This document shows, one piece after another, positions 1 to 64,000 of a stretch of DNA of 64,000 nt. Made by a program: the position numbers and the translations under genes. Within the stretch, counting starts at the first letter, position 1, and each line of letters begins with the position of its first letter. The notes under the pieces were generated by a model. The model ran no database searches. It had not been told where the DNA came from and worked only from the letters and a program-made list of their open reading frames with translations. This DNA is from Candidatus Bathyarchaeota archaeon (GTDB taxonomy: Archaea > Thermoproteota > Bathyarchaeia > Bathyarchaeales > Bathycorpusculaceae), in the NCBI GenBank assembly GCA_026014745.1, contig JAOZHS010000002.1:496001-560000 (forward strand), written 5' to 3'.

Positions 1-258
1 AACATCAAACACGATGTCGCCTTCTTTTACGCCGCGTAAGAAAACAGAAATCTGTGTATTCGACTTATGCATCAGGGATAGAGCAGTTTCTAAAATATCA
101 GGTTTGAAGAGGACATTGGGAAAGCGTATCACCAGATAAGTGCTTACTCGTTTCCATATCTGATAAGATATACGCTTGATTTTTAGTGAGGCGTTTATTG
201 GTTTTTTTACAGTTACAGTCAAAAAAACTTCGACACCTAAAGGTGCTGTAGGGTCCAT
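1..258 (-). CDS. Unknown protein, C-terminally cut by window edge
   Basis: An open frame runs without a stop from an ATG at 258 (MDPTAPLGVEVFLTV) to the window edge, giving 86 residues. It overlaps the last 22 bases of the epimerase gene in another frame, as is usual in this operon, and that supports it being real. The visible part mixes hydrophobic and basic residues (for example YLVIRFPNVLF and GVKEGDIVFDV). I recognise no domain. It is the most downstream visible gene of the heptose operon, so a role in using or transferring the sugar is possible, but that is inference from position only. Confidence 0.6.
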   Translation of the reverse strand, partial: MDPTAPLGVEVFLTVTVKKPINASLKIKRISYQIWKRVSTYLVIRFPNVLFKPDILETALSLMHKSNTQISVFLRGVKEGDIVFDV

Positions 259-1178
259 CGGGCGGTTTGTCTAATTGCTTCTTCAGAAGGCACCGACTGC
301 TTCCAACCGTGCTTCTTTATCTTTTCAATGGACAAAACGACTTGAGGATTATCGCCAATCCAGCCGCGATTTCCACCACTGTAGCGACGGGGGACTTTGG
401 TTTTATCTAAACCCAGCTCGTCCATGATAAGGTCTGCGACATGGTCCACACTGGTTTGTTCTTCTAAGCCTAAATTGAAAATGTTGGTTTTGCCATGGGC
501 GCGTCTGTAGCCAATCAAAATGCCTTCCACACAGTCCTTAACATGCAGGTATTCTTTGCTTTGTTTTCCGTCGCCTAAAATTTCGAGTTCGGAGGGGTTA
601 TTTTTGAGTTTATGAGTGAAATCCCAGATTACGCCGCGTCTGCAACGTTCACCGATAACGTTTGCGAAACGGAAGGCCCAAAACTTTAGGGGTGCAAACT
701 CTGTGTAGGCTTCAGTGTATGCTTCACAGGCAAGTTTTGAAGCGCCATAAAGCGAGGTTTGGTAGGGGAAATAGGTTTCAGGGGTGGGCCGCAGGGTTGC
801 TTCGCCATAAACCGCGGATGTGGAAGCAAAAACGAGGTCAGAGACGCCGTTCTTTATCATGGCGTCCAAAACGTTGAGGGTTCCGATGAGGTTGTTGTCT
901 AGGTCGGAACGATGGTCAAGAAGGCTTTTTCGGATGTTAGCTTGGGCGGCTAAATGGAACACAACATCGTGTCCGCTGAAAATTCGATTTAAGGCTTCAG
1001 CGTCTTTTATGTCAACTTGGTGGACTACCAACCGAGTGTTCCCTGCATGTTGAGCCAGATTTTCCATGCGACCACAGGACATATTGTCAACAACCGTCAC
1101 CGTGTGACCTTCTTGGAGTAGACGGTCAACAAGGTGGCTACCTATGAATCCTGCGCCGCCTGTCACTACTGCATTCAT
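237..1178 (-). CDS. NAD-dependent nucleotide-sugar epimerase/dehydratase
   Basis: 313 residues, full length for an extended SDR of the UDP-glucose 4-epimerase/GDP-mannose dehydratase type. The N-terminal Rossmann motif GGAGFIGSH (residues 7-15) binds NAD, D31 follows strand 2 (VVDNMSCG), and the catalytic Tyr-Lys pair is YGASK (Y144, K148) with upstream STSAVYG. These enzymes act on nucleotide-activated sugars. The gene starts 3 bases after the stop of the upstream SDR gene and closes the heptose set, so the substrate may be the activated heptose or a derivative. The exact reaction (epimerase, dehydratase or reductase) cannot be read from the sequence. Confidence 0.85.
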   Translation of the reverse strand: MNAVVTGGAGFIGSHLVDRLLQEGHTVTVVDNMSCGRMENLAQHAGNTRLVVHQVDIKDAEALNRIFSGHDVVFHLAAQANIRKSLLDHRSDLDNNLIGTLNVLDAMIKNGVSDLVFASTSAVYGEATLRPTPETYFPYQTSLYGASKLACEAYTEAYTEFAPLKFWAFRFANVIGERCRRGVIWDFTHKLKNNPSELEILGDGKQSKEYLHVKDCVEGILIGYRRAHGKTNIFNLGLEEQTSVDHVADLIMDELGLDKTKVPRRYSGGNRGWIGDNPQVVLSIEKIKKHGWKQSVPSEEAIRQTARWTLQHL

Positions 1179-1181
1179 TTT

Positions 1182-2015
1182 TTAACCTTCAATCCAGTTT
1201 TTTGTAACACGCCTAAGCGTGTAAATGTCAGATAAAGCCACAGTCCGAGGCATATTCTGCCAGTCATCCCAAACTGCACTAATCAGTTTGCCACTCAACC
1301 AATCAGACTCTTTAGAAGCAAGAAAAACCGCAAGCGACACCGGTTTCTCCATGGGGGTTCCGCCGGTTGCCTTGATTTTTTGGGCGTTAGCAAGTCCTTC
1401 TTTGCCGGCTAATTCGCCAGCAGCTATAACATCATCTTGAAGACTTGTCGCTATACCCCCAGGGGCAATGGCGTTAACTTGTATGTTGTAGTCTTTTAGT
1501 TCTTCACTTATGGTTTCAGTGAAACGTACCACAGCCGCCTTGGAGGCTCCATACGCTGAGAAGTTAGGGTGTGGGTTAGCTGCGCCTCCGCCTGACATGT
1601 TGATGATTTTTCCCGAACGCTGCTTAATCATAAACGGCAAAACCGATTTGCAGCAAAGAACTGTCCCGATTAGGTTTACGTTAATGGTTGCTATCCATTT
1701 GGCGACGTCATTTTTGAATAGGGGACCTATGGGGCCAAACATACCTGCACAGTTCACCAGTACGTCAATTTTAGAAAACCTATCTACAGCAAAATCAACT
1801 AAGCTGTTGACGCTGTCAGGGTTTGAGACATCTACTTCTTTTGAAGCAGCTTCTGCGCCTAATGTTTTGATTTGATTAACTGTGTCGTTAAGCTCGGAGC
1901 GGGTTCGAGAAGCGACCACGATTTGGGCGCCTTCACGGGCAAACGCTAAAGCAACAGCCTGCCCAATGCCTCTGCCTCCGCCTGTAACTAACGCAACTTT
2001 ATCTTTAAGCTTCAA
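1182..2015 (-). CDS. Short-chain dehydrogenase/reductase (SDR)
   Basis: Classical SDR. It has the cofactor motif TGGGRGIG near residues 10-17, the NCAG motif, a catalytic serine in INMSGGG, and YGASK. I chose the TTG at 2015 (LKLKDKVALVTGG) because it puts the Rossmann strand at the usual distance from the N-terminus. A longer frame back to 2123 would run far into the upstream nucleotidyltransferase gene. With this start the overlap is 11 bases, the same arrangement as the TTG-start phosphatase gene at 53966. The C-terminal 35 residues (WDDWQNMPRTVAL onward) are longer than in simple SDRs. It probably oxidises or reduces the sugar made by this operon; the substrate is unknown. Confidence 0.8.
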   Translation of the reverse strand: MKLKDKVALVTGGGRGIGQAVALAFAREGAQIVVASRTRSELNDTVNQIKTLGAEAASKEVDVSNPDSVNSLVDFAVDRFSKIDVLVNCAGMFGPIGPLFKNDVAKWIATINVNLIGTVLCCKSVLPFMIKQRSGKIINMSGGGAANPHPNFSAYGASKAAVVRFTETISEELKDYNIQVNAIAPGGIATSLQDDVIAAGELAGKEGLANAQKIKATGGTPMEKPVSLAVFLASKESDWLSGKLISAVWDDWQNMPRTVALSDIYTLRRVTKNWIEG

Positions 2016-2760
2016 GCGTACATTTACCCGAAGCACTGAAGTGTTCGTTGCATGCCCTGTAAGCCTCATGGGTTCCAATGTCCCACAATGGATCTGCCAA
2101 AGTATAACCATAAACGGGAACACGCTGATAGAGCCATTCCAAAAAATGCCCCGGCTGATCCATCGGCAAACCCAACGTCAAATACTCGTTAAACAGCTTG
2201 CTTATCGACTTTGGAAACATGTAAACAGCGCCGCCTACGAGTAGAGTTTTGGGGTTAGAGGGTTTCTCGGTGAACTCCACGATTTTCCCCTCCTTGTCGA
2301 GGGCTACAACCGCACATCTCTTAGCTTCCTCAACATCAGCCACCTCATAGGTAGCTACTACGGGGGCGTTTCTGCGGTAAAAGGCATCTAACATGCCAGT
2401 CAAGTCATCGTTGAACATACCATCGCCCGCCAACACCAAAACATCGTCAAGCGGAGAGGACAAAATGATGCTTGAAAGGGCTTTGACAGCGCCAGGTTTT
2501 TGCGCCTCGCTCACAGTGTCGTCGGGTACAAGCTCAATGTTAGAGTATCCACGGCTGTCTAGCCAAGCCTGAAACTGCGACTGAAACAGCATGTTGGTAG
2601 ATAACACAATCTTGCTCAGGGGAGGCTTGAGTGCATCGATTTTTTCGATAATGTAGTCAAGTATGGGTTTACCGGCTATAGGTAGAAGTGCTTTGGGGGT
2701 GTTTTGAGTTAGAGGCCAGAGGCGCTTTGCGTATCCTCCAGCAAGAACAATAGCGTACAC
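2005..2760 (-). CDS. hddC: Sugar-1-phosphate nucleotidyltransferase, HddC-like
   Basis: 251 residues of the nucleotidyltransferase fold. The N-terminal signature LAGGYAKRLWPLT is followed by PKALLPIAGKPILDY, the NTP-binding and sugar-phosphate loops of the RfbA/HddC group. LVLAGDGMF supplies the metal-binding aspartate and FTEKPSNP the sugar-binding lysine region. In the GDP-heptose pathway HddC joins D-glycero-alpha-D-manno-heptose 1-phosphate to GMP. Choosing this over a glucose-1-phosphate enzyme rests on the neighbouring GmhA, GmhB and HddA genes. It starts at the base where the transaldolase gene ends (position 2760 shared), indicating translational coupling. Confidence 0.75.
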   Translation of the reverse strand: MYAIVLAGGYAKRLWPLTQNTPKALLPIAGKPILDYIIEKIDALKPPLSKIVLSTNMLFQSQFQAWLDSRGYSNIELVPDDTVSEAQKPGAVKALSSIILSSPLDDVLVLAGDGMFNDDLTGMLDAFYRRNAPVVATYEVADVEEAKRCAVVALDKEGKIVEFTEKPSNPKTLLVGGAVYMFPKSISKLFNEYLTLGLPMDQPGHFLEWLYQRVPVYGYTLADPLWDIGTHEAYRACNEHFSASGKCTLEA

Positions 2761-3461
2761 TAAGCCATCACGGTTAACACTTTTTCGACGGTAGCTTCGG
2801 ATTTTTTGAATTCAAGCCAAGCTTGGTCAAATTCTTGAATGGTATCTTCGGTTTTCTGGTGGAAGGGCATCTGCAAAAGCACCTTTGGCGTTATGGTTAT
2901 GATGTCAGCGCCCGCCGCTGCTGCTTGAGCTACATCGTCGGGTGAGCGGATGCTGCCCACGATGATTTTTGTTGGGAGATTGCTTTCTTGGATTATTTTT
3001 TTGGACTCTTGGATGACTTTCACTGGGTCGCCGCCGGAATCTCGGACGCGGCAGAAAAAGATGCTGGCGTAAGTTGCGCCTGAAAGAGCGGATAGTAGCA
3101 CCTGATTGGTGGTTATGAGGCAGGTGATGTTGGTTTTGATTTGGGCATTATGCAGTTTCTTTGCCAAAGTGAGACCGCGGCCGTTGCCAAACATGGGCAC
3201 TTTGATAACTATGTTTTGGGGATTCCAGCTGGAGTACTCTTTAGCCTCTGCGAGCATGGCTTCGTCAGATTCGTTTGTTTTTGTTACTTCAATGCTAAGG
3301 GGCGCATCGATTGCGGAGAGGATTTCTTGGACGCGTTCCTGGAAGTTTACGCCTTTCTCGTTGGAAAAAATCTTCTGATTTGTGGTGACGCCAGAAATGA
3401 CGCCCCAAGGCAGAAGCTGTTTTATTTCCTCTATATTTGCGGTATCAAGGAATATTTCCAT
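2760..3461 (-). CDS. Transaldolase (small TalC/FSA-type)
   Basis: 233 residues, the size of the small transaldolase/fructose-6-phosphate aldolase family, a class I TIM-barrel aldolase. The N-terminus MEIFLDTANIEEI and SGVTTNQKIF match the family (usually TTNPSL, here TTNQKI). The Schiff-base lysine is expected in IVIKVPM (K87). The family transfers dihydroxyacetone units and can make sedoheptulose 7-phosphate from fructose 6-phosphate and erythrose 4-phosphate. Lying between gmhB and hddC with overlaps on both sides (31 bases and 1 base), it plausibly supplies the heptose pathway with its substrate. TTNQ in place of TTNP and the ITTNQVLL segment are unusual. Confidence 0.85.
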   Translation of the reverse strand: MEIFLDTANIEEIKQLLPWGVISGVTTNQKIFSNEKGVNFQERVQEILSAIDAPLSIEVTKTNESDEAMLAEAKEYSSWNPQNIVIKVPMFGNGRGLTLAKKLHNAQIKTNITCLITTNQVLLSALSGATYASIFFCRVRDSGGDPVKVIQESKKIIQESNLPTKIIVGSIRSPDDVAQAAAAGADIITITPKVLLQMPFHQKTEDTIQEFDQAWLEFKKSEATVEKVLTVMA

Positions 3462-4054
3462 TGTTTAGTCACTTCACTTTTAATAATTTCTGAGGCTTCA
3501 AGCAGGCTAGACGCGATTATGTCGGGTTTCGCGTCCATTTCCTCCATGAGCCTACAGCAGTCACATTTTTTTTGTCCAATCAAAATTGATTTACACCCCG
3601 CAGCGTTCCCCGCTTGAATGTCAGTTAAGCCATCACCAATCATGTAGCAATTCGAGAGGTCCAAACTGAAGTCTTCAGCAGCCTTGAGGATTAAGCCAGG
3701 GCGTGGTTTGCGGCAGTCGCAGATGGTTCGTAATTCGGGGTCTTTTGCTTTGGGGTGATGCAGACAGTAATATTCCGCGTCTACGAAGGCATGTTGCTTT
3801 TCGAGAAGATGCTTCATTTTTTGGCAGATTTTATCAAAAAGTTCCAGCGTTGTTTTACCTTTAGCGATTGCAGGCTGGTTAGATACCACTATAACTTTGA
3901 TGCCTAACTCGTTGAAGGCGCGGATAGCTTGGGCTGCGCCAGGGATGAGTTTGTAGCTTGCGGGGTTTAGAGGTGAATCTATTAAACCGTACTCGGGGAA
4001 AAAGACGAGTTGATTAATTACGCCGTCTCTGTCTAGAAAAACTGCGTCAATCAT
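3431..4054 (-). CDS. gmhB: D-glycero-D-manno-heptose 1,7-bisphosphate phosphatase, GmhB-like
   Basis: 207 residues of the HAD-IIIA (histidinol-phosphatase/GmhB) family. DRDGV (D8, D10) holds the nucleophile and general acid, VVSNQPAIAKG is motif II, and MIGDGLTDIQAG is motif IV. The CLHHP...CDCRKPRPG segment is the CxH...CxC zinc site typical of GmhB. The enzyme removes the 7-phosphate from the heptose bisphosphate. The ATG overlaps the stop of the upstream 47-residue gene (ATGA), and the 3' end overlaps the transaldolase gene by 31 bases. Confidence 0.85.
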   Translation of the reverse strand: MIDAVFLDRDGVINQLVFFPEYGLIDSPLNPASYKLIPGAAQAIRAFNELGIKVIVVSNQPAIAKGKTTLELFDKICQKMKHLLEKQHAFVDAEYYCLHHPKAKDPELRTICDCRKPRPGLILKAAEDFSLDLSNCYMIGDGLTDIQAGNAAGCKSILIGQKKCDCCRLMEEMDAKPDIIASSLLEASEIIKSEVTKQWKYSLIPQI

Positions 4055-4194
4055 TCATTTTCCGACTCTATTACTTCGCACGTTTCAAAAATGGTGTGTT
4101 CGATGCCTGACTGCGTTAAGTAATTCTTGATGACGCCCCGCACCCGTGACGCTTCGTTATCGGCGCTGTCTACCCAAACAATTATGCGTTTCAT
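4051..4194 (-). CDS. 47-residue unknown protein coupled to gmhA and gmhB
   Basis: The ATG at 4194 overlaps the TGA stop of gmhA (ATGA), and its own stop overlaps the ATG of gmhB in the same way. The product starts MKRIIVWVDSADNEAS and ends in the acidic stretch CEVIESENE. The pattern suggests a short beta-alpha-beta unit. A longer frame to 4236 exists but would lie inside gmhA, so I prefer the short form. Double coupling between two pathway enzymes argues that it is translated. The function is unknown; a small subunit or regulator of GmhA or GmhB is only a guess. Confidence 0.6.
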   Translation of the reverse strand: MKRIIVWVDSADNEASRVRGVIKNYLTQSGIEHTIFETCEVIESENE

Positions 4195-4796
4195 GCCGAA
4201 GAACTCCGTGAGATATTTTCTCGAAGACCTGCACACATCAGATGGGTAAGGACAGCATGGAAGCCTTCAACTTGAGGGGTAGAATTTACGGGGGCAACAA
4301 TACAGGCGTCTGCAATCTGCTTAAGAACGCCGCCATCAAATCCAGCGAGAGCGATGACTTTGCCGCCGTTGTCCTGTACCAGTTTGGCAGCTTTTAGCAG
4401 GTTCTGGGACCACAGTCCTGCTTTGTCTGCGCCTGAACCACCGTGAACGCTAAGGACAATGAATAGGTCGCCGTTATTGAGGAGATTTTTTAATTGCTCT
4501 GAGTAAACGTTTTCCCATCCTAAGTCGTTCGTTAACGCCGAAACTAAAGGGATGTTATCGTTTAGGCAGATGACTCTAAAGCGCGGTTTACCTTCGACAC
4601 AGGTGAATTTGGCGAGGTCGCATGCGAAATGTGTAGCAGTGGAAGCTGAGCCGCCGTTGCCTGCGATGAAAACCTGTTTGCCTGCCTTCCATGTGTCATA
4701 GAGGATATTGATCGCGTTGTTTATGTCTTGTAGGGATATGTGGTCGGTGACAACTCGGGTTTCTTGGAGATAATTTCGAATAAATTCTTCACTCAG
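4191..4796 (-). CDS. gmhA: Sedoheptulose 7-phosphate isomerase, GmhA-like (apparent CTG start)
   Basis: Translation from 4796 gives 201 residues of the SIS-domain isomerase GmhA, with the phosphate-binding GNGGSASTATHFACDL motif, LSVHGGSG, and a C-terminal PQVEGFHAVLTHLMC helix. It converts sedoheptulose 7-phosphate to D-glycero-D-manno-heptose 7-phosphate. No ATG, GTG or TTG occurs in frame before the SIS core. A CTG at 4796 lies 7 bases after a GAGGTG ribosome site, so CTG is the likely start (SEEFIRNYLQETR follows). The frame is continuous with hddA across that gene's TAG stop, five codons upstream. Readthrough or an assembly error is possible but less likely. Confidence 0.8.
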   Translation of the reverse strand: MSEEFIRNYLQETRVVTDHISLQDINNAINILYDTWKAGKQVFIAGNGGSASTATHFACDLAKFTCVEGKPRFRVICLNDNIPLVSALTNDLGWENVYSEQLKNLLNNGDLFIVLSVHGGSGADKAGLWSQNLLKAAKLVQDNGGKVIALAGFDGGVLKQIADACIVAPVNSTPQVEGFHAVLTHLMCAGLRENISRSSSA

Positions 4797-4808
4797 TTCT
4801 ATACACCT

Positions 4809-5792
4809 CTAAAGATGGAGAGATATTTTTGAGCCATCAGGTTCAAAACAGAAAGCAACTTCCCGTAAGCCTTCCTTCGCCATGGCTTTGCGCAGTTTGT
4901 CGCGTCCATTCTCGCAATAAAACATCAAAAAGCCTCCGCCGCCTGCACCCATAAGTTTCCCGCCTAAGGCACCGTTTTCAAGACCCCGTGTATACCATTT
5001 GTCTATGGCGTTGTTAGAAATCGTGTTTGAAGTTTGTTTTTTAACCAGCCAGTGCTCATGTTGTAGCCTGCCGAACTCGGTTATGTCTCCTTTTTCGAGC
5101 GATTTTTTTACTTTGAAGCCGATTTCTTTGATTTGATGCATCGCCTCAAGTTCTTTTGAGCCGTCTTTTTTGACCGCAAAGCCTTGCTCGCATAACACTG
5201 TAGAGGAACTGCGTTTGATTCCGGTGTAGAAGAAGACCAAGTTGTTTTCGAGTTCCCGGATTGCTTCATCGGGGATGCTAAGCGGAGAAACCACAACTTG
5301 TCCGCTGGGTTTTATGTCAAGGCAGATGAATCCGCCAAATGTTGCAATGAAGGTGTCTTGGAAGCCGCAGGGTTCTTTTAGAATCTCCATCTGTAAACGG
5401 CAGGCTTCCTCAGCTAACATCTGTCGAGTTAAATGCTCGTCTTTGTACATGTGAAGCGCATGCAGAAGCCCCACTGTAAAGCTGCTAGAAGACCCTAATC
5501 CCGTTTCAGCAGGCAGTTCAGCAATAGAGATTATTTCCAAGTTGCTTTTTAGTTGTAGCATCTGGAGGGCTTCGCGGATAACGGGGTGCTTGATGTTTGT
5601 TATGGGTGACACGATTTCAGTTATGGAATAGCTTGCGCGGATGGGTTCTTCGAATCGTTGGTTAATCACTAGGTAAATGTATTTGTTTATAGCTGAGGTT
5701 ACCACGAATCCACCATAATTTGAGCTGTACGATGGCAAATCGGTTCCGCCGCCGCCTAATGTTAATCGAAGAGGGGTTTTGCTTACAATCAA
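4809..5792 (-). CDS. hddA: D-glycero-alpha-D-manno-heptose 7-phosphate kinase, HddA-like
   Basis: 327 residues of the GHMP kinase family. The N-terminus SKTPLRLTLGGGGTDLPSY is characteristic of the HddA/fucokinase-like branch. ETGLGSSSSFTVGLLHAL is the ATP-binding motif 2, and GGKLMGAGGGGFLMFYC is motif 3 near the C-terminus. It phosphorylates heptose 7-phosphate at C1 to give the 1,7-bisphosphate that GmhB then cleaves. It is the first clear gene of the minus-strand operon; the 97 bases upstream (to 5889) probably hold the promoter. The gene ends 12 bases before the gmhA start. Confidence 0.85.
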   Translation of the reverse strand: MIVSKTPLRLTLGGGGTDLPSYSSNYGGFVVTSAINKYIYLVINQRFEEPIRASYSITEIVSPITNIKHPVIREALQMLQLKSNLEIISIAELPAETGLGSSSSFTVGLLHALHMYKDEHLTRQMLAEEACRLQMEILKEPCGFQDTFIATFGGFICLDIKPSGQVVVSPLSIPDEAIRELENNLVFFYTGIKRSSSTVLCEQGFAVKKDGSKELEAMHQIKEIGFKVKKSLEKGDITEFGRLQHEHWLVKKQTSNTISNNAIDKWYTRGLENGALGGKLMGAGGGGFLMFYCENGRDKLRKAMAKEGLREVAFCFEPDGSKISLHL

Positions 5793-5888
5793 AAATTACA
5801 CCTTTAGCCGCAAGGTTTTGTGGGGTCTCATCGCGGAGTTGAGGAGATTAGAATGAAGAGTTCTCCCGCTCGACCCTTTCACACCATG

Positions 5889-6401
5889 TTATAGTAATGG
5901 TAGAATGTTTTGCGACTGAAAATCAGATGATTGGTTTAGAGGTGAAGGTTGTGATGTTCCAGTTTGGTTTATCGATAGATACCGGATGAAACAGGTGTCT
6001 TTTGCCCATTTAGAAGCAGTTCTATTGCCCCAGTCTTCTGCGATTTTGCTTATTTTTTGTGCTAAGGGTCGCCCATAAGTGTGCATTCGGTATGTAAGGG
6101 GGCTGATTAAGCCGCGGATGCCTCCGATAGCGGGTAGCAGTTTTTGCGTATACTGGGTTAGTATTTTTAGAAGCAGGGTGCTTTGGATTTTGTCCACGGT
6201 TTGGATTACTGCATCAATAAAGCGGCGCTTATCTAAGCTTAGGATACGATACCACGAATTGTGGCTTCGCAAAGATTTCCGTTTGAGGGTGGATAAAAAT
6301 TTTCGTCCACCGGCACGTATCATAGCAAAGATGCCGCAATCCAGTTTTCCTTTTCCATACTCCAATGTGGATTTTTCTGAAAACGCAAGGGATTTAGCCA
6401 T
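5889..6401 (-). CDS. Unknown protein, basic, 170 residues
   Basis: I do not recognise this protein. It is rich in Lys, Arg and Ser, with a predicted helical middle (DAVIQTVDKIQSTLLLKILTQYTQKLLP) followed by GIRGLISPLTYRMHTYGRPL and a polar Ser/Gln-rich C-terminus. There is no signal peptide or clear membrane segment. The ATG lies 2 bases after the stop of the Cys-rich gene at 6404-6634, so the two probably form one transcript. It lies upstream of the heptose operon on the same strand, with a gap of about 97 bases. Confidence 0.55.
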   Translation of the reverse strand: MAKSLAFSEKSTLEYGKGKLDCGIFAMIRAGGRKFLSTLKRKSLRSHNSWYRILSLDKRRFIDAVIQTVDKIQSTLLLKILTQYTQKLLPAIGGIRGLISPLTYRMHTYGRPLAQKISKIAEDWGNRTASKWAKDTCFIRYLSINQTGTSQPSPLNQSSDFQSQNILPLL

Positions 6402-6403
6402 TA

Positions 6404-6634
6404 TTAAACCTCTTTTTTGTTATCGGGAGTTTTTGTTTGATTTTCCAGTCGCTCAAGGATGCTTGTGCAGACGTTTAGGCAGTTTTCGCAGAGGTTGAAT
6501 CCGTATTTGAGGAGCAGAATTTTTTTAGTTTCTTTGCAGATGTCGCATTTCCCGATTTGTGTGCCGATGAGTAAAATATGTTCGGGCTCAGGGTCGCTTT
6601 GGGCAGCGACTTCGTAGGTGGAAGTTTTGGTCAC
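6404..6634 (-). CDS. Small protein with zinc-finger-like CxxC pair
   Basis: 76 residues with two CxxC motifs, KCDICKE and LCENCLN, spaced about 20 residues apart, as in small treble-clef or ClpX-type zinc fingers. The spacer is hydrophobic/basic (KKILLLKYGFN). Zinc binding is likely; the partner is unknown. It lies just upstream of the unknown gene at 5889-6401 and is probably cotranscribed with it. The region 6635-6935 between it and the divergent hypE holds the promoters for both directions. Confidence 0.6.
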   Translation of the reverse strand: MTKTSTYEVAAQSDPEPEHILLIGTQIGKCDICKETKKILLLKYGFNLCENCLNVCTSILERLENQTKTPDNKKEV

Positions 6635-6935
6635 GCAGAAACACCTTGTTTCAGCTTGAATTTGACCCAGAATGCAATGCGGGGTCTAATTCGTTGATAT
6701 TTTTTAGAAAGCAAAGTCCGCGGTTGAGCAGGGTTCTCCAAATTATATTCTCCTACGATTTACGGCAGACAAACAGTGAATATTTGTCTGCTACCTATAT
6801 TAAACTTCTCATCAAAACAAGAAACGAATAAACTCAAATCAACCGCTGCAAAATCACCCGAAGATGACAAAAACAGGCAGAATGCGATTCATTTATTTTT
6901 CACACCGAGAATCTATCCAACCCAGAGACCAAACC

Positions 6936-8000
6936 ATGCCAGATAACAAAGAAAAAATCACGATGCTCCACGGCGCAGGCGGCACAGTAATGCATGACCT
7001 CGTCAAAAACTACGTCGTCAAAGCCTTCGGCGGCATAGGAAACGCAGAAGTGCCCCTAGAAGCCATGGATGACGCGGCAGTGGTTGGCGACACCGTAATA
7101 AAAAGCGACAGCCACGCCGTAAAACCCATCTTCTTCCCCGGCGGCGACATTGGACGCATCGCCATATCCGGCACCGTCAACGACATAGCAGCAGTCGGCG
7201 CCCAACCCTTCGCTTTAGCCTGCGGATTAATCCTTGAAGAAGGCTTGCTCATTTCTGATTTTGAACGCATCCTTGCCAGCATGCGACAAACCTGCCTTGA
7301 AGCCGACGTTGGCATTGTCACTGGCGACACCAAAGTCGTAGAGAAAGGCGCACTTGGCGGCTGCGTCATGAATGTTTCAGGCATTGGCAAACGCACCCCC
7401 GCCTTAGAACACAACCTAAGCGTTGCTAGACAGTATCGCAGCGTCGCGGCTCGATGGACCTTAGACTCTAACCTTGCGGCAGGCGATAAAATCATACTCA
7501 CTGGCGCCATAGCAGACCACGGCTTAGCCGTCCTATCCGCGCAGCAGGGATTATCGTTTGCTAGCAAAATAGAATCCGACGTAAAACCCCTCAACCGCAT
7601 GATACAGAAACTATTCGCCGAAGTCGGAGGCGTAGTCGCAGTAAAAGACCCCACTCGAGGCGGCTTAGCGGATGCCAGCAACGAGTGGACAGAGAAATCC
7701 AAAGTTGGCATCCTAATCCACGAAGACAAAGTCCCCATTCACCCAGATGTGCAGACAGCCTGTGACATGCTCGGATTAGACCCCCTAGAAGTGGGAAATG
7801 AAGGCAAATACATCATAGGCGTCGTCGCAGAGAAAGCTCAAGAAGCCTTGGCGTTTCTTAAACAGACCCCTGAGGGCAAAGAAGCACAGATAATCGGAGA
7901 AGCCACCAAAGAGTTCCGGGGCGTAGCCATGCAGACAGTTGTTGGTGGCAAACGTATCATTGCGCGTCCAGTCGGCGACCCCGTCCCAAGAATCTGCTAA
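6936..8000 (+). CDS. hypE: Hydrogenase maturation protein HypE
   Basis: 354 residues from the ATG at 6936 (MPDNKEKITMLHGAGG). The upstream frame to 6864 lacks family similarity. HypE is an AIR-synthase/PurM-fold ATPase that dehydrates the C-terminal thiocarboxamide to thiocyanate, giving cyanide for the NiFe-hydrogenase iron. The N-terminal HGAGG, the VKSDSHAVKPIFFPGGDIG and GDTKV segments, and the C-terminal PRIC with the essential terminal Cys are all present. It faces the hypD-hypC-hypF genes convergently across a repeat element, so it is transcribed apart from them. AT-rich sequence near 6886-6900 could be its TATA box. Confidence 0.95.
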   Translation: MPDNKEKITMLHGAGGTVMHDLVKNYVVKAFGGIGNAEVPLEAMDDAAVVGDTVIKSDSHAVKPIFFPGGDIGRIAISGTVNDIAAVGAQPFALACGLILEEGLLISDFERILASMRQTCLEADVGIVTGDTKVVEKGALGGCVMNVSGIGKRTPALEHNLSVARQYRSVAARWTLDSNLAAGDKIILTGAIADHGLAVLSAQQGLSFASKIESDVKPLNRMIQKLFAEVGGVVAVKDPTRGGLADASNEWTEKSKVGILIHEDKVPIHPDVQTACDMLGLDPLEVGNEGKYIIGVVAEKAQEALAFLKQTPEGKEAQIIGEATKEFRGVAMQTVVGGKRIIARPVGDPVPRIC

Positions 8001-8049
8001 GCAACCGAAAGCAGTTATGAAAGCTTCCTTTTGCCCTAAGATCTTGGTC

Positions 8050-8275
8050 TTGTGGAGAAAAAATCAGGCTATACATGCATTCACACTCACACTGCGGCGG
8101 CTTCAACATAAAACTATGTTAAGCGTGTGGTAAAATATGGTTACTCCACACCCAAACAGACGCAGAAACACGCCGCAAACCCAAAAAGCAGCCGCAGACG
8201 CAATCCATCTTGTAAAATTTTTAAAATCGCCACACCCACACAAAGAGGCAAAAACGAAAAATCGATCTACTGCTA
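8050..8275 (+). repeat. Dispersed repeat, copy A (decayed)
   Basis: This intergenic stretch aligns with 33281-33509 and, inverted, with about 59788-60012. Shared blocks include GGAGAAAAAA, GGCGG-TTCAACAT, CACACCCAAACAGAC, GCAAACCCAAAAA, GCCACACCCACACAAAGAG and GATCTACTG near the end. Copy A has lost the TGTGGCATACC block that pairs with an upstream arm in the other two copies, and looks older. It lies between the convergent 3' ends of hypE and hypD. Short open frames across it are products of the repeat and not conserved genes. Confidence 0.75.
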
Positions 8276-8290
8276 GAGGGGGGATTTGGA

Positions 8291-9376
8291 TTAAACAGTT
8301 GCGGCATTTTTTGCCCAGACACGGCAAGTACCTTCGCTACTAACCATGCAAGCACCTACGGGTTTTTGCGGTGTGCATTCTTTGAGGAAGAGGGGGCATT
8401 GGTTGGGTTTGATTTTTCCGATTATGACGCGGTGACATTGGCAGCCCGTCTGGAGGTCTCTGCCGTGCTCGACGTGAACGTCATATTTGAGGCGAGCGTC
8501 GTACTGGGAGAGGGTTGGGCGGAGTTTTAGGGCAGAGTTGGCGAGGTTACCGATGCCGCGCCAGTTGCCGTCAGCTACGGTGAAGGCTTTCTTTATCATT
8601 TCTAGGGCTTTGGGGTTGCCTTCGGGTTTAACGACGCGTGGATACTCGTTTTCGAGTCTAGCGTCTGTTTCGCTGACCTGTTTTAGAATCATGTAGACGG
8701 CCATTAAGACGTCGAGGGGTTCGAACCCTGCCACAACCACGGGCATCCGATACTCCCGTGTGAACAACTCATAAGGTTTTAAACCCGTGATGGCACTGAC
8801 GTGTCCAGGCGCGATGAAGCCGTCGATTTGGAGGTCATCAATACCGAGCAGCAGCTCCATGGCAGGCGGGATTAGGCGGTGACAAATCAAAAAACTAAAG
8901 TTGCTTGGCAAATCACCTAACGCTTCAACCGCGGTGGATGGCGCAGTGGTTTCAAATCCGACTGCGAAAAACACGAATTCCTTGTCAGGTTCAGCCTTCG
9001 CCATTGCTACGGCGTCGGAGGTTGCGTAGACCACTCGGACATCGGCGCCGGTTGCTTTTGCTTCTATGAGGGAGGATTCGCTGCCTGGCACGCGTAAGAC
9101 GTCGCCGAAGCAGGTGATGACTTTGCCTTGTTTTGCGAGTTGTACGGCTTCGTCGATTTCTGATGCGGGGATGACGCAGACGGGGCAGCCAGGTCCCGCG
9201 ATGACTTCGACGTTTGAGGGTAGAAGGCTGCGTAGACCGTAGTGGGTTATGGTCCATTCGTGTGTTCCACAGACGTGGCAGATTTTAACTTCGCCCATTT
9301 TGGAGGCTAAAGTTTTGATTCTTCGGGCTATGGTTTGTGCGAGGTCGGGGTTTCGGAATCGAAGGTCTACAGCCAC
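8291..9376 (-). CDS. hypD: Hydrogenase maturation protein HypD
   Basis: 361 residues, full length for HypD, the iron-sulfur scaffold that with HypC assembles the Fe(CN)2CO unit. Family cysteine motifs are present: CHVCGTHEWT (near residue 35), GPGCPVCVIP, FAVGFETTAPSTA, APGHVSAITG, and the C-terminal CQCHRVI and CTPQKPVGACMVSSEGTC that hold the 4Fe-4S cluster. It starts 14 bases after hypC ends, in the order hypF-hypC-hypD on the minus strand. Confidence 0.95.
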   Translation of the reverse strand: MAVDLRFRNPDLAQTIARRIKTLASKMGEVKICHVCGTHEWTITHYGLRSLLPSNVEVIAGPGCPVCVIPASEIDEAVQLAKQGKVITCFGDVLRVPGSESSLIEAKATGADVRVVYATSDAVAMAKAEPDKEFVFFAVGFETTAPSTAVEALGDLPSNFSFLICHRLIPPAMELLLGIDDLQIDGFIAPGHVSAITGLKPYELFTREYRMPVVVAGFEPLDVLMAVYMILKQVSETDARLENEYPRVVKPEGNPKALEMIKKAFTVADGNWRGIGNLANSALKLRPTLSQYDARLKYDVHVEHGRDLQTGCQCHRVIIGKIKPNQCPLFLKECTPQKPVGACMVSSEGTCRVWAKNAATV

Positions 9377-9390
9377 AGGATTCGCCTTGC

Positions 9391-9615
9391 CTATTCTTGT
9401 CCTTTGGCTAAAATGTCATTCCAGAGGCTGAGGGTTTCTTTGGCGTCGTTTTCTTCGATTAGCTGAATGGCGTATCCTGCGTGTACCAGCACGTAATCGC
9501 CGACTTTAACGTTTACCAGCGAAATGTTGACCTCGCGCAGTACACCCTGTCCGAAGTCCACGTGGGCTTTGTCGCCGCTTAAGTCCATAACTTTGGCGGG
9601 AATAGCTAAACACAT
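9391..9615 (-). CDS. hypC: Hydrogenase assembly chaperone HypC
   Basis: 74 residues starting MCLAIPAKVMDL, the invariant HypC N-terminus. After Met removal, Cys2 binds the Fe(CN)2CO group during transfer to the hydrogenase large subunit. GDYVLVHAGYAIQLI is the second conserved block. It lies between hypF (48 bases upstream) and hypD (14 bases downstream) in one transcript. Confidence 0.95.
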   Translation of the reverse strand: MCLAIPAKVMDLSGDKAHVDFGQGVLREVNISLVNVKVGDYVLVHAGYAIQLIEENDAKETLSLWNDILAKGQE

Positions 9616-9663
9616 AATTATCAGTCTATAAAAGACGTATTTTGTGCGATAAAAACAGATTGG

Positions 9664-11946
9664 TCAAAAACCACAGAATCCTCCAACAACCGCCTGACCA
9701 AACGCGACGCCCCCGTCGCCCGCCGGAACCGCCTCATGAACCACAAACCGCAACCCCGACGCCTCCACTACACCACGAATTTGCTGGGCAAGAAGCAGAT
9801 TGCAGGCTGCGCCGCCTGTGAAACCCACAGTTTTGATGCCTTGAGCTTGTGCGTTTTGGACTGCGATGGTAGCGAGCCCTTTTGCGAGGTAGGCGTGGGC
9901 AGAGTAGGCTAAGTCTGCTGTGAAGAGTTTGCTTTTGTTTTCATAGATTGCCCTTATCAGGTTGGTGGTTTGTAGTACGTCACCTTGCAGGACAGGAGCA
10001 AGTTTGAGGGCGTCTTTGCCGCCTAAAGCCGTTGATTCGAGCTTCATGGCTGGTTCCCCCTCGTAGCTTCGCGCAAAACAAACCCCTAACACAGCAGCAA
10101 CGGCGTCCAAAACCCGTCCGCAACTGGTGGTTTCCACGGCACCTAACCCTTTTTGAAGTTGATCGAGGATGAGTTGGGCTTCGATTTCTCCATGGGGCAA
10201 GTGACTGCTGTTGCCTATCAGCCATGCTCCGATGTCTATGCCTGCTTTGTTGAGTATGGCTGCGGCAATGCGCAGAGGGTAGCGGCTGGCTAAGTCTCCG
10301 CCCAAAAGCGGCTGCGCCTCAAGATGCCCCAACCGCCCAAAACCTGCTTCGCCGCAGACACATTGGAGAACTTCGCCGCCCCAAGCCCCGCCGTCTGAGC
10401 CGTAACCGTAACCGTCACAGACAACCGCAACGACCTCGTCTAAACCGTGTTCCGCCATCAACGCCGCCGCATGAGCATGATGATGTTGCACCTGAATCAG
10501 CGGCAACCCAGCGGCTTGCGCCATTTCCTTTGCCATCGCGGTAGTGTTGAATTTGGGGTGCAAATCGCAGGCGACGGCTTGGGGTTTGCTGTTGGTTAAA
10601 TGTTGAAGGTGACGTGTTGCTTCGGCGAGGAAGGTCTGGGTTTCAAGGTTTTCGACGTCGCCGATGTGTTGGCTCAAAAACGCCTTGTCGTCGAGGAGTA
10701 TGCAACTGGTGTTGTTGAGTTCGCCGCCTAAAGCGAAAACAGTGCGTTTTGAGGGGTTTTTGAGTTTTATGGGTGTAGGGGCGTAGCCGCGGCTTCTGCG
10801 CAGAAACACCTGCTGTTCGCCGTGGGTGCGCATGACGGTGTCGTCGCATCGTTGGGCGATTTGGCGGTTATGAAACAAGAAATAATCGGCTGTGCCGCCA
10901 AGTATGCGGAGGGCTTCGGCGTTGTCTTTGACGATGGGTTGGTTAGCGGGATTAGCGCTGGTCATAACAAACGCTGAGTCAGCAACTTCGTCAAAGAGCA
11001 TGTAGTGGAGCCCCGTGTAGGGGAGCATGACGCCGACGTTATGGAGGTGGGGCGCTACTAGCGGCGAGAGGTTGTATGAGTCGTTTTTGTTTAGGAGGAC
11101 GATGGGACGTTGGGGGCTTGTAAGAAGTTCTTTCTCTTTTGGGGAAACATCCGCGAAGGCTTCGACGGCTTGGAGGCTTCTTGCCATGAGCGCGAAGGGT
11201 TTTTCGCTGCGATGCTTGGTTTGTCTAAGCCGCTGCAGGGGCTCCTCGAGCACGGTTGAAGCCGCGAGATGGAAGCCACCATAGCCTTTCACCGCGACTA
11301 TGCTGCCTTCGGAGAGGAGCGTGCCCGCGAGGCGTATTGGGTCACAGGAGTCTACAGGCCGCCCCGTATTAGTGGTAAGGTACACTTTGGGTCCACAGGT
11401 GGAGCATGCCACGGTTTCGGCGTGGAAGCGTCTGTTAGCTGGATTCTCATATTCTCTTTGGCAGAAGCCGCATAGCGGGAACTCTTTCATGGTGGTGTTT
11501 TCGCGGTCGTAGGGCAAGTGTTCGATGATTGTGAATCGTGGACCGCAGTCGGTGCAGGTTATGAAGAAGTAGTCGTATCGGTGGTCTTTGGGGTCGCGGA
11601 GTTCTTTTAGGCATTGGTTACAGATGGCACCGTCAGCGGGGATAACAGAACCCGATTGTTTAGCGGTGCTGCTGCTTTGGTGAATTGCAAATGTGTGATA
11701 TTGGTTGGGTCCTGAAAGTTCGGTGCGGTTTACGTGTTCGATTTGGGCTAGCGGCGGCTTAAGAGAGGTCAAATCCGTCATGAAACTCTCAACACTTCGC
11801 AGGGTGCCTTCTAAGAGCACTTCTACACCTGCGTCGCCGAGGTTGCGCACGTAACCTGTCAAACCATTTTTGACGGCGATACGGTAGATGAAGGGACGAA
11901 AGCCGACGCCTTGCACGATACCTGTGATGCCGAGTTTAACACGCAA
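9664..11946 (-). CDS. hypF: Carbamoyltransferase HypF
   Basis: 760 residues with the full HypF layout. An acylphosphatase domain comes first (IVQGVGFRPFIYR, residues 9-21), then paired zinc fingers (CNQCLKEL, CTDCGPRF, CGFCQREY, CSTCGPKV). A YrdC-like carbamoyl-adenylate domain follows (VAVKGYGGFHLAAS), and then a Kae1-like C-terminal domain with HHHAHAAALMAEHG and CDGYGYGSDG. It makes the thiocarboxamide on the HypE C-terminal Cys from carbamoyl phosphate. The carAB genes at 35340-39773 could provide carbamoyl phosphate. It is the first gene of hypF-hypC-hypD. Confidence 0.95.
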   Translation of the reverse strand: MRVKLGITGIVQGVGFRPFIYRIAVKNGLTGYVRNLGDAGVEVLLEGTLRSVESFMTDLTSLKPPLAQIEHVNRTELSGPNQYHTFAIHQSSSTAKQSGSVIPADGAICNQCLKELRDPKDHRYDYFFITCTDCGPRFTIIEHLPYDRENTTMKEFPLCGFCQREYENPANRRFHAETVACSTCGPKVYLTTNTGRPVDSCDPIRLAGTLLSEGSIVAVKGYGGFHLAASTVLEEPLQRLRQTKHRSEKPFALMARSLQAVEAFADVSPKEKELLTSPQRPIVLLNKNDSYNLSPLVAPHLHNVGVMLPYTGLHYMLFDEVADSAFVMTSANPANQPIVKDNAEALRILGGTADYFLFHNRQIAQRCDDTVMRTHGEQQVFLRRSRGYAPTPIKLKNPSKRTVFALGGELNNTSCILLDDKAFLSQHIGDVENLETQTFLAEATRHLQHLTNSKPQAVACDLHPKFNTTAMAKEMAQAAGLPLIQVQHHHAHAAALMAEHGLDEVVAVVCDGYGYGSDGGAWGGEVLQCVCGEAGFGRLGHLEAQPLLGGDLASRYPLRIAAAILNKAGIDIGAWLIGNSSHLPHGEIEAQLILDQLQKGLGAVETTSCGRVLDAVAAVLGVCFARSYEGEPAMKLESTALGGKDALKLAPVLQGDVLQTTNLIRAIYENKSKLFTADLAYSAHAYLAKGLATIAVQNAQAQGIKTVGFTGGAACNLLLAQQIRGVVEASGLRFVVHEAVPAGDGGVAFGQAVVGGFCGF

Positions 11947-12082
11947 AGCCTAAACCTTAGCTATCTGTGGGTCAAGTTTTTCTCTTATACATTTCGAAAT
12001 TCCCCGAGAACCACAAGGGGGCGTTCTATGCGCAGTATTAAATAGAATAGCAGCAAATAACAAGCTTGAGTGTACCTCAACC

Positions 12083-12412
12083 ATGGGAGCATTAGAAGAG
12101 ATATTTGCGTTCCTTACTGGTGGAAGCATCGGCGGTCTAACACCGATTATCTTTATGATTATTCCCTTGATTGTCGGCTTAATCATTGGATACCTCGTGC
12201 ATAAGTTCCTAAAAATCGCCGTCATAATCGCCGTTATCAGTGCAATCGCCATTTACTTTGGCTTCCTAAACATCAACACCGCCGCTATGGCTCAACTTGT
12301 CGACCAGTATGGACCAATGGTGGTTCAGTATGGAACACTGTTGATAGGCTTACTGCCGTTAAGCATCGGATTAATCGTAGGCCTAGCAGTGGGGTTCCTG
12401 CTCGCAAAATAA
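12083..12412 (+). CDS. Small membrane protein with about three hydrophobic segments
   Basis: 109 residues and mostly hydrophobic. Segments are near residues 20-40 (PIIFMIIPLIVGLIIGYLV), 44-62 and 82-107 (LIGLLPLSIGLIVGLAVGF), with short charged links. The ATG (MGALEEIFAFLTGG) lies about 40 bases after an AT-rich element (TATTAAATAGAATAG). Glycines in the last segment recall FUN14-like proteins, but I cannot assign a family. It is transcribed divergently from hypF. A frame on the opposite strand over 11950-12252 is its shadow. Confidence 0.65.
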   Translation: MGALEEIFAFLTGGSIGGLTPIIFMIIPLIVGLIIGYLVHKFLKIAVIIAVISAIAIYFGFLNINTAAMAQLVDQYGPMVVQYGTLLIGLLPLSIGLIVGLAVGFLLAK

Positions 12413-12517
12413 ACCAACCAACCCCTCTTCTTTTTTAACCAGCAAAAGAGTAGTCAGGCTATTTTTTTGGGGGAAAAGGGGTAGCTTTAAAATACAAAGC
12501 CATACCTTTGAGCAGTC

Positions 12518-12724
12518 ATGAAAGCCGTGACGTTTGCAGTTGCATTCATCCTAACCATATGCCTAGTCATCGCAGGCGTCATACTCTACCCCGAAATGTT
12601 TGGGCAAGCGGTCACGTCAAATAACGAGTTTGTATTTGCCATGTTTTTGGGACCATTCTGTATGCTACTCGTTTTGGGGTGGATAGGCGAAAAACTTGTT
12701 CTGCGGGTTTTAAAGAAAGAGTAA
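12518..12724 (+). CDS. Small two-segment membrane protein
   Basis: 68 residues with two predicted membrane helices: an N-terminal segment (TFAVAFILTICLVIAGVIL) and a central one (FVFAMFLGPFCMLLVLGWI), ending in the basic tail EKLVLRVLKKE. A TTTAAAATAC element lies about 30 bases before the ATG, giving a short leader. The family is not recognised. Confidence 0.55.
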   Translation: MKAVTFAVAFILTICLVIAGVILYPEMFGQAVTSNNEFVFAMFLGPFCMLLVLGWIGEKLVLRVLKKE

Positions 12725-12826
12725 CGGATCCTCTAACAGGTAGCGGCGCTTCGATGTTGACTTTTGGTTTTTTTAACAGTAAGATAATTAGTTGTCAACA
12801 CGCAAACTCTATGTTTGGTGAATGAC

Positions 12827-13453
12827 ATGAGTGTGTATGACCAGTTTCAGCGCCCCACAGGACGCAAAGGCAAAATCGTTGCCGCAATGATGAACCACGG
12901 ACACAAATCACTCACCACATGGGGCTTAACACACGTAACCATCAACCCAGACTTTGTGATTTTGGATGCAGGTTGTGGCGGCGGCAAAACCATCAACCGA
13001 TTAGCCAAACGGGTCCCCAACGGCAAAGTGTATGGCATCGACTATTCACCTGATATGGTGGCGTACGCGACGAAACTAAACAAAAAATTCGTCGACCAAG
13101 GCAAAGTCGAAATCACTGAAGCCGCAGTTGACAAAACAGGCTTCTCAAACGGCTTGTTTGATTTGGTGACGGCATGTGAAACCTACTATTTCTGGCCCAG
13201 CCTATCAGATGCCTTCAAAGAAATAAACCGAATACTAAAACCAAACGGCAAGCTCCTCTTGATTAATGAAATGGTCAAAGACGGCGTCCACGACGTTAAA
13301 CAAGCCGAAATCATAGAAAAAACACACGTACACCTCTTGACGCTTGAAGAGATAGAGAGTATGCTGCAAGCCGCAGGGTTTGTTGGTGTGGAGGTTTCAA
13401 GAAAAGAGCAGTCACCGTGGAACACGATTGTTGCCCAAAAACCAGCTGATTAA
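12827..13453 (+). CDS. SAM-dependent methyltransferase, class I
   Basis: 208 residues from the ATG at 12827, chosen because a GGTG ribosome site lies 6 bases upstream. Motif I VILDAGCGGGKT binds SAM, GIDYSPDMV is motif II, LVTACETYYFWP matches the UbiE/Methyltransf_11 group, and LKPNGKLLLINEM is motif III. The substrate is unknown. The 3' end overlaps the acyl-CoA ligase gene on the other strand by 4 bases. Confidence 0.85.
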   Translation: MSVYDQFQRPTGRKGKIVAAMMNHGHKSLTTWGLTHVTINPDFVILDAGCGGGKTINRLAKRVPNGKVYGIDYSPDMVAYATKLNKKFVDQGKVEITEAAVDKTGFSNGLFDLVTACETYYFWPSLSDAFKEINRILKPNGKLLLINEMVKDGVHDVKQAEIIEKTHVHLLTLEEIESMLQAAGFVGVEVSRKEQSPWNTIVAQKPAD

Positions 13454-15051
13454 GCGCGTTCTTTGAGGGCGCGTTTGAGGACTTTTCCAGCGGCAGTTAA
13501 GGGCAAAGCATCTAAAAACACGACGTCGCGGATTGCTTTGTAGGCGGCTACTTTTGCGTTAACGTAACCTTTGATTTCTTCAGCTGTAGCACTAACGCCG
13601 TCTTTTAGCACGATATAAGCGACTGGGATTTCGCCTGTTTTGGGGTCGGGTTTACCGACGACGGCACATTGTTTTACGGCGGGGTGTTCATAGAGCAGGT
13701 CTTCGAGTTCGCGGGGATAGACGCTGTAGTCTTTGTATTTGATGAGGTCTTTTTTACGGTCCACAATATAGCAGTAACCGTCCGCGTCGATTCGGGCGAT
13801 GTCACCTGTAAGCAGCCAACCGTCGCGGAGCACTTGGGCGGTTTCGTCTGGGCGATGCCAGTAGCCTGCCATGACTTGGGGTCCCCGAACAGCCAATTCA
13901 CCCCTCTGACCCACACCAAGGGGCACGCCAGTTTCGGCGTCCACAATTTTGGCTTCGGTATCGGGCAGCGGCAAACCAATCGAGCCCACCCGCAACGCCA
14001 ACGCCTTATCCACAGGACTACAATGCGTTACCGGCGACGCCTCCGACAATCCGTAACCCTCCGCTAAAAAGCCCCCTGTCACCTCCATGAAGCTCCTCTG
14101 CACCTGTGGCGGCAAAGCGGAAGCACCAGAAATACACACCCGCACAGACTTCAAATCATAGTTGCCTAAGTCAGGGTAGTTGATTAGCATCGTGTACATG
14201 GTCGGTACCCCGCAGAACACCGAAACATGCTCTTGCTGGATAGTGGTGAGGGTTTTGACGGGTTCAAACTTGGATAGAAGCACCATTTTTGCGCCTAAAC
14301 TGATGGGGACAGTTAGGCTGGTGGTTAAGCCGTAGATGTGGAAAAGCGGCAATGCCGTGAGGAACACGTCTTGGCTTGTGCCTTTGATGGTGGCGGCGAA
14401 GGCAACTGCGTTTGAGACGAGGTTGCGGTGGGTGAGCATGGCGGCTTTGGGGGTTCCTGTTGTTCCGCCTGTGTATTGGAGGGCAGCTAAGTCCACAGCG
14501 GGGTCAAACTTGAGTGAAGTATGGGAGGAGGATGCTTCTAGGAGCAGTTGCCTAAAAGAAAACGTGTTTGGAAGAGAAGGGGAAGGGGATGTTTGGGTAT
14601 CGTAATCGTTTAAGCCCGTGGTTATAACGTTTTTTAGGGGTGTTTTTTCTCTAACTTTCTCCACAATGGGGAACAGAGAGTCTAAAGTGACGATTGTTTG
14701 GGCGCCTGAATCGCAGAGCTGATATTCTACCTCGCGTTCCCGATGCAGCGGACTAATCGTTGTCACCACCCCGCCTATTTTTAGGGCTCCGAAGTAGCTG
14801 ATTACGAATTGGGGGATGTTGGGCAGATAGAGCGCCACACAGTCACCTTTCTTGGCGCCTAAAGTGGATAGGGCATTTGCGAATTGGTTAGCCAAAATGT
14901 CGAGTTGCGCATAGGTCAAGGTATTTGCGCAATAGGCAATTGCGACGTGGTCGGGAAAGTTTTTTGCGTTTGCCTCAAGCAACCCCGAAAGAGGCACCTT
15001 TGGATATTCTAGGTGCTGGAGGGTTTTTTTCTGAGGGGACAAACGCATCAT
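13450..15051 (-). CDS. AMP-forming acyl-CoA ligase
   Basis: About 533 residues of the ANL (adenylate-forming) family, close to long-chain fatty acid/4-coumarate CoA ligases. It has the P-loop YTGGTTGTPKAAMLTH, EGYGLSEASPVTH, LLTGDIARIDADGYCYIVDRKKD, and the C-terminal catalytic lysine in TAAGKVLKRAL. It activates a carboxylic acid with ATP to the CoA thioester. I place the start at the ATG pair at 15051/15048, because a frame back to 15075 would overlap the upstream gene. Codons near the C-terminus are ordinary. The natural acid cannot be inferred. Confidence 0.85.
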   Translation of the reverse strand: MMRLSPQKKTLQHLEYPKVPLSGLLEANAKNFPDHVAIAYCANTLTYAQLDILANQFANALSTLGAKKGDCVALYLPNIPQFVISYFGALKIGGVVTTISPLHREREVEYQLCDSGAQTIVTLDSLFPIVEKVREKTPLKNVITTGLNDYDTQTSPSPSLPNTFSFRQLLLEASSSHTSLKFDPAVDLAALQYTGGTTGTPKAAMLTHRNLVSNAVAFAATIKGTSQDVFLTALPLFHIYGLTTSLTVPISLGAKMVLLSKFEPVKTLTTIQQEHVSVFCGVPTMYTMLINYPDLGNYDLKSVRVCISGASALPPQVQRSFMEVTGGFLAEGYGLSEASPVTHCSPVDKALALRVGSIGLPLPDTEAKIVDAETGVPLGVGQRGELAVRGPQVMAGYWHRPDETAQVLRDGWLLTGDIARIDADGYCYIVDRKKDLIKYKDYSVYPRELEDLLYEHPAVKQCAVVGKPDPKTGEIPVAYIVLKDGVSATAEEIKGYVNAKVAAYKAIRDVVFLDALPLTAAGKVLKRALKERA

Positions 15052-15052
15052 C

Positions 15053-15475
15053 TTATGGTGTAGATTCAGGTTCAATTACGACGGCTGTTCCCGTTGCCGA
15101 AAATAGCAAAATCCCATTCTGGGTACCCATGTCAGAAGTTTCCACATCTAAGCCTACAATCGCGTTGGCGCCTAAAGCAATTGCGCGGGATTTGGCGCGT
15201 TCAATGGCTTCCCAGCGTGCCTTCTCAACCTCAGCAGTGAAAGCGGTGACTTCGCCACCCATCATGGATTCAAATCCAGCGATAAATTGGCCAAGTATAC
15301 CGCGGGTGCGAGGAGTCAACCCCGTAACTACGCCGAGAACTTTGGTGATTTTGTAACCCGCCACCATAGGAGTAGTCACTAACAGGAAGGGCTGGTTTTG
15401 GGTAAGGGAGGCTCCGCATTTGGGGCAAAAAGATGCGCCGTCAGGAGCATAGTTTGAGCATCGGGGGCAATTCAT
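15053..15475 (-). CDS. Zinc-ribbon plus YbjQ-type (UPF0145) protein
   Basis: 140 residues from the ATG at 15475, which has GGTG 6 bases upstream. The N-terminal zinc ribbon is CPRCSNYAPDGASFCPKCG. The remainder matches the YbjQ/UPF0145 family (TTPMVAGYKITKVLGVVTG, RGILGQFIAGFESMMGGE, ARSRAIALGANAIVGL-like block). The family forms pentamers and has been called heavy-metal-binding by annotation only. It is probably cotranscribed with the acyl-CoA ligase gene, one base downstream. Confidence 0.8.
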   Translation of the reverse strand: MNCPRCSNYAPDGASFCPKCGASLTQNQPFLLVTTPMVAGYKITKVLGVVTGLTPRTRGILGQFIAGFESMMGGEVTAFTAEVEKARWEAIERAKSRAIALGANAIVGLDVETSDMGTQNGILLFSATGTAVVIEPESTP

Positions 15476-15540
15476 AGGGGACACCTTGGCAGTCTATGGA
15501 TACGCTTGTTATAAAAGCTGTTGCCAACCAGAGACAGGCG

Positions 15541-16011
15541 TTATTTGAAGGTTAAGCGTTTAGGCTTGTTTTTTATTTGGATTTTGCCGTCTGAGTCTTT
15601 TAGTTTACTAGTGTGGCGGTAGAACTCGTAGATGTGCTCCATCTCCTTGGTGTAGGCAAAAGAGTAAGCGATGACTTCGGATAAGTCGAAGTTTAGGGTC
15701 AAGGCGTTGTCGGTGATTGTGAAGAGTTGGTCTTGGGGCTTATCGGTTAAGATGACGGTTACGACGTCGCCGACCTCAAGTTTGTCACCGAGCGTTTCGC
15801 CGCTGCCGAACGTTTCACTTAAGCTTATGGTGCCGCCATAGTCAAAGACGATACAGGGTTTGCCGTTGCGTATCGTCGCCCAGCAAGCGAGTTTGGGATT
15901 TTGGGTTTCGAAGCGGTTTTTGAGGGCAACGAAGTCTTCGGGTTTGATTTGTATAACGAGGTAGTTACGCCAAGTTTTTGTTTCGTCTTCTCTTAAGTGA
16001 AAGAACTGCAT
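15541..16011 (-). CDS. Unknown protein, 156 residues
   Basis: The start is placed at the ATG at 16011 (MQFFHLREDETKTW), with GGTG 6 bases upstream; a longer frame to 16122 would overlap the divergent gene. It is predominantly beta-strand, with VVTVILTDKP and LTLNFDLSEVIAYSFAYTKEMEHIYEFYRH. There is no membrane segment and no known motif. It is divergent to the terpene-cyclase-like gene at 16125, with about 110 bases of shared promoter region. Confidence 0.55.
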   Translation of the reverse strand: MQFFHLREDETKTWRNYLVIQIKPEDFVALKNRFETQNPKLACWATIRNGKPCIVFDYGGTISLSETFGSGETLGDKLEVGDVVTVILTDKPQDQLFTITDNALTLNFDLSEVIAYSFAYTKEMEHIYEFYRHTSKLKDSDGKIQIKNKPKRLTFK

Positions 16012-16124
16012 ATCAACCACCAAGGTAAGCTTGAGTTCCCGATAAATAACTTCCTCCAAGCGGCGCGGAAAAAAATCTTTAAGCACCGCCCAACAAACAA
16101 GCACATGACTGAGAAGTGACACCG

Positions 16125-17129
16125 ATGGATGAATGGAAAGCTAAACTCAAAGCGGACCCATCAGCATGGCTCCTAGAAGAAGATAACCCCTCTGTGCGAT
16201 ACTTCACCCTAACCGAACTTTTAGCAAAACAAAAAGACGCTACCGAAGCATCTGAAGCGAAAAAAGCCATAATGACCCAAGGCGTAGTCCCCAAAATCCT
16301 CTCCAAACTCAACAGCGATGGCTACTGGGGAACCCCCACAAACTTCTACACCGCCAAATACAAAGGAACCGTATGGCAGCTATTGATTTTGGCGGAACTC
16401 GGCGCAGACCCAACTGACTCCCGCGTCAAAGGCGCCTGTGAATTCATACTCAACAACAGCCAGCACCCCCAGAGCAGCGGCTTCGCGATGGCGCGTTCAG
16501 AGAGGGAGGGCGGCGGCAGGCAAAGCGCGGTGATTCCCTGCCTGACAGGCAACATGCTTTTTAGCCTCATCCGACTGGGCTACCTCGACGACCCACGGGT
16601 GCAGGCGGGGATAGATTGGATAGCAATGTTTCAACGCTTTGACGATGGGGATGGAGCAGCCAGAGGCGAGTTCTATGACCGCTTGAAGGCGTGTTTTGGC
16701 AAACATACCTGTCATATGGGCGCCGCTAAAGCCCTAAAAGCCCTCGCCGAAATCCCCGCAGACCAAAGAAGCGCCAAAACAAAAGCCACCATCGAAGCCG
16801 GAGCAGAATACTTCCTTAAACATCACATCTTCAAAAAAAGCCACGACCTAACCAAGGTTCCTAAGCCGGGATGGATGAAATTCGGGTTTCCCTTAATGTA
16901 CCAGACTGACGCGTTGGAGTTGCTGGGAATTCTTGCAAGCTTGGGGTATAAAGATTCGCGTATGCAGGAGGCGGTGGATTTGGTGCTTTCAAAACAGGAC
17001 GAGCAGGGCAGATGGACGCTGGAGCACAGTTTTAACGGCAAATTCCAAGCCAACATTGAAACGGTAGGGCAACCCAGCAAGTGGGTGACGCTAAAAGCGT
17101 TAATTGCCATAAAACAAGTCTACAGCTAA
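16125..17129 (+). CDS. Terpene-cyclase/prenyltransferase-like alpha-toroid protein
   Basis: 334 residues made of repeated helical hairpins with GYWG, GTVWQLLILAELG, LFSLIRLGYLDDPRV, LELLGILASLG and DEQGRWTLE elements. This is the (alpha/alpha)6 toroid pattern of squalene-hopene cyclases and prenyltransferase beta subunits (QW-like repeats). The DxDD catalytic motif of squalene cyclases is not visible. KHTCHMGAAKALKAL has C and H in a plausible metal-site context. Start ATG at 16125 with GTGA 6 bases upstream. The function is not assigned; it may be a non-cyclase member. Confidence 0.7.
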   Translation: MDEWKAKLKADPSAWLLEEDNPSVRYFTLTELLAKQKDATEASEAKKAIMTQGVVPKILSKLNSDGYWGTPTNFYTAKYKGTVWQLLILAELGADPTDSRVKGACEFILNNSQHPQSSGFAMARSEREGGGRQSAVIPCLTGNMLFSLIRLGYLDDPRVQAGIDWIAMFQRFDDGDGAARGEFYDRLKACFGKHTCHMGAAKALKALAEIPADQRSAKTKATIEAGAEYFLKHHIFKKSHDLTKVPKPGWMKFGFPLMYQTDALELLGILASLGYKDSRMQEAVDLVLSKQDEQGRWTLEHSFNGKFQANIETVGQPSKWVTLKALIAIKQVYS

Positions 17130-17201
17130 GACGCGGTACATGGAGATAACCATATTTACGCTAACAAAGAAAACAATCCGTCAGCAGCAGGAAGGTAAAG
17201 C

Positions 17202-17666
17202 TTGAAAACCATAATTGTACTGTACTCTTACCATCATCTTAATACTCAAAAAATTGGCGAGGTTTTTGCAAAAATTCTCGATGCAGAAATCAAAAACCCC
17301 AAAACCACCGACCCAGCAGAAGTAGCAAATTATGATTTGGTGGGGTTTGGAGCAGGAATCGATAGCGGAAAACACTACAAGGAACTGCTAGATTTCGCCG
17401 ATAACCTACCAGAGGTTAATGGTAAAGAAGGATTCATTTTTTCCACCAGCGGAATTTCAAATCCCAAATACCAAACCAAAATACACACTGAGCTGCGAGA
17501 AAAACTGCAAGTAAAAGGTTACCAGATTGTTGGCGAATTTAATTGTCACGGATTTAACACAAACAGTTTCCTCAAAGCTTTCGGCGGCATGAACAAGGGC
17601 AGTCCAAACGCAGAAGACCTCGCCAACGCAGAGGAATTCGCGCAGAACCTGAAATCCAAAAAATAA
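17202..17666 (+). CDS. Flavodoxin-like protein
   Basis: 154 residues from a TTG start (AGGT about 5 bases upstream). It has the flavodoxin fold: first strand TIIVLYSYHHLNTQKIGEVF with a T/S-rich FMN phosphate loop variant, then YDLVGFGAGIDSGKHY and FIFSTSGISN. It resembles archaeal flavodoxin family proteins that bind FMN and carry electrons, or that act as protoporphyrinogen oxidase-like enzymes. The loop SYHHLNT departs from the usual T/SxTGNT, so FMN affinity is uncertain. Confidence 0.75.
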   Translation: MKTIIVLYSYHHLNTQKIGEVFAKILDAEIKNPKTTDPAEVANYDLVGFGAGIDSGKHYKELLDFADNLPEVNGKEGFIFSTSGISNPKYQTKIHTELREKLQVKGYQIVGEFNCHGFNTNSFLKAFGGMNKGSPNAEDLANAEEFAQNLKSKK

Positions 17667-17669
17667 TTT

Positions 17670-17777
17670 TGGTGCCGGGGGCGCGATTCGAGCACGCGAC
17701 CTTTGGACAGGGGCGTTTGGCCCTCTAGTTCTCCAGATTATGAGTCTGGCGCCCTGGCCAGGCTAGGCTACCCCGGC
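17670..17777 (-). tRNA. tRNA-Met(CAU), elongator, with 30-nt insertion
   Basis: Reading 17777 to 17670: acceptor GCCGGGG pairs with CCCCGGC, D arm GCCT/GGGC, anticodon arm CCAGA-CTCATAA-TCTGG, T arm GCGTG-CTCGAAT-CGCGC, then A plus encoded CCA. The anticodon is CAU. The acceptor and GGTC-G context match archaeal elongator tRNA-Met. Thirty extra bases (17732-17703) lie between the anticodon stem and the variable loop AGGTC. Removing them leaves a 78-nt tRNA with CCA. The insertion boundary is ambiguous by 1-2 bases. It is most simply an intron at a non-canonical position near 43/44. A TATA-like GGTTTAAATC lies upstream near 17832-17841. Confidence 0.88.
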
Positions 17778-18523
17778 ACATTTGCCTCTTCGGTTTTTAC
17801 ACCGATGCCATCTTAGTTTCCAAACATTGATTTAAACCTTAAGCCCCAGCCGCACCTTTGACAATGCACAGGAAGAATCCAGCGACGTACCTTTTAGAAA
17901 AATCGTTTCAGACTTAACTGGCACCTGCTAAACACTTGTTTGCTGCGACAGGATAGATAGAGACCTACCGGTTTTTCACCAATACTGACCTACCCCTCTA
18001 TGGTTTCTGCAATGAGTTTCTAATATGCTCCAAATATGTCCGCTTAGACCCTCCCCTCTCTATCGTTTCTGCATAGAACCACTAATAGCATCCAAATAGG
18101 AGCCAAATAGGTTCAATGTAAGCATCTGAAAGCATTGAACAGCACAATGCAAGCGGGCTAGCATTGTCCATTCGGTTGGTTTCTGCCATATCTCACCTAA
18201 GAGCCTCAAGCCGACTGCGGCTATGAACAATCTTGCCATTGAAAAGGTCTAATAAAAATCTGCATCCAAGCAGTTAAACACTGATTTTCAACATACTAAT
18301 AACTCAACTTTCAACCAATAACCCTCTATACCCCAATTAGGAAAAAGAGTCAGCTCAGAGACTTACCTCCGCCCTTATGTAGAGTGTACAAAGCAACATG
18401 CCAGTTTTGAAAAGGAAAAGACCCAAACAAGCCCCAAAAAGCATGTATTGTCAAACCTGCAAGTCGCCCCTAAGTTATGAAAGGGGTTAGGTTTAAATTC
18501 TGAGGTCTTACAAGCAACTAGTC
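17778..18523. other. Gene-poor stretch with an imperfect tandem duplication
   Basis: No coding frame is convincing here. The first 60 bases hold the tRNA promoter (minus strand). Two related segments, 17987-18038 and 18047-18100, share GACC-TCCCCTC, TATSGTTTCTGCA and CTAATA--C-TCCAAATA in the same order, a period of about 60 bases. The rest is AT-rich and without an obvious element. The last 40 bases before 18524 should hold the promoter of the membrane-protein operon. Confidence 0.5.
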
Positions 18524-18877
18524 ATGAAACTCTTACCTATACTTGGAGGTGTTGTGGCTGCGGTTGTGTTCTTCTTCGCAGTCATATTTGCGCTTGCAGC
18601 TTCGGTTGCGGCGCCTACCACGCGGCTTGCCACCAGCGGCATCCTATTCGTCATAGGCATCGTCATAATCGTCGGCGTATACTATACCACGCGCAAACCC
18701 AAAACCGTCATCCAGCGCTTTGAGGTCTCTGGGCAAATGGGTGCTGCCCAAATCAAATGTCCCCACTGTGGCGGCAGTGTTGAGGCTAGCCAAATCCAAA
18801 TATCGGGTGGTGTGCCTTATGTTAAGTGTCCGTATTGTGGGACAACGTTTGAGGTTGTTGAGAAACCAAAATGGTAA
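18524..18877 (+). CDS. Membrane protein with C-terminal zinc ribbon
   Basis: 117 residues. Two N-terminal hydrophobic segments (GVVAAVVFFFAVIFALAASVAA and SGILFVIGIVIIVGVYYTT) are followed by a cytoplasmic zinc ribbon CPHCGGSVEAS...CPYCGTTFEV near residues 79-109. It overlaps the next gene by 7 bases, so translation is probably coupled. The zinc ribbon may bind nucleic acid or protein. It forms the first gene of a unit with the Cys-tailed membrane protein and the radical SAM enzyme. Confidence 0.75.
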   Translation: MKLLPILGGVVAAVVFFFAVIFALAASVAAPTTRLATSGILFVIGIVIIVGVYYTTRKPKTVIQRFEVSGQMGAAQIKCPHCGGSVEASQIQISGGVPYVKCPYCGTTFEVVEKPKW

Positions 18878-20505
18878 ACCTCCGCGTGTTTGTGTTTGTT
18901 GCGTTGTTGGCTGTGGCGCTCTCAGCCTCCACCCTATGCCTCGCAGGCGCTCAAAGCAGCTTAGCGTATACAGTTGATCATGAATGGGCGCAGATATTCA
19001 TCAATCAGGACGGCACCATCGACTTAATCTACAACATTTCTGTCACGATTACACAGGGGTCTATGGGTGGCTTCTATGTGGGGCAACCCAACGGCGACTA
19101 CACGATTGGGGAAGCCCGTGACCAAAACGGGAACCCGCTTGAGGTTAACTATGCTGATGAGGGCAGCAACTACCGGGTGGATGTGCTTTTTAACCCGCGG
19201 TTGCAGGCGGGTCAATCCATGTGGTTTGAGGTCTCCACTAACGTGGCAGGCATGATAAGCAACGACACCCAAAACCCCGGCAACTACGGCATGCAATTCA
19301 TCCCCCAGTGGATAAGCGACACCCCAATCGACGATGTGCGCATCCAAATTGTGCTACCCCCGGGGGTTTCTACAGGTGACGTGAAAACCACACAGGAGAG
19401 CTATTACAATGGCACATCTATGGTGGATGGGCAATTGGCTGTTTACTGGGAACGCCCCCAAATCGGCGCAGGCGAACAGTTTATGGTTGGGGTCTCTTTT
19501 CCCAGCAGCGCCCTACCCAACTACACGCCCTCCGAGCCTTCAAGCGGTGGCCCCGATCTCTCCATAATCTTCCCAATTATCTTCGGCGTCTTTGCACTTA
19601 TCCTCATCATAGGCGTCATACGTGTTGCGCGAAAATCAGCCTACACTTCGCCTAAAGTCAGCATGGAGACACTCGGCGTCAAACGCGGCTTAACCGCCGT
19701 GGAAGCCGCTTACCTCTTGGACCTAAAACCGCCTCAGCTAGTCACCGCCATCCTCTACAGCCTACTTCAAAAACGCGCGGTTTGGGCACAAGAAACCAAG
19801 CCCTCCCTCAAACTCAAAGTGCTCCCACCCTACGAAGACAAAGTCGGACCCAAAGACAGTCCCCTGCGTTACTACGAAATAGATTTCCTCCGCGCTCTCC
19901 GCGCCGACGGAACCCTTGACGAAGAGAAACTGGCGCGAACAGTTATGTTTCTGCGAGATACGGTGGAGCAGAAGATGGAGGGTTTCAGCCGCAAGGACAC
20001 AGTGGCGTATTATGGGCGGATTGTAGCGGAGGCTTGGACGCAGGTGGAGCAAGCAGGAACCCCCGAGTTAGCCTCTAACGCTTACGATCAGCAGCTACTT
20101 TGGCTCATGTTAGACCCCAACCAACGCACCAAAACCGAAACCGCATTCCGAGACCGCGTGTTCACGCCTAACCCGTTGTGGTTCTGGTGGTGGTACGGCT
20201 ACACAGTTTATCATCCCCACCCCACCTATGTCCCCAACGTTTCCGTACCAGCCCAGTCGGGTCCAGCCCCAACCATTCCCGGCGCCCAATTCGCAAACAA
20301 CATCGCTACAGCCATCGAATCCACAGGCAACAACATCGTAGTCAACCTCGAAAAATTCGCCAACTCCATCGTCCCCGCCCCACCCAAAGCCAGCCACGAA
20401 CCAGCTCATAAAGGAGCCAACTGCGTATGCGCCTGCGCCGCATGTGCCTGCGCCTGTGCATGCGTCTCATGCGCTTGTGCCTGCGCTGGAGGAGGCGGAC
20501 ACTAA
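18871..20505 (+). CDS. DUF2207-like membrane protein with Cys-Ala repeat tail
   Basis: 544 residues. A signal sequence (residues 1-30, VFVALLAVALSASTLCLAGA) leads a large extracellular beta domain (HEWAQIFINQDGTIDLIYNISV onward). A membrane helix follows near residues 230-250 (LSIIFPIIFGVFALILIIGVI), then a cytoplasmic part with a winged-helix-like KRGLTAVEAAYLLDLKPPQL segment. This layout resembles DUF2207 proteins. The last 28 or so residues are almost only Cys, Ala and Gly, with ten Cys mostly spaced CxC, ending GGGGH. The radical SAM gene follows after one base; its ribosome site GGAGGAGG is formed by the codons of the Gly-rich end. The tail could be a substrate for that enzyme (inference). 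Confidence 0.75.
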   Translation: MVNLRVFVFVALLAVALSASTLCLAGAQSSLAYTVDHEWAQIFINQDGTIDLIYNISVTITQGSMGGFYVGQPNGDYTIGEARDQNGNPLEVNYADEGSNYRVDVLFNPRLQAGQSMWFEVSTNVAGMISNDTQNPGNYGMQFIPQWISDTPIDDVRIQIVLPPGVSTGDVKTTQESYYNGTSMVDGQLAVYWERPQIGAGEQFMVGVSFPSSALPNYTPSEPSSGGPDLSIIFPIIFGVFALILIIGVIRVARKSAYTSPKVSMETLGVKRGLTAVEAAYLLDLKPPQLVTAILYSLLQKRAVWAQETKPSLKLKVLPPYEDKVGPKDSPLRYYEIDFLRALRADGTLDEEKLARTVMFLRDTVEQKMEGFSRKDTVAYYGRIVAEAWTQVEQAGTPELASNAYDQQLLWLMLDPNQRTKTETAFRDRVFTPNPLWFWWWYGYTVYHPHPTYVPNVSVPAQSGPAPTIPGAQFANNIATAIESTGNNIVVNLEKFANSIVPAPPKASHEPAHKGANCVCACAACACACACVSCACACAGGGGH

Positions 20506-20506
20506 A

Positions 20507-21847
20507 ATGAGTTTCCTCAAAAAACAAAAGATACCCACAGGACGGTTTAGCTACCGCGCCGAAGACAAATACAAGGGCATGTCCCTGCAGCTCCGCGTTG
20601 AACCCAGCAGACAGGGCGTCATGGCGATTAACGCTAACACGATTCTGCACCTCAACCACACCGCAACCGCACTGGCATACTTTTTCATGCAGGGGCTACC
20701 TCAAGCGGAGGTGGTTAAGAAGATGCGAAGTCTCTACCGCGTCAGCGAGCAAACCGCCAACGCCGATTATGAGCAGCTTGTCTACACGATTAGTACGCTG
20801 GCGCAGACCGAAAAAATCGATCCCGTTACGTTTCTGCGCATCGAAAAGGAGGATCCCTTCACTTACCAGTACACCGCCCCGCTACGCATGGACTTGGCGT
20901 TGACTTTCCGTTGCCAAAACGACTGCGTGCACTGCTACGCTGGAGGACCACATGAAACCCCAGAATTGACGACGGAACAGTGGAAGGCAGTCATTGACAA
21001 ACTCAGCGACATCGGTGTCTTCATCTTAACCTTTACCGGCGGCGAACCCACACTCCGAGACGACCTGCCCGAGCTTTTGCTGTATGCTCAACATCGTGGC
21101 ATGGTCACGGGGCTAATTAGCAACGGGCGCCGCCTCAAAGACCCCGCCTACGTGGCACAATTAGAAAAGTCTGGGCTGGACTTTGTCCAAATCACCCTTG
21201 AATCCCACAAGCCATCCGTACACGACGCCATGACTCAATCTGAGGGCAGCTGGAAAGACACTGTGGTAGGCATCAAAAACGCGGTGCACTCCCAAATCTA
21301 CGTCTCCACCAACACCACCCTTAGCAAACAAAACGCTGACCACTTCCTAACAACCATCGACTACATCAAAGAACTCGGCGTCGACGCATTTGGCTGCAAC
21401 AGCCTCATCTACAGCGGTAAGGCGTCCCAAGCCAGCGATGAATTTGCGCTGTCCATCGAGCAGCTTAAGGTGCTGTTGCCGCAGGTCCGCGAAAAAGCGC
21501 AGATGCTTCAACTCAAATTCCTCTGGTACACGCCCACGCAGTACTGCCAATTTGACCCCGTCCAATACGGGCTGGGCCTAAAATCCTGTACAGCGGCTAT
21601 GATTACGGCATGTGTCGGACCCAACGGCGACGTGTACCCCTGCCAAAGCTACTTCGAATCACTCGGTAACATCCTCACTAAGCCGTGGGATACGATTTGG
21701 CGCAACCCCCTTGCCGAAAAGCTCCGCAAACGCGAATACGTGGAGGATAAGTGCAAGGATTGCGGTCAGTTGCAGGTTTGTGGCGGCGGATGCCCCCTTG
21801 AACTCCAAAATAAAAATATCAATAATCAAGCGGAAGGGGGCGCTTAA
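20507..21847 (+). CDS. Radical SAM/SPASM protein with PqqD-like N-terminus
   Basis: 446 residues from the ATG at 20507. Residues about 30-95 (GVMAINANTILHLNHTA, then SLYRVSEQTANADYEQLV) resemble a PqqD-type peptide-recognition element. The core has the CQNDCVHC cluster motif (CxxxCxxC), FTGGEPTLRDDLPELL and LISNGRRL. The C-terminal SPASM region carries further cysteines (CTAAMITACVGPNGDVYPCQSY and CKDCGQLQVCGGGCPLE) for auxiliary 4Fe-4S clusters. Enzymes with this layout modify peptides, often forming thioether or C-C links. The adjacent Cys-rich protein tail is an obvious candidate substrate. Confidence 0.9.
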   Translation: MSFLKKQKIPTGRFSYRAEDKYKGMSLQLRVEPSRQGVMAINANTILHLNHTATALAYFFMQGLPQAEVVKKMRSLYRVSEQTANADYEQLVYTISTLAQTEKIDPVTFLRIEKEDPFTYQYTAPLRMDLALTFRCQNDCVHCYAGGPHETPELTTEQWKAVIDKLSDIGVFILTFTGGEPTLRDDLPELLLYAQHRGMVTGLISNGRRLKDPAYVAQLEKSGLDFVQITLESHKPSVHDAMTQSEGSWKDTVVGIKNAVHSQIYVSTNTTLSKQNADHFLTTIDYIKELGVDAFGCNSLIYSGKASQASDEFALSIEQLKVLLPQVREKAQMLQLKFLWYTPTQYCQFDPVQYGLGLKSCTAAMITACVGPNGDVYPCQSYFESLGNILTKPWDTIWRNPLAEKLRKREYVEDKCKDCGQLQVCGGGCPLELQNKNINNQAEGGA

Positions 21848-22421
21848 CTTAGCTAAGAAATCCTTCGTTGTCGCAATTATTTCGGCATTAATACTGTCGA
21901 TGCTATCCGCAGTTTCTTTTGCTAGCGCCAATTTTATTCCAACAAATGCGGAAATTGACTTAATGGAGCCCTTGCCTAAAACAGTTAAAACCTACGATGC
22001 GGCGGACATCCCCATTGTTGTGGTTGTGAAAGAACCCCTCAATGCACCACAAAACTATCATCGCATCACCAACATTTACTACAGCATAGACGAATACCCG
22101 AACACAGAAATAACAAATATAACCGAATCGGAGAAAGATTGGTTTAGCGGCACCTGTACGGAGTATCGTGCAAGCGCAAGCATAGCGAATTTAACAGCAG
22201 GTAACCATACTTTGAGGGCTTACAGCGTTGATGACCTTGGAAATCGCTTATCAACAACTCGCGAATTTGCATACCAACCAGATTTATCCTCAAACGAAAT
22301 AAATACTGAATCTTCAGGTTTTGATTATACACCTGTTTTGATTGTTGGTTTAATTGCAATCAGTGTAGTTGGATGCGGCGTATTCTTTTTCAAAAAACAC
22401 AAAGCTCAGCCGCTAACCTAA
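21798..22421 (+). CDS. Secreted/anchored protein with C-terminal membrane helix
   Basis: About 207 residues. I use a TTG at 21798 (GGCGG 8 bases upstream), which overlaps the radical SAM gene by 50 bases; no other standard start fits before the signal peptide. The N-terminal signal is KKSFVVAIISALILSMLSAVSFASA. An Ig-like extracellular domain follows (ANLTAGNHTLRAYSVDDLGN), then a C-terminal helix VLIVGLIAISVVGCGVFFF and the basic end KKHKAQ. It is common as a cell-surface protein type. Whether it belongs functionally with the radical SAM unit is unknown. Confidence 0.65.
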   Translation: MNSKIKISIIKRKGALNLAKKSFVVAIISALILSMLSAVSFASANFIPTNAEIDLMEPLPKTVKTYDAADIPIVVVVKEPLNAPQNYHRITNIYYSIDEYPNTEITNITESEKDWFSGTCTEYRASASIANLTAGNHTLRAYSVDDLGNRLSTTREFAYQPDLSSNEINTESSGFDYTPVLIVGLIAISVVGCGVFFFKKHKAQPLT

Positions 22422-22497
22422 AAGGGTAGGGTAAACAAATTTATCCTAAGAGCCGTAATTCTCTTTTGGCAATGGCTGACTTGTAGGTTAAGGTATA

Positions 22498-23733
22498 ATG
22501 GAGTCCATGCAGAAGCCCCGCCTTGTTGTTTTCGACGTTGAAGGAGTACTTATCCCCAAAAACCGCTTCTTCTTTGAAGTGGGCCGAACCTTGGGGTTCT
22601 GGAAGCTGATTCGACTGCTCCTGTTGGGTTTTCTCTATGAAGTGGGCGCGCTTAGACTAGATTCTGCTCTTCGCCGCATCTTTGGCGAAATGCACGGCAT
22701 GAAACTCGAAACTATGGCGGAGGTTTTTAATCGGATTCCCGCGTCGCCTTATCTGCAAGGTTTTTTTGAGCAACTCCACAGTCGCGGCTGCAAAATCGCG
22801 CTTATCAGCTCTGGGCTGCCCACGATTCTTGTCGAGAAGTTAGCGGAATGCGTCGGCGCACAATACGCCTATGGCATTGACGTGGAGATTGTGAACGGTA
22901 GAGTGACAGGGAAAATTGGGGGCGATGCCATCGAAAAAAATGGCAAACTCAAAATCTTTAGCCGCATCATCACCCAAGAGAACCTTCGCCTACGGGACTG
23001 CGCCGTGGTGGCAGATGACCGCAATAACAGTTGCCTCTATTTGCCAGGGATGCTTAAAATCGGTTTTAACCCCGACTTCGTATTGCGGGTCAAAGCGGAC
23101 CGCGTCGTGAACGGTAGACTCCAAGGCATAATCCCCATAATCGACGGCGAACCCCACAAACGCTCCTTTCCCTCCACCAACGATTTCGTTCGTGAAGATA
23201 TCCATGCTTCAGGCATCTTTATGCCCGTCATCGCCTCCCTCATCGGCGTCCCCATAGTCGCATCCATAATCATTGTAATCGCCATAATCTACACGGCATC
23301 CGAGCTTTTCCGTCTCCAAGGCCGCCAACTCCCCTTCATCTCCGCCGTCACCCGCCACGCAGCTTCCCAGTCAGAAATCTACGGTTTCGCCGCTGCCCCG
23401 CTCTATTTTGCCTGCGGCATAGTTTTGACGTTGGTGCTTTTCCCTGCTCAAGCCGCGGGGGCAGCCATCGCGATGTTTTGCCTCGGCGACAGCACGGCTT
23501 CTTTGTTTGGCGGGATGATTTCGACGTCTCTGCCGTTTAATAAGGGTAAAACTTGGGAGGGGTCTTTGGTGGGTTTCTTTTTTGCTTTTTTGGCAGGCTG
23601 CTTCTTTGTTCCGCCTCAAATCGCGTTGATAGGCGCCGCAATAGCCATGACAGTAGAAGTTTTGCCGCTACCCCTAAATGATAACGTACTCATACCCGTC
23701 ATAACTGGCGCAGCGCTGACGTTGCTACTTTAG
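22498..23733 (+). CDS. HAD phosphatase fused to dolichol-kinase/CDP-DAG synthase-like membrane domain
   Basis: 411 residues in two parts. Residues 1-225 form a HAD-IB phosphatase of SerB/ThrH type: VVFDVEGVLIP (nucleophile Asp; Glu in place of the usual second Asp, as in ThrH), LISSGLP, and VADDRNNSCLY. Residues 240-411 have several membrane helices with GDSTASLFGG, NKGKTWEGSLVGF and EVLPLPLNDN, the CTP-binding signature shared by dolichol kinase and phosphatidate cytidylyltransferase-like enzymes. The fusion suggests one protein that both adds and removes phosphate on an isoprenoid alcohol or lipid (inference). It is a single gene with a start near an AAGGT ribosome site. Confidence 0.8.
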   Translation: MESMQKPRLVVFDVEGVLIPKNRFFFEVGRTLGFWKLIRLLLLGFLYEVGALRLDSALRRIFGEMHGMKLETMAEVFNRIPASPYLQGFFEQLHSRGCKIALISSGLPTILVEKLAECVGAQYAYGIDVEIVNGRVTGKIGGDAIEKNGKLKIFSRIITQENLRLRDCAVVADDRNNSCLYLPGMLKIGFNPDFVLRVKADRVVNGRLQGIIPIIDGEPHKRSFPSTNDFVREDIHASGIFMPVIASLIGVPIVASIIIVIAIIYTASELFRLQGRQLPFISAVTRHAASQSEIYGFAAAPLYFACGIVLTLVLFPAQAAGAAIAMFCLGDSTASLFGGMISTSLPFNKGKTWEGSLVGFFFAFLAGCFFVPPQIALIGAAIAMTVEVLPLPLNDNVLIPVITGAALTLLL

Positions 23734-24201
23734 CTGGTAGAGGGCGTTTTGGTAGTCTTTGACGTAGCTGTTTTTTCCCTTCTTGACTACGGTGTGACCT
23801 TCCCCTTGTAGTAGTATGGTTTGGGTTTCGACGCCGCCGGGGTATTTCTCGTTAATCATGCCTTTTACTTTGAGGGTGCGCCAGTAGGGTGTAGTGTCGG
23901 TTTTGCCTTCTTGTTTTTGTTCTTCTGCGGCGTTGGCTGCTATCCACGCAAAAATGCCCGTGGTGATGGGACAACCGATGGTGGCGCCATGTTTAACGGC
24001 TAAGGCTTGGCGTATTTCATTAATGGTTATCACTTTGCCCTCGGGAACCTGCCGCATGTACGCGTCTACTTCAAGAGGCGCAGGTATGACAACTGTTCCT
24101 GTGCCCCAGCTTTTGCGCAGTTTATCGTTAATTGGAGAAACTTTGGGGCAGCCTTTGCTGTCGTGGAGTTTTTCTTGCCAAGTAGGCTTACGTTTTGGCA
24201 T
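23725..24201 (-). CDS. MGMT-like (alkyltransferase-like) protein
   Basis: 158 residues. The central segment QVPEGKVITINEIRQALAVKHGATIGCPITTGIFAWIA resembles the DNA-binding helix-turn-helix domain of O6-alkylguanine-DNA alkyltransferases. The catalytic PCHR motif is absent; GCPITTG takes its place. Related archaeal proteins are annotated as MGMT family or ATL-like. A role in DNA binding or damage signalling is possible. Start ATG at 24201 (MPKRKPTWQEK). It ends convergently, overlapping the preceding fusion gene by 9 bases. Confidence 0.7.
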   Translation of the reverse strand: MPKRKPTWQEKLHDSKGCPKVSPINDKLRKSWGTGTVVIPAPLEVDAYMRQVPEGKVITINEIRQALAVKHGATIGCPITTGIFAWIAANAAEEQKQEGKTDTTPYWRTLKVKGMINEKYPGGVETQTILLQGEGHTVVKKGKNSYVKDYQNALYQLK

Positions 24202-24232
24202 AACAACAACCATTTTCTATTCGGTGGAGGGG

Positions 24233-24499
24233 TTATTTTTGTTTTTCCTGCTCTGTTTTTGTTGTGATTAGATTCATTTTTTGTTGGTGGCTGAGTTTTT
24301 TGATTTCGCGTTCCCGCTTCATTGCTTGGCTTCGGTTGTCAAAGGTTTCGGTGTAAGCGAGTTTTTGGGGTTTATGCGCTTTGGTGTATCTGGCGCCCTT
24401 CCCTTCCGTGTGCTGTTTGGTGCGTTGGTCTATGTCTTTGGTGTAGCCTGTATAGAAGCTGCCATCAAGGCATTGCAGAATGTAAACGTAGAACGCCAT
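24233..24499 (-). CDS. GIY-YIG nuclease domain protein (UPF0213 type)
   Basis: 88 residues with the GIY-YIG signature FYVYILQCLDGSFYTGYTKD, the catalytic Arg in KDIDQRTKQH, and an EREIKK helix typical of small stand-alone members (YhbQ/UPF0213). The family cleaves or binds branched DNA. It is one of several small genes read on the minus strand between 23725 and 25188; the stop of the next gene (24505) is 5 bases upstream of its start. Confidence 0.9.
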   Translation of the reverse strand: MAFYVYILQCLDGSFYTGYTKDIDQRTKQHTEGKGARYTKAHKPQKLAYTETFDNRSQAMKREREIKKLSHQQKMNLITTKTEQEKQK

Positions 24500-24504
24500 C
24501 GGGT

Positions 24505-25188
24505 TTAGGGCTCCATAACTTGGGTAATGTAGTCAGGGACGACCCCTTTGTGCATTGCCCTCTTAAGGTAAGCTTCAGGGTCAATTTCCTGCACCCAAGC
24601 GAGATCCACATCAATTATGTAAATTTCATGTATGCGCGCGTTGCGGATTTCCTCCTCCGTAACCGGGGGCTTTTTGTAGTAAGCGTCACAGAGGTTTTTT
24701 ATCTGCTCGATTTCTTGGTCAGTGCGGTTCCGCGGCGGCTTAGCCAAAATACGTGGAAAAGGCAAAACATAATGCGGCGGCACACCCAACGCGAATTTGC
24801 CTGCGAAGCTACTGTAACGGATGATTTTGCTGGCTAACCGCGCCGTCGTATAGGTCAGGGGGGCTAGGGCGTTTTCGGGTGGGATGTAGCCTGTTTCGAT
24901 TTCTATTATGAGGTTGCCTAGTCCTTTGGTGCCGAGTAAGTCGCAGGTTAAGAGGCTGTTTAGGGGATATTCAAGTTGGACCTCGTAGGCTCGTTGGATG
25001 AGGTATTTGGCGCAGGTTAGCTCCATAACGGAGTGATTAATCTTTACTATGTTTTCTCGGTGAAGCTTGATAAGCCACTCTCTTAACTCGTCGAGCTTCT
25101 TTTTTTCAAGCTCACTGGTATCCCAGTTGAGCCTCTCTAAAAGTTTAGTTAAGTCCTGCTCAAATTTTTGGCGATTACTCATTTCCAT
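24505..25188 (-). CDS. Unknown protein, possibly PD-(D/E)xK-like
   Basis: 227 residues, soluble, not recognised. The first 60 residues are helical and charged. The segment SLLTCDLLGTKGLGNLIIEIETG has an Asp followed by a hydrophobic ExE strand, a pattern seen in PD-(D/E)xK nucleases, though the Lys is not where I would expect it. The later part has PPHYVLPFPRILAKPPRNRT and IHEIYIIDVDLAWVQEID. It sits directly upstream of the GIY-YIG gene on the same strand. The nuclease idea is weak and based on pattern only. Confidence 0.6.
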   Translation of the reverse strand: MEMSNRQKFEQDLTKLLERLNWDTSELEKKKLDELREWLIKLHRENIVKINHSVMELTCAKYLIQRAYEVQLEYPLNSLLTCDLLGTKGLGNLIIEIETGYIPPENALAPLTYTTARLASKIIRYSSFAGKFALGVPPHYVLPFPRILAKPPRNRTDQEIEQIKNLCDAYYKKPPVTEEEIRNARIHEIYIIDVDLAWVQEIDPEAYLKRAMHKGVVPDYITQVMEP

Positions 25189-25288
25189 TTGCCCATATAC
25201 GTGGCTGCTAGACTATCTAGTTGCATTTGGTATATAAGCAGAAAATGATGGCTGACGAAGACTTCTCTGTCGTCAGTTGTTGGGTTTC

Positions 25289-25468
25289 TTATATTTTGGT
25301 GATTACGAGTCGGGTGTTGGGGACATCGACTTCTACGATTTTGTAGCCCGCGAATTCTTTGGCTTGACCGAGGATGTTTTTGACGACGACTTTGTCGGCA
25401 TCCACTTTGGTGTAGATTACGTCTTTGAATTGGACTTTTCCGTCCGCTATTACGTCAAATTCACACAT
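25289..25468 (-). CDS. cooT: CooT family nickel-binding protein
   Basis: 59 residues read from the ATG at 25468 to a TAA at 25289-25291. The start MCEFDVIADGKVQFKDVIY matches the CooT family, in which Cys2 contributes to a nickel site in a small dimeric SH3-like fold. DKVVVKNILGQAKEF and VPNTRLVITKI complete the beta pattern. GTGA lies 6 bases before the start. CooT was first known next to CO dehydrogenase accessory genes; here it stands alone, though hypCDEF in the same window point to nickel enzymes in this cell. Confidence 0.8.
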   Translation of the reverse strand: MCEFDVIADGKVQFKDVIYTKVDADKVVVKNILGQAKEFAGYKIVEVDVPNTRLVITKI

Positions 25469-25590
25469 GATGTGTCACTAAAATAAGTTTGAAGATTCTT
25501 AGTTATAAGGAGTTTCACCTAAAACCGAAATAGTCCATATCGCTACGATGAGAATTTGTGGGTCGCTTTTTTTGTCAATGCTTTTTCTAA

Positions 25591-25604
25591 CAATAAATTT
25601 ATTG
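25591..25604. promoter_or_regulatory. 14-bp perfect palindrome over the Hsp20 TATA region
   Basis: CAATAAATTTATTG is a perfect inverted repeat and also supplies the TATA-like core. It lies about 35 bases before the Hsp20 start at 25639. A regulator binding here would block TBP/TFB. The site is seen in sequence; the regulatory role is inference. Confidence 0.4.
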
Positions 25605-25638
25605 GATTGAAACCTCAAGGATACGTTGGTGAACGCGT

Positions 25639-26238
25639 GTGTCCTCGGATAACGATAACAATTTCCCTGAATGGTTCAAGAAACGCCGCAACCCCTCCAA
25701 AGACCCCTTTTTCGGCGACATAGATGACATGTTTCATGAAATGGAGAAGTTAATGGATGAAGAATTCAAAACCTTCACCGAGAAGGTTCCAAAAGAATTC
25801 GTAAAGGAACGCAAGCTTCCCGACGGCAGCACCGTCAAGGAACTGGGTCCGTTTGTGTATGGTTACAGCATGAAGATTGGTCCTGATGGGAAACCGGAAA
25901 TTCAAGAGTTCGGCAACGTCAAAAAGGGCCTCAAAGGAACCCCGCAAATCAAAGAGGAACGGGAACCCCTCGTGGATATCATTGAGGATGAGCGAGTTGT
26001 CCGTGTGGTCGTGGAGTTGCCTGGCGTGGAGAAAACTGACATTAAACTGCACGGTACCGAGGATTCACTGGAGATTTCGGTGGATACCAGCCAGTACAAG
26101 TATTACAAAGAAGTGCAACTACCAACCAAGGTCCGTGTCAAAGAAGCCACCTCCACTTACAAGAATGGCGTGCTGGAAGTGGTGCTTCCAAAAGCGGAGC
26201 CCTCAAAGCCCCGCGGCGAACCCATAGACATCAACTAA
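25639..26238 (+). CDS. Hsp20/alpha-crystallin small heat shock protein
   Basis: 199 residues from a GTG start with GGTG 7 bases upstream. A long acidic/basic N-terminal arm (FPEWFKKRRNPSKDPFFGDIDDMFHEMEKLMDEEF) precedes the alpha-crystallin domain: VDIIEDERVVRVVVELPGVEKTDI, then YYKEVQLPTKV and YKNGVLEVVLPK near the C-terminus. It holds unfolding proteins as an ATP-independent chaperone. The length matches archaeal members that carry a Gly-rich insertion (GYSMKIGPDGKPEI). A palindromic TATA region lies upstream, suggesting heat or stress control. Confidence 0.92.
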   Translation: MSSDNDNNFPEWFKKRRNPSKDPFFGDIDDMFHEMEKLMDEEFKTFTEKVPKEFVKERKLPDGSTVKELGPFVYGYSMKIGPDGKPEIQEFGNVKKGLKGTPQIKEEREPLVDIIEDERVVRVVVELPGVEKTDIKLHGTEDSLEISVDTSQYKYYKEVQLPTKVRVKEATSTYKNGVLEVVLPKAEPSKPRGEPIDIN

Positions 26239-26262
26239 ATCCCTTTCATAGTAGCTAGTGTA

Positions 26263-26676
26263 ATGATGACTGACTCCTCAGAAGTGGATACCCTAAACGC
26301 CATATGCCGCGAAGCCAAAGCAGCAGGTAAACTCTCAGGCGACAACCTAACCAGCCTCTACGAGTTGTTTGGGCAACGCTTCACCAAAGCCCTTGACGCC
26401 TTAACCGAGGGCAGAGTCAAAAAATACGTGTTCAAACCCTCAGGACGGGTGGTTTGGATTGTGCTGGGGCGCGAACGCGACTACCTCATTATGCCTGAAG
26501 CCGAGTTTTGTCCCTGCGATGACTTCTACTTCCGTGTGCTTGACAAAAAAGTGCATATGTGCTATCATCTTTTGACACAGAAGTTGGCGGCGAATCTGGG
26601 TTGGTTTGAATTGTTTGAAGAGAACGATGAATGCTACGATATGCTCATGAAGGAGTGGAAAAAAGCTACTCCTTAA
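26263..26676 (+). CDS. SWIM-type zinc finger protein
   Basis: 137 residues. FCPCDDF and MCYHLL make the CxC...CxH pattern of SWIM zinc fingers, found in DNA- or protein-binding proteins such as archaeal RadA-associated (Shu2/aRad55-related) factors. The rest is helical with KYVFKPSGRVVWIVLGRERDYLI leading into the zinc site. It is probably transcribed with the Hsp20 gene, 24 bases upstream. The cellular role is not known. Confidence 0.8.
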   Translation: MMTDSSEVDTLNAICREAKAAGKLSGDNLTSLYELFGQRFTKALDALTEGRVKKYVFKPSGRVVWIVLGRERDYLIMPEAEFCPCDDFYFRVLDKKVHMCYHLLTQKLAANLGWFELFEENDECYDMLMKEWKKATP

Positions 26677-26718
26677 ATATGAAGATGTGCAAGAGTAGAT
26701 AACAACAGGAGAACCTCT

Positions 26719-26844
26719 ATGGATTTAACGGGCTACTTCACAATCTTGCAATATGTCCTTATGGGCTCAGTGTTTATTGCATTAATGCTCATCTTCCTCT
26801 ATGCCTACTATGGCAAGGAAGATGAAGAAACCGAAGAAGAATAA
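26719..26844 (+). CDS. 41-residue single-pass membrane protein
   Basis: A short frame with a good ribosome site (GGAG, 5 bases before the ATG at 26719). The product has one hydrophobic helix, ILQYVLMGSVFIALMLIFLY, followed by AYYGKEDEETEEE, a strongly acidic end. A TTAAATATG element lies about 35 bases upstream. It looks like a small accessory subunit of a membrane complex, but I cannot name a partner. Its length is too short for similarity to be judged by eye. Confidence 0.55.
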   Translation: MDLTGYFTILQYVLMGSVFIALMLIFLYAYYGKEDEETEEE

Positions 26845-26862
26845 GCCGCCCCAACTTCCCTT

Positions 26863-27150
26863 TTAACTTCTTGGGCGTCTATTCAATACCCAAAACAAGC
26901 CAACCATTATTACAGCAATAATTATGCTAATTGTTATTAGCCAGCCTGAGTCGGGTCCCGCGCCGAACACTATCGGTATGGGTCCGATGAATATGACGCC
27001 GCCCACACTACCTGACCCGTCTGCCATGAATGCGGCAACAGCCAAAACAGTCACACCCACAAACACAAACCCTATCCCCAACATTATAAGCCTCAAAAAT
27101 CGACTCGAAACCGCGACGCCTTCTTCAGGGGATTCTTCTTGGCTCCACAT
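26863..27150 (-). CDS. DUF131/TIGR00304 membrane protein, copy 2
   Basis: 95 residues with two membrane helices (LIMLGIGFVFVGVTVLAVAAF and LITISIIIAVIMVGLFWVL) on either side of the conserved loop GGVIFIGPIPIVFGAGP. The loop is the signature of the archaeal DUF131 family, whose function is unknown. It starts one base after the stop of its paralogue at 27152-27439, so the two form a tandem pair. Confidence 0.8.
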   Translation of the reverse strand: MWSQEESPEEGVAVSSRFLRLIMLGIGFVFVGVTVLAVAAFMADGSGSVGGVIFIGPIPIVFGAGPDSGWLITISIIIAVIMVGLFWVLNRRPRS

Positions 27151-27151
27151 T

Positions 27152-27439
27152 TTACCTCACCAGCCAATAATACACCAGATACGCAATTAACGCCATGATG
27201 GTTAGCGCCAACGCGAGCAATAGCACGGTTTTTACGGATTTTTTGTCTGTTCCAAAAATAATTGGAATGGGACCAATCATGATTATACCCGCCGCATGCG
27301 TCTCGTTTTTCCCTTCAGCCTCGCCTTCACCTTTGCTACCGCCTCGTCTGAGCGAAGCCAAAATCACCGCCAACACAATCACCACTATCCCAGCCACAAT
27401 CAATGCGGTGCCCACGGTGTAAAAGACCGCTAAATCCAT
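27152..27439 (-). CDS. DUF131/TIGR00304 membrane protein, copy 1
   Basis: 95 residues with the same plan as its neighbour: a helix (LIVAGIVVIVLAVILASL), a charged linker rich in Gly/Glu, the loop GIIMIGPIPIIFGTD, and a second helix (VLLLALALTIMALIAYLVY). The two products share the IGPIPI(V/I)FG loop but little else, so the duplication is old or they form a heteromer. First gene of the pair; promoter in 27440-27540, shared with the divergent RPA-like gene. Confidence 0.8.
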   Translation of the reverse strand: MDLAVFYTVGTALIVAGIVVIVLAVILASLRRGGSKGEGEAEGKNETHAAGIIMIGPIPIIFGTDKKSVKTVLLLALALTIMALIAYLVYYWLVR

Positions 27440-27548
27440 TTCAGCAGCGCCTCAATCAAACAGAACATGCGATTTTAATAAACATAGCCAACTTCCGCGG
27501 GTTTAGCAAAAAATTAAAAGCCCCCGCACCCTTAACGTGTCGGCGCAT

Positions 27549-28397
27549 ATGACCACCCAAGACCTCATCGCAGAGTTGCTCTCAAAAAACCCCCAGCTTA
27601 GCCAAGAGCAAATCTTAGCGCAGCTTCAAGCTGAACGCGCCAAAACCGGCGGGTTACTAGGCGATGAAACCCTGCTGCGGTTGATTGCTGCCCGATGCGG
27701 CGTCGCGGTCGCGCAGACTCAGTTTCAAAACAAAGACACCCTCTGCACCAGCCGCCTCTTCAAAGGCTTATACGATGTAACGGTGACGGGGCGTGTGGTT
27801 GCAGTGTTTGGGGTCAAGACTTTCCAAGGCGAGGAGAAGTCAGGCAAGTTTGCGACTTTGATGCTAGCCGACGAGGAGGGGCTGTTGCGGGTGGTGCTGT
27901 GGAATGAACAAGCAGAACTCGTGGAACGGGGCGAACTGAAAGCTGGGCAGTCCGTGCGGTTTGTACATGGCTACACACGCGACGACCGCTACGGCAAAAC
28001 CGAGCTACACATGGGCAACAAGAGCCTAATCGAAATCGAACCCGACGCCAAAGCACCCGACATATCCTTTGAGAAGTTTACCACAAAAATCAAAACCCTC
28101 AACCCAAACTTGGGCAACGTTCATGTTTTCGGCACCATAAAAGCAGTTTTTGAGAAACGCAGCTTCACAAAAAATGACAACACTGACGGCGCCGTGTTGC
28201 GTTTGGTTGTGATGGATGATTCTGGCGAGGCAATAGTGGTTGCATGGAACGAAAAAACCGTCGAGGTAGAACACGCTAAACCGGGTATGCGGCTGCTTTT
28301 GGTGAACGCACGCGTTAAAGACGCCTCAAACGGCGCAGTTGAGGTTCATGTGGATTCTAACACGTTTGTTTCGTTAGGTTCAGAAAAAACCCTTTGA
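27549..28397 (+). CDS. RPA-like single-stranded DNA-binding protein, two OB folds
   Basis: 282 residues from the ATG at 27549 (MTTQDLIAELLSKN). A helical N-terminal region of about 60 residues is followed by two OB folds: YDVTVTGRVVAVFGVKTF...LRVVLWNEQAELV near residues 80-130 and VHVFGTIKAVFEKRSF...AIVVAWNEKTVEVE near 195-250. The repeated VVxWNE strand is typical of archaeal RPA subunits. There is no zinc finger. It protects single-stranded DNA in replication and repair. Shorter than euryarchaeal three-OB RPAs. Confidence 0.85.
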   Translation: MTTQDLIAELLSKNPQLSQEQILAQLQAERAKTGGLLGDETLLRLIAARCGVAVAQTQFQNKDTLCTSRLFKGLYDVTVTGRVVAVFGVKTFQGEEKSGKFATLMLADEEGLLRVVLWNEQAELVERGELKAGQSVRFVHGYTRDDRYGKTELHMGNKSLIEIEPDAKAPDISFEKFTTKIKTLNPNLGNVHVFGTIKAVFEKRSFTKNDNTDGAVLRLVVMDDSGEAIVVAWNEKTVEVEHAKPGMRLLLVNARVKDASNGAVEVHVDSNTFVSLGSEKTL

Positions 28398-28472
28398 GAC
28401 GGGTCCCAAATAAAAAGCGCCATCAACAGTTAACGTAAGAAACAAACTTGACAAAATAAAGAAGAAAGAGGT

Positions 28473-29489
28473 TTAGATTTTTTGGATGATGGCATCGGTT
28501 ATTTCGGTGCCTTTGGCTTCGCCGCCGAGGTCATGTGTGCGGACTTTGCCTTCTTTTAGCACCGCGATGACTGCGTTCTCGATTTTTGCGGCTGCCTCTT
28601 TTTCGCCTAGCCAATCCAGCATCATGGCGCCTGCCATTATGGTTGCGATGGGGTTAACGCGGTTCATGCCTGTGTATTTGGGTGCGCTGCCATGTACGGG
28701 TTCGAACATGCCGTAGGTTTCGCCGATGTTGGCGCCTGCTGCTAAACCAAGGCTGCCGGTGACTTGTGCGGCTTCGTCGCTAATGATGTCGCCGAAGAGG
28801 TTGGTTGTGACCATGACGTCGTATTTTTCTGGTTGCTTTATGAGTTGCATTGTAGCGGCGTCTATGTGAAGGTCGTCAACGGTGACTTCGGGATATTTCT
28901 GTTGAGCTTCTTTAACTGCATCTTTAAAGATGCCATCAGTGATGCGCAAAATGTTGCCTTTGTGGATGTAAGTTAAGTGTTTTTTACGTTTCATAGCCAA
29001 CTTGAAGGCGAAGTCAGCCACACGTAAGGAGGCTTCTCGGGTGATTACTCGTAGGGCGACGCCAACGCCGGGGGCAAGAAGTGACTCATCGCCTGAATAC
29101 ATGCCTTCAGTGTTTTCTCTGACCACGATTAGGTCAATGTTGGGTTTGAGGGATTCAACGTTGGGGAAGGTTTTGCATGGTCGCACGTTGGCATATAGGT
29201 TGAACATGCGGCGTAGGGTGACTGCGACGCTGACGGGTGCGCCGGGTTCTTCGGGGGTAGTCATGGGGCCTTTGAGGCATGCATCGGTTTTTTTGATGAG
29301 TTCTACTGTTTCTTTTGGCAGGTTTGTGCCGTATTCGGGGATGCAGTGGGCGCCTGCTTCGCCATAGACAATGTTAAGTTTAAAGTTGCTTTTCTTTTGG
29401 ACTGCATCGAGGACCTTAACGGTTGCCTCGGTGACTTCTGGACCGATGCCGTCGCCTTTCAACGCGGCGATGCTGTAAGTTTTAGTCAT
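28473..29489 (-). CDS. Isocitrate/isopropylmalate-family dehydrogenase, NAD type
   Basis: 338 residues of the beta-decarboxylating dehydrogenase family. KGDGIGPEV starts the chain, VRPCKTFPNV and DLIVVRENTEGMYSG bind the substrate carboxylates, LTYIHKGNILRITDG and NLFGDIISDEAAQVTGSLGLA hold catalytic Lys and Asp residues, and EPVHGSAPKYTGMNRVNP ends in the cofactor loop. The family includes NAD-isocitrate, 3-isopropylmalate and homoisocitrate dehydrogenases; the exact substrate is not certain. No leu or citrate-cycle gene is adjacent, so context does not decide. Confidence 0.88.
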   Translation of the reverse strand: MTKTYSIAALKGDGIGPEVTEATVKVLDAVQKKSNFKLNIVYGEAGAHCIPEYGTNLPKETVELIKKTDACLKGPMTTPEEPGAPVSVAVTLRRMFNLYANVRPCKTFPNVESLKPNIDLIVVRENTEGMYSGDESLLAPGVGVALRVITREASLRVADFAFKLAMKRKKHLTYIHKGNILRITDGIFKDAVKEAQQKYPEVTVDDLHIDAATMQLIKQPEKYDVMVTTNLFGDIISDEAAQVTGSLGLAAGANIGETYGMFEPVHGSAPKYTGMNRVNPIATIMAGAMMLDWLGEKEAAAKIENAVIAVLKEGKVRTHDLGGEAKGTEITDAIIQKI

Positions 29490-29698
29490 GGGCTTTCCTT
29501 CTGGCTGTGTAGAATAATGTTTTTGCTTATCTGCTTTCCTGTTAATGACATGCTTTTTTGCACGCGTTCTGTCGCTACTGCCAAAAGATCTTGTTGTTGT
29601 TAGTTAGTTTACACACAAACTACTAAGTGCCCAAAACAATAATCAAGACTACCGCCTGAGATAAAAACATCAAGCGGCAACAGGTTGGGCAAATAAAA

Positions 29699-31048
29699 TT
29701 GATCTATCAGGCGTTAAAAGATAGCGTTTTTTTGTTTCTTCCCTTAATTACTTGGATACTTTTGTCATGCGTCCTTAGTTATCTGTACTTAAAGGATAAA
29801 AACAAACGTAAACTGGTTTTCTCCATCGGCATTTTTGTATCTGCCTTTGGCTTCTATAACAACTTTATCGAAAGTTTAGGTTTTACTCCCATTTTCCCGT
29901 TTTCGGGGTGGCTATTTATACCAGTAGCGCTAGCGGTTGTTGTCGCTGCATTGTCCAGCCTCTTTAAGGTTGAGAATTTCCAGAAGCCCTTTATCATTTT
30001 TCTGACTGGGACAGTGCTATCTGTTATTGCATTTTTTGTGCAGTTTCCGTTTCCAACCCTGCAGTTAGCATTAACGCTTCTCTTTATGGCAACCTCAGTG
30101 CCGATTTTGATCTATATTTTCTTAAAAAGCCGTGCGTCACCTGACCTCTACTTCCTCTTTGCAACGTTGTGTTTCTTGTTTCAGGGGCTTGTCTCTAATA
30201 TGGGAACTTCGAGGGATATACCCGTGCTTTTAGCTATCTTTGGCGTTGTATTCATTGCGCTCATGTTTAATATGCCTGAGAAAGTCAATCCCAGCAATTT
30301 GCCGTCCTTTATTGTGCTAGAGAAAAAACTCGACGAGGCAAACCAGCACCTCAGGCTGATGGAGGCTAAGCTGATTAAAGCTGAAAGGCTAGCGGCCATA
30401 GGTGAACTGGCAGGCATTATTGGTCATGATTTACGTAACCCATTGCAGGGCATTATGGGGGCTACGCATTACCTAAAAACACATGCCAAACGGCAGTCAG
30501 ACACAGCTTGCATTGAAATGCTAAATGAAATTGATGACTGCATCCTGCGAGCTGACAAAATAATCAACGACTTAATCGAGTACTCACAAAACATCACTTT
30601 GGTACCGTTATTGACTAACCCTAAAACGTTACTCACTCAATCGCTTGGTCAACTCAAGGTGCCCGCCAATATTGAAATAAATAATAAGACAGCCGCCCAA
30701 CCAGAATTAACCGTTGATGACTATAAGATTCAGCGGGCGTTTAATGCGATAATGAAGAATGCTTTTGATGCCATGCCCGACGGCGGCACGCTCACCTTAG
30801 AAAGCGCAGAAGACCCTGACTTTGTTGTTTTCCGCTTTCAAGATAGCGGTGTGGGTATGGATAGGGAAACTCAAAGCAAAATTTGGATGCCTATGTTTAC
30901 TACTAAAGCTAAGGGTATGGGGTTTGGTTTGCCTATATGTAAACGCTTTGTGGAAGCACATGGCGGCAAAATCTCTATACAAAGCAGTATCGGTCAGGGC
31001 ACCACAGTTACGGTGTTGCTGCCCAAAAAATTCAGCCCAACTAAATAG
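29699..31048 (+). CDS. Membrane sensor histidine kinase
   Basis: 449 residues from a TTG start. Seven or so hydrophobic segments fill residues 5-200, followed by a coiled-coil stretch (LEKKLDEANQHLRLMEAKLIKAERL) and the kinase core. The H-box is GIIGHDLRNPLQGI, the N-box is NAFDAMPDGG, G1 is DSGVGMD, and the F/G2 region is MFTTKAKGMGFGLPICKRFVEAHGG. It senses a membrane or extracellular signal. No response regulator is adjacent, so the partner lies elsewhere. An imperfect inverted repeat, TTAGTTAGTTT with AAACTACTAA, lies upstream near 29598-29625. Confidence 0.9.
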   Translation: MIYQALKDSVFLFLPLITWILLSCVLSYLYLKDKNKRKLVFSIGIFVSAFGFYNNFIESLGFTPIFPFSGWLFIPVALAVVVAALSSLFKVENFQKPFIIFLTGTVLSVIAFFVQFPFPTLQLALTLLFMATSVPILIYIFLKSRASPDLYFLFATLCFLFQGLVSNMGTSRDIPVLLAIFGVVFIALMFNMPEKVNPSNLPSFIVLEKKLDEANQHLRLMEAKLIKAERLAAIGELAGIIGHDLRNPLQGIMGATHYLKTHAKRQSDTACIEMLNEIDDCILRADKIINDLIEYSQNITLVPLLTNPKTLLTQSLGQLKVPANIEINNKTAAQPELTVDDYKIQRAFNAIMKNAFDAMPDGGTLTLESAEDPDFVVFRFQDSGVGMDRETQSKIWMPMFTTKAKGMGFGLPICKRFVEAHGGKISIQSSIGQGTTVTVLLPKKFSPTK

Positions 31049-31052
31049 CAGA

Positions 31053-31589
31053 CTATACTTCGTATTCTTGGTCTGTGTAGAGTTTACGGTGGTCCTCGAT
31101 ATACTGCTTGTTTGCATCTTTCTCTTTGTAGGCGTGACGAAGGATAGCGGCATTTGTTTTGACGCGTTGAAGCCGTTTCTTGGTGTTGTTTTTTTCCTGC
31201 AGTTTTATGACGTCTTTGGGTTTGCTGAAGACCTCTTTGGTTCCGTCTTCTCGGGTTCGCTCCACCTTAATGCAGTTGTCCACCATGCAGTTAAGCACGC
31301 AAGCGCCACAGTAAACGCATAGGTCATCAATTATGCCCACTTCGCCAGTGCCCCAGTATAATGCGTTGGTGGGGCATTCTTTTACGCAAATCTTGCATTG
31401 ACCGCCTACACAGGTGAATTTGTTGATGCTGATTTTGCCATCTTTAAAAAGTTCTTTCATTCTTGTTGGTTCGAGAAGTTCTTTGCGCCGCTGCTTTCGC
31501 TCCTCTTCTTCGCTTACCTGCGTTTCGTGGGCTTCTTCCTCAGCCATCAAATCGAATATGTTAAAGTTGGATGAGGATTTATCAGGCAT
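31053..31589 (-). CDS. Ferredoxin-like protein with two 4Fe-4S motifs
   Basis: 178 residues. A charged helical N-terminal part precedes CVGGQCKICVKECP and CVYCGACVLNCMVDNC, two cluster motifs of the 4Fe-4S dicluster type, though the first lacks a standard CxxCxxC opening. A long basic C-terminal tail follows (KLQEKNNTKKRLQRVKTNAAILRHAYKEKD, split across residues 130-160). The extensions suggest a subunit of a larger redox complex. It is convergent with the histidine kinase gene, 4 bases apart. Confidence 0.85.
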   Translation of the reverse strand: MPDKSSSNFNIFDLMAEEEAHETQVSEEEERKQRRKELLEPTRMKELFKDGKISINKFTCVGGQCKICVKECPTNALYWGTGEVGIIDDLCVYCGACVLNCMVDNCIKVERTREDGTKEVFSKPKDVIKLQEKNNTKKRLQRVKTNAAILRHAYKEKDANKQYIEDHRKLYTDQEYEV

Positions 31590-31814
31590 CTAACTAATCA
31601 CAACTACAGGAGCTATTGCCAAGAATAGGTTTCATGAATTATAATTACTTATCCGTGGCTTTTTCTGTTTTATACCGTGAATTTTCTTCGAGTAGACGCA
31701 CATACAGGTAGCCACAAACCAAAGCAGTCCTGTTTTGTTTCTTATAGAGCATCTTACCCGCATATGTGGATTACCTAAAACCATATACATTTAGCCGCTA
31801 ATCCTACAACGAGG
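31590..31814. promoter_or_regulatory. Divergent promoter region
   Basis: 225 bases between the divergent ferredoxin and luciferase-like genes. AT-rich elements near 31640-31655 (minus) and CCATATACATTTAG near 31782-31795 (plus) could be TATA boxes. No RNA or repeat is seen. Confidence 0.35.
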
Positions 31815-32774
31815 ATGCAGCATCTGACTAACCCCAAATTCGGCGTATTCCTACCCTTCTATGCCTTCCACGCTCCAACGCCCCAAGAACACTTCCGCCA
31901 ACTTAAAAACATAGTTTTAGAAGCTGAACAGTTGGGGTACGATTCAGTTTGGCTCGATGACCACTTGATGTATAAAGAAATGCCGATTCTGGAATCATGG
32001 AGCACCCTATCCGCCCTCGCAGCTGTAACCAGCCGCATCCGCCTCGGCACCATGGTTACCTGCAACCTGCACCACAACCCCGCAGTGCTTGCCAAAGCCG
32101 CCGCCACCCTTGACTGTATCTCAGATGGCAGATTAGAATTCGGGTTAGGCGCAGGCGTGCAGGAAGCTGAGCATTTAGCGTATGGGTTCGGTTTCCCCAA
32201 AGCTGGCGTACGTGTCCAGATGTTGCGGGAAGCCTTAGAAGTTGTGACAGCGCTATGGGAGCAGAAAAAAGCCACATATGCTGGCAAATATTACTTGGTA
32301 AAAGATGCGGTTTGCGAACCTAAACCCCTCCAGAAGCCTCACCCACCCATAACCGTGGGCGGCACAGGCGACAAACTGCTCCGTGTCACCGCACAGTACG
32401 CTGACCGCTTCGACTGGGGCTTTTTACCCAGCATAGACGAATACAAACGTAAACTCATCGTTTTAGAAGCACACTGCAACTCACTTGGCAGAAACCCAAA
32501 CGAAATAGAGCGAAGCTGCTGGCCAAGTGGACAAATCCTAATTGCCCCCGACCAAAGTGCCTTAACGGAAAAACTCGCTAAATACAAATCGCCCAACCAA
32601 ACCTTAGAAGACTACAAAAAATACACAATGACGGGCACACCTAAAGAATGCATAGAGCAATTGCAGGGTTATCGCAACTTAGGCGTATCTTATTTCATGC
32701 TCTTCTTCGCCGACTTACCGAACCTAGAAGGACTCCGAGTATTTGCCCAAGAAGTCGCAGGGAAACTTTGTTAG
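31815..32774 (+). CDS. LLM-class F420-dependent oxidoreductase
   Basis: 319 residues of the bacterial luciferase-like TIM-barrel family. It has AEQLGYDSVWLDDHL, TSRIRLGTMVTCNLHHNPAVLAKAAATLD, GRLEFGLGAGVQEAEHLAYG and PPITVGGTGDKLLRV. The group uses coenzyme F420 or FMN; archaeal members such as methylene-H4MPT reductase relatives mostly use F420. LGAGVQEAEHLAYGF is close to those subfamilies. The substrate is unknown. It overlaps the convergent metallopeptidase-like gene by 4 bases. Confidence 0.88.
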   Translation: MQHLTNPKFGVFLPFYAFHAPTPQEHFRQLKNIVLEAEQLGYDSVWLDDHLMYKEMPILESWSTLSALAAVTSRIRLGTMVTCNLHHNPAVLAKAAATLDCISDGRLEFGLGAGVQEAEHLAYGFGFPKAGVRVQMLREALEVVTALWEQKKATYAGKYYLVKDAVCEPKPLQKPHPPITVGGTGDKLLRVTAQYADRFDWGFLPSIDEYKRKLIVLEAHCNSLGRNPNEIERSCWPSGQILIAPDQSALTEKLAKYKSPNQTLEDYKKYTMTGTPKECIEQLQGYRNLGVSYFMLFFADLPNLEGLRVFAQEVAGKLC

Positions 32775-33124
32775 AGGTCGCCTCGCGCGATGTGCCCTAA
32801 CTCGTGTAGGATGATTTTTTCAATGGTATTATAGGGTTTTTTTCTAATCAAAATCATGTACTCGGCGTCATCTGAGCCTTCGTCAGCGTTGAATACGCAG
32901 GCGTCTGTTCCGCCTATAGATAGTACGCGTCCCCATTCGGCGAGTTCACGTATGGAATCCTCTGGGCAATGTAGATGCGCCAAAATGTGGTTGAAGTCTT
33001 TGTCGTTTAGCTTTAAGGCTTTGATTTTTGGCAAGGGTTTGCTGCTCAGGTTTTTCCAAGCCGACACCAGTTGCTGTATAGGTATGGGTTCAGCTTTGAT
33101 TTCGATGCCTTCCACTAAAACCAT
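32771..33124 (-). CDS. Metallopeptidase-like protein with HExxH
   Basis: 117 residues. The last 15 residues hold HELGH (IILHELGHIARGDL), the zinc site of gluzincin/IrrE-like peptidases. The chain ends six or so residues later, so the usual third ligand downstream is missing. An IGGTDACVFNADEGSDDAEYMILIRKK segment precedes it. It may be a truncated or minimal member; proteolytic activity is uncertain. It sits 120 bases from the repeat element at 33245. Confidence 0.65.
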   Translation of the reverse strand: MVLVEGIEIKAEPIPIQQLVSAWKNLSSKPLPKIKALKLNDKDFNHILAHLHCPEDSIRELAEWGRVLSIGGTDACVFNADEGSDDAEYMILIRKKPYNTIEKIILHELGHIARGDL

Positions 33125-33244
33125 AAAAAACCGTCCGATGGGCTGGTTAGCCGCTTAGAGTAACCAACGGGTTTAACTGTAAAAGCGTTTGCAGTTGTAC
33201 CCCTACAACCACAGCCCGCTCCCTTTTTTGCTATTTGTAGTTTA

Positions 33245-33509
33245 ACAGTAGATCAAAAAGTTTGTTTGGGTGTTGATTCTTATGGAGAAAAAACTGTCTT
33301 TACATGTCCCCACATGCACATGGTGGCGGTTTCAACATGCGTCTATGTTGGGCGTGTGGGAGAATCTGGTTATGCCACACCCAAACAGACCCCAAAACAG
33401 GCAGCAAACCCAAAAAACAACCCCAACCAACAGCTAACTTGTGGCATACCGTAAACCGCCACACCCACACAAAGAGAAAAAAACAAAAATTTGATCTACT
33501 GATAAATAA
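33245..33509 (+). repeat. Dispersed repeat, copy B (most intact)
   Basis: The ends are inverted repeats: CAGTAGATCAAA at 33246-33257 and TTTGATCTACTG at 33490-33501. Inside, AACAT-GCGTCT-ATGTT forms a small hairpin, and TATGCCACA (33371-33379) is complementary to TGTGGCATA (33440-33448). The element matches copies at 8050-8275 and, inverted, 59788-60025. The layout looks like a MITE or a structured-RNA element. No transposase is encoded. It lies between divergent genes. Confidence 0.8.
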
Positions 33510-33791
33510 GGGGTGGGGGTAGGCCGCTAAGCTGACGCCTTTTATCTTAGAGGGATAGGGAGATATCGGTTGGTTTGAATGGCTTTTTTGGCCGTAAAAT
33601 TGCTTAAAGGGAGGTAGCATGATTTGAGGTTTTGACAGGCAAATAACCTAATAGACCAGGCTAGTGCCCGACGGCATTGGGCAGGCATTGCTTTCGTTGC
33701 GGTATTTATTTAAACTTGGAAAGCCACAGTTAGCGGTATTATTAATTAATATATAGTTGGTGCATAATCAAGATACCGAGGACTGCATGGC
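33510..33791. promoter_or_regulatory. Promoter region for the coiled-coil/rpiA unit
   Basis: About 280 bases without a coding frame. GGTATTTATTTAAACTTGG near 33699-33717 and TATTATTAATTAATATATAG near 33736-33755 are AT-rich, TATA-like candidates about 30-90 bases before the next start. Nothing else is recognised. Confidence 0.35.
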
Positions 33792-34556
33792 TTGGTATGG
33801 TATGAGGATCCCTTAACGGTGTTGGCAATCGCTTTAGTGATAATAATCGCCTGCGGCACCCTGATTTTTGTCATGCGCTGGTACAGTAACGGTGAAAAGA
33901 AACCTAAACCCCAAAAACAACCAAGCCAACCCCAAGTCGACCTCCAATACACCAGCAACACACCATTTAAAATATCCAAAAGCATCCCAGGCACCCAAGC
34001 CAACACAGCCAAAGACGAACTCCGCATGCTCGACCTTGAACGAGAAATCCTCGGAGACGCCATCCGACGCCTCTATGAAGCCCAAGCGGAAGGCAAAATC
34101 ACAGAATCTGAACGCGACAAACTCGCCGCATCCTACAAGCTCCGCATGAATAACATCAAAGAATCCATCCAAAAAGACGAATCCATCATCGCCCTACATG
34201 AGCTTGAAGGCATGCAAGAAGACCTCATGAAGCTGTTTAGCGAACGATTCGGCGAATTAACAAGCAAAGTTGAAGAACTCCGAGGCCGCATCGACGTCAA
34301 ACCCATCCGCGAAATCCCCATAAAACCCATACCCCAAACCCCAATCCAAATCGAAAAAGCCGAAACAGAGGAAGAAGAAGAGGAAGAACAAGCCGCCCCA
34401 GCCACCCCCTCAGCTGAAGATAAGCCCAAAAAGAAGCGCAAACCCCCAGAAGAAAAGACCGACCAAAAGACGGAAGCCGAAAGACGTATAGAGTCGATTC
34501 GCAGTGAAGTGGAGAAAGTCCTTGACAAGTTAGGGCAAATGGAAATCGAAGGATAA
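33792..34556 (+). CDS. Membrane-anchored coiled-coil protein with acidic/basic tail
   Basis: 254 residues from a TTG start. One N-terminal helix (LTVLAIALVIIIACGTLIFVM) anchors a soluble part with two long charged helical stretches (ELRMLDLEREILGDAIRRLYEAQAEGKI; ALHELEGMQEDLMKLFSERFGELTSKVEELRGRI). A proline-rich linker and a poly-Glu/poly-Lys low-complexity segment follow. It ends in AERRIESIRSEVEKVLDKLGQ. The pattern suggests a structural or scaffolding role at the membrane. rpiA follows after 4 bases, so the two are cotranscribed. Confidence 0.7.
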   Translation: MVWYEDPLTVLAIALVIIIACGTLIFVMRWYSNGEKKPKPQKQPSQPQVDLQYTSNTPFKISKSIPGTQANTAKDELRMLDLEREILGDAIRRLYEAQAEGKITESERDKLAASYKLRMNNIKESIQKDESIIALHELEGMQEDLMKLFSERFGELTSKVEELRGRIDVKPIREIPIKPIPQTPIQIEKAETEEEEEEEQAAPATPSAEDKPKKKRKPPEEKTDQKTEAERRIESIRSEVEKVLDKLGQMEIEG

Positions 34557-34560
34557 AAAA

Positions 34561-35262
34561 ATGGACACTATCCAGTTAGAAAAACAGAACTCTGCCAACG
34601 CAGCCGTAGCGCACGTTAAAGACGGCGACGTCGTCGGGCTTGGAAGCGGCAGCACAGCGTTACTCGCCATTCAAGCAATTGGCAAACGCATCCAAACCGA
34701 AAACCTCCACATTTTAGCTATCCCATCCAGCTACCAAGCATTCTACGCAGCCGTTGAATCAAAAATCCCCATAACCACCCTCGACGAGCACTCAATAATC
34801 GACGTTACCATCGACGGTGCAGACCAACTCACCCCTGAACTTTACCTCATAAAAGGAGGCGGCGCGGCATTAGCTCGAGAAAAAATCGTTGCATCCGCCA
34901 GCAAAATCAACATCATAATCGCTGACCAACAAAAAAAAGTCACATACCTCGGCGAAAAGAACCAGTTCGTCCCAGTCGAAGTCATCCCCTTCGCACTCGC
35001 ACCTGTCAAACAAAAAATCGCCGACCTCGGCGCTAAACCCGTCGTGCGGGAAGGCAAAGGCAAACTCGGCCCCATCCTGACCGACAATGGCAACGCAGTC
35101 ATAGACGCCTACTTCGGAGAAATCCAAGACCCAGCCACGTTGGCGGTCAAGGTGAAGATGATTCCGGGAGTTGCCGAAACAGGATTCTTTGTAGGTTTAA
35201 CAGATTTGGCATATGTTGGAGTCGGCGACAAAGTTGAAAAAATAGAGCGTCGCAGCAAATAA
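34561..35262 (+). CDS. rpiA: Ribose-5-phosphate isomerase A
   Basis: 233 residues, standard RpiA. VVGLGSGSTALLAIQ binds the phosphate, TIDGADQLTP and LIKGGGAALAREKIVA carry the catalytic Asp, Lys and Glu region, and KLGPILTDNGNAVIDAYFG closes the fold. It interconverts ribose 5-phosphate and ribulose 5-phosphate in the archaeal pentose route. Together with the transaldolase at 2760 it supports a non-oxidative pentose phosphate pathway. It ends convergently to carB. Confidence 0.95.
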   Translation: MDTIQLEKQNSANAAVAHVKDGDVVGLGSGSTALLAIQAIGKRIQTENLHILAIPSSYQAFYAAVESKIPITTLDEHSIIDVTIDGADQLTPELYLIKGGGAALAREKIVASASKINIIIADQQKKVTYLGEKNQFVPVEVIPFALAPVKQKIADLGAKPVVREGKGKLGPILTDNGNAVIDAYFGEIQDPATLAVKVKMIPGVAETGFFVGLTDLAYVGVGDKVEKIERRSK

Positions 35263-35339
35263 GCCGTTTAACATTTTATTTACGCATATTTTGATTAATT
35301 AGAAGCCTAAAAAAGGGGTGCCGATGGCGGCTAAGCCGC

Positions 35340-38300
35340 TCACCATTGTTTCCAAGGCAACTCATCCATGTACTCGTTAAGAGAGCGGATAGAGTTACCG
35401 TTTTTACCTTTCTGTTTGAGTACATCCACCAATGCAGCTGCTAACTGCAAGTTGGTGATGACGGGGATGTTGAATTCTACTGCTTGGCGTCGAATCGTGT
35501 AACCGTCGGTTAGGATGTCGGAGATGTCGCTGCGTTTGTTTGCCATGGGCACGTTGATGACTAAATCGATTTTGCGTTCTTGGAGGTAGTCGAGTATGTT
35601 GGGGTTCACTTGGGCTTCTTTAACTTTAAACAAGGTGGTCGCATTGATACCTGCAGCGTTTAACACGTCAGCTGTGTGCGCAGTTGCATAGATTCTAAAG
35701 CCCATATCCGCAAGCGCTTGTGCAATGGGTACGACACGTTTTTTACGTTGCACATCGCCGCCGACGCTGATAAGCACCGCGCCATCTTTGGGGGGCATAG
35801 CGAATTCGGCAGATTGCAACGCTTTGCTGAATGCGTCAGAGAAGTTCTCGCCGATGCATGCGACTTCGCCTGTGCTAAGCATCTCTACGCCCAACACGGG
35901 GTCAGCGCCACTTAACCGCATAAAGCTGAATTGCGGAACCTTCACCCCAACGTGGGGCGCAACCTGCATAGGAGAAAGCTTGACGCCGTCGATTTTTTTG
36001 CCAAGCATCGCCAGAGTCGCAAGATCGATGAGATTTATGCCGCGACATTTGCTCACAAAAGGCATAGAACGGGACGCGCGGAGGTTGCATTCGATAACGT
36101 TAACGATGTCGTCTTTGACTAAGTATTGGATGTTGTAGGGGCCATGGATTTTTAGGGCTTTTACGATGCTTATGGTTGCTTGTTCGATGTCTTCTTGAAC
36201 TTCAGGTTTTAGTGCTTGAGGCGGAATGGTCATTGTGGCGTCTCCGCTGTGCACACCTGCATTTTCGACATGTTCCATGATAGCGCCGATAAGGACGTTT
36301 TCTCCGTCTGAGACGCCATCAACCTCAACCTCTTTGGCGTGAGTTATGAATTTACTAATGACGACAGGATGGTCGCGTCCTACTTTTGCCGCCAAATTGA
36401 GGAAGTTCTCAAGAGACACCTCGTTGTATGCGACACGCATCGCTGAGCCCGAGAGAACATAACTTGGGCGAACAATAACAGGATAACCGATTTTCGCCGC
36501 AAACCGTTTCGCTGCATCAATGGATTGGAGTTTACTCCAAGGCGGTTGCGAAATGCAAAGTTGATCAAGGAGCGCACTAAATTTGGAGCGGTCCTCAGCT
36601 AAGTCAACGTCTTGGGCGGAGGTTCCAAGGATTTTTGCGCCTGCATCACTAAGAGACATGGAAAGATTATTTGGGATTTGCCCGCCCACGCTGGTTATGA
36701 CGCCCAACGGGTTTTCCTTTTCGTAGATGTCAAGAATGCGTTCGGTGGTGAGTTCTTCGAAGTAGAGTTTGTCGGAGACGTCGTAGTCTGTGGAGACGGT
36801 TTCAGGGTTGTAGTTTACCATGATGGCTTCTTTGATGCCGTTCTTTTTGAGCGCCCAGATTGTGTTAACACCACACCAGTCAAACTCTACACTAGAACCG
36901 ATACGGAAGACACCTGCACCCAGCACGATAACTTTGCTTGGGTTGTTAGTAAGTTCAATGTCGTCTTCGTCGCCGCCGTAGGTGAGGTATAGGTAGTTGG
37001 TTTTTGCTGGCCACTCTGCAGCTAAAGTGTCGATTTGTTTAATGGCGGGGATGATGCTGTGGCTTTTGCGGAAGGCGCGTATGTTAGCTTCTTTGGTTTC
37101 TTGGCATTTTGCAATTTGCGCATCAGAAAAGCCGAGGCGTTTGGCTTCGCGGATTACGGAGGCTGCGGAGGCGTCAGCGAGGTTTAGGTTGCAGAGTTGG
37201 GTTTCCATGTCAAGGATGTTTTGGATTTTGTAGAGGAAGAAGGGATCTACGCCGCTTAGGCGATAGATTTCCATGATGGGGATGCCCATTTTTAGGGCTT
37301 TGCCAATCTTGTAGAGACGTTCGTCAGTGGGATGAGCCATTTCGTCTCGGAGGCGTTCTTCAGATTCTGGTTCGGAGTCTTCGGGGTTGCAGACTAAACC
37401 GATTTTGCCTGTGTCAAGCATGCGCACAGCTTTCTGCAGCGCCTCTTCGAAGCAGCGGCCAATCGCCATAACTTCGCCTACGCTACGCATTTGAGGCCCA
37501 ACGTGGCGGTCGGCGTTTTTGAATTTCTGAAGGTCCCAGCGGGGGATTTTTACTGTGATGTAGTCGAGCGCTGGTTCGAAGCACGCAGTGGTAACTTCGG
37601 TTACTTTATTGATTAACTCGGGCAGCGTGTAACCCAAGGTAAGTTTAGTGGCGATGTACGCCAGGGGGTATCCGGTGACTTTGCTGGCAAGAGCTGAGCT
37701 GCGGGACATGCGGCTGTTGACTTCGATGACGCGGCATTCCTCAGATTTAGGATGAAGCGCCCACTGGATGTTACATTCACCAACGATTCCAAGGCAACGA
37801 ATGGCGTTTATGGAGATGCTTCGGATTTGGTGGTATTCACGGTTGGTCATGGTTTGCGAAGGTGCCACGACAATGGAGTCGCCTGTGTGTATACCCATGG
37901 GATCAAAGTTTTCCATGTTACAAACGGTTAAGCAGTTATCAGAGTAGTCCCGCATGACTTCGTATTCGACTTCTTTCCAATGTCCCACGTACTCTTCAAC
38001 GAGGACTTGGCTGATGCGGCTCTGGGCAATACCTATGGTCACGATTTCTTTAAGTTCCTTGGGGTCATGGGCTACACCTGCGCCTTTGCCGCCTAAAGTG
38101 TAAGCAACCCGAACCATAACGGGGAAACCAATTTCCTCAGCAATTTCTAAGGCCTGTTTTACGCTGGTGGCGGCGCGGCTTTTGAGGTAGGGTACGCCGG
38201 CTTTTTGCATTGCTTGGCGGAATCTTTCGCGGTCGCCTGTGTCTTCGATTGCTTTAACGGGTGTTCCTAATACTTTTACGTTGTACTTTTGCAGAATTCC

Positions 38301-38615
38301 CGTTTTTTCGAGTTCTAAACCGCAGTTAAGTGCAGTTTGACCGCCAAAACCTAGGAGGATGCCGTCGGGGCGTTCTTTGGCGATGACTTTCTCTACAAAT
38401 TCAGGGGTTACTGGGAGGAGGTATACTTTTCCTGAGAGGCGGGGGTCTGTTTGGATGGTAGCTATGTTGGGGTTGATGAGAACTGTTTCAATGCCTTCTT
38501 CATGCAGCGCTTTTAGGCATTGACTGCCGCTGTAGTCGAATTCGGCTGCTTCCCCAATTTTGATTGCGCCACTACCGAGAACCATTACTTTTTTTATCCA
38601 GTCAAACTTGGGCAT
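35340..38615 (-). CDS. carB: Carbamoyl phosphate synthase large subunit
   Basis: 1091 residues, full length with two ATP-grasp halves: FDYSGSQCLKALHEEG and FGGQTALNCGLELE in the first, VGGQIPNNLSMSLS and VRPSYVLSGSAMRVAYNE in the second, and a C-terminal allosteric MGS-like domain (ISVGGDVQRKKRVVPIAQALADMGFRIYATAHT). It makes carbamoyl phosphate from bicarbonate, ammonia and ATP. The ATG directly follows the stop of carA with no gap, indicating coupling. Carbamoyl phosphate also feeds HypF and arginine/pyrimidine synthesis. Confidence 0.95.
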   Translation of the reverse strand: MPKFDWIKKVMVLGSGAIKIGEAAEFDYSGSQCLKALHEEGIETVLINPNIATIQTDPRLSGKVYLLPVTPEFVEKVIAKERPDGILLGFGGQTALNCGLELEKTGILQKYNVKVLGTPVKAIEDTGDRERFRQAMQKAGVPYLKSRAATSVKQALEIAEEIGFPVMVRVAYTLGGKGAGVAHDPKELKEIVTIGIAQSRISQVLVEEYVGHWKEVEYEVMRDYSDNCLTVCNMENFDPMGIHTGDSIVVAPSQTMTNREYHQIRSISINAIRCLGIVGECNIQWALHPKSEECRVIEVNSRMSRSSALASKVTGYPLAYIATKLTLGYTLPELINKVTEVTTACFEPALDYITVKIPRWDLQKFKNADRHVGPQMRSVGEVMAIGRCFEEALQKAVRMLDTGKIGLVCNPEDSEPESEERLRDEMAHPTDERLYKIGKALKMGIPIMEIYRLSGVDPFFLYKIQNILDMETQLCNLNLADASAASVIREAKRLGFSDAQIAKCQETKEANIRAFRKSHSIIPAIKQIDTLAAEWPAKTNYLYLTYGGDEDDIELTNNPSKVIVLGAGVFRIGSSVEFDWCGVNTIWALKKNGIKEAIMVNYNPETVSTDYDVSDKLYFEELTTERILDIYEKENPLGVITSVGGQIPNNLSMSLSDAGAKILGTSAQDVDLAEDRSKFSALLDQLCISQPPWSKLQSIDAAKRFAAKIGYPVIVRPSYVLSGSAMRVAYNEVSLENFLNLAAKVGRDHPVVISKFITHAKEVEVDGVSDGENVLIGAIMEHVENAGVHSGDATMTIPPQALKPEVQEDIEQATISIVKALKIHGPYNIQYLVKDDIVNVIECNLRASRSMPFVSKCRGINLIDLATLAMLGKKIDGVKLSPMQVAPHVGVKVPQFSFMRLSGADPVLGVEMLSTGEVACIGENFSDAFSKALQSAEFAMPPKDGAVLISVGGDVQRKKRVVPIAQALADMGFRIYATAHTADVLNAAGINATTLFKVKEAQVNPNILDYLQERKIDLVINVPMANKRSDISDILTDGYTIRRQAVEFNIPVITNLQLAAALVDVLKQKGKNGNSIRSLNEYMDELPWKQW

Positions 38616-39773
38616 TTACTTCGCCTCCAAGGTTTTTGCAAATTTATCAAACAGCAGTTCAGTGTCGTAGGGTCCAGGCGAAGCCTCAGGATGCCATTGC
38701 ACTGCAAAGACGGGTTTGGTCTTGTGGCGGACGCCTTCGGTGGTTTTGTCGTTGGGGTTGATGAACCATGGTTCTAGTTGGGTATTTTTGAGGGAATCCA
38801 TGTTTATGGCATATCCGTGGTTTTGGGTGGTGATGTAGCAGCGGTTGTTGTTTAGGTCGAGTGCGGGCTGGTTTTGGGCGCGGTGACCAAATTTAAGTTT
38901 GTAAGTGTCGCCGCCCAAAGCTAAAGAGAGGATTTGGGCGCCTAAACAGATGCCCATAACTGGGAGCTTGTCGGATAGAGTGCGGATGGCCTCGATGGCT
39001 GTTGTGCATTTTTTGGGGTCGCCGGGGCCATTGCTTATGAACACTCCATCAGGGTTATAGGAGAGAATATCGCTAACCGATGTGTCGTAGGGTACGCGTA
39101 CAACGTTTATGCCTCTTTTGAGGAGGTTGCGGATGATACTGTATTTGACTCCGCAATCGATGAGTACAACGGTTTTTTTGCCCTCCACACTGTATGTGAC
39201 GGGTTGTTTTGTGGAGACTTCTTTTACGAGGTCGGTTTGGTTGGGGTCAGCGATGTTTTTGCCACTCTGCAAGAGGACGTTGACATCGGGTTCTTCGTCT
39301 TCGTCGAAAACTTGGATGATGCCCAGCATGACTCCGTGGATACGGAGTTTTTTGGTTAATCTGCGAGTGTCGATTCCGTAGATTCCTGGGACGCCTTCGT
39401 CAGCTAACCACTGGTCGAGGGTGCGTGTAGAAGCCCAATGGAAGGGTTCAAGGCAGAGTTCATGAATGATTAAGCCTTGCACTTGGATGTGGTCGGATTC
39501 AAAGTAGAGCGGTAATCCGAGGTTTTGTTCATTGGATGGTACGCCGTAATTGCCTACCATTGGATAAGTGAAGGTTAAAATCTGCCCCTTATAGGATGGG
39601 TCAGTTAAGGCTTCAGGGTAACCAACCATTTGGGTCGAAAAAACGACTTCTCCGCTGATTTTACCTGTTGCGCCAAAACCTTTTCCGATAAATGACGTTC
39701 CGTCTTCAAGGAGCAGTATTGCTTTTTTGTTATTTTTGGACGTGCTATGTTGTGGGACCAAAGCCCTATTCAA
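38616..39773 (-). CDS. carA: Carbamoyl phosphate synthase small subunit
   Basis: 385 residues of the glutamine amidotransferase subunit. An N-terminal domain (LLLEDGTSFIGKGFGATGKISGEVVFSTQM) precedes a class I glutaminase domain with SNGPGDPKKC, the nucleophile in GICLGAQIL (Cys; the family usually reads GICLGHQ), and the His-Glu pair in VQWHPEASPGP. It supplies ammonia to CarB. The gene lies 4 bases after argH and directly before carB. Confidence 0.95.
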   Translation of the reverse strand: MNRALVPQHSTSKNNKKAILLLEDGTSFIGKGFGATGKISGEVVFSTQMVGYPEALTDPSYKGQILTFTYPMVGNYGVPSNEQNLGLPLYFESDHIQVQGLIIHELCLEPFHWASTRTLDQWLADEGVPGIYGIDTRRLTKKLRIHGVMLGIIQVFDEDEEPDVNVLLQSGKNIADPNQTDLVKEVSTKQPVTYSVEGKKTVVLIDCGVKYSIIRNLLKRGINVVRVPYDTSVSDILSYNPDGVFISNGPGDPKKCTTAIEAIRTLSDKLPVMGICLGAQILSLALGGDTYKLKFGHRAQNQPALDLNNNRCYITTQNHGYAINMDSLKNTQLEPWFINPNDKTTEGVRHKTKPVFAVQWHPEASPGPYDTELLFDKFAKTLEAK

Positions 39774-39777
39774 CCTA

Positions 39778-41277
39778 TCAGTTTAGATTTTTAAGTGTTA
39801 CGTTTTTGGGGTGGTTCGAAAGAGAATAGTCACGGACGGTTTGGTTGAGCGTGTTTTCTGCGTTTGCAAGGCTTGTTTTGCGTTTATCTATGGTTGTTTG
39901 TGTTTGGTTCATATCGGTCTTTCTTTGTGTGATGGCTCTTTCAACTTCTGCGGGTGAGGGTCCACCTTGGACTTTATATGTTTCGATTAGTTTGCGTGGA
40001 TTTGTGCATGAAACTATATCTTCGCTCTTTACCGTCAAATCGACGTTTGCGGTTTCCTTTGCGATTTTCTGCAGCAAAAATGGAGTTGCATCAAGCAAAG
40101 TTTGCTTTGAATCAACCAAAGCCTTCACCAGCGCCCCAACAATCTTGTGAGAAGTGCGGAAAGCAACGCTGTATTTGGCTACAAGCATGTTAGCGAGTTC
40201 GGTTGCGCCTACAAATCCTGCAGCAGCTTTTGTTTGGATGTCGGTGGAGACTTTTATGTTGGGGATAAGCTGAGTGAATATGTTTAGGGAAGCTTCCAAG
40301 TTGTCAGTGACTGCCCAAAGTTTCGGGGTGACCTCTTGGAAGTCAAGGTTATAGGTAGTTGGCAAGCTTTTAACGATGGCTGTAGCGGCTACAAAATCGC
40401 CCAATGCGTAGCTTGCCCGGGCTCGGATTACTTCGAGGACTTCAGGATTCTTTTTCTGGGGCATAATGCTGCTGGTGGAGGTGAATTCGTCAGGCAACTC
40501 GATGGTGCCAAATTCGGCAGAACTCCAAATGATGAGATCTTCAGCTAAGCGACTCAAGTTTACCGCAAGCAACGCAAGCGCTGATTGGGTTTCGAGGATG
40601 AAGTCGCGGCTGCCCACGGCGTCTATGGAGTTTTCTAAGACTGCATCGAAGCCTAAGAGTTCAGCGGTTTTTTTGCGGTTAATGGGGAAACTGGTGGTTG
40701 CTAACGCGCCTGCACCAAGCGGACAAAGGTTTACGCGTGAATAAGCGCTTTCTAACCGCGCCAAGTCTCGTCCCAACGCATCGAAATGCGAGAGTAAATA
40801 GTGACCAAAGGTGACAGGCTGAGCCGCCTGCAGATGCGTATAAGCCAAAATGACGGTTTCTGTGTGCTTGGAAGCCGTTTCGAGTAGGCTCTTTTGCATG
40901 TTTTGCACTTCTTGCATAATGCAGAGGAGTTCCTTGCGGAGGCGCATGCGGATGGCTGTGGCAACTTGGTCGTTTCGGCTCTTTGCAACGTGGAGGTTAC
41001 CGCCGACTTCGGGGCCAGTTTCTGCTAGTACGGCTTCTTCAACTGCCATGTGGACGTCTTCGGCGTCGGGATCAAGGGTCGGTGCTGAGAGTTTCTGTAG
41101 TGCTGCTAGGATTTTTGCGCCGTTTTCCCATTGGATAATTTTTTGCTCCATCAGCATGGCAACATGTGCTTTGTTGATTGCCAAAACAGCTTCAGCTAAG
41201 CGCACGTCGTCTTTTCGGGATGAACAGAACTTGGCAACGTCTTCTCGTACGTTCCCCAAGCGGCCTCCATGCAGCAT
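39778..41277 (-). CDS. argH: Argininosuccinate lyase
   Basis: 499 residues of the fumarase/lyase superfamily: HGGRLGNVREDVAKF at the N-terminus, DVHMAVEEAVL, SRNDQVATAIRM, THLQAAQPVTFGHYL, and the signature SSIMPQKKNPEVLE. It cleaves argininosuccinate to arginine and fumarate. The ATG at 41277 lies 19 bases after another ATG in a different frame, and the strong AGGAGG ribosome site (41297-41302) abuts that other ATG, so the true start is uncertain. It sits between argG and carA. Confidence 0.92.
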   Translation of the reverse strand: MLHGGRLGNVREDVAKFCSSRKDDVRLAEAVLAINKAHVAMLMEQKIIQWENGAKILAALQKLSAPTLDPDAEDVHMAVEEAVLAETGPEVGGNLHVAKSRNDQVATAIRMRLRKELLCIMQEVQNMQKSLLETASKHTETVILAYTHLQAAQPVTFGHYLLSHFDALGRDLARLESAYSRVNLCPLGAGALATTSFPINRKKTAELLGFDAVLENSIDAVGSRDFILETQSALALLAVNLSRLAEDLIIWSSAEFGTIELPDEFTSTSSIMPQKKNPEVLEVIRARASYALGDFVAATAIVKSLPTTYNLDFQEVTPKLWAVTDNLEASLNIFTQLIPNIKVSTDIQTKAAAGFVGATELANMLVAKYSVAFRTSHKIVGALVKALVDSKQTLLDATPFLLQKIAKETANVDLTVKSEDIVSCTNPRKLIETYKVQGGPSPAEVERAITQRKTDMNQTQTTIDKRKTSLANAENTLNQTVRDYSLSNHPKNVTLKNLN

Positions 41278-41318
41278 CTTTGACGTTTTTGTTCATCCTC
41301 CTTTAAAATAATGAAAAG

Positions 41319-42551
41319 TTAGGCTTTCTTAGCCTTGCCTTTCTTGGCGGTTTTCTTTAGCTGATTATACATGCGGCTTTGCATGCCCCACAACTCGATG
41401 AAGCCTTTGCTGTAGGATTGGTTGAAGCTGGTTTTTATGTTGTAGTTAGCGAGGTTTTTGTCGTAAAGTGAGTTGGGTGAGCTGCGTCCGATGACTATGA
41501 AGCCGCCTTTGAAGAGTTTAAGTTTGACTTCGCCGGTGACGTTTTCTTGGGAGCGGTTTATGAAGGCATCTAAGTCATCTTTGAGTGGGTCAACCCACAA
41601 TCCAGTGTAGGCTAAGAAAACCCATTCTGCATCAACTTGCTGTTTAAAGAGAACCTCATGGCGAGTCATGACCATTTTTTCAAGGTCTTTGTGAGCATCC
41701 AAAATGACCAAGGCAGCGGGGCATTCGTAGACTTCACGAGACTTCAACCCGACAGTGCGGTCTTCGATGTGGTCGATTCTGCCGACGCCGTTGCGTCCAG
41801 CGATTTTGTTAACTTCAGCTATAAGCGAGAGAGGCGCCATTTTTTTGCCGTTAACCGCAACAGGCACACCCGCCTCGAAAGTCAGCGTTAAAATTTCAGC
41901 TTTATCGGGAGCTTTCTCCGCAGCCACGGTCCATTCATAAGCATCTTCAGGGGGTTCTTGGCTTGCATCTTCGAGCAAACCGCATTCAATAGCGCGTCCC
42001 CACACCGAGGCGTCGATACTGTATTTTTTGGCAGATTCAGAAACGGGGATGCCTTTGGTTTTAGCGTATTCTATTTCCTCTTCGCGTGTTAGACCCCATT
42101 CGCGTACAGGCGCGAGGATTTTTTTGTCAGGGGCTAAGGCGCCTAAGGTAACGTCGAAGCGGACTTGGTCGTTGCCGCGACCTGTGCAGCCATGAACAAG
42201 GCCTGTTGCACCTTCTTTCTCAGCGATTTCCACCATCTTCTTGGCAATCAAAGGCCGTGAAAGAGTGGTACTGATGGGGTATTTGCCTTCGTAGAGGGCG
42301 TTGGCTTTGATGGCTGGGAAAATGTAGTCTTTAGCAAATTCATCTTTGGCGTCGATGCTGTAATGTTTGAGGACGCCAAGTTTGTGCGCTTTTTCTTCAG
42401 CTGCTTTGAGGTCTTCGCCTTGACCCACATCAACAGTTACTGTTATGACTTCTGCATCACATTTTTCTTGGAGGTACTTAATCAAAACGGATGTGTCTAA
42501 TCCGCCGCTGTAAGCTAATACAAATTTTTCTTTCGTGGTTTGGTCCCCCAT
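41319..42551 (-). CDS. argG: Argininosuccinate synthase
   Basis: 410 residues. KFVLAYSGGLDTSVLIKYL is the PP-loop ATP site. VHGCTGRGNDQVRFDVTLGAL, WGLTREEEIEYAK and the EGKYPISTTLSRPLIAK segment are family blocks. It joins citrulline and aspartate. It heads the argG-argH-carA-carB unit; the divergent ACT-domain gene starts 111 bases away. A CTTTAAAAATAC element near 42588-42599 (minus strand) is the likely TATA box. Confidence 0.95.
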   Translation of the reverse strand: MGDQTTKEKFVLAYSGGLDTSVLIKYLQEKCDAEVITVTVDVGQGEDLKAAEEKAHKLGVLKHYSIDAKDEFAKDYIFPAIKANALYEGKYPISTTLSRPLIAKKMVEIAEKEGATGLVHGCTGRGNDQVRFDVTLGALAPDKKILAPVREWGLTREEEIEYAKTKGIPVSESAKKYSIDASVWGRAIECGLLEDASQEPPEDAYEWTVAAEKAPDKAEILTLTFEAGVPVAVNGKKMAPLSLIAEVNKIAGRNGVGRIDHIEDRTVGLKSREVYECPAALVILDAHKDLEKMVMTRHEVLFKQQVDAEWVFLAYTGLWVDPLKDDLDAFINRSQENVTGEVKLKLFKGGFIVIGRSSPNSLYDKNLANYNIKTSFNQSYSKGFIELWGMQSRMYNQLKKTAKKGKAKKA

Positions 42552-42662
42552 TTTTTAGTGTAAATTGTTTTCCTTACCTCGGGGGCTGTATTTTTAAAGG
42601 TTGTGACTTTTTTGTTACTTAACAAGCTTTAAATGTCCCAATTGATACACCAATCAAACATT

Positions 42663-43241
42663 ATGACTGTAGCCCAAAACGTCCGCAACCACCTACGCAA
42701 CAAACCCTACCTACTCGAAGCCCTAGAAAAAGGCATAGTCAATCTAAGCGAACTTAGCCGCCAAATCCAAAGCGAACTCAAAACCGAAGACACCAGCGCC
42801 ATAAAAGCCGCACTGCGTCGATATAGCGAAGAACTCCAAAAACACAAACAAAAACGTGAAGAAAAAGTCCTCCACCTTCTCAAACGCAGCAGCATCGCAG
42901 TCTATGACCGCAAATCCGTCATGATAACCAGCAAAGAACTCCCCCAAAAAACAGGCATGAAAGTCGACCTCCTCGACAAATTCGTGTACCTCCTTGACCG
43001 AAGCGACCTTCCCGAACGTGTCTCCGCTCTGGTGAAAAATGACAACTGCACCATGATAGTCATTCACTCTCCCGAAGAGTTGGAAGCTACGCCTGGTGTT
43101 GTTGCGTTCCTTGCCACCTTGCTGGCGGAGCAGAACGTGAACATTGTCGAGTTCATTTCCTGCTGGACCGAGACCATTATGGTTGTGGATAAGAAAGACA
43201 GCCTCAAAACCTACGAGGTTCTATCCAACTTGGTAGGCTAA
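42663..43241 (+). CDS. ACT-domain protein, possible regulator
   Basis: 192 residues from the ATG at 42663 (MTVAQNVRNHLRNKPYLLEALEKG). The first 70 residues form a helix-turn-helix-like region (GIVNLSELSRQIQSEL...IKAALRRYSEEL). The C-terminal part (ATPGVVAFLATLLAEQNVNIVEFISCWTETIMVVDKKD) has the ACT-domain pattern that binds amino acids. Divergent placement next to argG suggests amino-acid-responsive control of the arginine operon (inference). TATA-like GCTTTAAATG lies near 42625-42634. Confidence 0.75.
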   Translation: MTVAQNVRNHLRNKPYLLEALEKGIVNLSELSRQIQSELKTEDTSAIKAALRRYSEELQKHKQKREEKVLHLLKRSSIAVYDRKSVMITSKELPQKTGMKVDLLDKFVYLLDRSDLPERVSALVKNDNCTMIVIHSPEELEATPGVVAFLATLLAEQNVNIVEFISCWTETIMVVDKKDSLKTYEVLSNLVG

Positions 43242-43262
43242 CACTCCACTTTGTTGCCCACT

Positions 43263-45140
43263 TTATTTTGCCCAAATCAACCTAGCCGAGTTTAGAACGA
43301 CAAATAGGGCATTTCCTTCATGAATTACGGCTGCTAAAACGGGATTAATGACGCCACTTGCAGCCAAAGTAACGCCGATTATATTTATTGTCAAGGCGAA
43401 AAGGATGTTTTGCTTAATCAGACTAACCGTCTTGCGCCCAATTTTTATCATCTGTGGAACTTTTGAGAGGTCATCTGATATCAACACCGCATCGGAGGTT
43501 TCTATTGCGACATCGGTTCCAGTCTTGCCCATGGCTACGCCCACATGAGCTGCAGCTAATGCGGGTGCATCGTTGATGCCGTCGCCGACCATTAGGATTT
43601 TGTTGCCATCCCTTTTTAGTTGCTTGACATAATCAACTTTGCCTTCAGGTAACAAATCTGCAGCTACTTCGGTGATACCCACTTGATTAGCTATGGCGTG
43701 GGCTGTTGAAGAGTTATCCCCCGTCAACATAACCACATTCTTAACCCCCACACTTCGCATATCAACAACCGCCCCCGCCACACCTGCTCTAGACACGTCA
43801 GCGACGCTAACTGAGCCAATTACCAACCCGTTTTCGGATACCAGAAAAACTGTTCTTCCAAGCGCTTTCTGCGTATCTAAGTTTTCTTGGACCTCTTGTT
43901 CAAGGGTAACCTTCTTTGTTTGAAACAGCTTCTCGTTTCCAGCTAAGACTTCTTTGCCCTTATAATTAACCATGACACCTTGACCCGGAAAGACCTCAAA
44001 CGTCGAAGGGTCTTGAGGGCAAATTCCTTCGGTGCTAGCTTTTTCTAGGACTGCTTTTGCCAGCGGATGCTCGGAGAATTTTTCTGCAAGAGCCGCCAAA
44101 GTGATAACTTGCGCTTCAGATTTGCCGTTGAACGTTTTTATGTCGACAACTTGGGGGGTACCTAAGGTCAAGGTTCCTGTTTTGTCCAAGACTACGGTAT
44201 TGGTTTTACCTACGGACTCTAGGGTTGCGCCACCCCGAATAAGTATGCCCCGTTTCGCAGCGTTACCAAGGCTAGCAACTACCGCTGTAGGAGTGGCTAA
44301 AGTAAGGGCGCATGGGCAAGCAATAACTAAAGTTGAAACAACAGCGATTACGTCACTTGTAAAAATGTACGTGCCAATTGCAATCACCATTAAAACTGGC
44401 GCAAAATATCGCGCATAGCGATGTGCAATCTTTTCGATAGGAGCCCTGTTTGCCTGTCCTTCTCTGATGAGTTTAATGATGTGGGCAAAGGTTGTATCTT
44501 CACCGACTTTTTCAGCCCTAATCTCCAAGGCACCCAACTCAACAATAGCCCCAGAGAGCACCTTGCAGTTGACGGATTTTTGGACTGCTATCGATTCGCC
44601 AGTTAAAGAGGCTTGATTTATGGAACCTGTTCCACTTAGGACTTCACCGTCGATAGGAATTTTCTCCCCGGGTTTGACTAAAACCATGTCGCCTACTTTG
44701 ACTTGTTCTATTGGAACGTTTAGTTCTTTGCCGTTTTTGCGTACACGTGCCGTTTTTGGCGCCGATTCTATGAGAAGTTGAATTGCTTTAGATGTTTTCT
44801 TAGCTGTGTAATCTTCAAGTATTTCGCCACCGGACAGCATCAGAACCACTAGTGCTGCGGCCAAGTATTGCCCTACTATAACACCAGCGATTATGGCTAT
44901 TGTTGCAAGTAAGTCAACATCAATATCTTTTTGCAACAAGGCATGGATGGCACTAACAGCTATGGGTGTACCGCCAGCCACTACCGCGACAAGGGCCAAA
45001 CCATCACTAGCCGTGTAAGGTAGAATCTTTAGGGCACCACTGATGAAACTGGTTATGGTGAAGATCGTGCAGGCGGAGAATAGAATCAGGTGCCAGTTGC
45101 TCATCAGAAAGGGCTTTGCGCCGGTTAGTTGGCTGGTCAT
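43263..45140 (-). CDS. P1B-type heavy-metal ATPase
   Basis: 625 residues. About eight membrane helices, the TGES actuator loop (ASLTGESIAV), the metal-binding CPCALTLATP in helix 6, phosphorylation motif DKTGTLTLG, the P1B-specific SEHPLAKAV, and GDGINDAPAL. There is no N-terminal HMA domain. The CPC motif occurs in both copper and zinc/cadmium exporters, so the metal is uncertain. It follows csoR by 11 bases, suggesting a metal-inducible export operon. Confidence 0.9.
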   Translation of the reverse strand: MTSQLTGAKPFLMSNWHLILFSACTIFTITSFISGALKILPYTASDGLALVAVVAGGTPIAVSAIHALLQKDIDVDLLATIAIIAGVIVGQYLAAALVVLMLSGGEILEDYTAKKTSKAIQLLIESAPKTARVRKNGKELNVPIEQVKVGDMVLVKPGEKIPIDGEVLSGTGSINQASLTGESIAVQKSVNCKVLSGAIVELGALEIRAEKVGEDTTFAHIIKLIREGQANRAPIEKIAHRYARYFAPVLMVIAIGTYIFTSDVIAVVSTLVIACPCALTLATPTAVVASLGNAAKRGILIRGGATLESVGKTNTVVLDKTGTLTLGTPQVVDIKTFNGKSEAQVITLAALAEKFSEHPLAKAVLEKASTEGICPQDPSTFEVFPGQGVMVNYKGKEVLAGNEKLFQTKKVTLEQEVQENLDTQKALGRTVFLVSENGLVIGSVSVADVSRAGVAGAVVDMRSVGVKNVVMLTGDNSSTAHAIANQVGITEVAADLLPEGKVDYVKQLKRDGNKILMVGDGINDAPALAAAHVGVAMGKTGTDVAIETSDAVLISDDLSKVPQMIKIGRKTVSLIKQNILFALTINIIGVTLAASGVINPVLAAVIHEGNALFVVLNSARLIWAK

Positions 45141-45151
45141 CGGTAATCCAC

Positions 45152-45433
45152 TTATGCCATGAATTTCATGAGTGCCACTTTGAGGTCTTCGATTGCTGTT
45201 TCGCCTTTACCTTCCTTGGCGGCTTCTAAAACGCAGCTCTCCATGTGGTCTTCTAGCAGTATTCTGCCAACTTGGTTTAGAGCTGCTCGAACTGCACCAA
45301 CTTGGAGCAAAATATCTGGGCAGTCTTTGTCTTCTTCAACCATCTTCCGTAATCCGCGGATATGTCCTTCTATTCGGGATAAGCGGTTTATGACTTCTTT
45401 GTGCCTTTTATGCTGGGTTTCATGCACATGCAA
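45152..45433 (-). CDS. CsoR/RcnR-family metal-sensing repressor
   Basis: 93 residues of the DUF156 all-helical family. VINRLSRIEGHIRGLRKMVEEDKDCPDILLQ has the conserved RIEGQ-like basic patch and the metal-binding Cys; HMESCVLEA carries the second His-x3-Cys ligand pair. Together they give the Cys-His-Cys (CsoR-like) site, consistent with Cu(I) sensing. Start at TTG 45433 or GTG 45427. A G-tract palindrome lies immediately upstream (45437-45459). Repressor and ATPase form one unit, and the repressor probably controls its own promoter. Confidence 0.9.
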   Translation of the reverse strand: MHVHETQHKRHKEVINRLSRIEGHIRGLRKMVEEDKDCPDILLQVGAVRAALNQVGRILLEDHMESCVLEAAKEGKGETAIEDLKVALMKFMA

Positions 45434-45436
45434 ACT

Positions 45437-45459
45437 AATATCCCCCTGGGGGGGATATG
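45437..45459 (-). promoter_or_regulatory. CsoR-type operator
   Basis: ATATCCCCCTGGGGGGGATAT is an almost perfect inverted repeat with a C/G-tract core, the type of site bound by CsoR/FrmR-family tetramers. It lies 4 bases before the csoR start and downstream of a TTTAATT TATA-like box near 45468-45476 (minus strand), so a bound repressor would cover the transcription start. Confidence 0.75.
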
Positions 45460-45599
45460 TGACGGGAACAAATTAAAGTTTTCTAGAAGAAAGAAAACAA
45501 GAAAGTCTGGATTTGGGCAAATAACAGTGAAGGCTAAGGCAACGCTTCACCAATAGGTTTTTCCCGAGAATGCATAAATAATAATAGCCATAGTCGATA

Positions 45600-45615
45600 G
45601 TTAAGCTAACTTAAC
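45600..45615. promoter_or_regulatory. Inverted repeat at the thrC promoter
   Basis: GTTAAGCTAACTTAAC is a perfect arm-to-arm palindrome (6-bp arms, 4-base spacer) about 25 bases downstream of the TATA-like TGCATAAATA (45570-45579), at the expected transcription start of thrC. It is a candidate operator; no binding protein is known. Confidence 0.4.
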
Positions 45616-45648
45616 ACAATTAACCTAACACGCAGGAGAGAATAACCC

Positions 45649-46899
45649 GTGGTACATCAGGAATGCATAAACTGCAAAACAACCTACAGCATAGATGAGA
45701 TTGTTTACTTCTGCAAAAAATGCGGAGACATCCTCGAAGTAAAATTTGACGGAACCGAACTGTCAGAGGCAGTGAAAACCAGCGACTGGAAAACCAAGCC
45801 GCTCTCTGTTTGGCGATACCGCCCGTTTATGCCCATCCATGAAGCAACCAAACTAGTCACCCTCGGAGAAGGCGGCACCGGACTCCACCGCAGTGAACGC
45901 CTCGGCAAAGAGTTAGGCATCAATAATGTCTACGTAAAAAACGAAGGCGAAAACCCAACAGGCAGCTTCAAAGACCGCGGCATGACCGTCGGCGTCACCA
46001 AAGCCGTCGAGTTGGGCGCTCGGCATGTCATCTGCGCATCCACAGGCAACACCAGCGCAGCCCTCGCAGCCTACGCCGCCCGAGCAGGCATAAAATGCAC
46101 CGTACTCATTCCCTCGGGCAAAATCGCCTATGGCAAACTTAGCCAAGCCATGATTCACGGTGCCAAAGTCCTCCAAGTTAGAGGCAACTTCGACGAGGCA
46201 CTGGAATTTGTGCTTAAACTCGCCGAGAAACACAAAGACATCTACCTGCTCAACTCAATTAACCCCTTTCGCATAGAGGGACAAAAATCGTTAGGCTACG
46301 AAATCTGTGAACAACTCAACTATGAAGCACCCGACCGCATCATCATCCCAGTTGGAAACGCAGGCAACATCAGCGCCGTCTGGAAGGGGCTCAAAGAATT
46401 CTACGAGTTAGGCTTAATCAAGAAACTTCCCAAAATGACAGGCATTCAAGCCGCAGGCTCCGCACCCATCGCGCAAGCCATCAAAGCTCATAGCGACAAA
46501 ATCGTCCCCGTCGAGAACCCAGAAACCATCGCCACAGCCATCCGCATCGGTGCGCCTGTGAGCTGGAAGAAAGCCGTTAACGCTATCCGCGAGTCGCATG
46601 GAACCGCCGAAACCGTCACAGACGAAGAAATCTTGGCGGCACAGAAGCTGCTTGCCAGAATTGAAGGCATCTTTGTGGAACCAGCCAGCGCCTCATCCAT
46701 TGCAGGCTTACACAAACTCATCAAGAAAGGCGTAATCTTAGAGGATGAACGCGTCGTCTGCATAACCACTGGCCATGGCCTCAAAGACCCTGACACCGCA
46801 ATAAAGCAATGCGAAAAGCCAGTTGAGGTTGATGCGGAAATTACAGCGATTGAGGAAGCGTTGGGTTTAAAGAAGGCGCAGGTAGTAATAGCACGGTGA
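45649..46899 (+). CDS. thrC: Threonine synthase
   Basis: 416 residues from a GTG with GGAGAG about 8 bases upstream. The N-terminal zinc-ribbon-like CINCKTTYSIDEIVYFCKKCG is seen in archaeal forms. PLP-binding Lys is in ENPTGSFKDRGM, CASTGNTSAALAAYAARAG binds phosphate, and PVGNAGNISAVWKG closes the site. It converts O-phosphohomoserine to threonine. First gene of thrC-hom-lysC; homoserine kinase is not in the window. Confidence 0.95.
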   Translation: MVHQECINCKTTYSIDEIVYFCKKCGDILEVKFDGTELSEAVKTSDWKTKPLSVWRYRPFMPIHEATKLVTLGEGGTGLHRSERLGKELGINNVYVKNEGENPTGSFKDRGMTVGVTKAVELGARHVICASTGNTSAALAAYAARAGIKCTVLIPSGKIAYGKLSQAMIHGAKVLQVRGNFDEALEFVLKLAEKHKDIYLLNSINPFRIEGQKSLGYEICEQLNYEAPDRIIIPVGNAGNISAVWKGLKEFYELGLIKKLPKMTGIQAAGSAPIAQAIKAHSDKIVPVENPETIATAIRIGAPVSWKKAVNAIRESHGTAETVTDEEILAAQKLLARIEGIFVEPASASSIAGLHKLIKKGVILEDERVVCITTGHGLKDPDTAIKQCEKPVEVDAEITAIEEALGLKKAQVVIAR

Positions 46900-46907
46900 G
46901 GTAGAAC

Positions 46908-47939
46908 ATGAGGATTATTTTGGTTGGATACGGCGTTGTAGGCAAAGGCGTTACAACGATTCTTGCCAAACGCACCGTCGAGAAAGTCAAAGACTACGGG
47001 TTTAACCCCAAAATCGTAGCCATAGCAGACATCGATGGCGCAGTCATCAACCCCCGCGGATTCACCCCAGAAAAGCTCGAGGCAATTAAGCAGCGGGGCT
47101 ACCCGATTTCAGCTGACCCCGAATATGGACATCCAGGCATAAAGGCGCTTGAAGTCATCGAATCCGTTGAAGCTGAAGTGGTGGTCGAAGTCACCCCGGT
47201 CAACATCCAAACCGCTGAACCAGCCCTCTCACATATCACCACCGCATTCAAAACAGGCAAACACGTCGTCACAACCAACAAAGGACCTCTAGCCCTTGCT
47301 ATGCCCGCATTGACCGAGCTTGCTGAGTATAACAATGTGTATTTCCGTTTTAGCGGCACAGTCGGCGGCGGTACCCCCATGTTGGAGTTCGCTAAACGTT
47401 GCCTTGCAGGCGACCGCATTTTGGGCATTAAAGGCATCTTAAACGGCACGACCAACTACATCCTAACTGAGATGCTTCAAAACAAAGTTAGTTTCCAAGA
47501 TGCCCTGTCCAGCGCGCAGAAACTGGGCTATGCAGAGCGGGAACCCTCAATGGATATTGACGGCTTTGACACTGCCTGCAAAACAGTCATACTTGCCAAC
47601 TGGATACTTAACCAGAAAGTCACCCTCCGAGATGTAGACCGAACAGGCATCCGCGACGTTACCTTAGATATGCTTGAAGACGCTTCCAAGAGGGGCAATA
47701 CAGTTAAACTCATCGGCGCCCTAGACGGCGTCAGCAAACCAACCGTGAAACCCACAGAAATCCCCAAAACCAGCCCGCTTTGCGTGAGTGGAGTCCTCAA
47801 CGCCGTAACCTACCAGTGCGAATTCGCCGCTGAACAAACCATTATCGGCAGAGGAGCAGGCTCTATTGAGACGGCAGGCGCTGTTTTAAGAGACCTCTTA
47901 GACATAAGACATAAGTTAGCAACTAAACTACTAACGTAG
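46908..47939 (+). CDS. hom: Homoserine dehydrogenase
   Basis: 343 residues. GYGVVGKGVTTIL binds NAD(P), VVTTNKGPLALAMPAL and FSGTVGGGTPMLEFAKRCLAGD hold catalytic residues, and GILNGTTNYILTEM with DGFDTACKTVILANW is the substrate region. There is no C-terminal ACT domain, as in short archaeal forms. It lies 8 bases after thrC and shortly before lysC. Confidence 0.95.
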   Translation: MRIILVGYGVVGKGVTTILAKRTVEKVKDYGFNPKIVAIADIDGAVINPRGFTPEKLEAIKQRGYPISADPEYGHPGIKALEVIESVEAEVVVEVTPVNIQTAEPALSHITTAFKTGKHVVTTNKGPLALAMPALTELAEYNNVYFRFSGTVGGGTPMLEFAKRCLAGDRILGIKGILNGTTNYILTEMLQNKVSFQDALSSAQKLGYAEREPSMDIDGFDTACKTVILANWILNQKVTLRDVDRTGIRDVTLDMLEDASKRGNTVKLIGALDGVSKPTVKPTEIPKTSPLCVSGVLNAVTYQCEFAAEQTIIGRGAGSIETAGAVLRDLLDIRHKLATKLLT

Positions 47940-47958
47940 AAGAAAAGTGAATTACGCC

Positions 47959-49368
47959 ATGAAAATAGTGATGAAGTTCGGTGGAACCAGCGTTGGCACA
48001 GGCGAAAACATACGCCACGTAGCCGAGTTAGTTACCCAATACTCGAAGAAAGATAACAAAGTAGCCGTTGTTGTTTCGGCATTGGCAGGCGTCACTAACG
48101 AGTTGATTGAGACTGGATGTAAAGCTAAAAAAAGCGACGAACAAAACATCCAAGCATTCACTGCCCGACTGCTCAAGAAACACAACGAAGCCATCACAGC
48201 CGCCATCACCAGCAAACAGATCCAAAAAGAAGTCGCCGAAATCACCGAAAAAACCATCGGCGAACTCGAAAAAGTCTTAACTGGCATCTGCTATGTAGGC
48301 GAACTCACACCTAAATCCAAAGACTACGTTATGTCTTTTGGTGAACGCCTCTCTGCACCTATCGTTAGTGGAGCTATACGGGACTTCAATGCGGAATCAC
48401 AGTTCTTCACAGGCAAAGACGCTGGCATAGTTACCGACAGCAACTTCGGCGACGCCGACCCCCTCATGAACTATACAACTCACCTCGTTCGAGAACGACT
48501 CAGCCCCCTGCTTGAAAAGGGCGCAATTCCCGTCGTCACTGGCTTTATAGCCGCTAACCAAGATGGCGTCGTCACCACAGTCGGTCGAGGCGGCTCAGAC
48601 TACACCGCCACCATCCTTGGCGTCGCTTTGGAGGCTGACGAAGTGTGGATATGGACTGATGTGGACGGCATAATGACCACTGACCCTAAACTGGTATCCG
48701 CTGCCCGCATGCTGCCGCAACTGAGTTATAAGGAAGCGGCGGAAATGGCGATTTTCGGCGCTAAAGCCATGCATCCACGCGCACTTGGACCAGTTAGTAA
48801 AGTCGGTATTCCTGTGCGTATCCGCAACACCGCTCACCCCGAAAACAGCGGCACTTTAATCACTAAGGAACCAGCAAAAAATGAGACAAAACCCGTCAAA
48901 GCCGTAGCCATGATAAAAGATGTCGCAATGGTAAACGTTTACGGAGCCGCCATGGTAGGTGCTCCGGGCAGCTACGCCAAGGTCTTTGAAATCTTGGGCA
49001 GAAACGACATAAACATCATGATGCTATCCGCAGCGGCTTCAGAAGCAAACATATCCATAATAATCAAACGCGGACTCTTAGGCAGAGCAATCAGCAACCT
49101 CGAAATAGCGTTGCAGGAACGGGGCGGCTTAGTCAGCGAAGTCACCGCCGAAGACGATGTCGCCGTAATTGCAGTTATGGGTGCTTACATGAAGGGCACT
49201 TTGGGTGTCGCCTCAAAAATCTTTGACACCGTAGCCAAACGGGGCATAAACATCCGCATGATTGCACAAGGCAGCTCAGAACTCAACATCAGCTTTGTCG
49301 TTAAAGAAAAAGACGGAGCAGCAGTCGTAAAAGCAATCCATGAAGAATTTAATCTCGATAAGGCTTAA
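47959..49368 (+). CDS. lysC: Aspartate kinase
   Basis: 469 residues from the ATG at 47959 (MKIVMKFGGTSVGTG), with GTGA 8 bases upstream. The kinase domain has KFGGTS, VVSALAGVTN, SFGERLSAP and GRGGSDYTA. Two C-terminal ACT domains follow (MVNVYGAAMVGAPGSYAKVFEIL and VIAVMGAYMKGTLGVASKIF), pointing to feedback control by lysine or threonine. It is the third gene of the operon for the aspartate family. Confidence 0.95.
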   Translation: MKIVMKFGGTSVGTGENIRHVAELVTQYSKKDNKVAVVVSALAGVTNELIETGCKAKKSDEQNIQAFTARLLKKHNEAITAAITSKQIQKEVAEITEKTIGELEKVLTGICYVGELTPKSKDYVMSFGERLSAPIVSGAIRDFNAESQFFTGKDAGIVTDSNFGDADPLMNYTTHLVRERLSPLLEKGAIPVVTGFIAANQDGVVTTVGRGGSDYTATILGVALEADEVWIWTDVDGIMTTDPKLVSAARMLPQLSYKEAAEMAIFGAKAMHPRALGPVSKVGIPVRIRNTAHPENSGTLITKEPAKNETKPVKAVAMIKDVAMVNVYGAAMVGAPGSYAKVFEILGRNDINIMMLSAAASEANISIIIKRGLLGRAISNLEIALQERGGLVSEVTAEDDVAVIAVMGAYMKGTLGVASKIFDTVAKRGINIRMIAQGSSELNISFVVKEKDGAAVVKAIHEEFNLDKA

Positions 49369-49427
49369 TGCCTTTCTCTTTTTGGTGAAACCTTGGGAAC
49401 AACCAAGAACCCAATTAAAAATTAGGA

Positions 49428-50378
49428 TCAGACTTTTTCAGGTATTTCGAGCTTTAGCTGCCTCTTTAATGTCTTGTATCTGTTTCTAACCGTAACTTCC
49501 GTGACTCCTGCGGCTGCAGCGATATCTTTCTGGGTTATCTTTTCGCTATTCTGCAAACAGGCTATGTAGAGCGCAGCTGACGCCATACCCATTGGGTCTT
49601 TTCCTGCTGCAACCCGTTTCTGCCGCGCTTCTCGTAGTATTGCAATGGCAACGCCCTGAGTCCGTCCAGAAACACCATTCGCCTCGGCAATCTTTGAAAC
49701 ATATGTTAAAGGGTCAGAAATCGGCATGTGAAAATCAAGCTCCCTCAACAGCAAACGGTAGCAGCGGGCAACATCTTTCGCATCAACAAGGCTAGCCTCA
49801 CTGATTTCGCGAAGAGATCGGGGTGCCCCGTTTCTGCGGCAAGCAGCATACAGAGAGGCTGCGACGATTCCAGATATGGATCTTCCACGAACTAGACCTT
49901 TATCGAGTGCTCTTCTGTAAACGACGGCAGCTTGCTCTTTGACGGACGGCGAGAGGGAAACTTTACAAGATAAACGCTCAAGTTCCGCCATGGCTTGAGC
50001 CAAGTTGCGGTCAACAGACGAGTGTACGCGGCTTCGAATTTGCCACTTCCTAAGACGCCACATTTGCAGTCTGGTTGATAAGGGCAGTTTTCTTCCTAGT
50101 GCGTCTCTATCAACTTGGCTGATTGTTGTGGATAATCCTTTGTCATGAATTGAATAGGATGTTGGCATGCCAACGCGGCTTCGTGAGGTTTTCTCTTGCT
50201 GAGTAAACGCTCGCCACTCGGGACTTTTATCTAGCATCTGCTCATATAAAACGAGACCACAGTCGCCGCAAACGGTTTCGCCAGTGTCATAGTCATGAAC
50301 AAGATTTTTGCTGGCACATTCAGGGCAATTTTCAGTTAAGCGCTGTGGCGTTTTTGGGGCTTGGGGGGTTATACTCAT
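49428..50378 (-). CDS. tfb: Transcription initiation factor TFB (TFIIB)
   Basis: 316 residues from the ATG at 50378 (MSITPQAPKTPQRLT). The N-terminal zinc ribbon is CPECASKNLVHDYDTGETVCGDCG, the B-reader segment follows (PEWRAFTQQEK), and there are two cyclin repeats (ISGIVAASLYAACRRNG and MASAALYIACLQNS). A C-terminal helix-turn-helix (ITQKDIAAAAGVTEVTVRNRYKTL) binds the BRE. It recruits RNA polymerase to TATA promoters and marks the window as archaeal. An extra start at 50411 is possible. Confidence 0.97.
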   Translation of the reverse strand: MSITPQAPKTPQRLTENCPECASKNLVHDYDTGETVCGDCGLVLYEQMLDKSPEWRAFTQQEKTSRSRVGMPTSYSIHDKGLSTTISQVDRDALGRKLPLSTRLQMWRLRKWQIRSRVHSSVDRNLAQAMAELERLSCKVSLSPSVKEQAAVVYRRALDKGLVRGRSISGIVAASLYAACRRNGAPRSLREISEASLVDAKDVARCYRLLLRELDFHMPISDPLTYVSKIAEANGVSGRTQGVAIAILREARQKRVAAGKDPMGMASAALYIACLQNSEKITQKDIAAAAGVTEVTVRNRYKTLKRQLKLEIPEKV

Positions 50379-50657
50379 TTTTTCTGCTCCGTTACTTGCC
50401 CAGAACGTCACTAAATCATAAAATCTGATTAAGGTAAAAATGCTCGATCTGCGCAGTTAACTTAGAAGGGGGGTGGTTGTTATTATACATGATTTGTTTT
50501 GGGAGTTATATTCAGGTGTTAAATGCCATTTTCACGTTTATGTTGGCAATATTCCCCCAGTTTAGAGGCTCACCTACTTGTTGCTGCCCAAACGCAATCA
50601 CAACACTTTTTATGCATTCGACAACTGCCTTTTTGCAGTAATTCTGAGGGCACCCAT

Positions 50658-51146
50658 TTGTTTAGAGAACTGATTAAAGCTAACAGGGAAGGGTCCGTTA
50701 AAGTCATAGCTGCCATCGTGATTGTTGTAGTCGTGGTTGCGCTGGTCGCTTTAGGCTTCTATTACTATAACGCTTATCATAATCTCAAGTTTGAGTTAAC
50801 CAGTGTTGGCGTGGAGAATCTTAGCGTGCAGTCGTTTACGCTTAATTTTGGGTTAACCATCAATAATACCAATCTGTTACCCGTCTATATTCCAAGCGGT
50901 TCCTTTGAAATCTACATAAACGGTCAGCATTTGGGCGCTGGAACATTTAATTCTGTAACGATTGGAGGCAACAGTTTAGGCGAAATCGTGTCGCCAGTTA
51001 CTTTTAACACCACCGATATCCCCTCAGTCATATACTTCCTTATTGTTGGAGGCGGAAACATTACGGTAGCTGCTAATGGCGCAATTAACGTGTGGCTGTT
51101 TGAGGTTCCATTCAACACTACCGTTTACGAAACAAAAGTCACTTAA
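50658..51146 (+). CDS. LEA14-like membrane-anchored protein
   Basis: 162 residues from a TTG at 50658, chosen for GAGG 8 bases upstream; a longer frame to 50523 lacks support. A membrane helix (VIAAIVIVVVVVALVALGFYYY) anchors an extracytoplasmic beta domain with FTLNFGLTINNTNLLPVYIPSGSFEIYINGQ, the LEA14/WHy pattern (late embryogenesis abundant type 2). Such domains are common in archaeal surface proteins and in stress proteins; the exact role is unknown. Confidence 0.75.
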   Translation: MFRELIKANREGSVKVIAAIVIVVVVVALVALGFYYYNAYHNLKFELTSVGVENLSVQSFTLNFGLTINNTNLLPVYIPSGSFEIYINGQHLGAGTFNSVTIGGNSLGEIVSPVTFNTTDIPSVIYFLIVGGGNITVAANGAINVWLFEVPFNTTVYETKVT

Positions 51147-51262
51147 CGTTGAATACATGTTGTCAAACTTGGGGCGGGGTTATGTTCAAATAGTTCAGCC
51201 CGATAGTTTGGCTTGGTAGTTTCCGTATATAACCTACCTTAAAAAACCCGGAAGAAATACAG

Positions 51263-51748
51263 ATGAAGTTTAACGCTAAAAGATTGGCAGTCTCCACCAT
51301 TTTAGCCGCCTTATACGCGGTTGGAGTCATAGCATTAGCCCCTATAGGTTTTGGAATTTATCAAGTCAGAATCGCAGACGCCCTCTTACCGCTGTCTATG
51401 ATTTTTGGGTTACCAAGCGCCATCGGTTTTGGTTTAGGATGCTTAGTCGCCAACGTCTATGGTGGATTAGGAATAATCGACATCATCGGCGGAGCCGTAG
51501 CCAACATCGTGGCTTGCACATTGGCATACTATATTGGACGCAGAGGTGGAATCGCACGTCGGTTCATCGGAACTGTGGCAATAACGGTTGCAGTAACGTT
51601 GATTGTGGGCGGTTACCTTTCGTTGCTCTTTGAGGTCCCCGTAGAGTTTGGGCTACTGGGGATATTTGTGGGCTCCGTTGTGGCTGTAAACTTTGTTGGG
51701 TTCCCCTTAGAAGAGGCAATACGTCGAATCCCCCTCTTCAAAGATTAG
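51263..51748 (+). CDS. QueT-type substrate-binding membrane protein
   Basis: 161 residues with five or so helices. YQVRIADALLPLSMIFGLPSAIGFGLGC and NVYGGLGIIDIIGGAVANI are the QueT signature, an ECF transporter S component linked in bacteria to queuosine precursors. In archaea the substrate may be a related deazapurine such as an archaeosine precursor, or something else. A CGTATATAACC TATA box lies about 40 bases upstream. No preQ1-type riboswitch is visible and no ECF ATPase is adjacent. Confidence 0.85.
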   Translation: MKFNAKRLAVSTILAALYAVGVIALAPIGFGIYQVRIADALLPLSMIFGLPSAIGFGLGCLVANVYGGLGIIDIIGGAVANIVACTLAYYIGRRGGIARRFIGTVAITVAVTLIVGGYLSLLFEVPVEFGLLGIFVGSVVAVNFVGFPLEEAIRRIPLFKD

Positions 51749-51806
51749 CCCAAAAAAACCACAGTGCTAGGACGATGGTACCCCTCAGAGAGGTGCGACA
51801 CGTAGG

Positions 51807-53132
51807 CTAATCAAAAATCTCTATTTTCTCCACCTTACGAGACTCCGCCTCAATGAGACTGTAATACACAATTATCAAAGACAAAATCATAGCTATCCCA
51901 AAAATAAGGGCTTCACGGGGCATACCGACTAGCAAAGCTATGAGACCAACGATACCCGCTATGGAAAGAACAGGATAAAGCGGCGTTTTGAAGGTAGCAG
52001 GGGCTTTTTTGCGTCTAAAGTGAATTAGGGCAAAGCTGCTCATGAGGTAGCAGAAGAGAATACCAAAATTGCTTATCGAGGCCATTACGTAGATGTTGCC
52101 GGAGAAAAGCATGATTATGCCAATGACGGCTGAGATTAAAACGCCGTTAACGGCGACATCGGTTTTTTGGTTGTATTTGCGGACAAATTTTGGCAGCAGC
52201 TTGTCGGTGCCGATTTGATATAGCACACGGGAGGAGCCCAAAATCATGGCAAGCGCCGCTGAGGTTGTAGCAATCAGAGCACCAATCGACACTAATACGA
52301 ATAGCCACTGAGGCGCACACGCGGTTTTAAGTGCATAAGATAGAGGGTCAGAGGATATGGAATATTGGTTTGCAGGCATCAAAAACAGCAACGCTACAAC
52401 CACAAAAACATAGAGAACTATACTTATCACGACTGATGAGACTATGGCTTTAGCTGCACCTGAACCGCCGCCTTTAACGTCCTTGGTTATGGTGGAGATG
52501 GCTTGGAAGCCAGAGTAAGCAAAGAAAATCACAACGCTGGCAGCAAAAATGGAGCCGATACTCCCTGCTTGGTCCCAGTTGAAATTTGTTTGAGCCACGG
52601 AGGGGTTGCTAAGCGCAAAAATGGCTGCGAACAATATGAAAATGAGAAGAATCGAAATTTTTATTATCACTAATCCGAAGTCGGCTTTGGCAGCTTTGCT
52701 AACGCCTAAGAGATTAATAACCGTAAGTATCAAAATCAAGACGATAGCAAACACGATGGAGTAGTTACTGCTTAAACCGAGTAGACTGGTGAAGTAGGAG
52801 CCAAACCCCAAAGATATTGGCGCTATGGAGGAAGCGTAAGCGAAGTAGAGCATTATGCCTGTGATGAAGCCAAGTTCGCTGCCAAACGCCTCGTTAACAT
52901 AAGAGTAGGAACCACCTTCTGCGTTGGGCATAATTGACCCTAACTCACCCAGCTCCAACGCCACAATCAACGCGATGACACCGACAAGCACAAACGCCAA
53001 AAGCGCCGCAGACCCCGCCAAAGCAATAGCGGTTCCGCTCAAAACAAAGATGCCCGCACCGATTATGGCGCCTAAACCCACGGCGGTGGCTACTTTAACG
53101 CTTATGGTCTTGCCTGACAGAGGGGACACCAA
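51807..53132 (-). CDS. APC-family amino acid permease
   Basis: 441 residues with twelve predicted helices. GLGAIIGAGIFVLSGTAIALAG is the first-helix GxGIF motif of APC transporters; ELGSIMPNAEGGSYSYVNEAFG and SGFQAISTITKDVKGGG are conserved loops. The C-terminus is short and charged (EAESRKVEKIEIFD). Start TTG 53132 or GTG 53129. It takes up or exchanges amino acids; specificity cannot be read. Confidence 0.88.
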   Translation of the reverse strand: MVSPLSGKTISVKVATAVGLGAIIGAGIFVLSGTAIALAGSAALLAFVLVGVIALIVALELGELGSIMPNAEGGSYSYVNEAFGSELGFITGIMLYFAYASSIAPISLGFGSYFTSLLGLSSNYSIVFAIVLILILTVINLLGVSKAAKADFGLVIIKISILLIFILFAAIFALSNPSVAQTNFNWDQAGSIGSIFAASVVIFFAYSGFQAISTITKDVKGGGSGAAKAIVSSVVISIVLYVFVVVALLFLMPANQYSISSDPLSYALKTACAPQWLFVLVSIGALIATTSAALAMILGSSRVLYQIGTDKLLPKFVRKYNQKTDVAVNGVLISAVIGIIMLFSGNIYVMASISNFGILFCYLMSSFALIHFRRKKAPATFKTPLYPVLSIAGIVGLIALLVGMPREALIFGIAMILSLIIVYYSLIEAESRKVEKIEIFD

Positions 53133-53189
53133 ACGCCTAATGTCCTAAGGTGCCTATCAAGTTATCCATACAACACGCCAAACCCACAT

Positions 53190-53966
53190 CTATTGCCCAG
53201 AGCACTGAATAACCTCAGCTAAAAGATCCTGCCAAGTGTCATTTTTCGTTTTTTTAGTGCCCTTGCCAAGCCAATACGGGTGGTCAACCTGTCTGAGCAT
53301 TGGCAAGTCGTTGTCACCATCCCCGATTCCAAAACTCACAATGTCTTGGTATTGCTGCAAAAACAGGTTCTTGAGAATTGAAACGGCTTTTCCCTTATCA
53401 CTACAGCCTAAAAGGTGGTAGTAGCGTCCGCCTTTGTTGAAACAGAGCCCTTCCGCTTCTATGGCATCCAACACTTGTTGCGAGTTTCCTTTAAGGATTT
53501 TGAAGGGTTCATCGTACTCGCGATCTTTTGATAACGCCGCTAAACTGAGAGGTAAACCGCTGTCTTGCGCGACTTCTTCGATACTTAGGTCTCCATATCC
53601 AACAATGTCCGCGGAGGTTTTTCTTTTTAGGGCTAAGAGTTTTTCTCGTACGGTTGCATATGGAGTACCAAGTTCGATTACGCTGTAAGCCTCAGTTCGT
53701 TTAGTGAACGGATAAGTGACGCTAAAGAAGCCTTGGGGAATAAAGATGGCGGAGCCGTTTTCAACGATAAAGGGGTCAACTATGCAGAGTTGTTTTTGGT
53801 AGAACTCGATTTCGCTTTTTGTTTTGCTGCTCGCCAACACGATCGAGGCATCACGGGCTAAAAGCTCGCGTAGGATGGGTTGGGTTTCTGAGTAATCGTA
53901 TTGGTCATCAAGAATTGTTCCATCGAGGTCAGCGAAAACCAGAATCTTGACGTTTTTAGGTTTCAA
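53190..53966 (-). CDS. Glucosyl/mannosyl-3-phosphoglycerate phosphatase (HAD-IIB)
   Basis: 258 residues from a TTG at 53966 that overlaps the upstream synthase by 11 bases. FADLDGTILDD is the nucleophile motif, VLASSKTKSEIEFY motif II, and FGIGDGDNDLPML motif IV. VENGSAIFIPQGFF and SVIELGTPYATVRE fit the MPGP family, which removes phosphate from mannosyl- or glucosyl-3-phosphoglycerate. The upstream gene is a GpgS-like synthase, so the product is probably glucosylglycerate or mannosylglycerate, compatible solutes. Confidence 0.85.
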   Translation of the reverse strand: MKPKNVKILVFADLDGTILDDQYDYSETQPILRELLARDASIVLASSKTKSEIEFYQKQLCIVDPFIVENGSAIFIPQGFFSVTYPFTKRTEAYSVIELGTPYATVREKLLALKRKTSADIVGYGDLSIEEVAQDSGLPLSLAALSKDREYDEPFKILKGNSQQVLDAIEAEGLCFNKGGRYYHLLGCSDKGKAVSILKNLFLQQYQDIVSFGIGDGDNDLPMLRQVDHPYWLGKGTKKTKNDTWQDLLAEVIQCSGQ

Positions 53967-55140
53967 TGGCGTTCTCACGGAGTTTCTCTCTAATATTAGG
54001 CATCGCAGCGATAGCACGCAGCCAATCAGGCAACTGCGCCCGCACGGGGTTCTCCAAATATTTCTGTCCACCCGAAAGAATAACAGAGGACAACAAGTCC
54101 ACGTTGGCTTCTTCTTCGTGGCGGTCAAAACTGAGATTGTTACAGGTTGCATCGGCGTGGTATTGTCTGATTTTGTCTTGAGCAGCTCTGCGGTAAGCCA
54201 CTTGGAGACTGATAAGGAAGGGTTGTGAGACTTCCATGTTCTCCATTTCGGTTAGGGTACGGAGCAAGGTGACGAAACTGTCTTCAGCGGTTTTTAGTAA
54301 CCCATCTGGACCTATAGGTTTATGCCGATGCTCATAAAAGCCGAGGTCAACCTCGCAGATGCGACGGTAGGCTGCATTTCGATAAAGTTCTGCCAGCAGC
54401 CCTAATTCAAGGCCCCAGTCACTGGCGACGCGAAGATGTAGGGATAAGTCGCTGTAGAGCGCAATTTCGCCAGCAAGTGGATAACTAAACGATTGCAGAT
54501 ACGTTAAAAATCGTGAGTAACGGAGTTTTTCCTGCAAAATCTCTAGCAACGGAGATATGAAAAGACGATGAATGCGACCGTAGAAGCGCCTTTTTTCAAA
54601 GTTAATTCGGGCATAGTACCCTTTGGAGAAGAAAAAATCCAGCTTAGGTTCAATCACGGGGTATAGGAGTTTGGTGGGTAACATTTTGTCGTAGGAAACA
54701 ATGTCAGCATCATGAACTGCAAAAGCCCGCAACTCAAGAGAGGCAATGCCCATTGCAAGCCACACATCCTTGCCTTTTCCTGATAGCTGCGTTACATCAA
54801 GTCCGCTCCTCTTGAGTTCCTCAAGAACATTCAGCACCGCGGGTTTGTTGCACCAGATTACCTCACAGGGCACCTTAAACCCTCGGCATAAACGCAAGGC
54901 GTCCTCGTAATTGTCAGCCTCTTTGGTAGACAGCGCTATGAAGACCTTTCTGAGATAATCGCATTTGTTTATTTCTTCAACCATTTTGGTTAAGCCGGGG
55001 CTTTTGATGTCATCTCCGAATATGGGTATGATTAAACCAGAAGGAAACTTTGGTTTTAATGCCCTGAGCCGTTCGCTCATGGTGTTAAAGTCGAATGTAA
55101 AATCATGGATATTCGCGATTTTCCGTTGGTTAATATCCAT
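53956..55140 (-). CDS. Glucosyl-3-phosphoglycerate synthase-like (GT81)
   Basis: 394 residues of a retaining GT-A glycosyltransferase. SGLIIPIFGDDIKSPGL starts the nucleotide-sugar fold, GKGKDVWLAMGIA and the metal-binding HDADI follow, and KGYYARINFEKRRFYGR plus LEILQEKLRYSRF are typical of GpgS. It transfers a hexose from a nucleotide sugar to 3-phosphoglycerate. With the phosphatase behind it the pair would give glucosyl- (or mannosyl-) glycerate. The gene starts 129 bases after the next GT. Confidence 0.85.
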   Translation of the reverse strand: MDINQRKIANIHDFTFDFNTMSERLRALKPKFPSGLIIPIFGDDIKSPGLTKMVEEINKCDYLRKVFIALSTKEADNYEDALRLCRGFKVPCEVIWCNKPAVLNVLEELKRSGLDVTQLSGKGKDVWLAMGIASLELRAFAVHDADIVSYDKMLPTKLLYPVIEPKLDFFFSKGYYARINFEKRRFYGRIHRLFISPLLEILQEKLRYSRFLTYLQSFSYPLAGEIALYSDLSLHLRVASDWGLELGLLAELYRNAAYRRICEVDLGFYEHRHKPIGPDGLLKTAEDSFVTLLRTLTEMENMEVSQPFLISLQVAYRRAAQDKIRQYHADATCNNLSFDRHEEEANVDLLSSVILSGGQKYLENPVRAQLPDWLRAIAAMPNIREKLRENAIET

Positions 55141-55269
55141 AGAAGACCACCAATCTAAAGAGATTACTAATACTATAAATGGCTTTTCGGTTTGCAGCTT
55201 TTACAAAATACTGCCGCTAGCTAAACTTAACAGCAAACCTTCTGCACCAACAATTGCATCATAAAAAAA

Positions 55270-56532
55270 CTACCGGGAAACCGATGCATCTGCTGAATAG
55301 TACTTTTCCATCAAGTAAGGCTTCAATGCCTCAAAAACAGCGGCTTCCTCCGCAAGATGCTTTTCGGCTTCATCTCTGCTCTGCAACCAAGTTTCCTTAA
55401 GGAAAACTGCCACGCGACCAATCCACAATATCCGGAGGGCATCAATCAGTTTTTCGTGGCCATAGGAGGGTTTCTTGTGGTATTCTGCGATGAAGGAGTA
55501 AACTGTTTTTGCCCAAACTTCAGAGGAAAAGTCGACCTCCATAGTTGTTTCCAGATGTTTAAGTTGCTCAAATTTTTGCACGAGCTCTTTGTCTAAGAAA
55601 GACTCGTAGATGGGCATATGAACGTTGAAGTTGTTTTTGAAGGCATCAATGGTGGCGGGCAAAGAGACCTGAATCTGCTCGGGCGCCACTGCGTATTGGG
55701 CTTCGCCTACAAATTCTGTTTTTGAAACCCCCTCAGCATCTTTCCAAGCGGATTCGTATTGTTCAATGCAGCTAAACATGGTGTTAATGACTTGCCTAAA
55801 CATCGAGGATAACTGGCTTGAGGGGTCTTTGGGGTCATGGCTTTTTATGCCTAGGCGCGCTTGCTGGATCTTGTAGCCTTTTGCTATAGCGGTCAGGGTT
55901 TCGAAAATGTCGATACCGAAGCGGCTTATGTCGTCATTTTTCCATAAACTGGAATCTAGGAGGTCATTGACTAATTCTATTGATAACCCGAAGTCGCCGC
56001 CTATAGGCTGGCGGATATCTTTGCCGAAGACGCTGCGGGTTATGGGGTAACAGAGGAAGTTAGTTATGGTGCCGTCATATTTTCGGCGGTTATAGAAGGG
56101 CGCAACAAACCCTGTGCCAGTTAATGTTGGCGTTATGAGTAGTTGCATCCATTCGGGGGTGATGCTGCGTAAATCTGAATCGATTAATGCGACGCTACGG
56201 GCTTTTAGGGAGCGGGCGGCTTCAAAGATTGCTTTAATTGCGGTACCCTTGCCTGATAACCCCATGTAGAGAGCGGGTATAAGTTTAACAGCAGAAGGCA
56301 AGTTTACTTGTTTAACTGAAGCCAAGGTGTTATCAGCAGAGTTACCGTCTGAGACGAAAATAACGGATTTGAAGTTAGGAAAATACTTGTCTAACCCCTT
56401 AATTGCTTGTGAGAGAACGTAGCTTACAGTTAGGGCGTTGTTGAAGGAGGGAATACCAACAATGATGTCAGCTCGTTCTATGTCGTGGAGATAAATTTTT
56501 GCGTCTATTGATAAGGCAGAATTCTCGCTCAT
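55270..56532 (-). CDS. Family-2-like glycosyltransferase of the compatible-solute cluster
   Basis: 420 residues from the ATG at 56532 (GGAG 9 bases upstream). VGIPSFNNALTVSYVL, SDGNSADNTLASV, GLSGKGTAIKAIFEAA and LIDSDLRSITPEWMQ mark a GT-A domain with a DSD metal site. FYNRRKYDGTITNFLCYPITRSVFGKDIRQPIGGDFGLS resembles mannosylglycerate synthase-like enzymes. It may add a second sugar to glucosylglycerate or work in parallel with the GpgS-like enzyme. Acceptor unknown. Confidence 0.78.
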   Translation of the reverse strand: MSENSALSIDAKIYLHDIERADIIVGIPSFNNALTVSYVLSQAIKGLDKYFPNFKSVIFVSDGNSADNTLASVKQVNLPSAVKLIPALYMGLSGKGTAIKAIFEAARSLKARSVALIDSDLRSITPEWMQLLITPTLTGTGFVAPFYNRRKYDGTITNFLCYPITRSVFGKDIRQPIGGDFGLSIELVNDLLDSSLWKNDDISRFGIDIFETLTAIAKGYKIQQARLGIKSHDPKDPSSQLSSMFRQVINTMFSCIEQYESAWKDAEGVSKTEFVGEAQYAVAPEQIQVSLPATIDAFKNNFNVHMPIYESFLDKELVQKFEQLKHLETTMEVDFSSEVWAKTVYSFIAEYHKKPSYGHEKLIDALRILWIGRVAVFLKETWLQSRDEAEKHLAEEAAVFEALKPYLMEKYYSADASVSR

Positions 56533-56589
56533 TTCGGCGCACTCCATTATTTTAATGGTTTTTGTTAAAAAAAGGTTTGCATAAAATCG

Positions 56590-57204
56590 GTGGTATTACC
56601 CAGAAGATTTAAGCCGCAGCTTCCAGCTTTTTTTGTGGTGGCACGTGTGGCAAAATTGGATTTATCAGCAAAAACAGCGCAGAAGCTTCAGGTGATGCTG
56701 GGCAAGGGAGACTATGACTTTTTAGGGTTCACCTTCAACACGCAAACATGCACGTTAACAGACAATTTAGGCGACCCACAAAGCGCTGAGTTATGCTTGA
56801 AGATTTTTCCCATTTTGTTGCGGCATTATGCTGAAGGGAATCCTGCAGCATTGACGGGTAAACGCATAAAATTCAGAGATGTCCCCGGAGGCTACGCTTA
56901 CGAGGGCGCATTTGTCCGAAACGCCATTCACCCCATTGAGGAAGCATTCGGCAAAACACCCGAAGATTTGACCAAAGCCGCCTTACGCCTCGGTGGAGCC
57001 ACCCTAAGCCTTGGAGATGACTCTACAGAAATCTTTGCCCTCAAAGGCATCCCCTTAACATACATCCTCTACAGCTCCGACGAGTTTGGAGCGTCGGCAA
57101 ACATACTCTACGATGAATCCGCAAGCCACTATTTGCCTACGGAAGATTTAGCAGTATTAGGCGAGTTAACCACCAGTCGGCTACTTGCAGCAAAACGGGT
57201 TTAA
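56590..57204 (+). CDS. DUF3786 protein
   Basis: 204 residues. The C-terminal GIPLTYILYSSDEFGASANILYDESASHYLPTEDLAVLGEL block matches DUF3786, a family often found near corrinoid and Fe-S genes in anaerobes; its function is not established. RIKFRDVPGGYAYEGAF and LGKGDYDFLGFTFN precede it. It is convergent and overlaps the hydrolase gene by 4 bases. Confidence 0.8.
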   Translation: MVLPRRFKPQLPAFFVVARVAKLDLSAKTAQKLQVMLGKGDYDFLGFTFNTQTCTLTDNLGDPQSAELCLKIFPILLRHYAEGNPAALTGKRIKFRDVPGGYAYEGAFVRNAIHPIEEAFGKTPEDLTKAALRLGGATLSLGDDSTEIFALKGIPLTYILYSSDEFGASANILYDESASHYLPTEDLAVLGELTTSRLLAAKRV

Positions 57205-58079
57205 GTTGATTGTAGAATTATGCCTAATTTGTTTAGGTTCTCAAACATTGCACAGTGTCCTAGGCCACTAAAAATTTCCAAGTCGCTGGATACTGTTTTG
57301 TGTAGGTCATACGCGTTTTTTACGGGGCAGGTTTTGTCTTGGTCACCCGTCCAAATAACAAGTTTACCCAAAGGAACTTCTGTGAAGCTGATGCCCCACG
57401 GCTGCATAAACAGTTGATGCTCATCTAACACCGCATCAATGCCGTCTTCGCCTTGTCGAAAAGCCTCCAGCATCGCCTCATACATCAAATTCAGCCAAGT
57501 TGGGTCAGAGAAAAACTGCAAATCACTCGCAGAGCAGCCATGCAGAAGCTGTTTACCAGGTGGTGTCGCCAGAAAAGCTGCGGCATCCCCTTTGGCGCGG
57601 CGTAGCGAATGAGCTAGTTGCCGCATGGCGATGCGTCCCGCAAACTGGAGTTTCATGATGTAGCGGGCAAGTGGCATATTGTTGTGTGCGGTGGAGACGT
57701 CAAAGGGTAGGTTGGGGGCGCCCACGGTTACGGCTTTGGTTACGCGCTCAGGGTACGCGGCTAAGTAGGCGAGGGCGAAGGCTCCGCCGCCGGACCAGCC
57801 TAAAATTCCAAATTGTTTTAAGCCTAAGTGTTGGGTTAAGGCGTTGACGTCGGGGTTGAAGTCTTGGATGTTTCGTCGGGGTTTATAGGTGGATAATCCG
57901 TAGCCGGGGCGGTCTATGCCGATGAGTTGTAGGGAGTGGGTGGTTGTGAGTTGGGTTAGAAGGAGGGTTTCGAGGCGGCTGCTGGCGGTTCCATGGAAGT
58001 ATATAACGGGTGTGCCTTGTCCTGTGATTGCGTATGCGAGTTTGCGGTTGTCGGGGAGGGTGAGCGTTTGGGTTGTCAT
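57201..58079 (-). CDS. Alpha/beta hydrolase
   Basis: 292 residues from the ATG at 58079 (MTTQTLTLPDNRKLAYAITG). VIYFHGTASSR holds the oxyanion region, GWSGGGAFALAYLAAYPERV is the nucleophile elbow with Ser, and WTGDQDKTCPVKNAY plus GLGHCAMFE give the Asp and His. It hydrolyses an ester or amide; substrate unknown. The 5' part of the gene is very rich in A and C on the coding strand, like the next gene. Confidence 0.88.
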   Translation of the reverse strand: MTTQTLTLPDNRKLAYAITGQGTPVIYFHGTASSRLETLLLTQLTTTHSLQLIGIDRPGYGLSTYKPRRNIQDFNPDVNALTQHLGLKQFGILGWSGGGAFALAYLAAYPERVTKAVTVGAPNLPFDVSTAHNNMPLARYIMKLQFAGRIAMRQLAHSLRRAKGDAAAFLATPPGKQLLHGCSASDLQFFSDPTWLNLMYEAMLEAFRQGEDGIDAVLDEHQLFMQPWGISFTEVPLGKLVIWTGDQDKTCPVKNAYDLHKTVSSDLEIFSGLGHCAMFENLNKLGIILQST

Positions 58080-58091
58080 GTTGGGTGTCAT

Positions 58092-58417
58092 CTGTGTGGG
58101 GAATGGTACTATTAGGATTTGTGTTGGGGGATAAGGGGGTTAATTTTTGTTGAATCTATCGGGGGTACCGTTGGGATAGTTCGGTGCCCCCGGATAGACC
58201 TCAGATTTCTACGGCTTTTTCTATGATAGATGGCAGATTTTGTCTGGGTTTTTGGGCAGGTGCGGTTTGTTGTCGTGTGGTTTTTGACGTTTTGTTTAGG
58301 CAAGCAAACTTTATAAACCTTGCTTTAACATAAGTTAAATACAGGTTGAATTACTGGGTGGAAAAACAACCAATATTGCTCAACAACTCATAAACCCAAA
58401 TTAAAACTAAACCTTAT
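58092..58417. other. Intergenic region with strong hairpin and TATA box
   Basis: No coding frame is convincing. A stem of about 15 bp joins CTATCGGGGGTACCG (58156-58170) to CGGTGCCCCCGGATAG (58182-58197) around an 11-base loop, with one G-U/T pair and a bulge. A TTTATAAACC element at 58311-58320 is a clear TATA box for the gene at 58418. The hairpin lies upstream of it in the + direction and downstream of nothing on that strand. Confidence 0.5.
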
Positions 58418-59746
58418 ATGGTAAGCCCCCCAAACCCAACCAGAACAACCACAACAAACGCAGGCCAACAAATGTTAACCAAACAAATCCAAACACACAA
58501 AGACCCCCAAAACAACTTCATCTACCCCCAATACAAACAAAACAACATCACAAACATACCAAACACCATACAACACCTACTCCTAAAAAACAAACAACCA
58601 AAAAACCCCCTGCAAAAAAAGGTTGAACCACTCGTCTCCAAAGAAACAAACAAAATTGTCCTACTCGTAATTGATGGGTTCGGATTTAACCAATTTTTAA
58701 AGCATCACCAACAAAACCCTTTTTTAAGCAACCTCAGCGACAAGGGCGAGGTAACCCCAATAACAAGCGTTTTTCCTACCCAAACAACCAACGCCCTCAC
58801 ATCCCTAAACACAGGCTTAACACCTCAAGAACACGGACTCTTTGAATATTTCATATATCTAAAAGGCATCGGTGTTGTCAATGCCTTACGGTTTGAACGT
58901 TTAGGCAACAAACGGCATAGCAAACCCGAGGACGAAGGACACGACCCCAGCGTAATGTTGTTGAAGGGAAAAACAATTCACAGCACATTAAAAGAAGAAG
59001 GCATCCCCAGCTGGACGCATATGAATTTTTCAAACGCCACTAACGCCGCCTCCAAACTGATTTTTCAAGACAGCACCGTAATACCGGCAGTAAAAGCATC
59101 AGATTGTATTGTGCAGCTAAGAAAAAATCTTCAAGAAACCAAAGGCAGCGGCTACTTCTTCATTCACCTTGACACGATAGATACGGTTTCACATGAGTAT
59201 GGACCGGATAGTGAAGAGTACAACGCAGAGCTTTCAGCGTTAACGTATTTGCTGCATACGGAATTGGTACAGAAACTCGACGCCCAAACCGCCAAGGAAA
59301 CACTCCTAATACTGACTGCGGACCATGGCGGCGTCAACGTAGACCCCCAAGAAACAACATATCTGCCCAGAGCACCCCTGAATTTTTATGTAGAAAAACA
59401 TAGACCCATACCACCCACCGGTAGCCCCAGAGAAATCTTTCTACACATAAAAGAAGAAAAACTCAACCAGACCAAACAGTGGCTCCAGCAAGCAATCGGC
59501 AAAAAAGCACAGATACTTCAAACTAAAGAAGTTGCTGCGAGGGGCCTTTTTGGGGATGGGCAAGCGAGTGAGGACTTTTTTGAGCGAACAGGCAACCTTA
59601 TGATTATACCCTATGAGAATGGGACGGTTTGGTTTGAGAGTCGTATGGGTCGGCGTATTCCTTTTTTGGGGCAGCATGGCGGGTTAAGTGAGGACGAGAT
59701 TTTGGTTCCGTTTGGAGCGGCTATGCTGGATAGGCTAAAAGTGTAG
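58418..59746 (+). CDS. Alkaline-phosphatase/phosphodiesterase superfamily protein
   Basis: 442 residues. After an Asn/Gln/Lys/Thr-rich leader of about 75 residues (an alternative start is the ATG at 58472), the core has NKIVLLVIDGFGFNQFL with the metal-binding Asp, TSVFPTQTTNALTSLNTGLTP with the catalytic Thr, and LTADHGGVNVD with the metal-binding Asp/His. This is the type I phosphodiesterase/nucleotide pyrophosphatase family, cleaving phosphoesters. The first 200 bases contain almost no G on the coding strand. The substrate is unknown. Confidence 0.85.
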   Translation: MVSPPNPTRTTTTNAGQQMLTKQIQTHKDPQNNFIYPQYKQNNITNIPNTIQHLLLKNKQPKNPLQKKVEPLVSKETNKIVLLVIDGFGFNQFLKHHQQNPFLSNLSDKGEVTPITSVFPTQTTNALTSLNTGLTPQEHGLFEYFIYLKGIGVVNALRFERLGNKRHSKPEDEGHDPSVMLLKGKTIHSTLKEEGIPSWTHMNFSNATNAASKLIFQDSTVIPAVKASDCIVQLRKNLQETKGSGYFFIHLDTIDTVSHEYGPDSEEYNAELSALTYLLHTELVQKLDAQTAKETLLILTADHGGVNVDPQETTYLPRAPLNFYVEKHRPIPPTGSPREIFLHIKEEKLNQTKQWLQQAIGKKAQILQTKEVAARGLFGDGQASEDFFERTGNLMIIPYENGTVWFESRMGRRIPFLGQHGGLSEDEILVPFGAAMLDRLKV

Positions 59747-59784
59747 TGCTCTCAAAACTGGAGACCTCAGATGGTTACCCCGCC

Positions 59785-60025
59785 CGTATTTATCAGTGGA
59801 TCAAAGTTTTGTTTTGTCTCTTTGTGTGAGTGGGGCGGTTTACGGTATGCCACAAGATAGCAATAGGGCGCTATTGTTTTTTGGGTTTGCTTTGCGTTTT
59901 GGGGCCTGTTTGAGTGTGGCATACCTGAATTTCTACACATGCTCAACATAGAGGCATGTTGAAGACGCCGCCATGTGCATGTGAGGGCATGTATAGACTG
60001 ATTTTTTTTACACAAACACCAAAAC
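59785..60025 (-). repeat. Dispersed repeat, copy C (inverted)
   Basis: Read on the minus strand, this region aligns with copy B over nearly its full length: GCACATGGCGGCGTCTTCAACAT, the AACAT-GCCTCT-ATGTT hairpin, TATGCCACAC paired with TTGTGGCATACCG, CCCACTCACACAAAGAG, and the end TTTGATCCACTGATAAATA. The left inverted end is less clear than in B. The middle section differs, while the paired arms are kept. It lies between two genes on the + strand. Confidence 0.78.
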
Positions 60026-60132
60026 CACTATCTGTTTACTTTTTGGGAGGGATGGGCGGATTTCAATTAGTTAAACAAAAATTTTAATAATGCACATTCA
60101 TTTTTTTGATGGGATGATGGAGAGGGAACCCT

Positions 60133-61713
60133 GTGGACCACAAACCAAAAAACAAAATAAAAGAAATCAAAGCAGCAGTTTGTCCAATCTGCGGTTGTCT
60201 ATGCGACGACCTAGAAATAACTGTCAAAAACAACGAAATCGTAAAAATGAAGAACGGTTGCGCTGTATGCGAAGCAAAAATGGTCCACGGATATAAAACC
60301 GAACGTATCCGAGAACCATTAATCCGTAAAGAGGGCAAACTAGTCCCCGTAACCCTAGACGAAGCCATCCATAAAGCTGCCCAAATCCTCACAGACGCCA
60401 AATACCCCCTGTTATTCGGCTGGGAATGCTGCACAGGAGAAGTCCAAGGCATCGGAGTAGAATTAGCTGAAGAATTAGGCGGAGCAATAGATAACGTTTG
60501 CAGCATCTGCCATGGACCCTCGATGATGGCGCTACAGGAAGCAGGCATACCCAGTTGTACTTTGGGGCAAGTTAGGCACCGTGCTGACTTAATCATTTAT
60601 TGGGGAGCCAACCCATGGGCGTCCCATCCAAGGCATGTTGAAAGATATACTGCGTTCCCAGAGGGTCGCTTTCAGGACAGCGGATGGAAAAGCTACATGC
60701 AGAAGATGAAGGCAACCGCCGGCAAAAAGAAAATCGATGCAGCAGCCCGCCGGGGAACAACCACTTATCAACCACCCGCCATCCCAAATAAGCTCCAAGT
60801 AGATGCTCCACCCCAAAGCCTCAACAAAGATGGACGAAAACTGATAGTTTTTGACCCCATCAAAACCATGACCGCTGAAGTCGCAGACTACTTCGTACAG
60901 GTCGAACCCAACAAGGATTACGAGATATTTGAAACACTTCGATGTTTAGTAAATGACCAAGATGTAGACGTTGACACAGTTGGCGGAGTCCCAGTCGAAT
61001 ACCTAAAGGAAATCGCAGACCTCATGGTAAACTGTGAATTCGGCGCAATATTCTTCGGTTTAGGCTTAACAGCGTCGGCAGGACGATTTAGAAACATCGA
61101 AATAGCCGTCAAACTAACCCAAGACCTCAACCGAAAAACAAAATTCGCAATCATGCCCATGAGAGGCCACTTCAACATTGCAGGCGCAAACATAGCGTTC
61201 ACATGGCGAACAGGTTACCCATTTGCAATCGACTTCTCCCAAGGCTACCCCCAATATAACCCCGGAGAATTCACAACCATCGACCTCCTAAAAAACAACG
61301 ACAACGACGCCACCTTAGTCATAGGCGCAGACCCAGGTGCACACTTCCCAAAACCATCAATGCAGAAAATGCTACAACACCCCTTAATCGTCATTAACCC
61401 TGACATGAACGGCACCTCCCGCCTCGGCGACGTAGTTTTTCCGACCCAGTGGTGCGGCATAGAAATCGCAGGCACAGCCTACCGCATGGACACCGTGCCC
61501 ATAACCGTCAAAAAGCTTGTAGACCCACCCCCCGGCATCCCAAGCGACGAGGAAATCCTAACAAGAATCCTCAAAGAGGTCCGAGAAATCAAAGCAAAAA
61601 ATGCAGAACAAAACAATACGGAAGCACCAAAAGTCAAGCGGGTTTCAAAGAAAAAAGAAGCTAACCCCCAGATGGGTTTAGTTCCGCGACGGTTAGAAAA
61701 ACAGCCCCTCTAA
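60133..61713 (+). CDS. fwdB: Formylmethanofuran dehydrogenase subunit B
   Basis: 526 residues from a GTG start. An N-terminal 4Fe-4S site (CPICGCLCDDLE) precedes the molybdopterin oxidoreductase core. VCSICHGPS carries the Cys that ligates W or Mo (selenocysteine in some methanogens, TGC here). GANPWASHPRHVERYTAFPEGRF and DPGAHFPKPS bind the pterin. It reduces CO2 on methanofuran, the first step of the archaeal methyl branch. The C-terminal 38 residues are a basic extension not typical of the family. No other fwd genes are adjacent. Confidence 0.93.
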   Translation: MDHKPKNKIKEIKAAVCPICGCLCDDLEITVKNNEIVKMKNGCAVCEAKMVHGYKTERIREPLIRKEGKLVPVTLDEAIHKAAQILTDAKYPLLFGWECCTGEVQGIGVELAEELGGAIDNVCSICHGPSMMALQEAGIPSCTLGQVRHRADLIIYWGANPWASHPRHVERYTAFPEGRFQDSGWKSYMQKMKATAGKKKIDAAARRGTTTYQPPAIPNKLQVDAPPQSLNKDGRKLIVFDPIKTMTAEVADYFVQVEPNKDYEIFETLRCLVNDQDVDVDTVGGVPVEYLKEIADLMVNCEFGAIFFGLGLTASAGRFRNIEIAVKLTQDLNRKTKFAIMPMRGHFNIAGANIAFTWRTGYPFAIDFSQGYPQYNPGEFTTIDLLKNNDNDATLVIGADPGAHFPKPSMQKMLQHPLIVINPDMNGTSRLGDVVFPTQWCGIEIAGTAYRMDTVPITVKKLVDPPPGIPSDEEILTRILKEVREIKAKNAEQNNTEAPKVKRVSKKKEANPQMGLVPRRLEKQPL

Positions 61714-61777
61714 AAAGGGAACTAACCATTTTTTGGTTCTGAGTACATAAATAGTTCAAACACAAAAAAGATACGGT

Positions 61778-62374
61778 ATGTGGGATTATCTGGTTGTTGC
61801 CGCGGCAATAGCCGTGTTACTGGCTGCCCTCCTCTACATACGGTCCATGTTTAGGGGAGGTGCTAAACCTAACAGGGTATCGTGGTTTATGTGGTCAGTG
61901 GCGCCCTTCATAGCAACAGCAGCTGCAATAAGCAGCGGAGTCAGTTGGGCGGTCTTACCTGTTTTCATGTCAGGCTTGTTGCCCTTCCTAATATTTATCG
62001 CATCATTTTTCGCTAAAGACGCCTATTGGAAACTCTCCAAATGGGACTACCTCTTCGGAGTCCTCTCCGCTTTAGCCCTAATCCTGTGGTACCTAACCAA
62101 CGACGCCAACATCGCTATATTATTTGCAATTGGAAGCGACGGATTCGCCGCCATACCAACCTTACGTAAAACGTGGACATATCCTGAGACAGAGTCAGTT
62201 TGGCCCTATGCAGTAGGCATATTTAACGCCGCCAGCGTTTTTGCAGTTGCCCAGATTTGGAGTTTCTCAGAGATAGCATTTCCAGCCTACCTCATAGCAA
62301 TCAACGCACTGATGCTGATATTTATATTCAACAAAAAAGTGATACCACAAAAACAAGTACCAAACAACATTTAA
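61778..62374 (+). CDS. Membrane protein with about six helices
   Basis: 198 residues. Hydrophobic segments run from VVAAAIAVLLAALLYI through FIATAAAISS, FLIFIASFFA, FGVLSALALILWYL, FAVAQIWSF and AYLIAINALMLIFIF. The loops contain RVSWFMWSVAPF and DGFAAIPTLRKTWTYPETES. The pattern resembles small transporters such as PnuC-like proteins, but that is not a confident assignment. A short AT-rich leader separates it from fwdB. Confidence 0.7.
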   Translation: MWDYLVVAAAIAVLLAALLYIRSMFRGGAKPNRVSWFMWSVAPFIATAAAISSGVSWAVLPVFMSGLLPFLIFIASFFAKDAYWKLSKWDYLFGVLSALALILWYLTNDANIAILFAIGSDGFAAIPTLRKTWTYPETESVWPYAVGIFNAASVFAVAQIWSFSEIAFPAYLIAINALMLIFIFNKKVIPQKQVPNNI

Positions 62375-62415
62375 TGCCAACTTAAAAGAAAAAAAGAAAA
62401 GGAAAGAGGGCTTGG

Positions 62416-64000
62416 TTATGGGCGTTTTCTTATCAATAACAAAGCCAGCATCACGCCGATTATGATAACCACGACTATGATGCCAATCGACATAGGTATG
62501 AAGTACATGTCAGCGATGGATTCTGCTTGTGCGGGCAAAGGAGTTGCTGTGGCAGATAGTTCAGAAACGTAGGTTGATGTTTCTGCGGCTGACCCATAGT
62601 AGGCTTCGGAGCCTTGGAATGTGGCGGTTATGGTGTATTGTCCGGGTACGTTTGGTGTGAGCCATGCGTAGCCAAAGTTGCCGCTAACGTCGCTTGTGGT
62701 GTCGCCGATGTGGATGTAGTTGCCGTTGGGGTCAACTGCGTCTATGGATACTGGTACGCCTGTTGCGTTTGTAGGCTTTGCCTGCTGTTGATAGAGATAT
62801 TCCATCCAGCCTTTTTGGCTTTCGACGGATACTGCGGCGACGCCTGCGGAGAAGCCTTCTTGTTCAGCGATTTTTTTGGCTCCTGCACATTGGTCAGTTA
62901 CGGTGCCTCGTATCATAGCGACGGATTCTGCGGGTATAGAGGTGTCTGGTGCAGTGACTGTTGTGGCGCTTGGGCCTTTGCCGAAGCAGTATATCTGGTT
63001 GTCGTAGATGTTGAGGGCAACTAGGTAGCCGTCTGAGATTGCGAAGTTGCTGCCGCTGGCGCCTCCGGGCAAGCTTACACCGAAAAGCGAAAATTTCCAG
63101 AGTTCTTCACCGTCGGATGCGTTGATGCAGCGGACGTATGAGCCGCGGAATAGGGGTTGGCCGGGTGAGTGTTCGCAGGTGCCTAGATAGATTTTGCCGT
63201 CAGCGATGCAGCCTATGCCTACAGGGTAGTTGCCGTAGGGGGATTCGAAGCCCTCGTTTGCTGCTGTGAATTTCCATGCGAGTTCGCCAGTTTTCATGTC
63301 GTAGGCGTATAGTTCTCCGCCATATCCGTAACTGAGAAGTTTGCCTTGGTAGATGTTGCTGCCGACTCCGTAGACGTTCATGGGGTTTTCGCTTTCGGTT
63401 GGGCCCCAGATTTGTTGTCCAGTTTCGAGGCTGTATCCCCACCATCGTCTGGTGACGCCTTCGTTGAGGACAAATACGCCGCTTTCGGGATCCACGGTGG
63501 GTCCGCTGATGCCTCTATAACCGATGACACCTGTATTAGCGGGCACCTCAGTTTTTGGCGTGGTATAGGTTATGTTCCAAAGAAGCGTACCGACAGCACC
63601 TTTGCTTCTGTCAAGGTTTAGCGCCCAAAGGTTACCTGGAAGAACTCCGCGGTCGTCGTTGTAGCCGAGTGTTCCGCCGATGACGTATTTGTCGTCGCGC
63701 ACGGCAAGGATGCTGCCCTGCACATCAGGTATTGAGACGTTGTAGAAGAAGCCGTGACTTCCGTCGTATGTCTTATTGAGGACGGGCCGCCAGTAGTAGT
63801 AGTTCTCCATTTGGAATACGCTTTCTTGGTTTTGCCATTGCTGCTGGGTACCTGGCCACCATATAGCTTGAGTAGTATTCCAGACGGTCAAACGTTTGTT
63901 TGCTCCTGAGCCTACGAGGTTAAAGTACAGTATGCTGCCGTCGTTGCCGTAGACTTGGGTGCCTGAGGTGGATACATTTGCTATGCTGCAGATGTAGTTG
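62416..64000 (-). CDS. PQQ-like beta-propeller surface protein, N-terminus beyond window
   Basis: The frame stays open through position 64000, so the gene is cut at its 5' end; 528 codons are visible. Repeated blades with YAYDMKTGELAWKF, YSLETGQQIWGP and CINASDGEELWKF (W-rich, GxxxW) mark a PQQ/quinoprotein-like propeller. A Big/Ig-like domain (YGYAWLTPNVPGQYTITATFQGSEAYYGS) and a C-terminal anchor (MSIGIIVVVIIIGVMLALLLI) with RKRP follow. It is a cell-surface protein; no enzymatic cofactor site is shown. Confidence 0.82.
   Translation of the reverse strand, partial: NYICSIANVSTSGTQVYGNDGSILYFNLVGSGANKRLTVWNTTQAIWWPGTQQQWQNQESVFQMENYYYWRPVLNKTYDGSHGFFYNVSIPDVQGSILAVRDDKYVIGGTLGYNDDRGVLPGNLWALNLDRSKGAVGTLLWNITYTTPKTEVPANTGVIGYRGISGPTVDPESGVFVLNEGVTRRWWGYSLETGQQIWGPTESENPMNVYGVGSNIYQGKLLSYGYGGELYAYDMKTGELAWKFTAANEGFESPYGNYPVGIGCIADGKIYLGTCEHSPGQPLFRGSYVRCINASDGEELWKFSLFGVSLPGGASGSNFAISDGYLVALNIYDNQIYCFGKGPSATTVTAPDTSIPAESVAMIRGTVTDQCAGAKKIAEQEGFSAGVAAVSVESQKGWMEYLYQQQAKPTNATGVPVSIDAVDPNGNYIHIGDTTSDVSGNFGYAWLTPNVPGQYTITATFQGSEAYYGSAAETSTYVSELSATATPLPAQAESIADMYFIPMSIGIIVVVIIIGVMLALLLIRKRP

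Follow-up and report, generated by a model that had tools for sequence, protein, structure and literature searches.

A conserved archaeal three-gene module couples a Cys-Ala-tailed membrane protein to a radical SAM/SPASM enzyme that probably modifies its tail

The window analysed here is a stretch of 64,000 nucleotides from Candidatus Bathyarchaeota archaeon (contig JAOZHS010000002.1, positions 496,001 to 560,000). It harbors three adjoining genes which encode a small zinc-ribbon membrane protein, a larger membrane protein with a C-terminal tail of alternating Cys and Ala, and a radical SAM/SPASM enzyme. The 3' end of the zinc-ribbon gene and the start of the tailed gene overlap by 7 bases; the stop codon of the tailed gene (20503-20505) is followed by a single base (A20506) and then by the enzyme ATG at 20507. 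The features are as follows (positions in the window).

18524..18877, + strand: zinc-ribbon membrane protein, 117 aa, third gene of the module (ORF list, TIGR02098 match, adjacency, hydropathy)
18871..20505, + strand: tailed DUF2207-like membrane protein, 544 aa
20281..20370, + strand: conserved helical segment ahead of the tail, aa 471-500, putative docking site
20422..20502, + strand: Cys-Ala tail CVCACAACACACACVSCACACAGGGGH, aa 518-544, proposed modification site
20488..20495, + strand: GGAGGAGG, likely ribosome-binding site of the enzyme gene, within the Gly codons of the tail
20507..21847, + strand: radical SAM/SPASM enzyme, 446 aa (PF04055, E 1.3e-23; PF13186, E 1.4e-10)
20540..20806, + strand: PqqD-like N-terminal peptide-recognition domain, aa 12-100 (PF05402 in relatives; modelled strands, then three helices)
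20912..20935, + strand: CxxxCxxC motif of the radical SAM cluster (C136, C140, C143)
21545..21793, + strand: C347 and the SPASM cysteines C361, C379, C416, C419, C425 and C429

The ORF translation bears out the Cys-rich CxC tail with a GGGGH end that the original prediction had placed on the 18871-20505 protein: in the window copy the C-terminal 27 residues, CVCACAACACACACVSCACACAGGGGH, contain ten Cys (C518, 520, 522, 525, 527, 529, 531, 534, 536 and 538). The tail is present in all 62 intact relatives and is the best-conserved 25-residue stretch of the aligned protein, with a mean majority residue per site of 95% as compared to 56% for the protein body, which diverges up to 71% among relatives that all retain the tail. 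Family tails carry nine or ten Cys per 22 residues, and many of the Ala spacers are kept as strictly as the Cys, seven sites being identical in 62/62. A chance or simple-repeat origin is rejected on account of the reversed-pattern control (0 matches against 49 for the tail pattern in 251 Bathyarchaeia genomes), codon variation (12.35 synonymous versus 1.58 amino-acid differences per pair over 22 codons) and the ORF background, since among 1906 ORFs of at least 100 codons in the retrieved locus DNA those with at least seven Cys in the last 30 residues are exclusively members of this family. Four other CACACA matches in Thermoproteota (L111, L113, L120, L121) fall within unrelated ORFs and appear fortuitous. 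Viral contigs gave six matches to the tail pattern, with the module in none of them and low-complexity ORFs in the readable ones. That the ribosome site of the enzyme gene is built from tail codons, as had been proposed, is plausible, with GGAGGAGG located within the Gly codons at 20488-20495.

The tailed protein consists of a signal or first helix, an outer beta domain (ca. residues 31-215), a membrane helix (230-253) and a cytosolic region of winged-helix-like and helical parts (ca. 259-500), after which the tail follows. Lys and Arg are enriched C-terminal to the membrane helix in 62/62 relatives, and the tail is predicted to face the cytosol in all of them. The folded regions have majority-residue fractions of 0.56-0.70; residues 469-503 reach a mean of 0.70 versus 0.46 in the flanking linkers, and the structure model places helices at 471-489 and 493-500. 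The designation 'DUF2207-like' holds at the level of the family, of which 12/62 relatives match PF09972 (best E 1.6e-5), but the window protein itself has no Pfam match. A sequence search for solved relatives gave none that is convincing, while the fold of the outer domain is similar to those of ribophorin I and the N-terminal domain of M1 aminopeptidase.

The assignment of the gene one base downstream to a radical SAM enzyme with SPASM cysteines is confirmed by its motifs, by its Pfam matches and by the position of the ATG. Both Pfam domains are matched in 61/61 family members, and C136/140/143 as well as the six SPASM cysteines are invariant in the 61 relatives. C347 is likewise invariant within the family and is missing from the nearest outgroup enzymes. 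The PqqD-like N-terminal element also proved to be real: PF05402 matches 41/61 members (best E 1.2e-5), and strands and three helices are modelled, with the window enzyme's own score lying below the Pfam cut-off (15.9 vs 23.4 bits). The enzyme model (pTM 0.87) has peptide maturases as its nearest solved folds, with SkfB as the best match along with SuiB, CteB (5why) and PqqE.

In the 117-aa protein, two hydrophobic helices are combined with a zinc ribbon (CPHC...CPYC) at the C-terminus, which ends in VEKPKW; the protein matches the MJ0042-type zinc finger TIGR02098 at 30.1 bits (cut-off 20.9). This gene was absent from the original account of the locus. A homologue adjoins the tailed gene in 60/62 intact loci, and the tailed protein, the enzyme and the zinc-ribbon protein form a conserved unit, a three-gene archaeal module. 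Other neighbours were rejected as members: the downstream HAD gene (22498-23733) recurs in 18 loci only, all of the window's family, and the upstream flavodoxin gene in one other locus only. The scanned window neighbours gave no match to MNIO, the recurrent enzyme neighbour being the radical SAM/SPASM protein.

Taking E<=1e-60 as the threshold for enzyme presence in genomes of the class, the expected co-occurrence was found throughout, with the tailed protein in 68/68 enzyme-bearing Bathyarchaeia genomes. The data contradict the converse possibility, that enzyme homologues never have a Cys-tailed neighbour: almost all intact homologues have one. The window's genus has both genes in 14 genomes and neither in 17, body and enzyme distances correlate (r=0.95), and two genomes in which the locus is rearranged still keep protein, enzyme and zinc-ribbon gene together. 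A tail-free protein profile retrieved no tailless intact member from 398 Thermoproteota genomes. The five class genomes in which the tailed protein occurs without the enzyme have either truncated copies, three of which lie at contig ends, or a disrupted enzyme gene. Both genes are decayed in G006, and L099, the one enzyme copy of the class that stands alone, no longer has its full set of cluster cysteines, leaving CxxxCxxC incomplete. Three further enzyme copies (G460, G569, G513), one at a contig end, come from genomes in which neither tail nor protein was found; they are deep-branching and nested within the tailed clade, a position that points to loss, incomplete assembly or a different substrate. 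A search of plasmids gave one weak radical SAM match, in Paenibacillus. Co-inheritance by itself is no proof of substrate identity.

We consider it likely that this is a protein-maturation module, in which the enzyme modifies the Cys-Ala tail of the membrane protein in place, most likely by forming thioethers; the target would probably be this tail rather than a free peptide. The data establish that tail, protein, enzyme and zinc-ribbon gene are conserved together, and they give the family and fold of the enzyme and a predicted topology; that the tail serves as substrate, where the enzyme docks, which bond it makes and what the module does in the cell are inferred. The membrane protein would present its disordered Cys-Ala tail on the cytosolic side, where the PqqD-like domain may bind the cytosolic C-terminal region, probably at helix 471-500. 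The enzyme would then use a 5'-deoxyadenosyl radical to modify the tail, the most likely products being cross-links from Cys sulfur to carbon (thioethers) within the alternating Cys-Ala stretch. The modified tail would remain on the membrane protein, where it probably provides a rigid patch of thiols with metal or redox activity, and the zinc-ribbon membrane protein would be a partner, perhaps as a subunit for docking, assembly or sensing. Thioethers between Cys and Ala have precedent in thuricin CD Trn-beta and ruminococcin C1, but AlbA refuses Ala as a substitute for its natural acceptors (PMC8172795).

Modification of the tail by other chemistry, such as C-C cross-links, epimerisation, Cys oxidation or backbone changes leading to a metal-binding or redox group, appears rather unlikely to us. 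SPASM enzymes with a recognition domain are known for many reactions, the nearest folds include PqqE and SuiB (which forms a Lys-Trp C-C bond), and the bacterial parallel discussed below relies on Cys-modifying MNIO enzymes (PMC12452194); however, SkfB, which matches best by fold, makes thioethers, and chemistry at sulfur is favoured because ten invariant or near-invariant Cys alternate with Ala. CxC spacing is typical of metal thiolate sites, and ten such thiols could bind metal unmodified. A reading in which the tail stays unmodified and forms a metal or Fe-S site at the cytosolic face, much like a metallothionein, while the enzyme acts on another part of the protein or on another molecule, would also accord with the zinc-ribbon partner and with the few enzyme copies that occur without a tail. 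We nevertheless think this improbable, since the strict Ala spacers exceed the needs of metal binding, the enzyme carries a peptide-recognition domain, and the 398 Thermoproteota genomes yielded no intact protein that lacks the tail.

The tail might instead be a core peptide that, once modified, is cut from the protein to yield a free small molecule or cofactor in the manner of PQQ or mycofactocin, the protein being a mere carrier. The succession of conserved helix, variable linker and conserved tail resembles a leader and core, and PqqE is a near fold, but the loci read contain no recurrent protease or exporter gene and the protein body is itself well conserved in its folded regions, so we give this reading a slight chance at best. 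That constraint on the RNA, for example on the ribosome site in the Gly codons, maintains the Gly and Cys codons has a negligible probability: tail codons vary freely while the residues do not, and RNA-level constraint is rejected because the tail persists in L116 and L117, two loci without the enzyme gene downstream.

If modification of the tail in place is correct, radical SAM peptide chemistry would no longer be confined to free precursors but would also reach a segment that a membrane protein keeps permanently. The setting is Bathyarchaeia and other Thermoproteota, which have few cultured members, and the module would provide a well-defined, testable pair of enzyme and substrate, represented by 60-odd natural variants, along with a named third partner gene. 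We suggest only tentatively that it represents a widespread archaeal system in which a cross-linked Cys-Ala structure forms an attached, cytosolic, metal- or redox-active or sensing tail, the protein-anchored counterpart of free modified peptides, with an origin parallel to that of the bacterial MNIO/TIGR04222 system.

Similar to the sactipeptide and ranthipeptide maturases SkfB, AlbA, CteB and RumMC, the archaeal enzyme combines a radical SAM core, SPASM cysteines and an N-terminal recognition domain with a nearby Cys-rich candidate substrate. Those maturases act on short free precursors, whereas the candidate here is the C-terminus of a 544-aa membrane protein and thus falls outside the classic RiPP definition of a short free precursor with leader and core. 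A repetitive Cys-rich target adjoining a SPASM enzyme gene is shared with the SCIFF and ACGX-repeat systems. SCIFF, however, is a small peptide with six Cys in 45 residues, as compared to nine or ten in 22, and the ACGX system differs in its repeat (not CxC/Ala), in its small peptide target and in its enzyme, the archaeal protein scoring 72.7 bits on TIGR04340 against a cut-off of 400. Action of a radical SAM enzyme on a full protein, as proposed here, is shared with QhpD and anSME. The targets of these enzymes are enzyme subunits or active sites, unlike the repetitive tail of a membrane protein. In the case of QhpD, Cys thioethers are made in a protein subunit (PMC8326336).

DUF2207 proteins have an outer N-terminal domain, a membrane helix, an intracellular C-terminal part and a low-complexity end (PMC10457818). 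The archaeal protein has the same topology, with weak Pfam matches, but ordinary DUF2207 ends are described as Gly/Ser-rich whereas the archaeal tail is Cys/Ala and linked to a radical SAM gene; a literature search found no paper combining 'DUF2207' and 'radical SAM'. The closest known parallel is that of the bacterial Cys-tailed TIGR04222 membrane proteins encoded beside MNIO (DUF692) enzymes, where a Cys-rich low-complexity C-terminal tail is the proposed substrate of the adjoining metalloenzyme (PMC12452194). Both systems place a Cys-tailed membrane protein next to a peptide-modifying metalloenzyme, and in two archaeal members the membrane helix and the region after it weakly resemble TIGR04222 (E 4.6e-4 and 0.16), the better match scoring 19.9 bits, below the curated cut-off of 43 bits. 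The enzyme class differs (radical SAM/SPASM versus MNIO), as does the tail, which is strictly CxC/Ala and predicted to be cytosolic in the archaea but Ser/Gly with scattered Cys and periplasmic in TIGR04222 proteins. The association is near-obligatory in the archaeal module, whereas one third of TIGR04222 genomes lack MNIO genes (PMC12452194). The module described here would thus be an archaeal parallel to these unexplained bacterial membrane proteins.

The Cys-tailed membrane protein of the window and its adjacent radical SAM enzyme belong to a unit of three genes, all on the forward strand:

18524-18877, +, zinc-ribbon membrane protein of 117 amino acids with two hydrophobic helices and an MJ0042-type zinc ribbon
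18871-20505, +, DUF2207-like membrane protein of 544 amino acids (the tailed protein)
20507-21847, +, radical SAM/SPASM enzyme of 446 amino acids

The tailed protein has the C-terminus CVCACAACACACACVSCACACAGGGGH with ten cysteines, and the enzyme gene starts one base past its stop codon, both as originally predicted. The Gly codons of the tail form the ribosome-site-like stretch GGAGGAGG at 20488-20495, in agreement with the proposal that the ribosome site of the enzyme lies inside the tail codons. Pfam searches with the enzyme returned radical SAM (E 1.3e-23), SPASM (E 1.4e-10) and a weak PqqD match, the latter domain being matched by 41 of 61 family members, which bears out the SPASM cysteines and PqqD-like N-terminus read from the sequence; none of the best 25 NCBIfam models listed reached its equivalog cut-off. 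The best fold matches of the enzyme model (pTM 0.87) include SkfB, SuiB, CteB and PqqE. Across the family the CxxxCxxC cysteines, the SPASM cysteines and C347 (window 21545-21547) are invariant. The nearest outgroup enzymes lack C347, which is possibly a ligand of an extra cluster or a catalytic ligand.

The window comes from a 2.7 Mb assembly of 3 contigs, and the first relatives were found in eight loci from public genomes (Bathyarchaeota MAGs). The tailed gene and enzyme gene were paired in all seven of these loci that extend to the C-terminus, and the tail was the best-conserved segment despite differing codons. Among the 251 Bathyarchaeia genomes a degenerate tail pattern gave 49 matches in 48 genomes and the reversed pattern, used as a control, gave none; in the loci obtained, the tail ends proteins of one family with the enzyme adjacent. 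One copy (L039) stops 79 bases short of the contig end, in L049 the tailed gene is broken by a stop codon, and in genome G006 both genes have decayed. Extraction from all loci yielded intact sequences of 62 tailed proteins and of 62 enzymes. Where both genes are intact (54 loci), the enzyme is directly downstream in 53, with gaps of -4 to 36 bases, and rearranged in one.

Searches placed the enzyme (E<=1e-60) in 68 and the tailed protein in 73 of the 251 genomes, and all 68 enzyme-bearing genomes lie within the 73, so that the co-occurrence expected from the original prediction was found (naive Fisher p 5.6e-56, ignoring the relatedness of genomes). The five others are contig-end fragments (G081, G084, G159), a truncated copy (G224) and a broken enzyme gene (G199). 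Within the genus of the window, 14 genomes have both genes and 17 have neither. A profile made without the tail matched 29 of 398 Thermoproteota genomes, and since every copy with a readable C-terminus carries the tail, no tailless member of the family was found. Four genomes beyond the class have the tailed protein (L112, L115, L116, L117); L116 and L117 have the enzyme gene on the upstream instead of the downstream side, still in the neighbourhood. The case for linkage and conservation of the two proteins is strong. The predicted pair holds, but the zinc-ribbon gene is also part of the unit: 60 of the 62 intact loci have a homologue of it beside the tailed gene, and the protein has a conserved C-terminal (E/K)P(K/T/L)W. 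The remaining two are a contig edge (L055) and a true absence (L115), and in L116 and L117 the gene is divergent with adjacency kept.

Three high-scoring enzymes among the 398 phylum genomes (G460, G569, G513) occur in assemblies in which neither tailed protein nor tail was found, one of the searches behind this absence having been run without a positive control. In the tree these enzymes fall within the tailed copies, which makes a loss or a gap in the sequence the likely explanation. The only lone copy within the class is a second enzyme gene in G041 (L099, 2134-3420), with no tailed gene nearby; it has lost one cysteine of the radical-SAM motif as well as those of SPASM, and is a paralogue in decay or a pseudo-enzyme. 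At L122 (4273-6791) and L123 (977-6028) relatives of the enzyme also lack a tailed neighbour; in both loci a putative aldehyde ferredoxin oxidoreductase gene, named on a reading of the sequence, has a second Cys-rich radical SAM gene next to it.

Directly past the enzyme gene, the window encodes an ectodomain-plus-helix protein (21850-22421), which is probably a local insertion as no match was found in the other loci. A HAD hydrolase with a fused membrane domain of several helices (window 22498-23733) is conserved on the downstream side of the module, in 18 loci and in the window's family only.

In the 62 tailed proteins the mean majority-residue fraction is 0.95 for the tail, as compared to 0.56 for the body and 0.77 for the best other 25-residue window. 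Over 22 tail codons there are, per sequence pair, 12.35 synonymous and 1.58 amino-acid differences, with both Cys and Ala positions conserved. The tail follows a conserved helical segment (469-503; 0.70) and a variable linker (504-517; 0.46), an order that resembles a leader-linker-core layout. In the predicted structure (mean pLDDT 83) the tail is disordered and the modelled outer domain has fold likeness to ribophorin I and the M1 aminopeptidase N-terminal domain. Because all 62 proteins are richer in Lys and Arg on the C-terminal flank of the membrane helix, the tail is predicted to be cytosolic, where the enzyme would be. Long Cys-Ala/Asp repeats (CACACDCGG) also end an ORF on a viral-collection contig (L135, 7660-8160); no radical SAM relative was found on the stretch examined.

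The tail is likely modified by the enzyme. The PqqD-like domain would bind the region preceding the tail, and radical chemistry would join Cys sulfur to neighbouring carbons. We consider this explanation as a whole, docking before the tail followed by its modification, reasonably probable; the bond type is a proposal and less certain. By analogy with the Cys-to-Ala thioethers known in thuricin CD Trn-beta and ruminococcin C1, Ala is a possible acceptor in the tail; Ala mutants were not accepted by AlbA (PMC8172795). A metal, redox or sensing role of the modified tail is a guess.

General predictions of radical-SAM RiPP clusters in archaea exist (PMC12144867), and no description of this pair was found in the literature searched. 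The original assignment as DUF2207-like fits in topology; the window's protein itself has no Pfam match, nor an NCBIfam match. Bacterial DUF2207 proteins have the N-terminal part outside and a Gly/Ser-rich C-terminal part inside the cell (PMC10457818), the same topology as predicted for the tailed protein. In bacteria, TIGR04222 membrane proteins whose C-terminal tails contain Cys are encoded next to MNIO enzymes and are proposed to be their substrates (PMC12452194). Because two tailed proteins (L096, residues 229-350; L051, residues 241-357) resemble TIGR04222, below its score threshold, in the membrane helix and the part after it, the archaeal and MNIO-linked systems may share a scaffold while differing in their enzymes.

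Follow-up and report, generated by a model that had tools for sequence, protein, structure and literature searches.

A conserved archaeal fusion of a HAD phosphatase with a dolichol-kinase-like membrane domain, and the links of relatives of the membrane half to putative genes of ether-lipid synthesis

Introduction

How might a phosphatase and a membrane domain resembling CTP-dependent lipid kinases work together in a single protein? This question is raised by a gene in the window, i.e., the whole stretch of 64,000 nucleotides of Candidatus Bathyarchaeota archaeon DNA analysed in this study. The first-pass annotation, made from the letters alone, had described a HAD phosphatase fused to a membrane domain similar to dolichol kinases and CDP-DAG synthases, and had suggested that the protein would carry opposing phosphotransfer activities or a phosphatase suited to the product of the membrane enzyme. 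Both halves come from known superfamilies, and a pairing of this kind has a parallel in yeast, where Pah1 belongs to the HAD enzymes and Dgk1 is related to dolichol kinases. To our knowledge, archaeal prenol kinase is known as an activity only, without a gene, and we know neither of a control point of the Pah1/Dgk1 type for archaeal ether lipids nor of an N-terminal HAD domain in prenol, dolichol, or phytol kinases.

As described in PMC3790011, the phosphatase Pah1 and the CTP-dependent kinase Dgk1, two proteins, jointly set PA versus DAG in yeast. Homologues of dolichol kinase occur across archaea, and the archaeal enzymes were described in 2024 as carrying extra, species-specific N-terminal domains (PMC11542857). 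A review from 2022, citing Ohnuma 1996, mentions a geranylgeraniol kinase activity of Sulfolobus (PMC9385802), while a publication from 2024 states that few genes of such prenol kinases have been identified, in plants (PMC10849223). Among the open-licence PMC titles and beginnings of abstracts listed in our searches, neither a HAD/dolichol-kinase fusion nor a DolK-like gene beside GGGPS was described.

The fusion gene and its conservation

22498–23733 (+ strand): whole fusion gene, 411 aa in an uninterrupted frame, to which 33 full-length homologues align

The fusion gene was found as a single copy in the 2.7-Mb, three-contig genome containing the window, and a search of this genome with the protein revealed no second relative at E 0.001. 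All motifs listed in the first-pass annotation were located in the deduced protein, namely DVEGVLIP (residues 13–20), GDSTASLFGG (330–339), KTWEG (351–355), and LPLNDN (391–396), confirming that a HAD phosphatase and a dolichol-kinase-like domain share this one ORF. An AF2 model of the entire protein reached a mean pLDDT of 86.7 and a pTM of 0.80. Alignment of the window protein with 33 full-length homologues (34 rows; homologues 28–73% identical to the window protein) revealed as invariant residues D13, E15, S104, S105, K150, D173, R232, H236, D331, N348, G355, and D395. Since these homologues align end to end with invariant residues, the ORF and its motifs are beyond chance.

Fusions of this kind may also arise when a frameshift or an assembly error joins two unrelated genes, in which case relatives should carry the halves as unrelated separate genes. 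Stand-alone C-terminal halves do exist (see below); apart from that, no support for an artefact was found. A single frame running through both halves was present in 95 of the 256 class genomes, the window's own among them (counted as a match from residue ≤8 to residue ≥407 in one stop-free frame and tallied by hand from the rows), and partial matches were obtained in three further class genomes (G147, G213, G212). In a sample of the phylum, full-length matches occurred in 37 of 398 genomes (E ≤ 5.6e-122), 35 of these within the class and two outside it (G497 and G544, both of family f48), and the next-best match was a single domain (1.7e-66). No close relatives with both halves as separate genes were found among the 256 class genomes. 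Since the close HAD-only matches in G111 and G158 stop at contig ends (5 and 32 bases away, respectively) and the full-length frames are conserved, the fusion is genuine; its conservation, which extends to two genomes outside the class, refutes the artefact and leaves it practically no probability.

The N-terminal HAD half

22498–23181 (+ strand): HAD-IB phosphatase domain, residues 1–228 (PF12710, TIGR01488, 1f5s, 1l7o)
22534–22545 (+ strand): HAD motif I, D13-V-E15-G16 in the DxE form, invariant in 34/34 rows
22597–22641 (+ strand): hydrophobic cap helix, residues 34–48 (FWKLIRLLLLGFLYE), a helix in the AF2 model
22807–22812 (+ strand): HAD motif II, S104-S105, invariant in 34/34 rows
22945–22947 (+ strand): HAD motif III, K150, invariant in 34/34 rows
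23014–23028 (+ strand): HAD motif IV, D173-D-R-N-N177, with D173 and N177 invariant in 34/34 rows

Residues 1–229 matched PF12710 (1.5e-11) and TIGR01488 (4.2e-13), and with 47.7 bits against a cut-off of 45 the protein passed the HAD-IB family model. The phosphoserine phosphatase (PSP) 1f5s matched this half with an E-value of 1.5e-18, and the closest fold to the AF2 model was that of the archaeal phosphoserine phosphatase 1l7o (Z 28.1, rmsd 1.7, 207 residues aligned). The fold of ThrH (1rku; Z 16.9, rmsd 2.8, 194 aligned) ranked below the PSP rows. ThrH has the DxE form of motif I, and it is only in this motif that the earlier label "ThrH-like" would hold, the fold being nearer to phosphoserine phosphatase. 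In motif IV, D174 was present in at least 90% of the rows, and N177 occupies the position at which the GDxxxD form, and with it PSP, has its second Asp.

The best 18-residue Kyte–Doolittle mean of the cap region was 1.62 in the window protein and 0.83 to 2.09 in 20 fused HADs, compared to −0.73 to 0.31 in seven non-fused HADs (out of 12 fetched), so that every fused cap compared was more hydrophobic than every non-fused one. In the two HAD-fused proteins from outside the class, L092 and L094, the best hydrophobic stretch lies at a different place of the cap region. Such a cap may contact the membrane or a lipid substrate.

With PSP as the nearest solved fold and no second relative of the fusion in the genome, the protein could be a membrane-bound phosphoserine phosphatase that replaces canonical SerB. 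Though fold and HAD-IB class are common to SerB (1l7o, 1f5s) and the N-terminal half, the fusion has DxE for DxD, N177 for Asp, the hydrophobic cap that sets it apart from the seven non-fused HADs, and a membrane domain. Furthermore, the score with the SerB equivalog model of NCBIfam (TIGR00338) was 72.3 bits, well under the cut-off of 144.15. The window's genome holds eight PF12710 matches including the fusion, six of them above the cut-off, so that others could serve as phosphoserine phosphatase, and genomes such as G060 and G051 harbor, next to the fusion, a separate HAD gene whose N-terminal region was read as ACT-like. With this score, this cap, and further HADs in the genome, we regard this identity as very unlikely.

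The C-terminal membrane half

23182–23730 (+ strand): DolK/Dgk1-like membrane domain, residues 229–411 (AF2 model, CdsA fold, PF01148 in relatives)
23485–23562 (+ strand): CTP-site motif GDSTASLFGG...NKGKTWEG, residues 330–355, with D331 and G355 in 38/38 and K351 and E354 in 37/38 fused proteins
23680–23685 (+ strand): D395-N396 near the C-terminus, with D395 in 38/38 and N396 in 36/38 fused proteins

Prenol, dolichol, and phytol kinases share the family motif D..A...G.......K..EG, and the CTP-site motif of the DolK/Dgk1/VTE5 superfamily (D..A...G...K..EG) was found at residues 331–355 of the window protein. Among 38 fused proteins, D331, N348, and G355 were conserved in all and K351 and E354 in 37. 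At the level of family models, the window's C-terminal half reached 11.5 bits with PF01148, under the gathering threshold of 24 bits, while 15 of 35 relatives matched this family with E ≤ 0.1 (lowest 1.7e-8). The window protein was not matched by the CarS family PF01864 at E 1; one of the 35 relatives reached it at 0.06 and one reached a CarS NCBIfam model at 0.0029.

The AF2 model of this domain alone was predicted with a pLDDT of 93.0 and a pTM of 0.89. The C-half profile found no match among PDB sequences at E 1, and Foldseek with the model found none at E 0.001; its top match was CdsA (CDP-DAG synthase) at E 0.46. Structure comparison likewise placed CdsA (4q2g) first (Z 8.2, rmsd 6.6, 165 aligned), and the CDP-archaeol synthase CarS (5guf) followed with Z 6.2 (rmsd 3.1, 96 aligned), level with the TRIC channel 5wuf (Z 6.2). 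These best matches are weak, since values of Z below about 13 can be common among helical bundles, and the fold thus backs the motif without being proof. Altogether, the domain reading of the first-pass annotation and the fusion itself stand, and the fold of the C-terminal half agrees weakly.

CarS activates DGGGP with CTP (PMC4244643). A separate CarS is encoded elsewhere in the window's genome (1.5e-40), so that the C-terminal half is not needed as CDP-archaeol synthase, and this identity was rejected. Among the 111 genomes in which the C-half profile matched strongly, 31 gave a second match, and 59 of the 145 others gave a weak one (hand count). The idea that a second and more distant C-half relative, some 240 aa long, acts as a replacement was dropped, the signal being too weak and including fragments.

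Relatives of the C-terminal half and their gene neighbourhoods

All 45 loci outside the class among the matches were fetched. Profiles for the scan of their neighbouring genes were built from PAP2 genes and from seven further seeds, of which Pfam identified five as UbiA and two as PcrB. Two of these loci were without a C-half match (L154, L158), two were HAD-fused (L092, L094), four were PAP2-fused, and 37 carried a stand-alone gene. In 24 of the latter, the stand-alone gene was located directly downstream, on the same strand, of a PcrB (17 loci) or a UbiA gene (7 loci), and with start codons assigned in this analysis by the longest ORF, it overlapped this upstream gene in 20 of the 24. The linked DolK-like genes include L097–L100, L102, L103, and others within L127–L153. 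Given the archaeal setting, PcrB would be of the GGGP synthase type and UbiA of the DGGGP synthase type, and based on this gene order the DolK-like genes directly behind them are candidates for an archaeal prenol or dialkylglycerol kinase. The 13 unlinked loci comprised ten distant relatives (E > 1e-25) as well as L086, L096, and L101. UbiA was found on the opposite strand 0.8–2.0 kb off in the distant relatives L155–L157 and 4.1 kb off in L101.

Within the class, 15 stand-alone loci were scanned. In three of them (L084, L085, L087), the gene and a PAP2 gene (PF01569 match) converge and overlap at their 3′ ends, and in L165, a distant relative among these 15, the gene is located 5 nt downstream of UbiA. 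Near the HAD-fused genes, neither PcrB, UbiA, nor PAP2 was detected in the fetched stretches of the 37 loci scanned. The earlier proposal of isoprenoid alcohol salvage or archaeal lipid synthesis gained independent support on the side of lipid synthesis, by way of the PcrB and UbiA neighbours of C-half relatives.

In four loci (L093, L095, L151, L152), the C-terminal half is fused to a PAP2 phosphatase, whose identity was established by a Pfam run for L093 and L095. As in the HAD fusion, a homologous membrane domain is joined to a phosphatase; in contrast to it, PAP2 is attached at the other end and the CTP motif is degraded. With this motif largely gone, no kinase is expected in the PAP2 fusions.

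These gene links also bear on dolichol or polyprenol phosphate recycling for glycosylation lipids, in which the HAD half would act on dolichyl phosphate and the C-terminal half would be the dolichol kinase. This half bears the motif of a superfamily that includes dolichol kinases and is the only match to its profile in the window's genome at E 0.001. On the other hand, the stand-alone relatives are linked to PcrB and UbiA, an observation that is one-sided in that the scan covered PcrB, UbiA, and PAP2, and the window's genome encodes BacA and three PAP2 matches that could handle polyprenyl pyrophosphate. Weighing these points, we consider this role rather improbable. The presence of BacA and the three PAP2 matches also weakened the idea that the fusion is a missing dolichyl pyrophosphate phosphatase; class-wide, PAP2 matches were found in 95 and BacA in 156 of 256 genomes.

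Phylogeny of the C-terminal half

Of 94 rows (93 and the window), 14 divergent and nine same-genus ones were removed before the trees were calculated. The PcrB-linked rows formed one clade (100/99), the UbiA-linked rows, joined by a single unlinked one, were placed in another (100/100), and the PAP2 fusions made up a third (100/97). As each linkage is confined to one branch, PcrB and UbiA linkage together count as about two events and not 24. Judged from gene order and tree, they are few events, long kept, and both appear to point to one pathway. The HAD-fused rows did not form one clade (4–5 changes on the trees, with weak deep branches), though a single origin of the HAD fusion with losses is likely. 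The stand-alone genes L088 and L091 nest among HAD-fused rows and have thus probably lost the HAD half.

The charged clamp

23191–23205 (+ strand): R232-E-D-I-H236, at the site of the kinases' R-K-x-x-H clamp, with R and H in 38/38 fused proteins

For the prenol kinase PfPolK, a charged clamp Arg-Lys-x-x-His is described (PMC10849223). In the window protein, R232 and H236 of this superfamily clamp are present and the Lys is exchanged for Glu. Thus, the C-terminal half has the CTP-site motif and the clamp R...H in common with Sec59/DOLK, VTE5, FolK, and PfPolK, but differs from them in the clamp Lys and in a PF01148 score under the cut-off. Of the two residues R76 and D177 of Dgk1, whose exchange (R76A, D177A) abolishes activity (PMC3486869), we read the equivalents as R232 and D331 of the fusion.

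Among the 38 fused proteins, the clamp Lys was replaced by Glu in 32, the window protein included, and by another residue in three, while three retained it, among them both proteins from outside the class (L092, L094). It was also replaced in the three readable of the four PAP2 fusions and in 3/3 PAP2-adjacent proteins. In comparison, Lys was retained in 9/11 solo, 7/7 UbiA-adjacent, and 16/16 readable PcrB-adjacent proteins, and in 8 of the 13 readable among the 14 most distant relatives. Overall, 64 of 69 rows agreed with an association between the Lys-to-Glu exchange and linkage to a phosphatase; on the tree, this association comes down to two independent well-supported pairs, and the sign test was not significant. 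With Glu in 32/38 fused proteins, kinase activity of the fused C-terminal half may be lost or changed, and since the Lys is mostly replaced in the fused form, the opposing phosphotransfer activities suggested by the first-pass annotation stand as a proposal.

The exchange in 35/38 HAD-fused proteins, set against its retention in most solo, UbiA-adjacent, and PcrB-adjacent proteins, and the loss of most of the CTP motif in the PAP2 fusions would fit an enzyme that is a lipid phosphatase only, its C-terminal half being devoid of phosphoryl transfer after the change from Lys to Glu and serving now as an anchor and a lipid- or nucleotide-sensing module. However, D331, N348, K351, E354, G355, and D395 are each conserved in 37 or 38 of the 38 fused proteins, although a domain serving purely as an anchor could do without them. 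Moreover, the Lys pattern amounts to the two contrasts just mentioned, and three fused proteins, including L092 and L094, still have the Lys. We therefore judge this phosphatase-only enzyme to be unlikely.

Proposed function

The reading that we favour, tentatively and with somewhat less than even confidence, is that of a kinase and a phosphatase keeping the phosphorylated form of an isoprenoid lipid in balance with the alcohol, by analogy with yeast Pah1 and Dgk1. Accordingly worded as a model, the fusion would be a membrane enzyme. Its HAD-IB phosphatase would lie on the cytosolic side, turn its hydrophobic cap to the membrane, and be tied to a CTP-site domain of the superfamily of dolichol, prenol, and diacylglycerol kinases. 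At the surface of the membrane, the HAD half would use D13, E15, S104, K150, and D173 together with Mg2+ to dephosphorylate an isoprenoid lipid monophosphate. The C-terminal half would bind lipids of this same family and, probably, (re)phosphorylate the alcohol from CTP or, in a variant of this model, would have lost the return of the phosphate and sense a nucleotide or lipid instead. Together, both halves would determine how much of an archaeal ether-lipid or polyprenol pool is phosphorylated precursor and how much is free alcohol. The data show the fusion with its conservation, the signatures of both active sites, the folds as predicted, the hydrophobic cap, and the linkage of C-half relatives to ether-lipid-type genes and to other phosphatases; the lipid substrate, the direction of both reactions, the use of Mg2+ and CTP, and the cytosolic side we infer.

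The likeness to Pah1 and Dgk1 lies in the pairing of a phosphatase with a CTP-dependent lipid kinase, and it is only this way of working that is compared. In yeast, the two are separate proteins, whereas here the phosphatase is of the HAD-IB/PSP type and the clamp Lys is Glu; a Pfam search with the window protein revealed no lipin family at E 1.

A wider proposal combines three parts, namely a phosphatase/kinase switch on one polypeptide for ether-lipid precursors (geranylgeranyl phosphate, GGGP, or DGGGP versus their alcohols), stand-alone kinases, and general gating. Taken jointly, these parts are doubtful. If they were true, the relatives behind PcrB and UbiA would be the archaeal kinase of geranylgeraniol or (di)geranylgeranylglycerol for which a gene has been missing, and the repeated joining with HAD and PAP2 would represent a general archaeal way to gate the entry into membrane lipid synthesis. 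The conserved gene pairs of the CTP-site domain with GGGPS- and DGGGPS-type genes, together with the two phosphatase fusions, make both questions, i.e., that of the kinase gene and that of the control point, testable with a few small proteins.

Neighbouring genes of the fusion

Conserved neighbours of the fusion, compared over 38 loci, were mainly found within the window's own lineage. An upstream gene read as pyrE in L071 and L079 was judged accidental. In the window (18524–22421), a radical SAM gene group precedes the fusion, and a radical SAM gene was identified upstream on the same strand in 11 of the 38 loci, an arrangement not seen in the others. The gap between radical SAM gene and fusion is smaller than 100 nt in nine of the 11 loci, while one ORF lies between them in the window and L013. 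In these 11 loci, the radical SAM gene is mostly found behind zinc-ribbon and Cys-tail genes, and a functional link of this group to the fusion is possible.

In the window itself, the gene at 18871–20505 (+) encodes a 544-aa protein with a Cys/Ala-rich C-terminal tail (CVCACAACACACACVSCACACAGGGGH), for which no Pfam match at E 0.1 and no NCBIfam match at E 0.01 was obtained. A tail of similar kind is kept in 11/11 members of its cluster, the window included. The product of the next gene (20444–21847, +) belongs to the radical SAM/SPASM proteins and matches PqqD weakly. The pair resembles a membrane protein whose peptide tail is modified by a maturase of its own. At the other side, the gene at 23725–24213 (−) converges with the fusion gene, the two overlapping at their 3′ ends; the product of the former revealed a weak match to the MGMT DNA-binding domain (0.0016, under the cut-off), and its cluster is present in 8 of the 38 loci.
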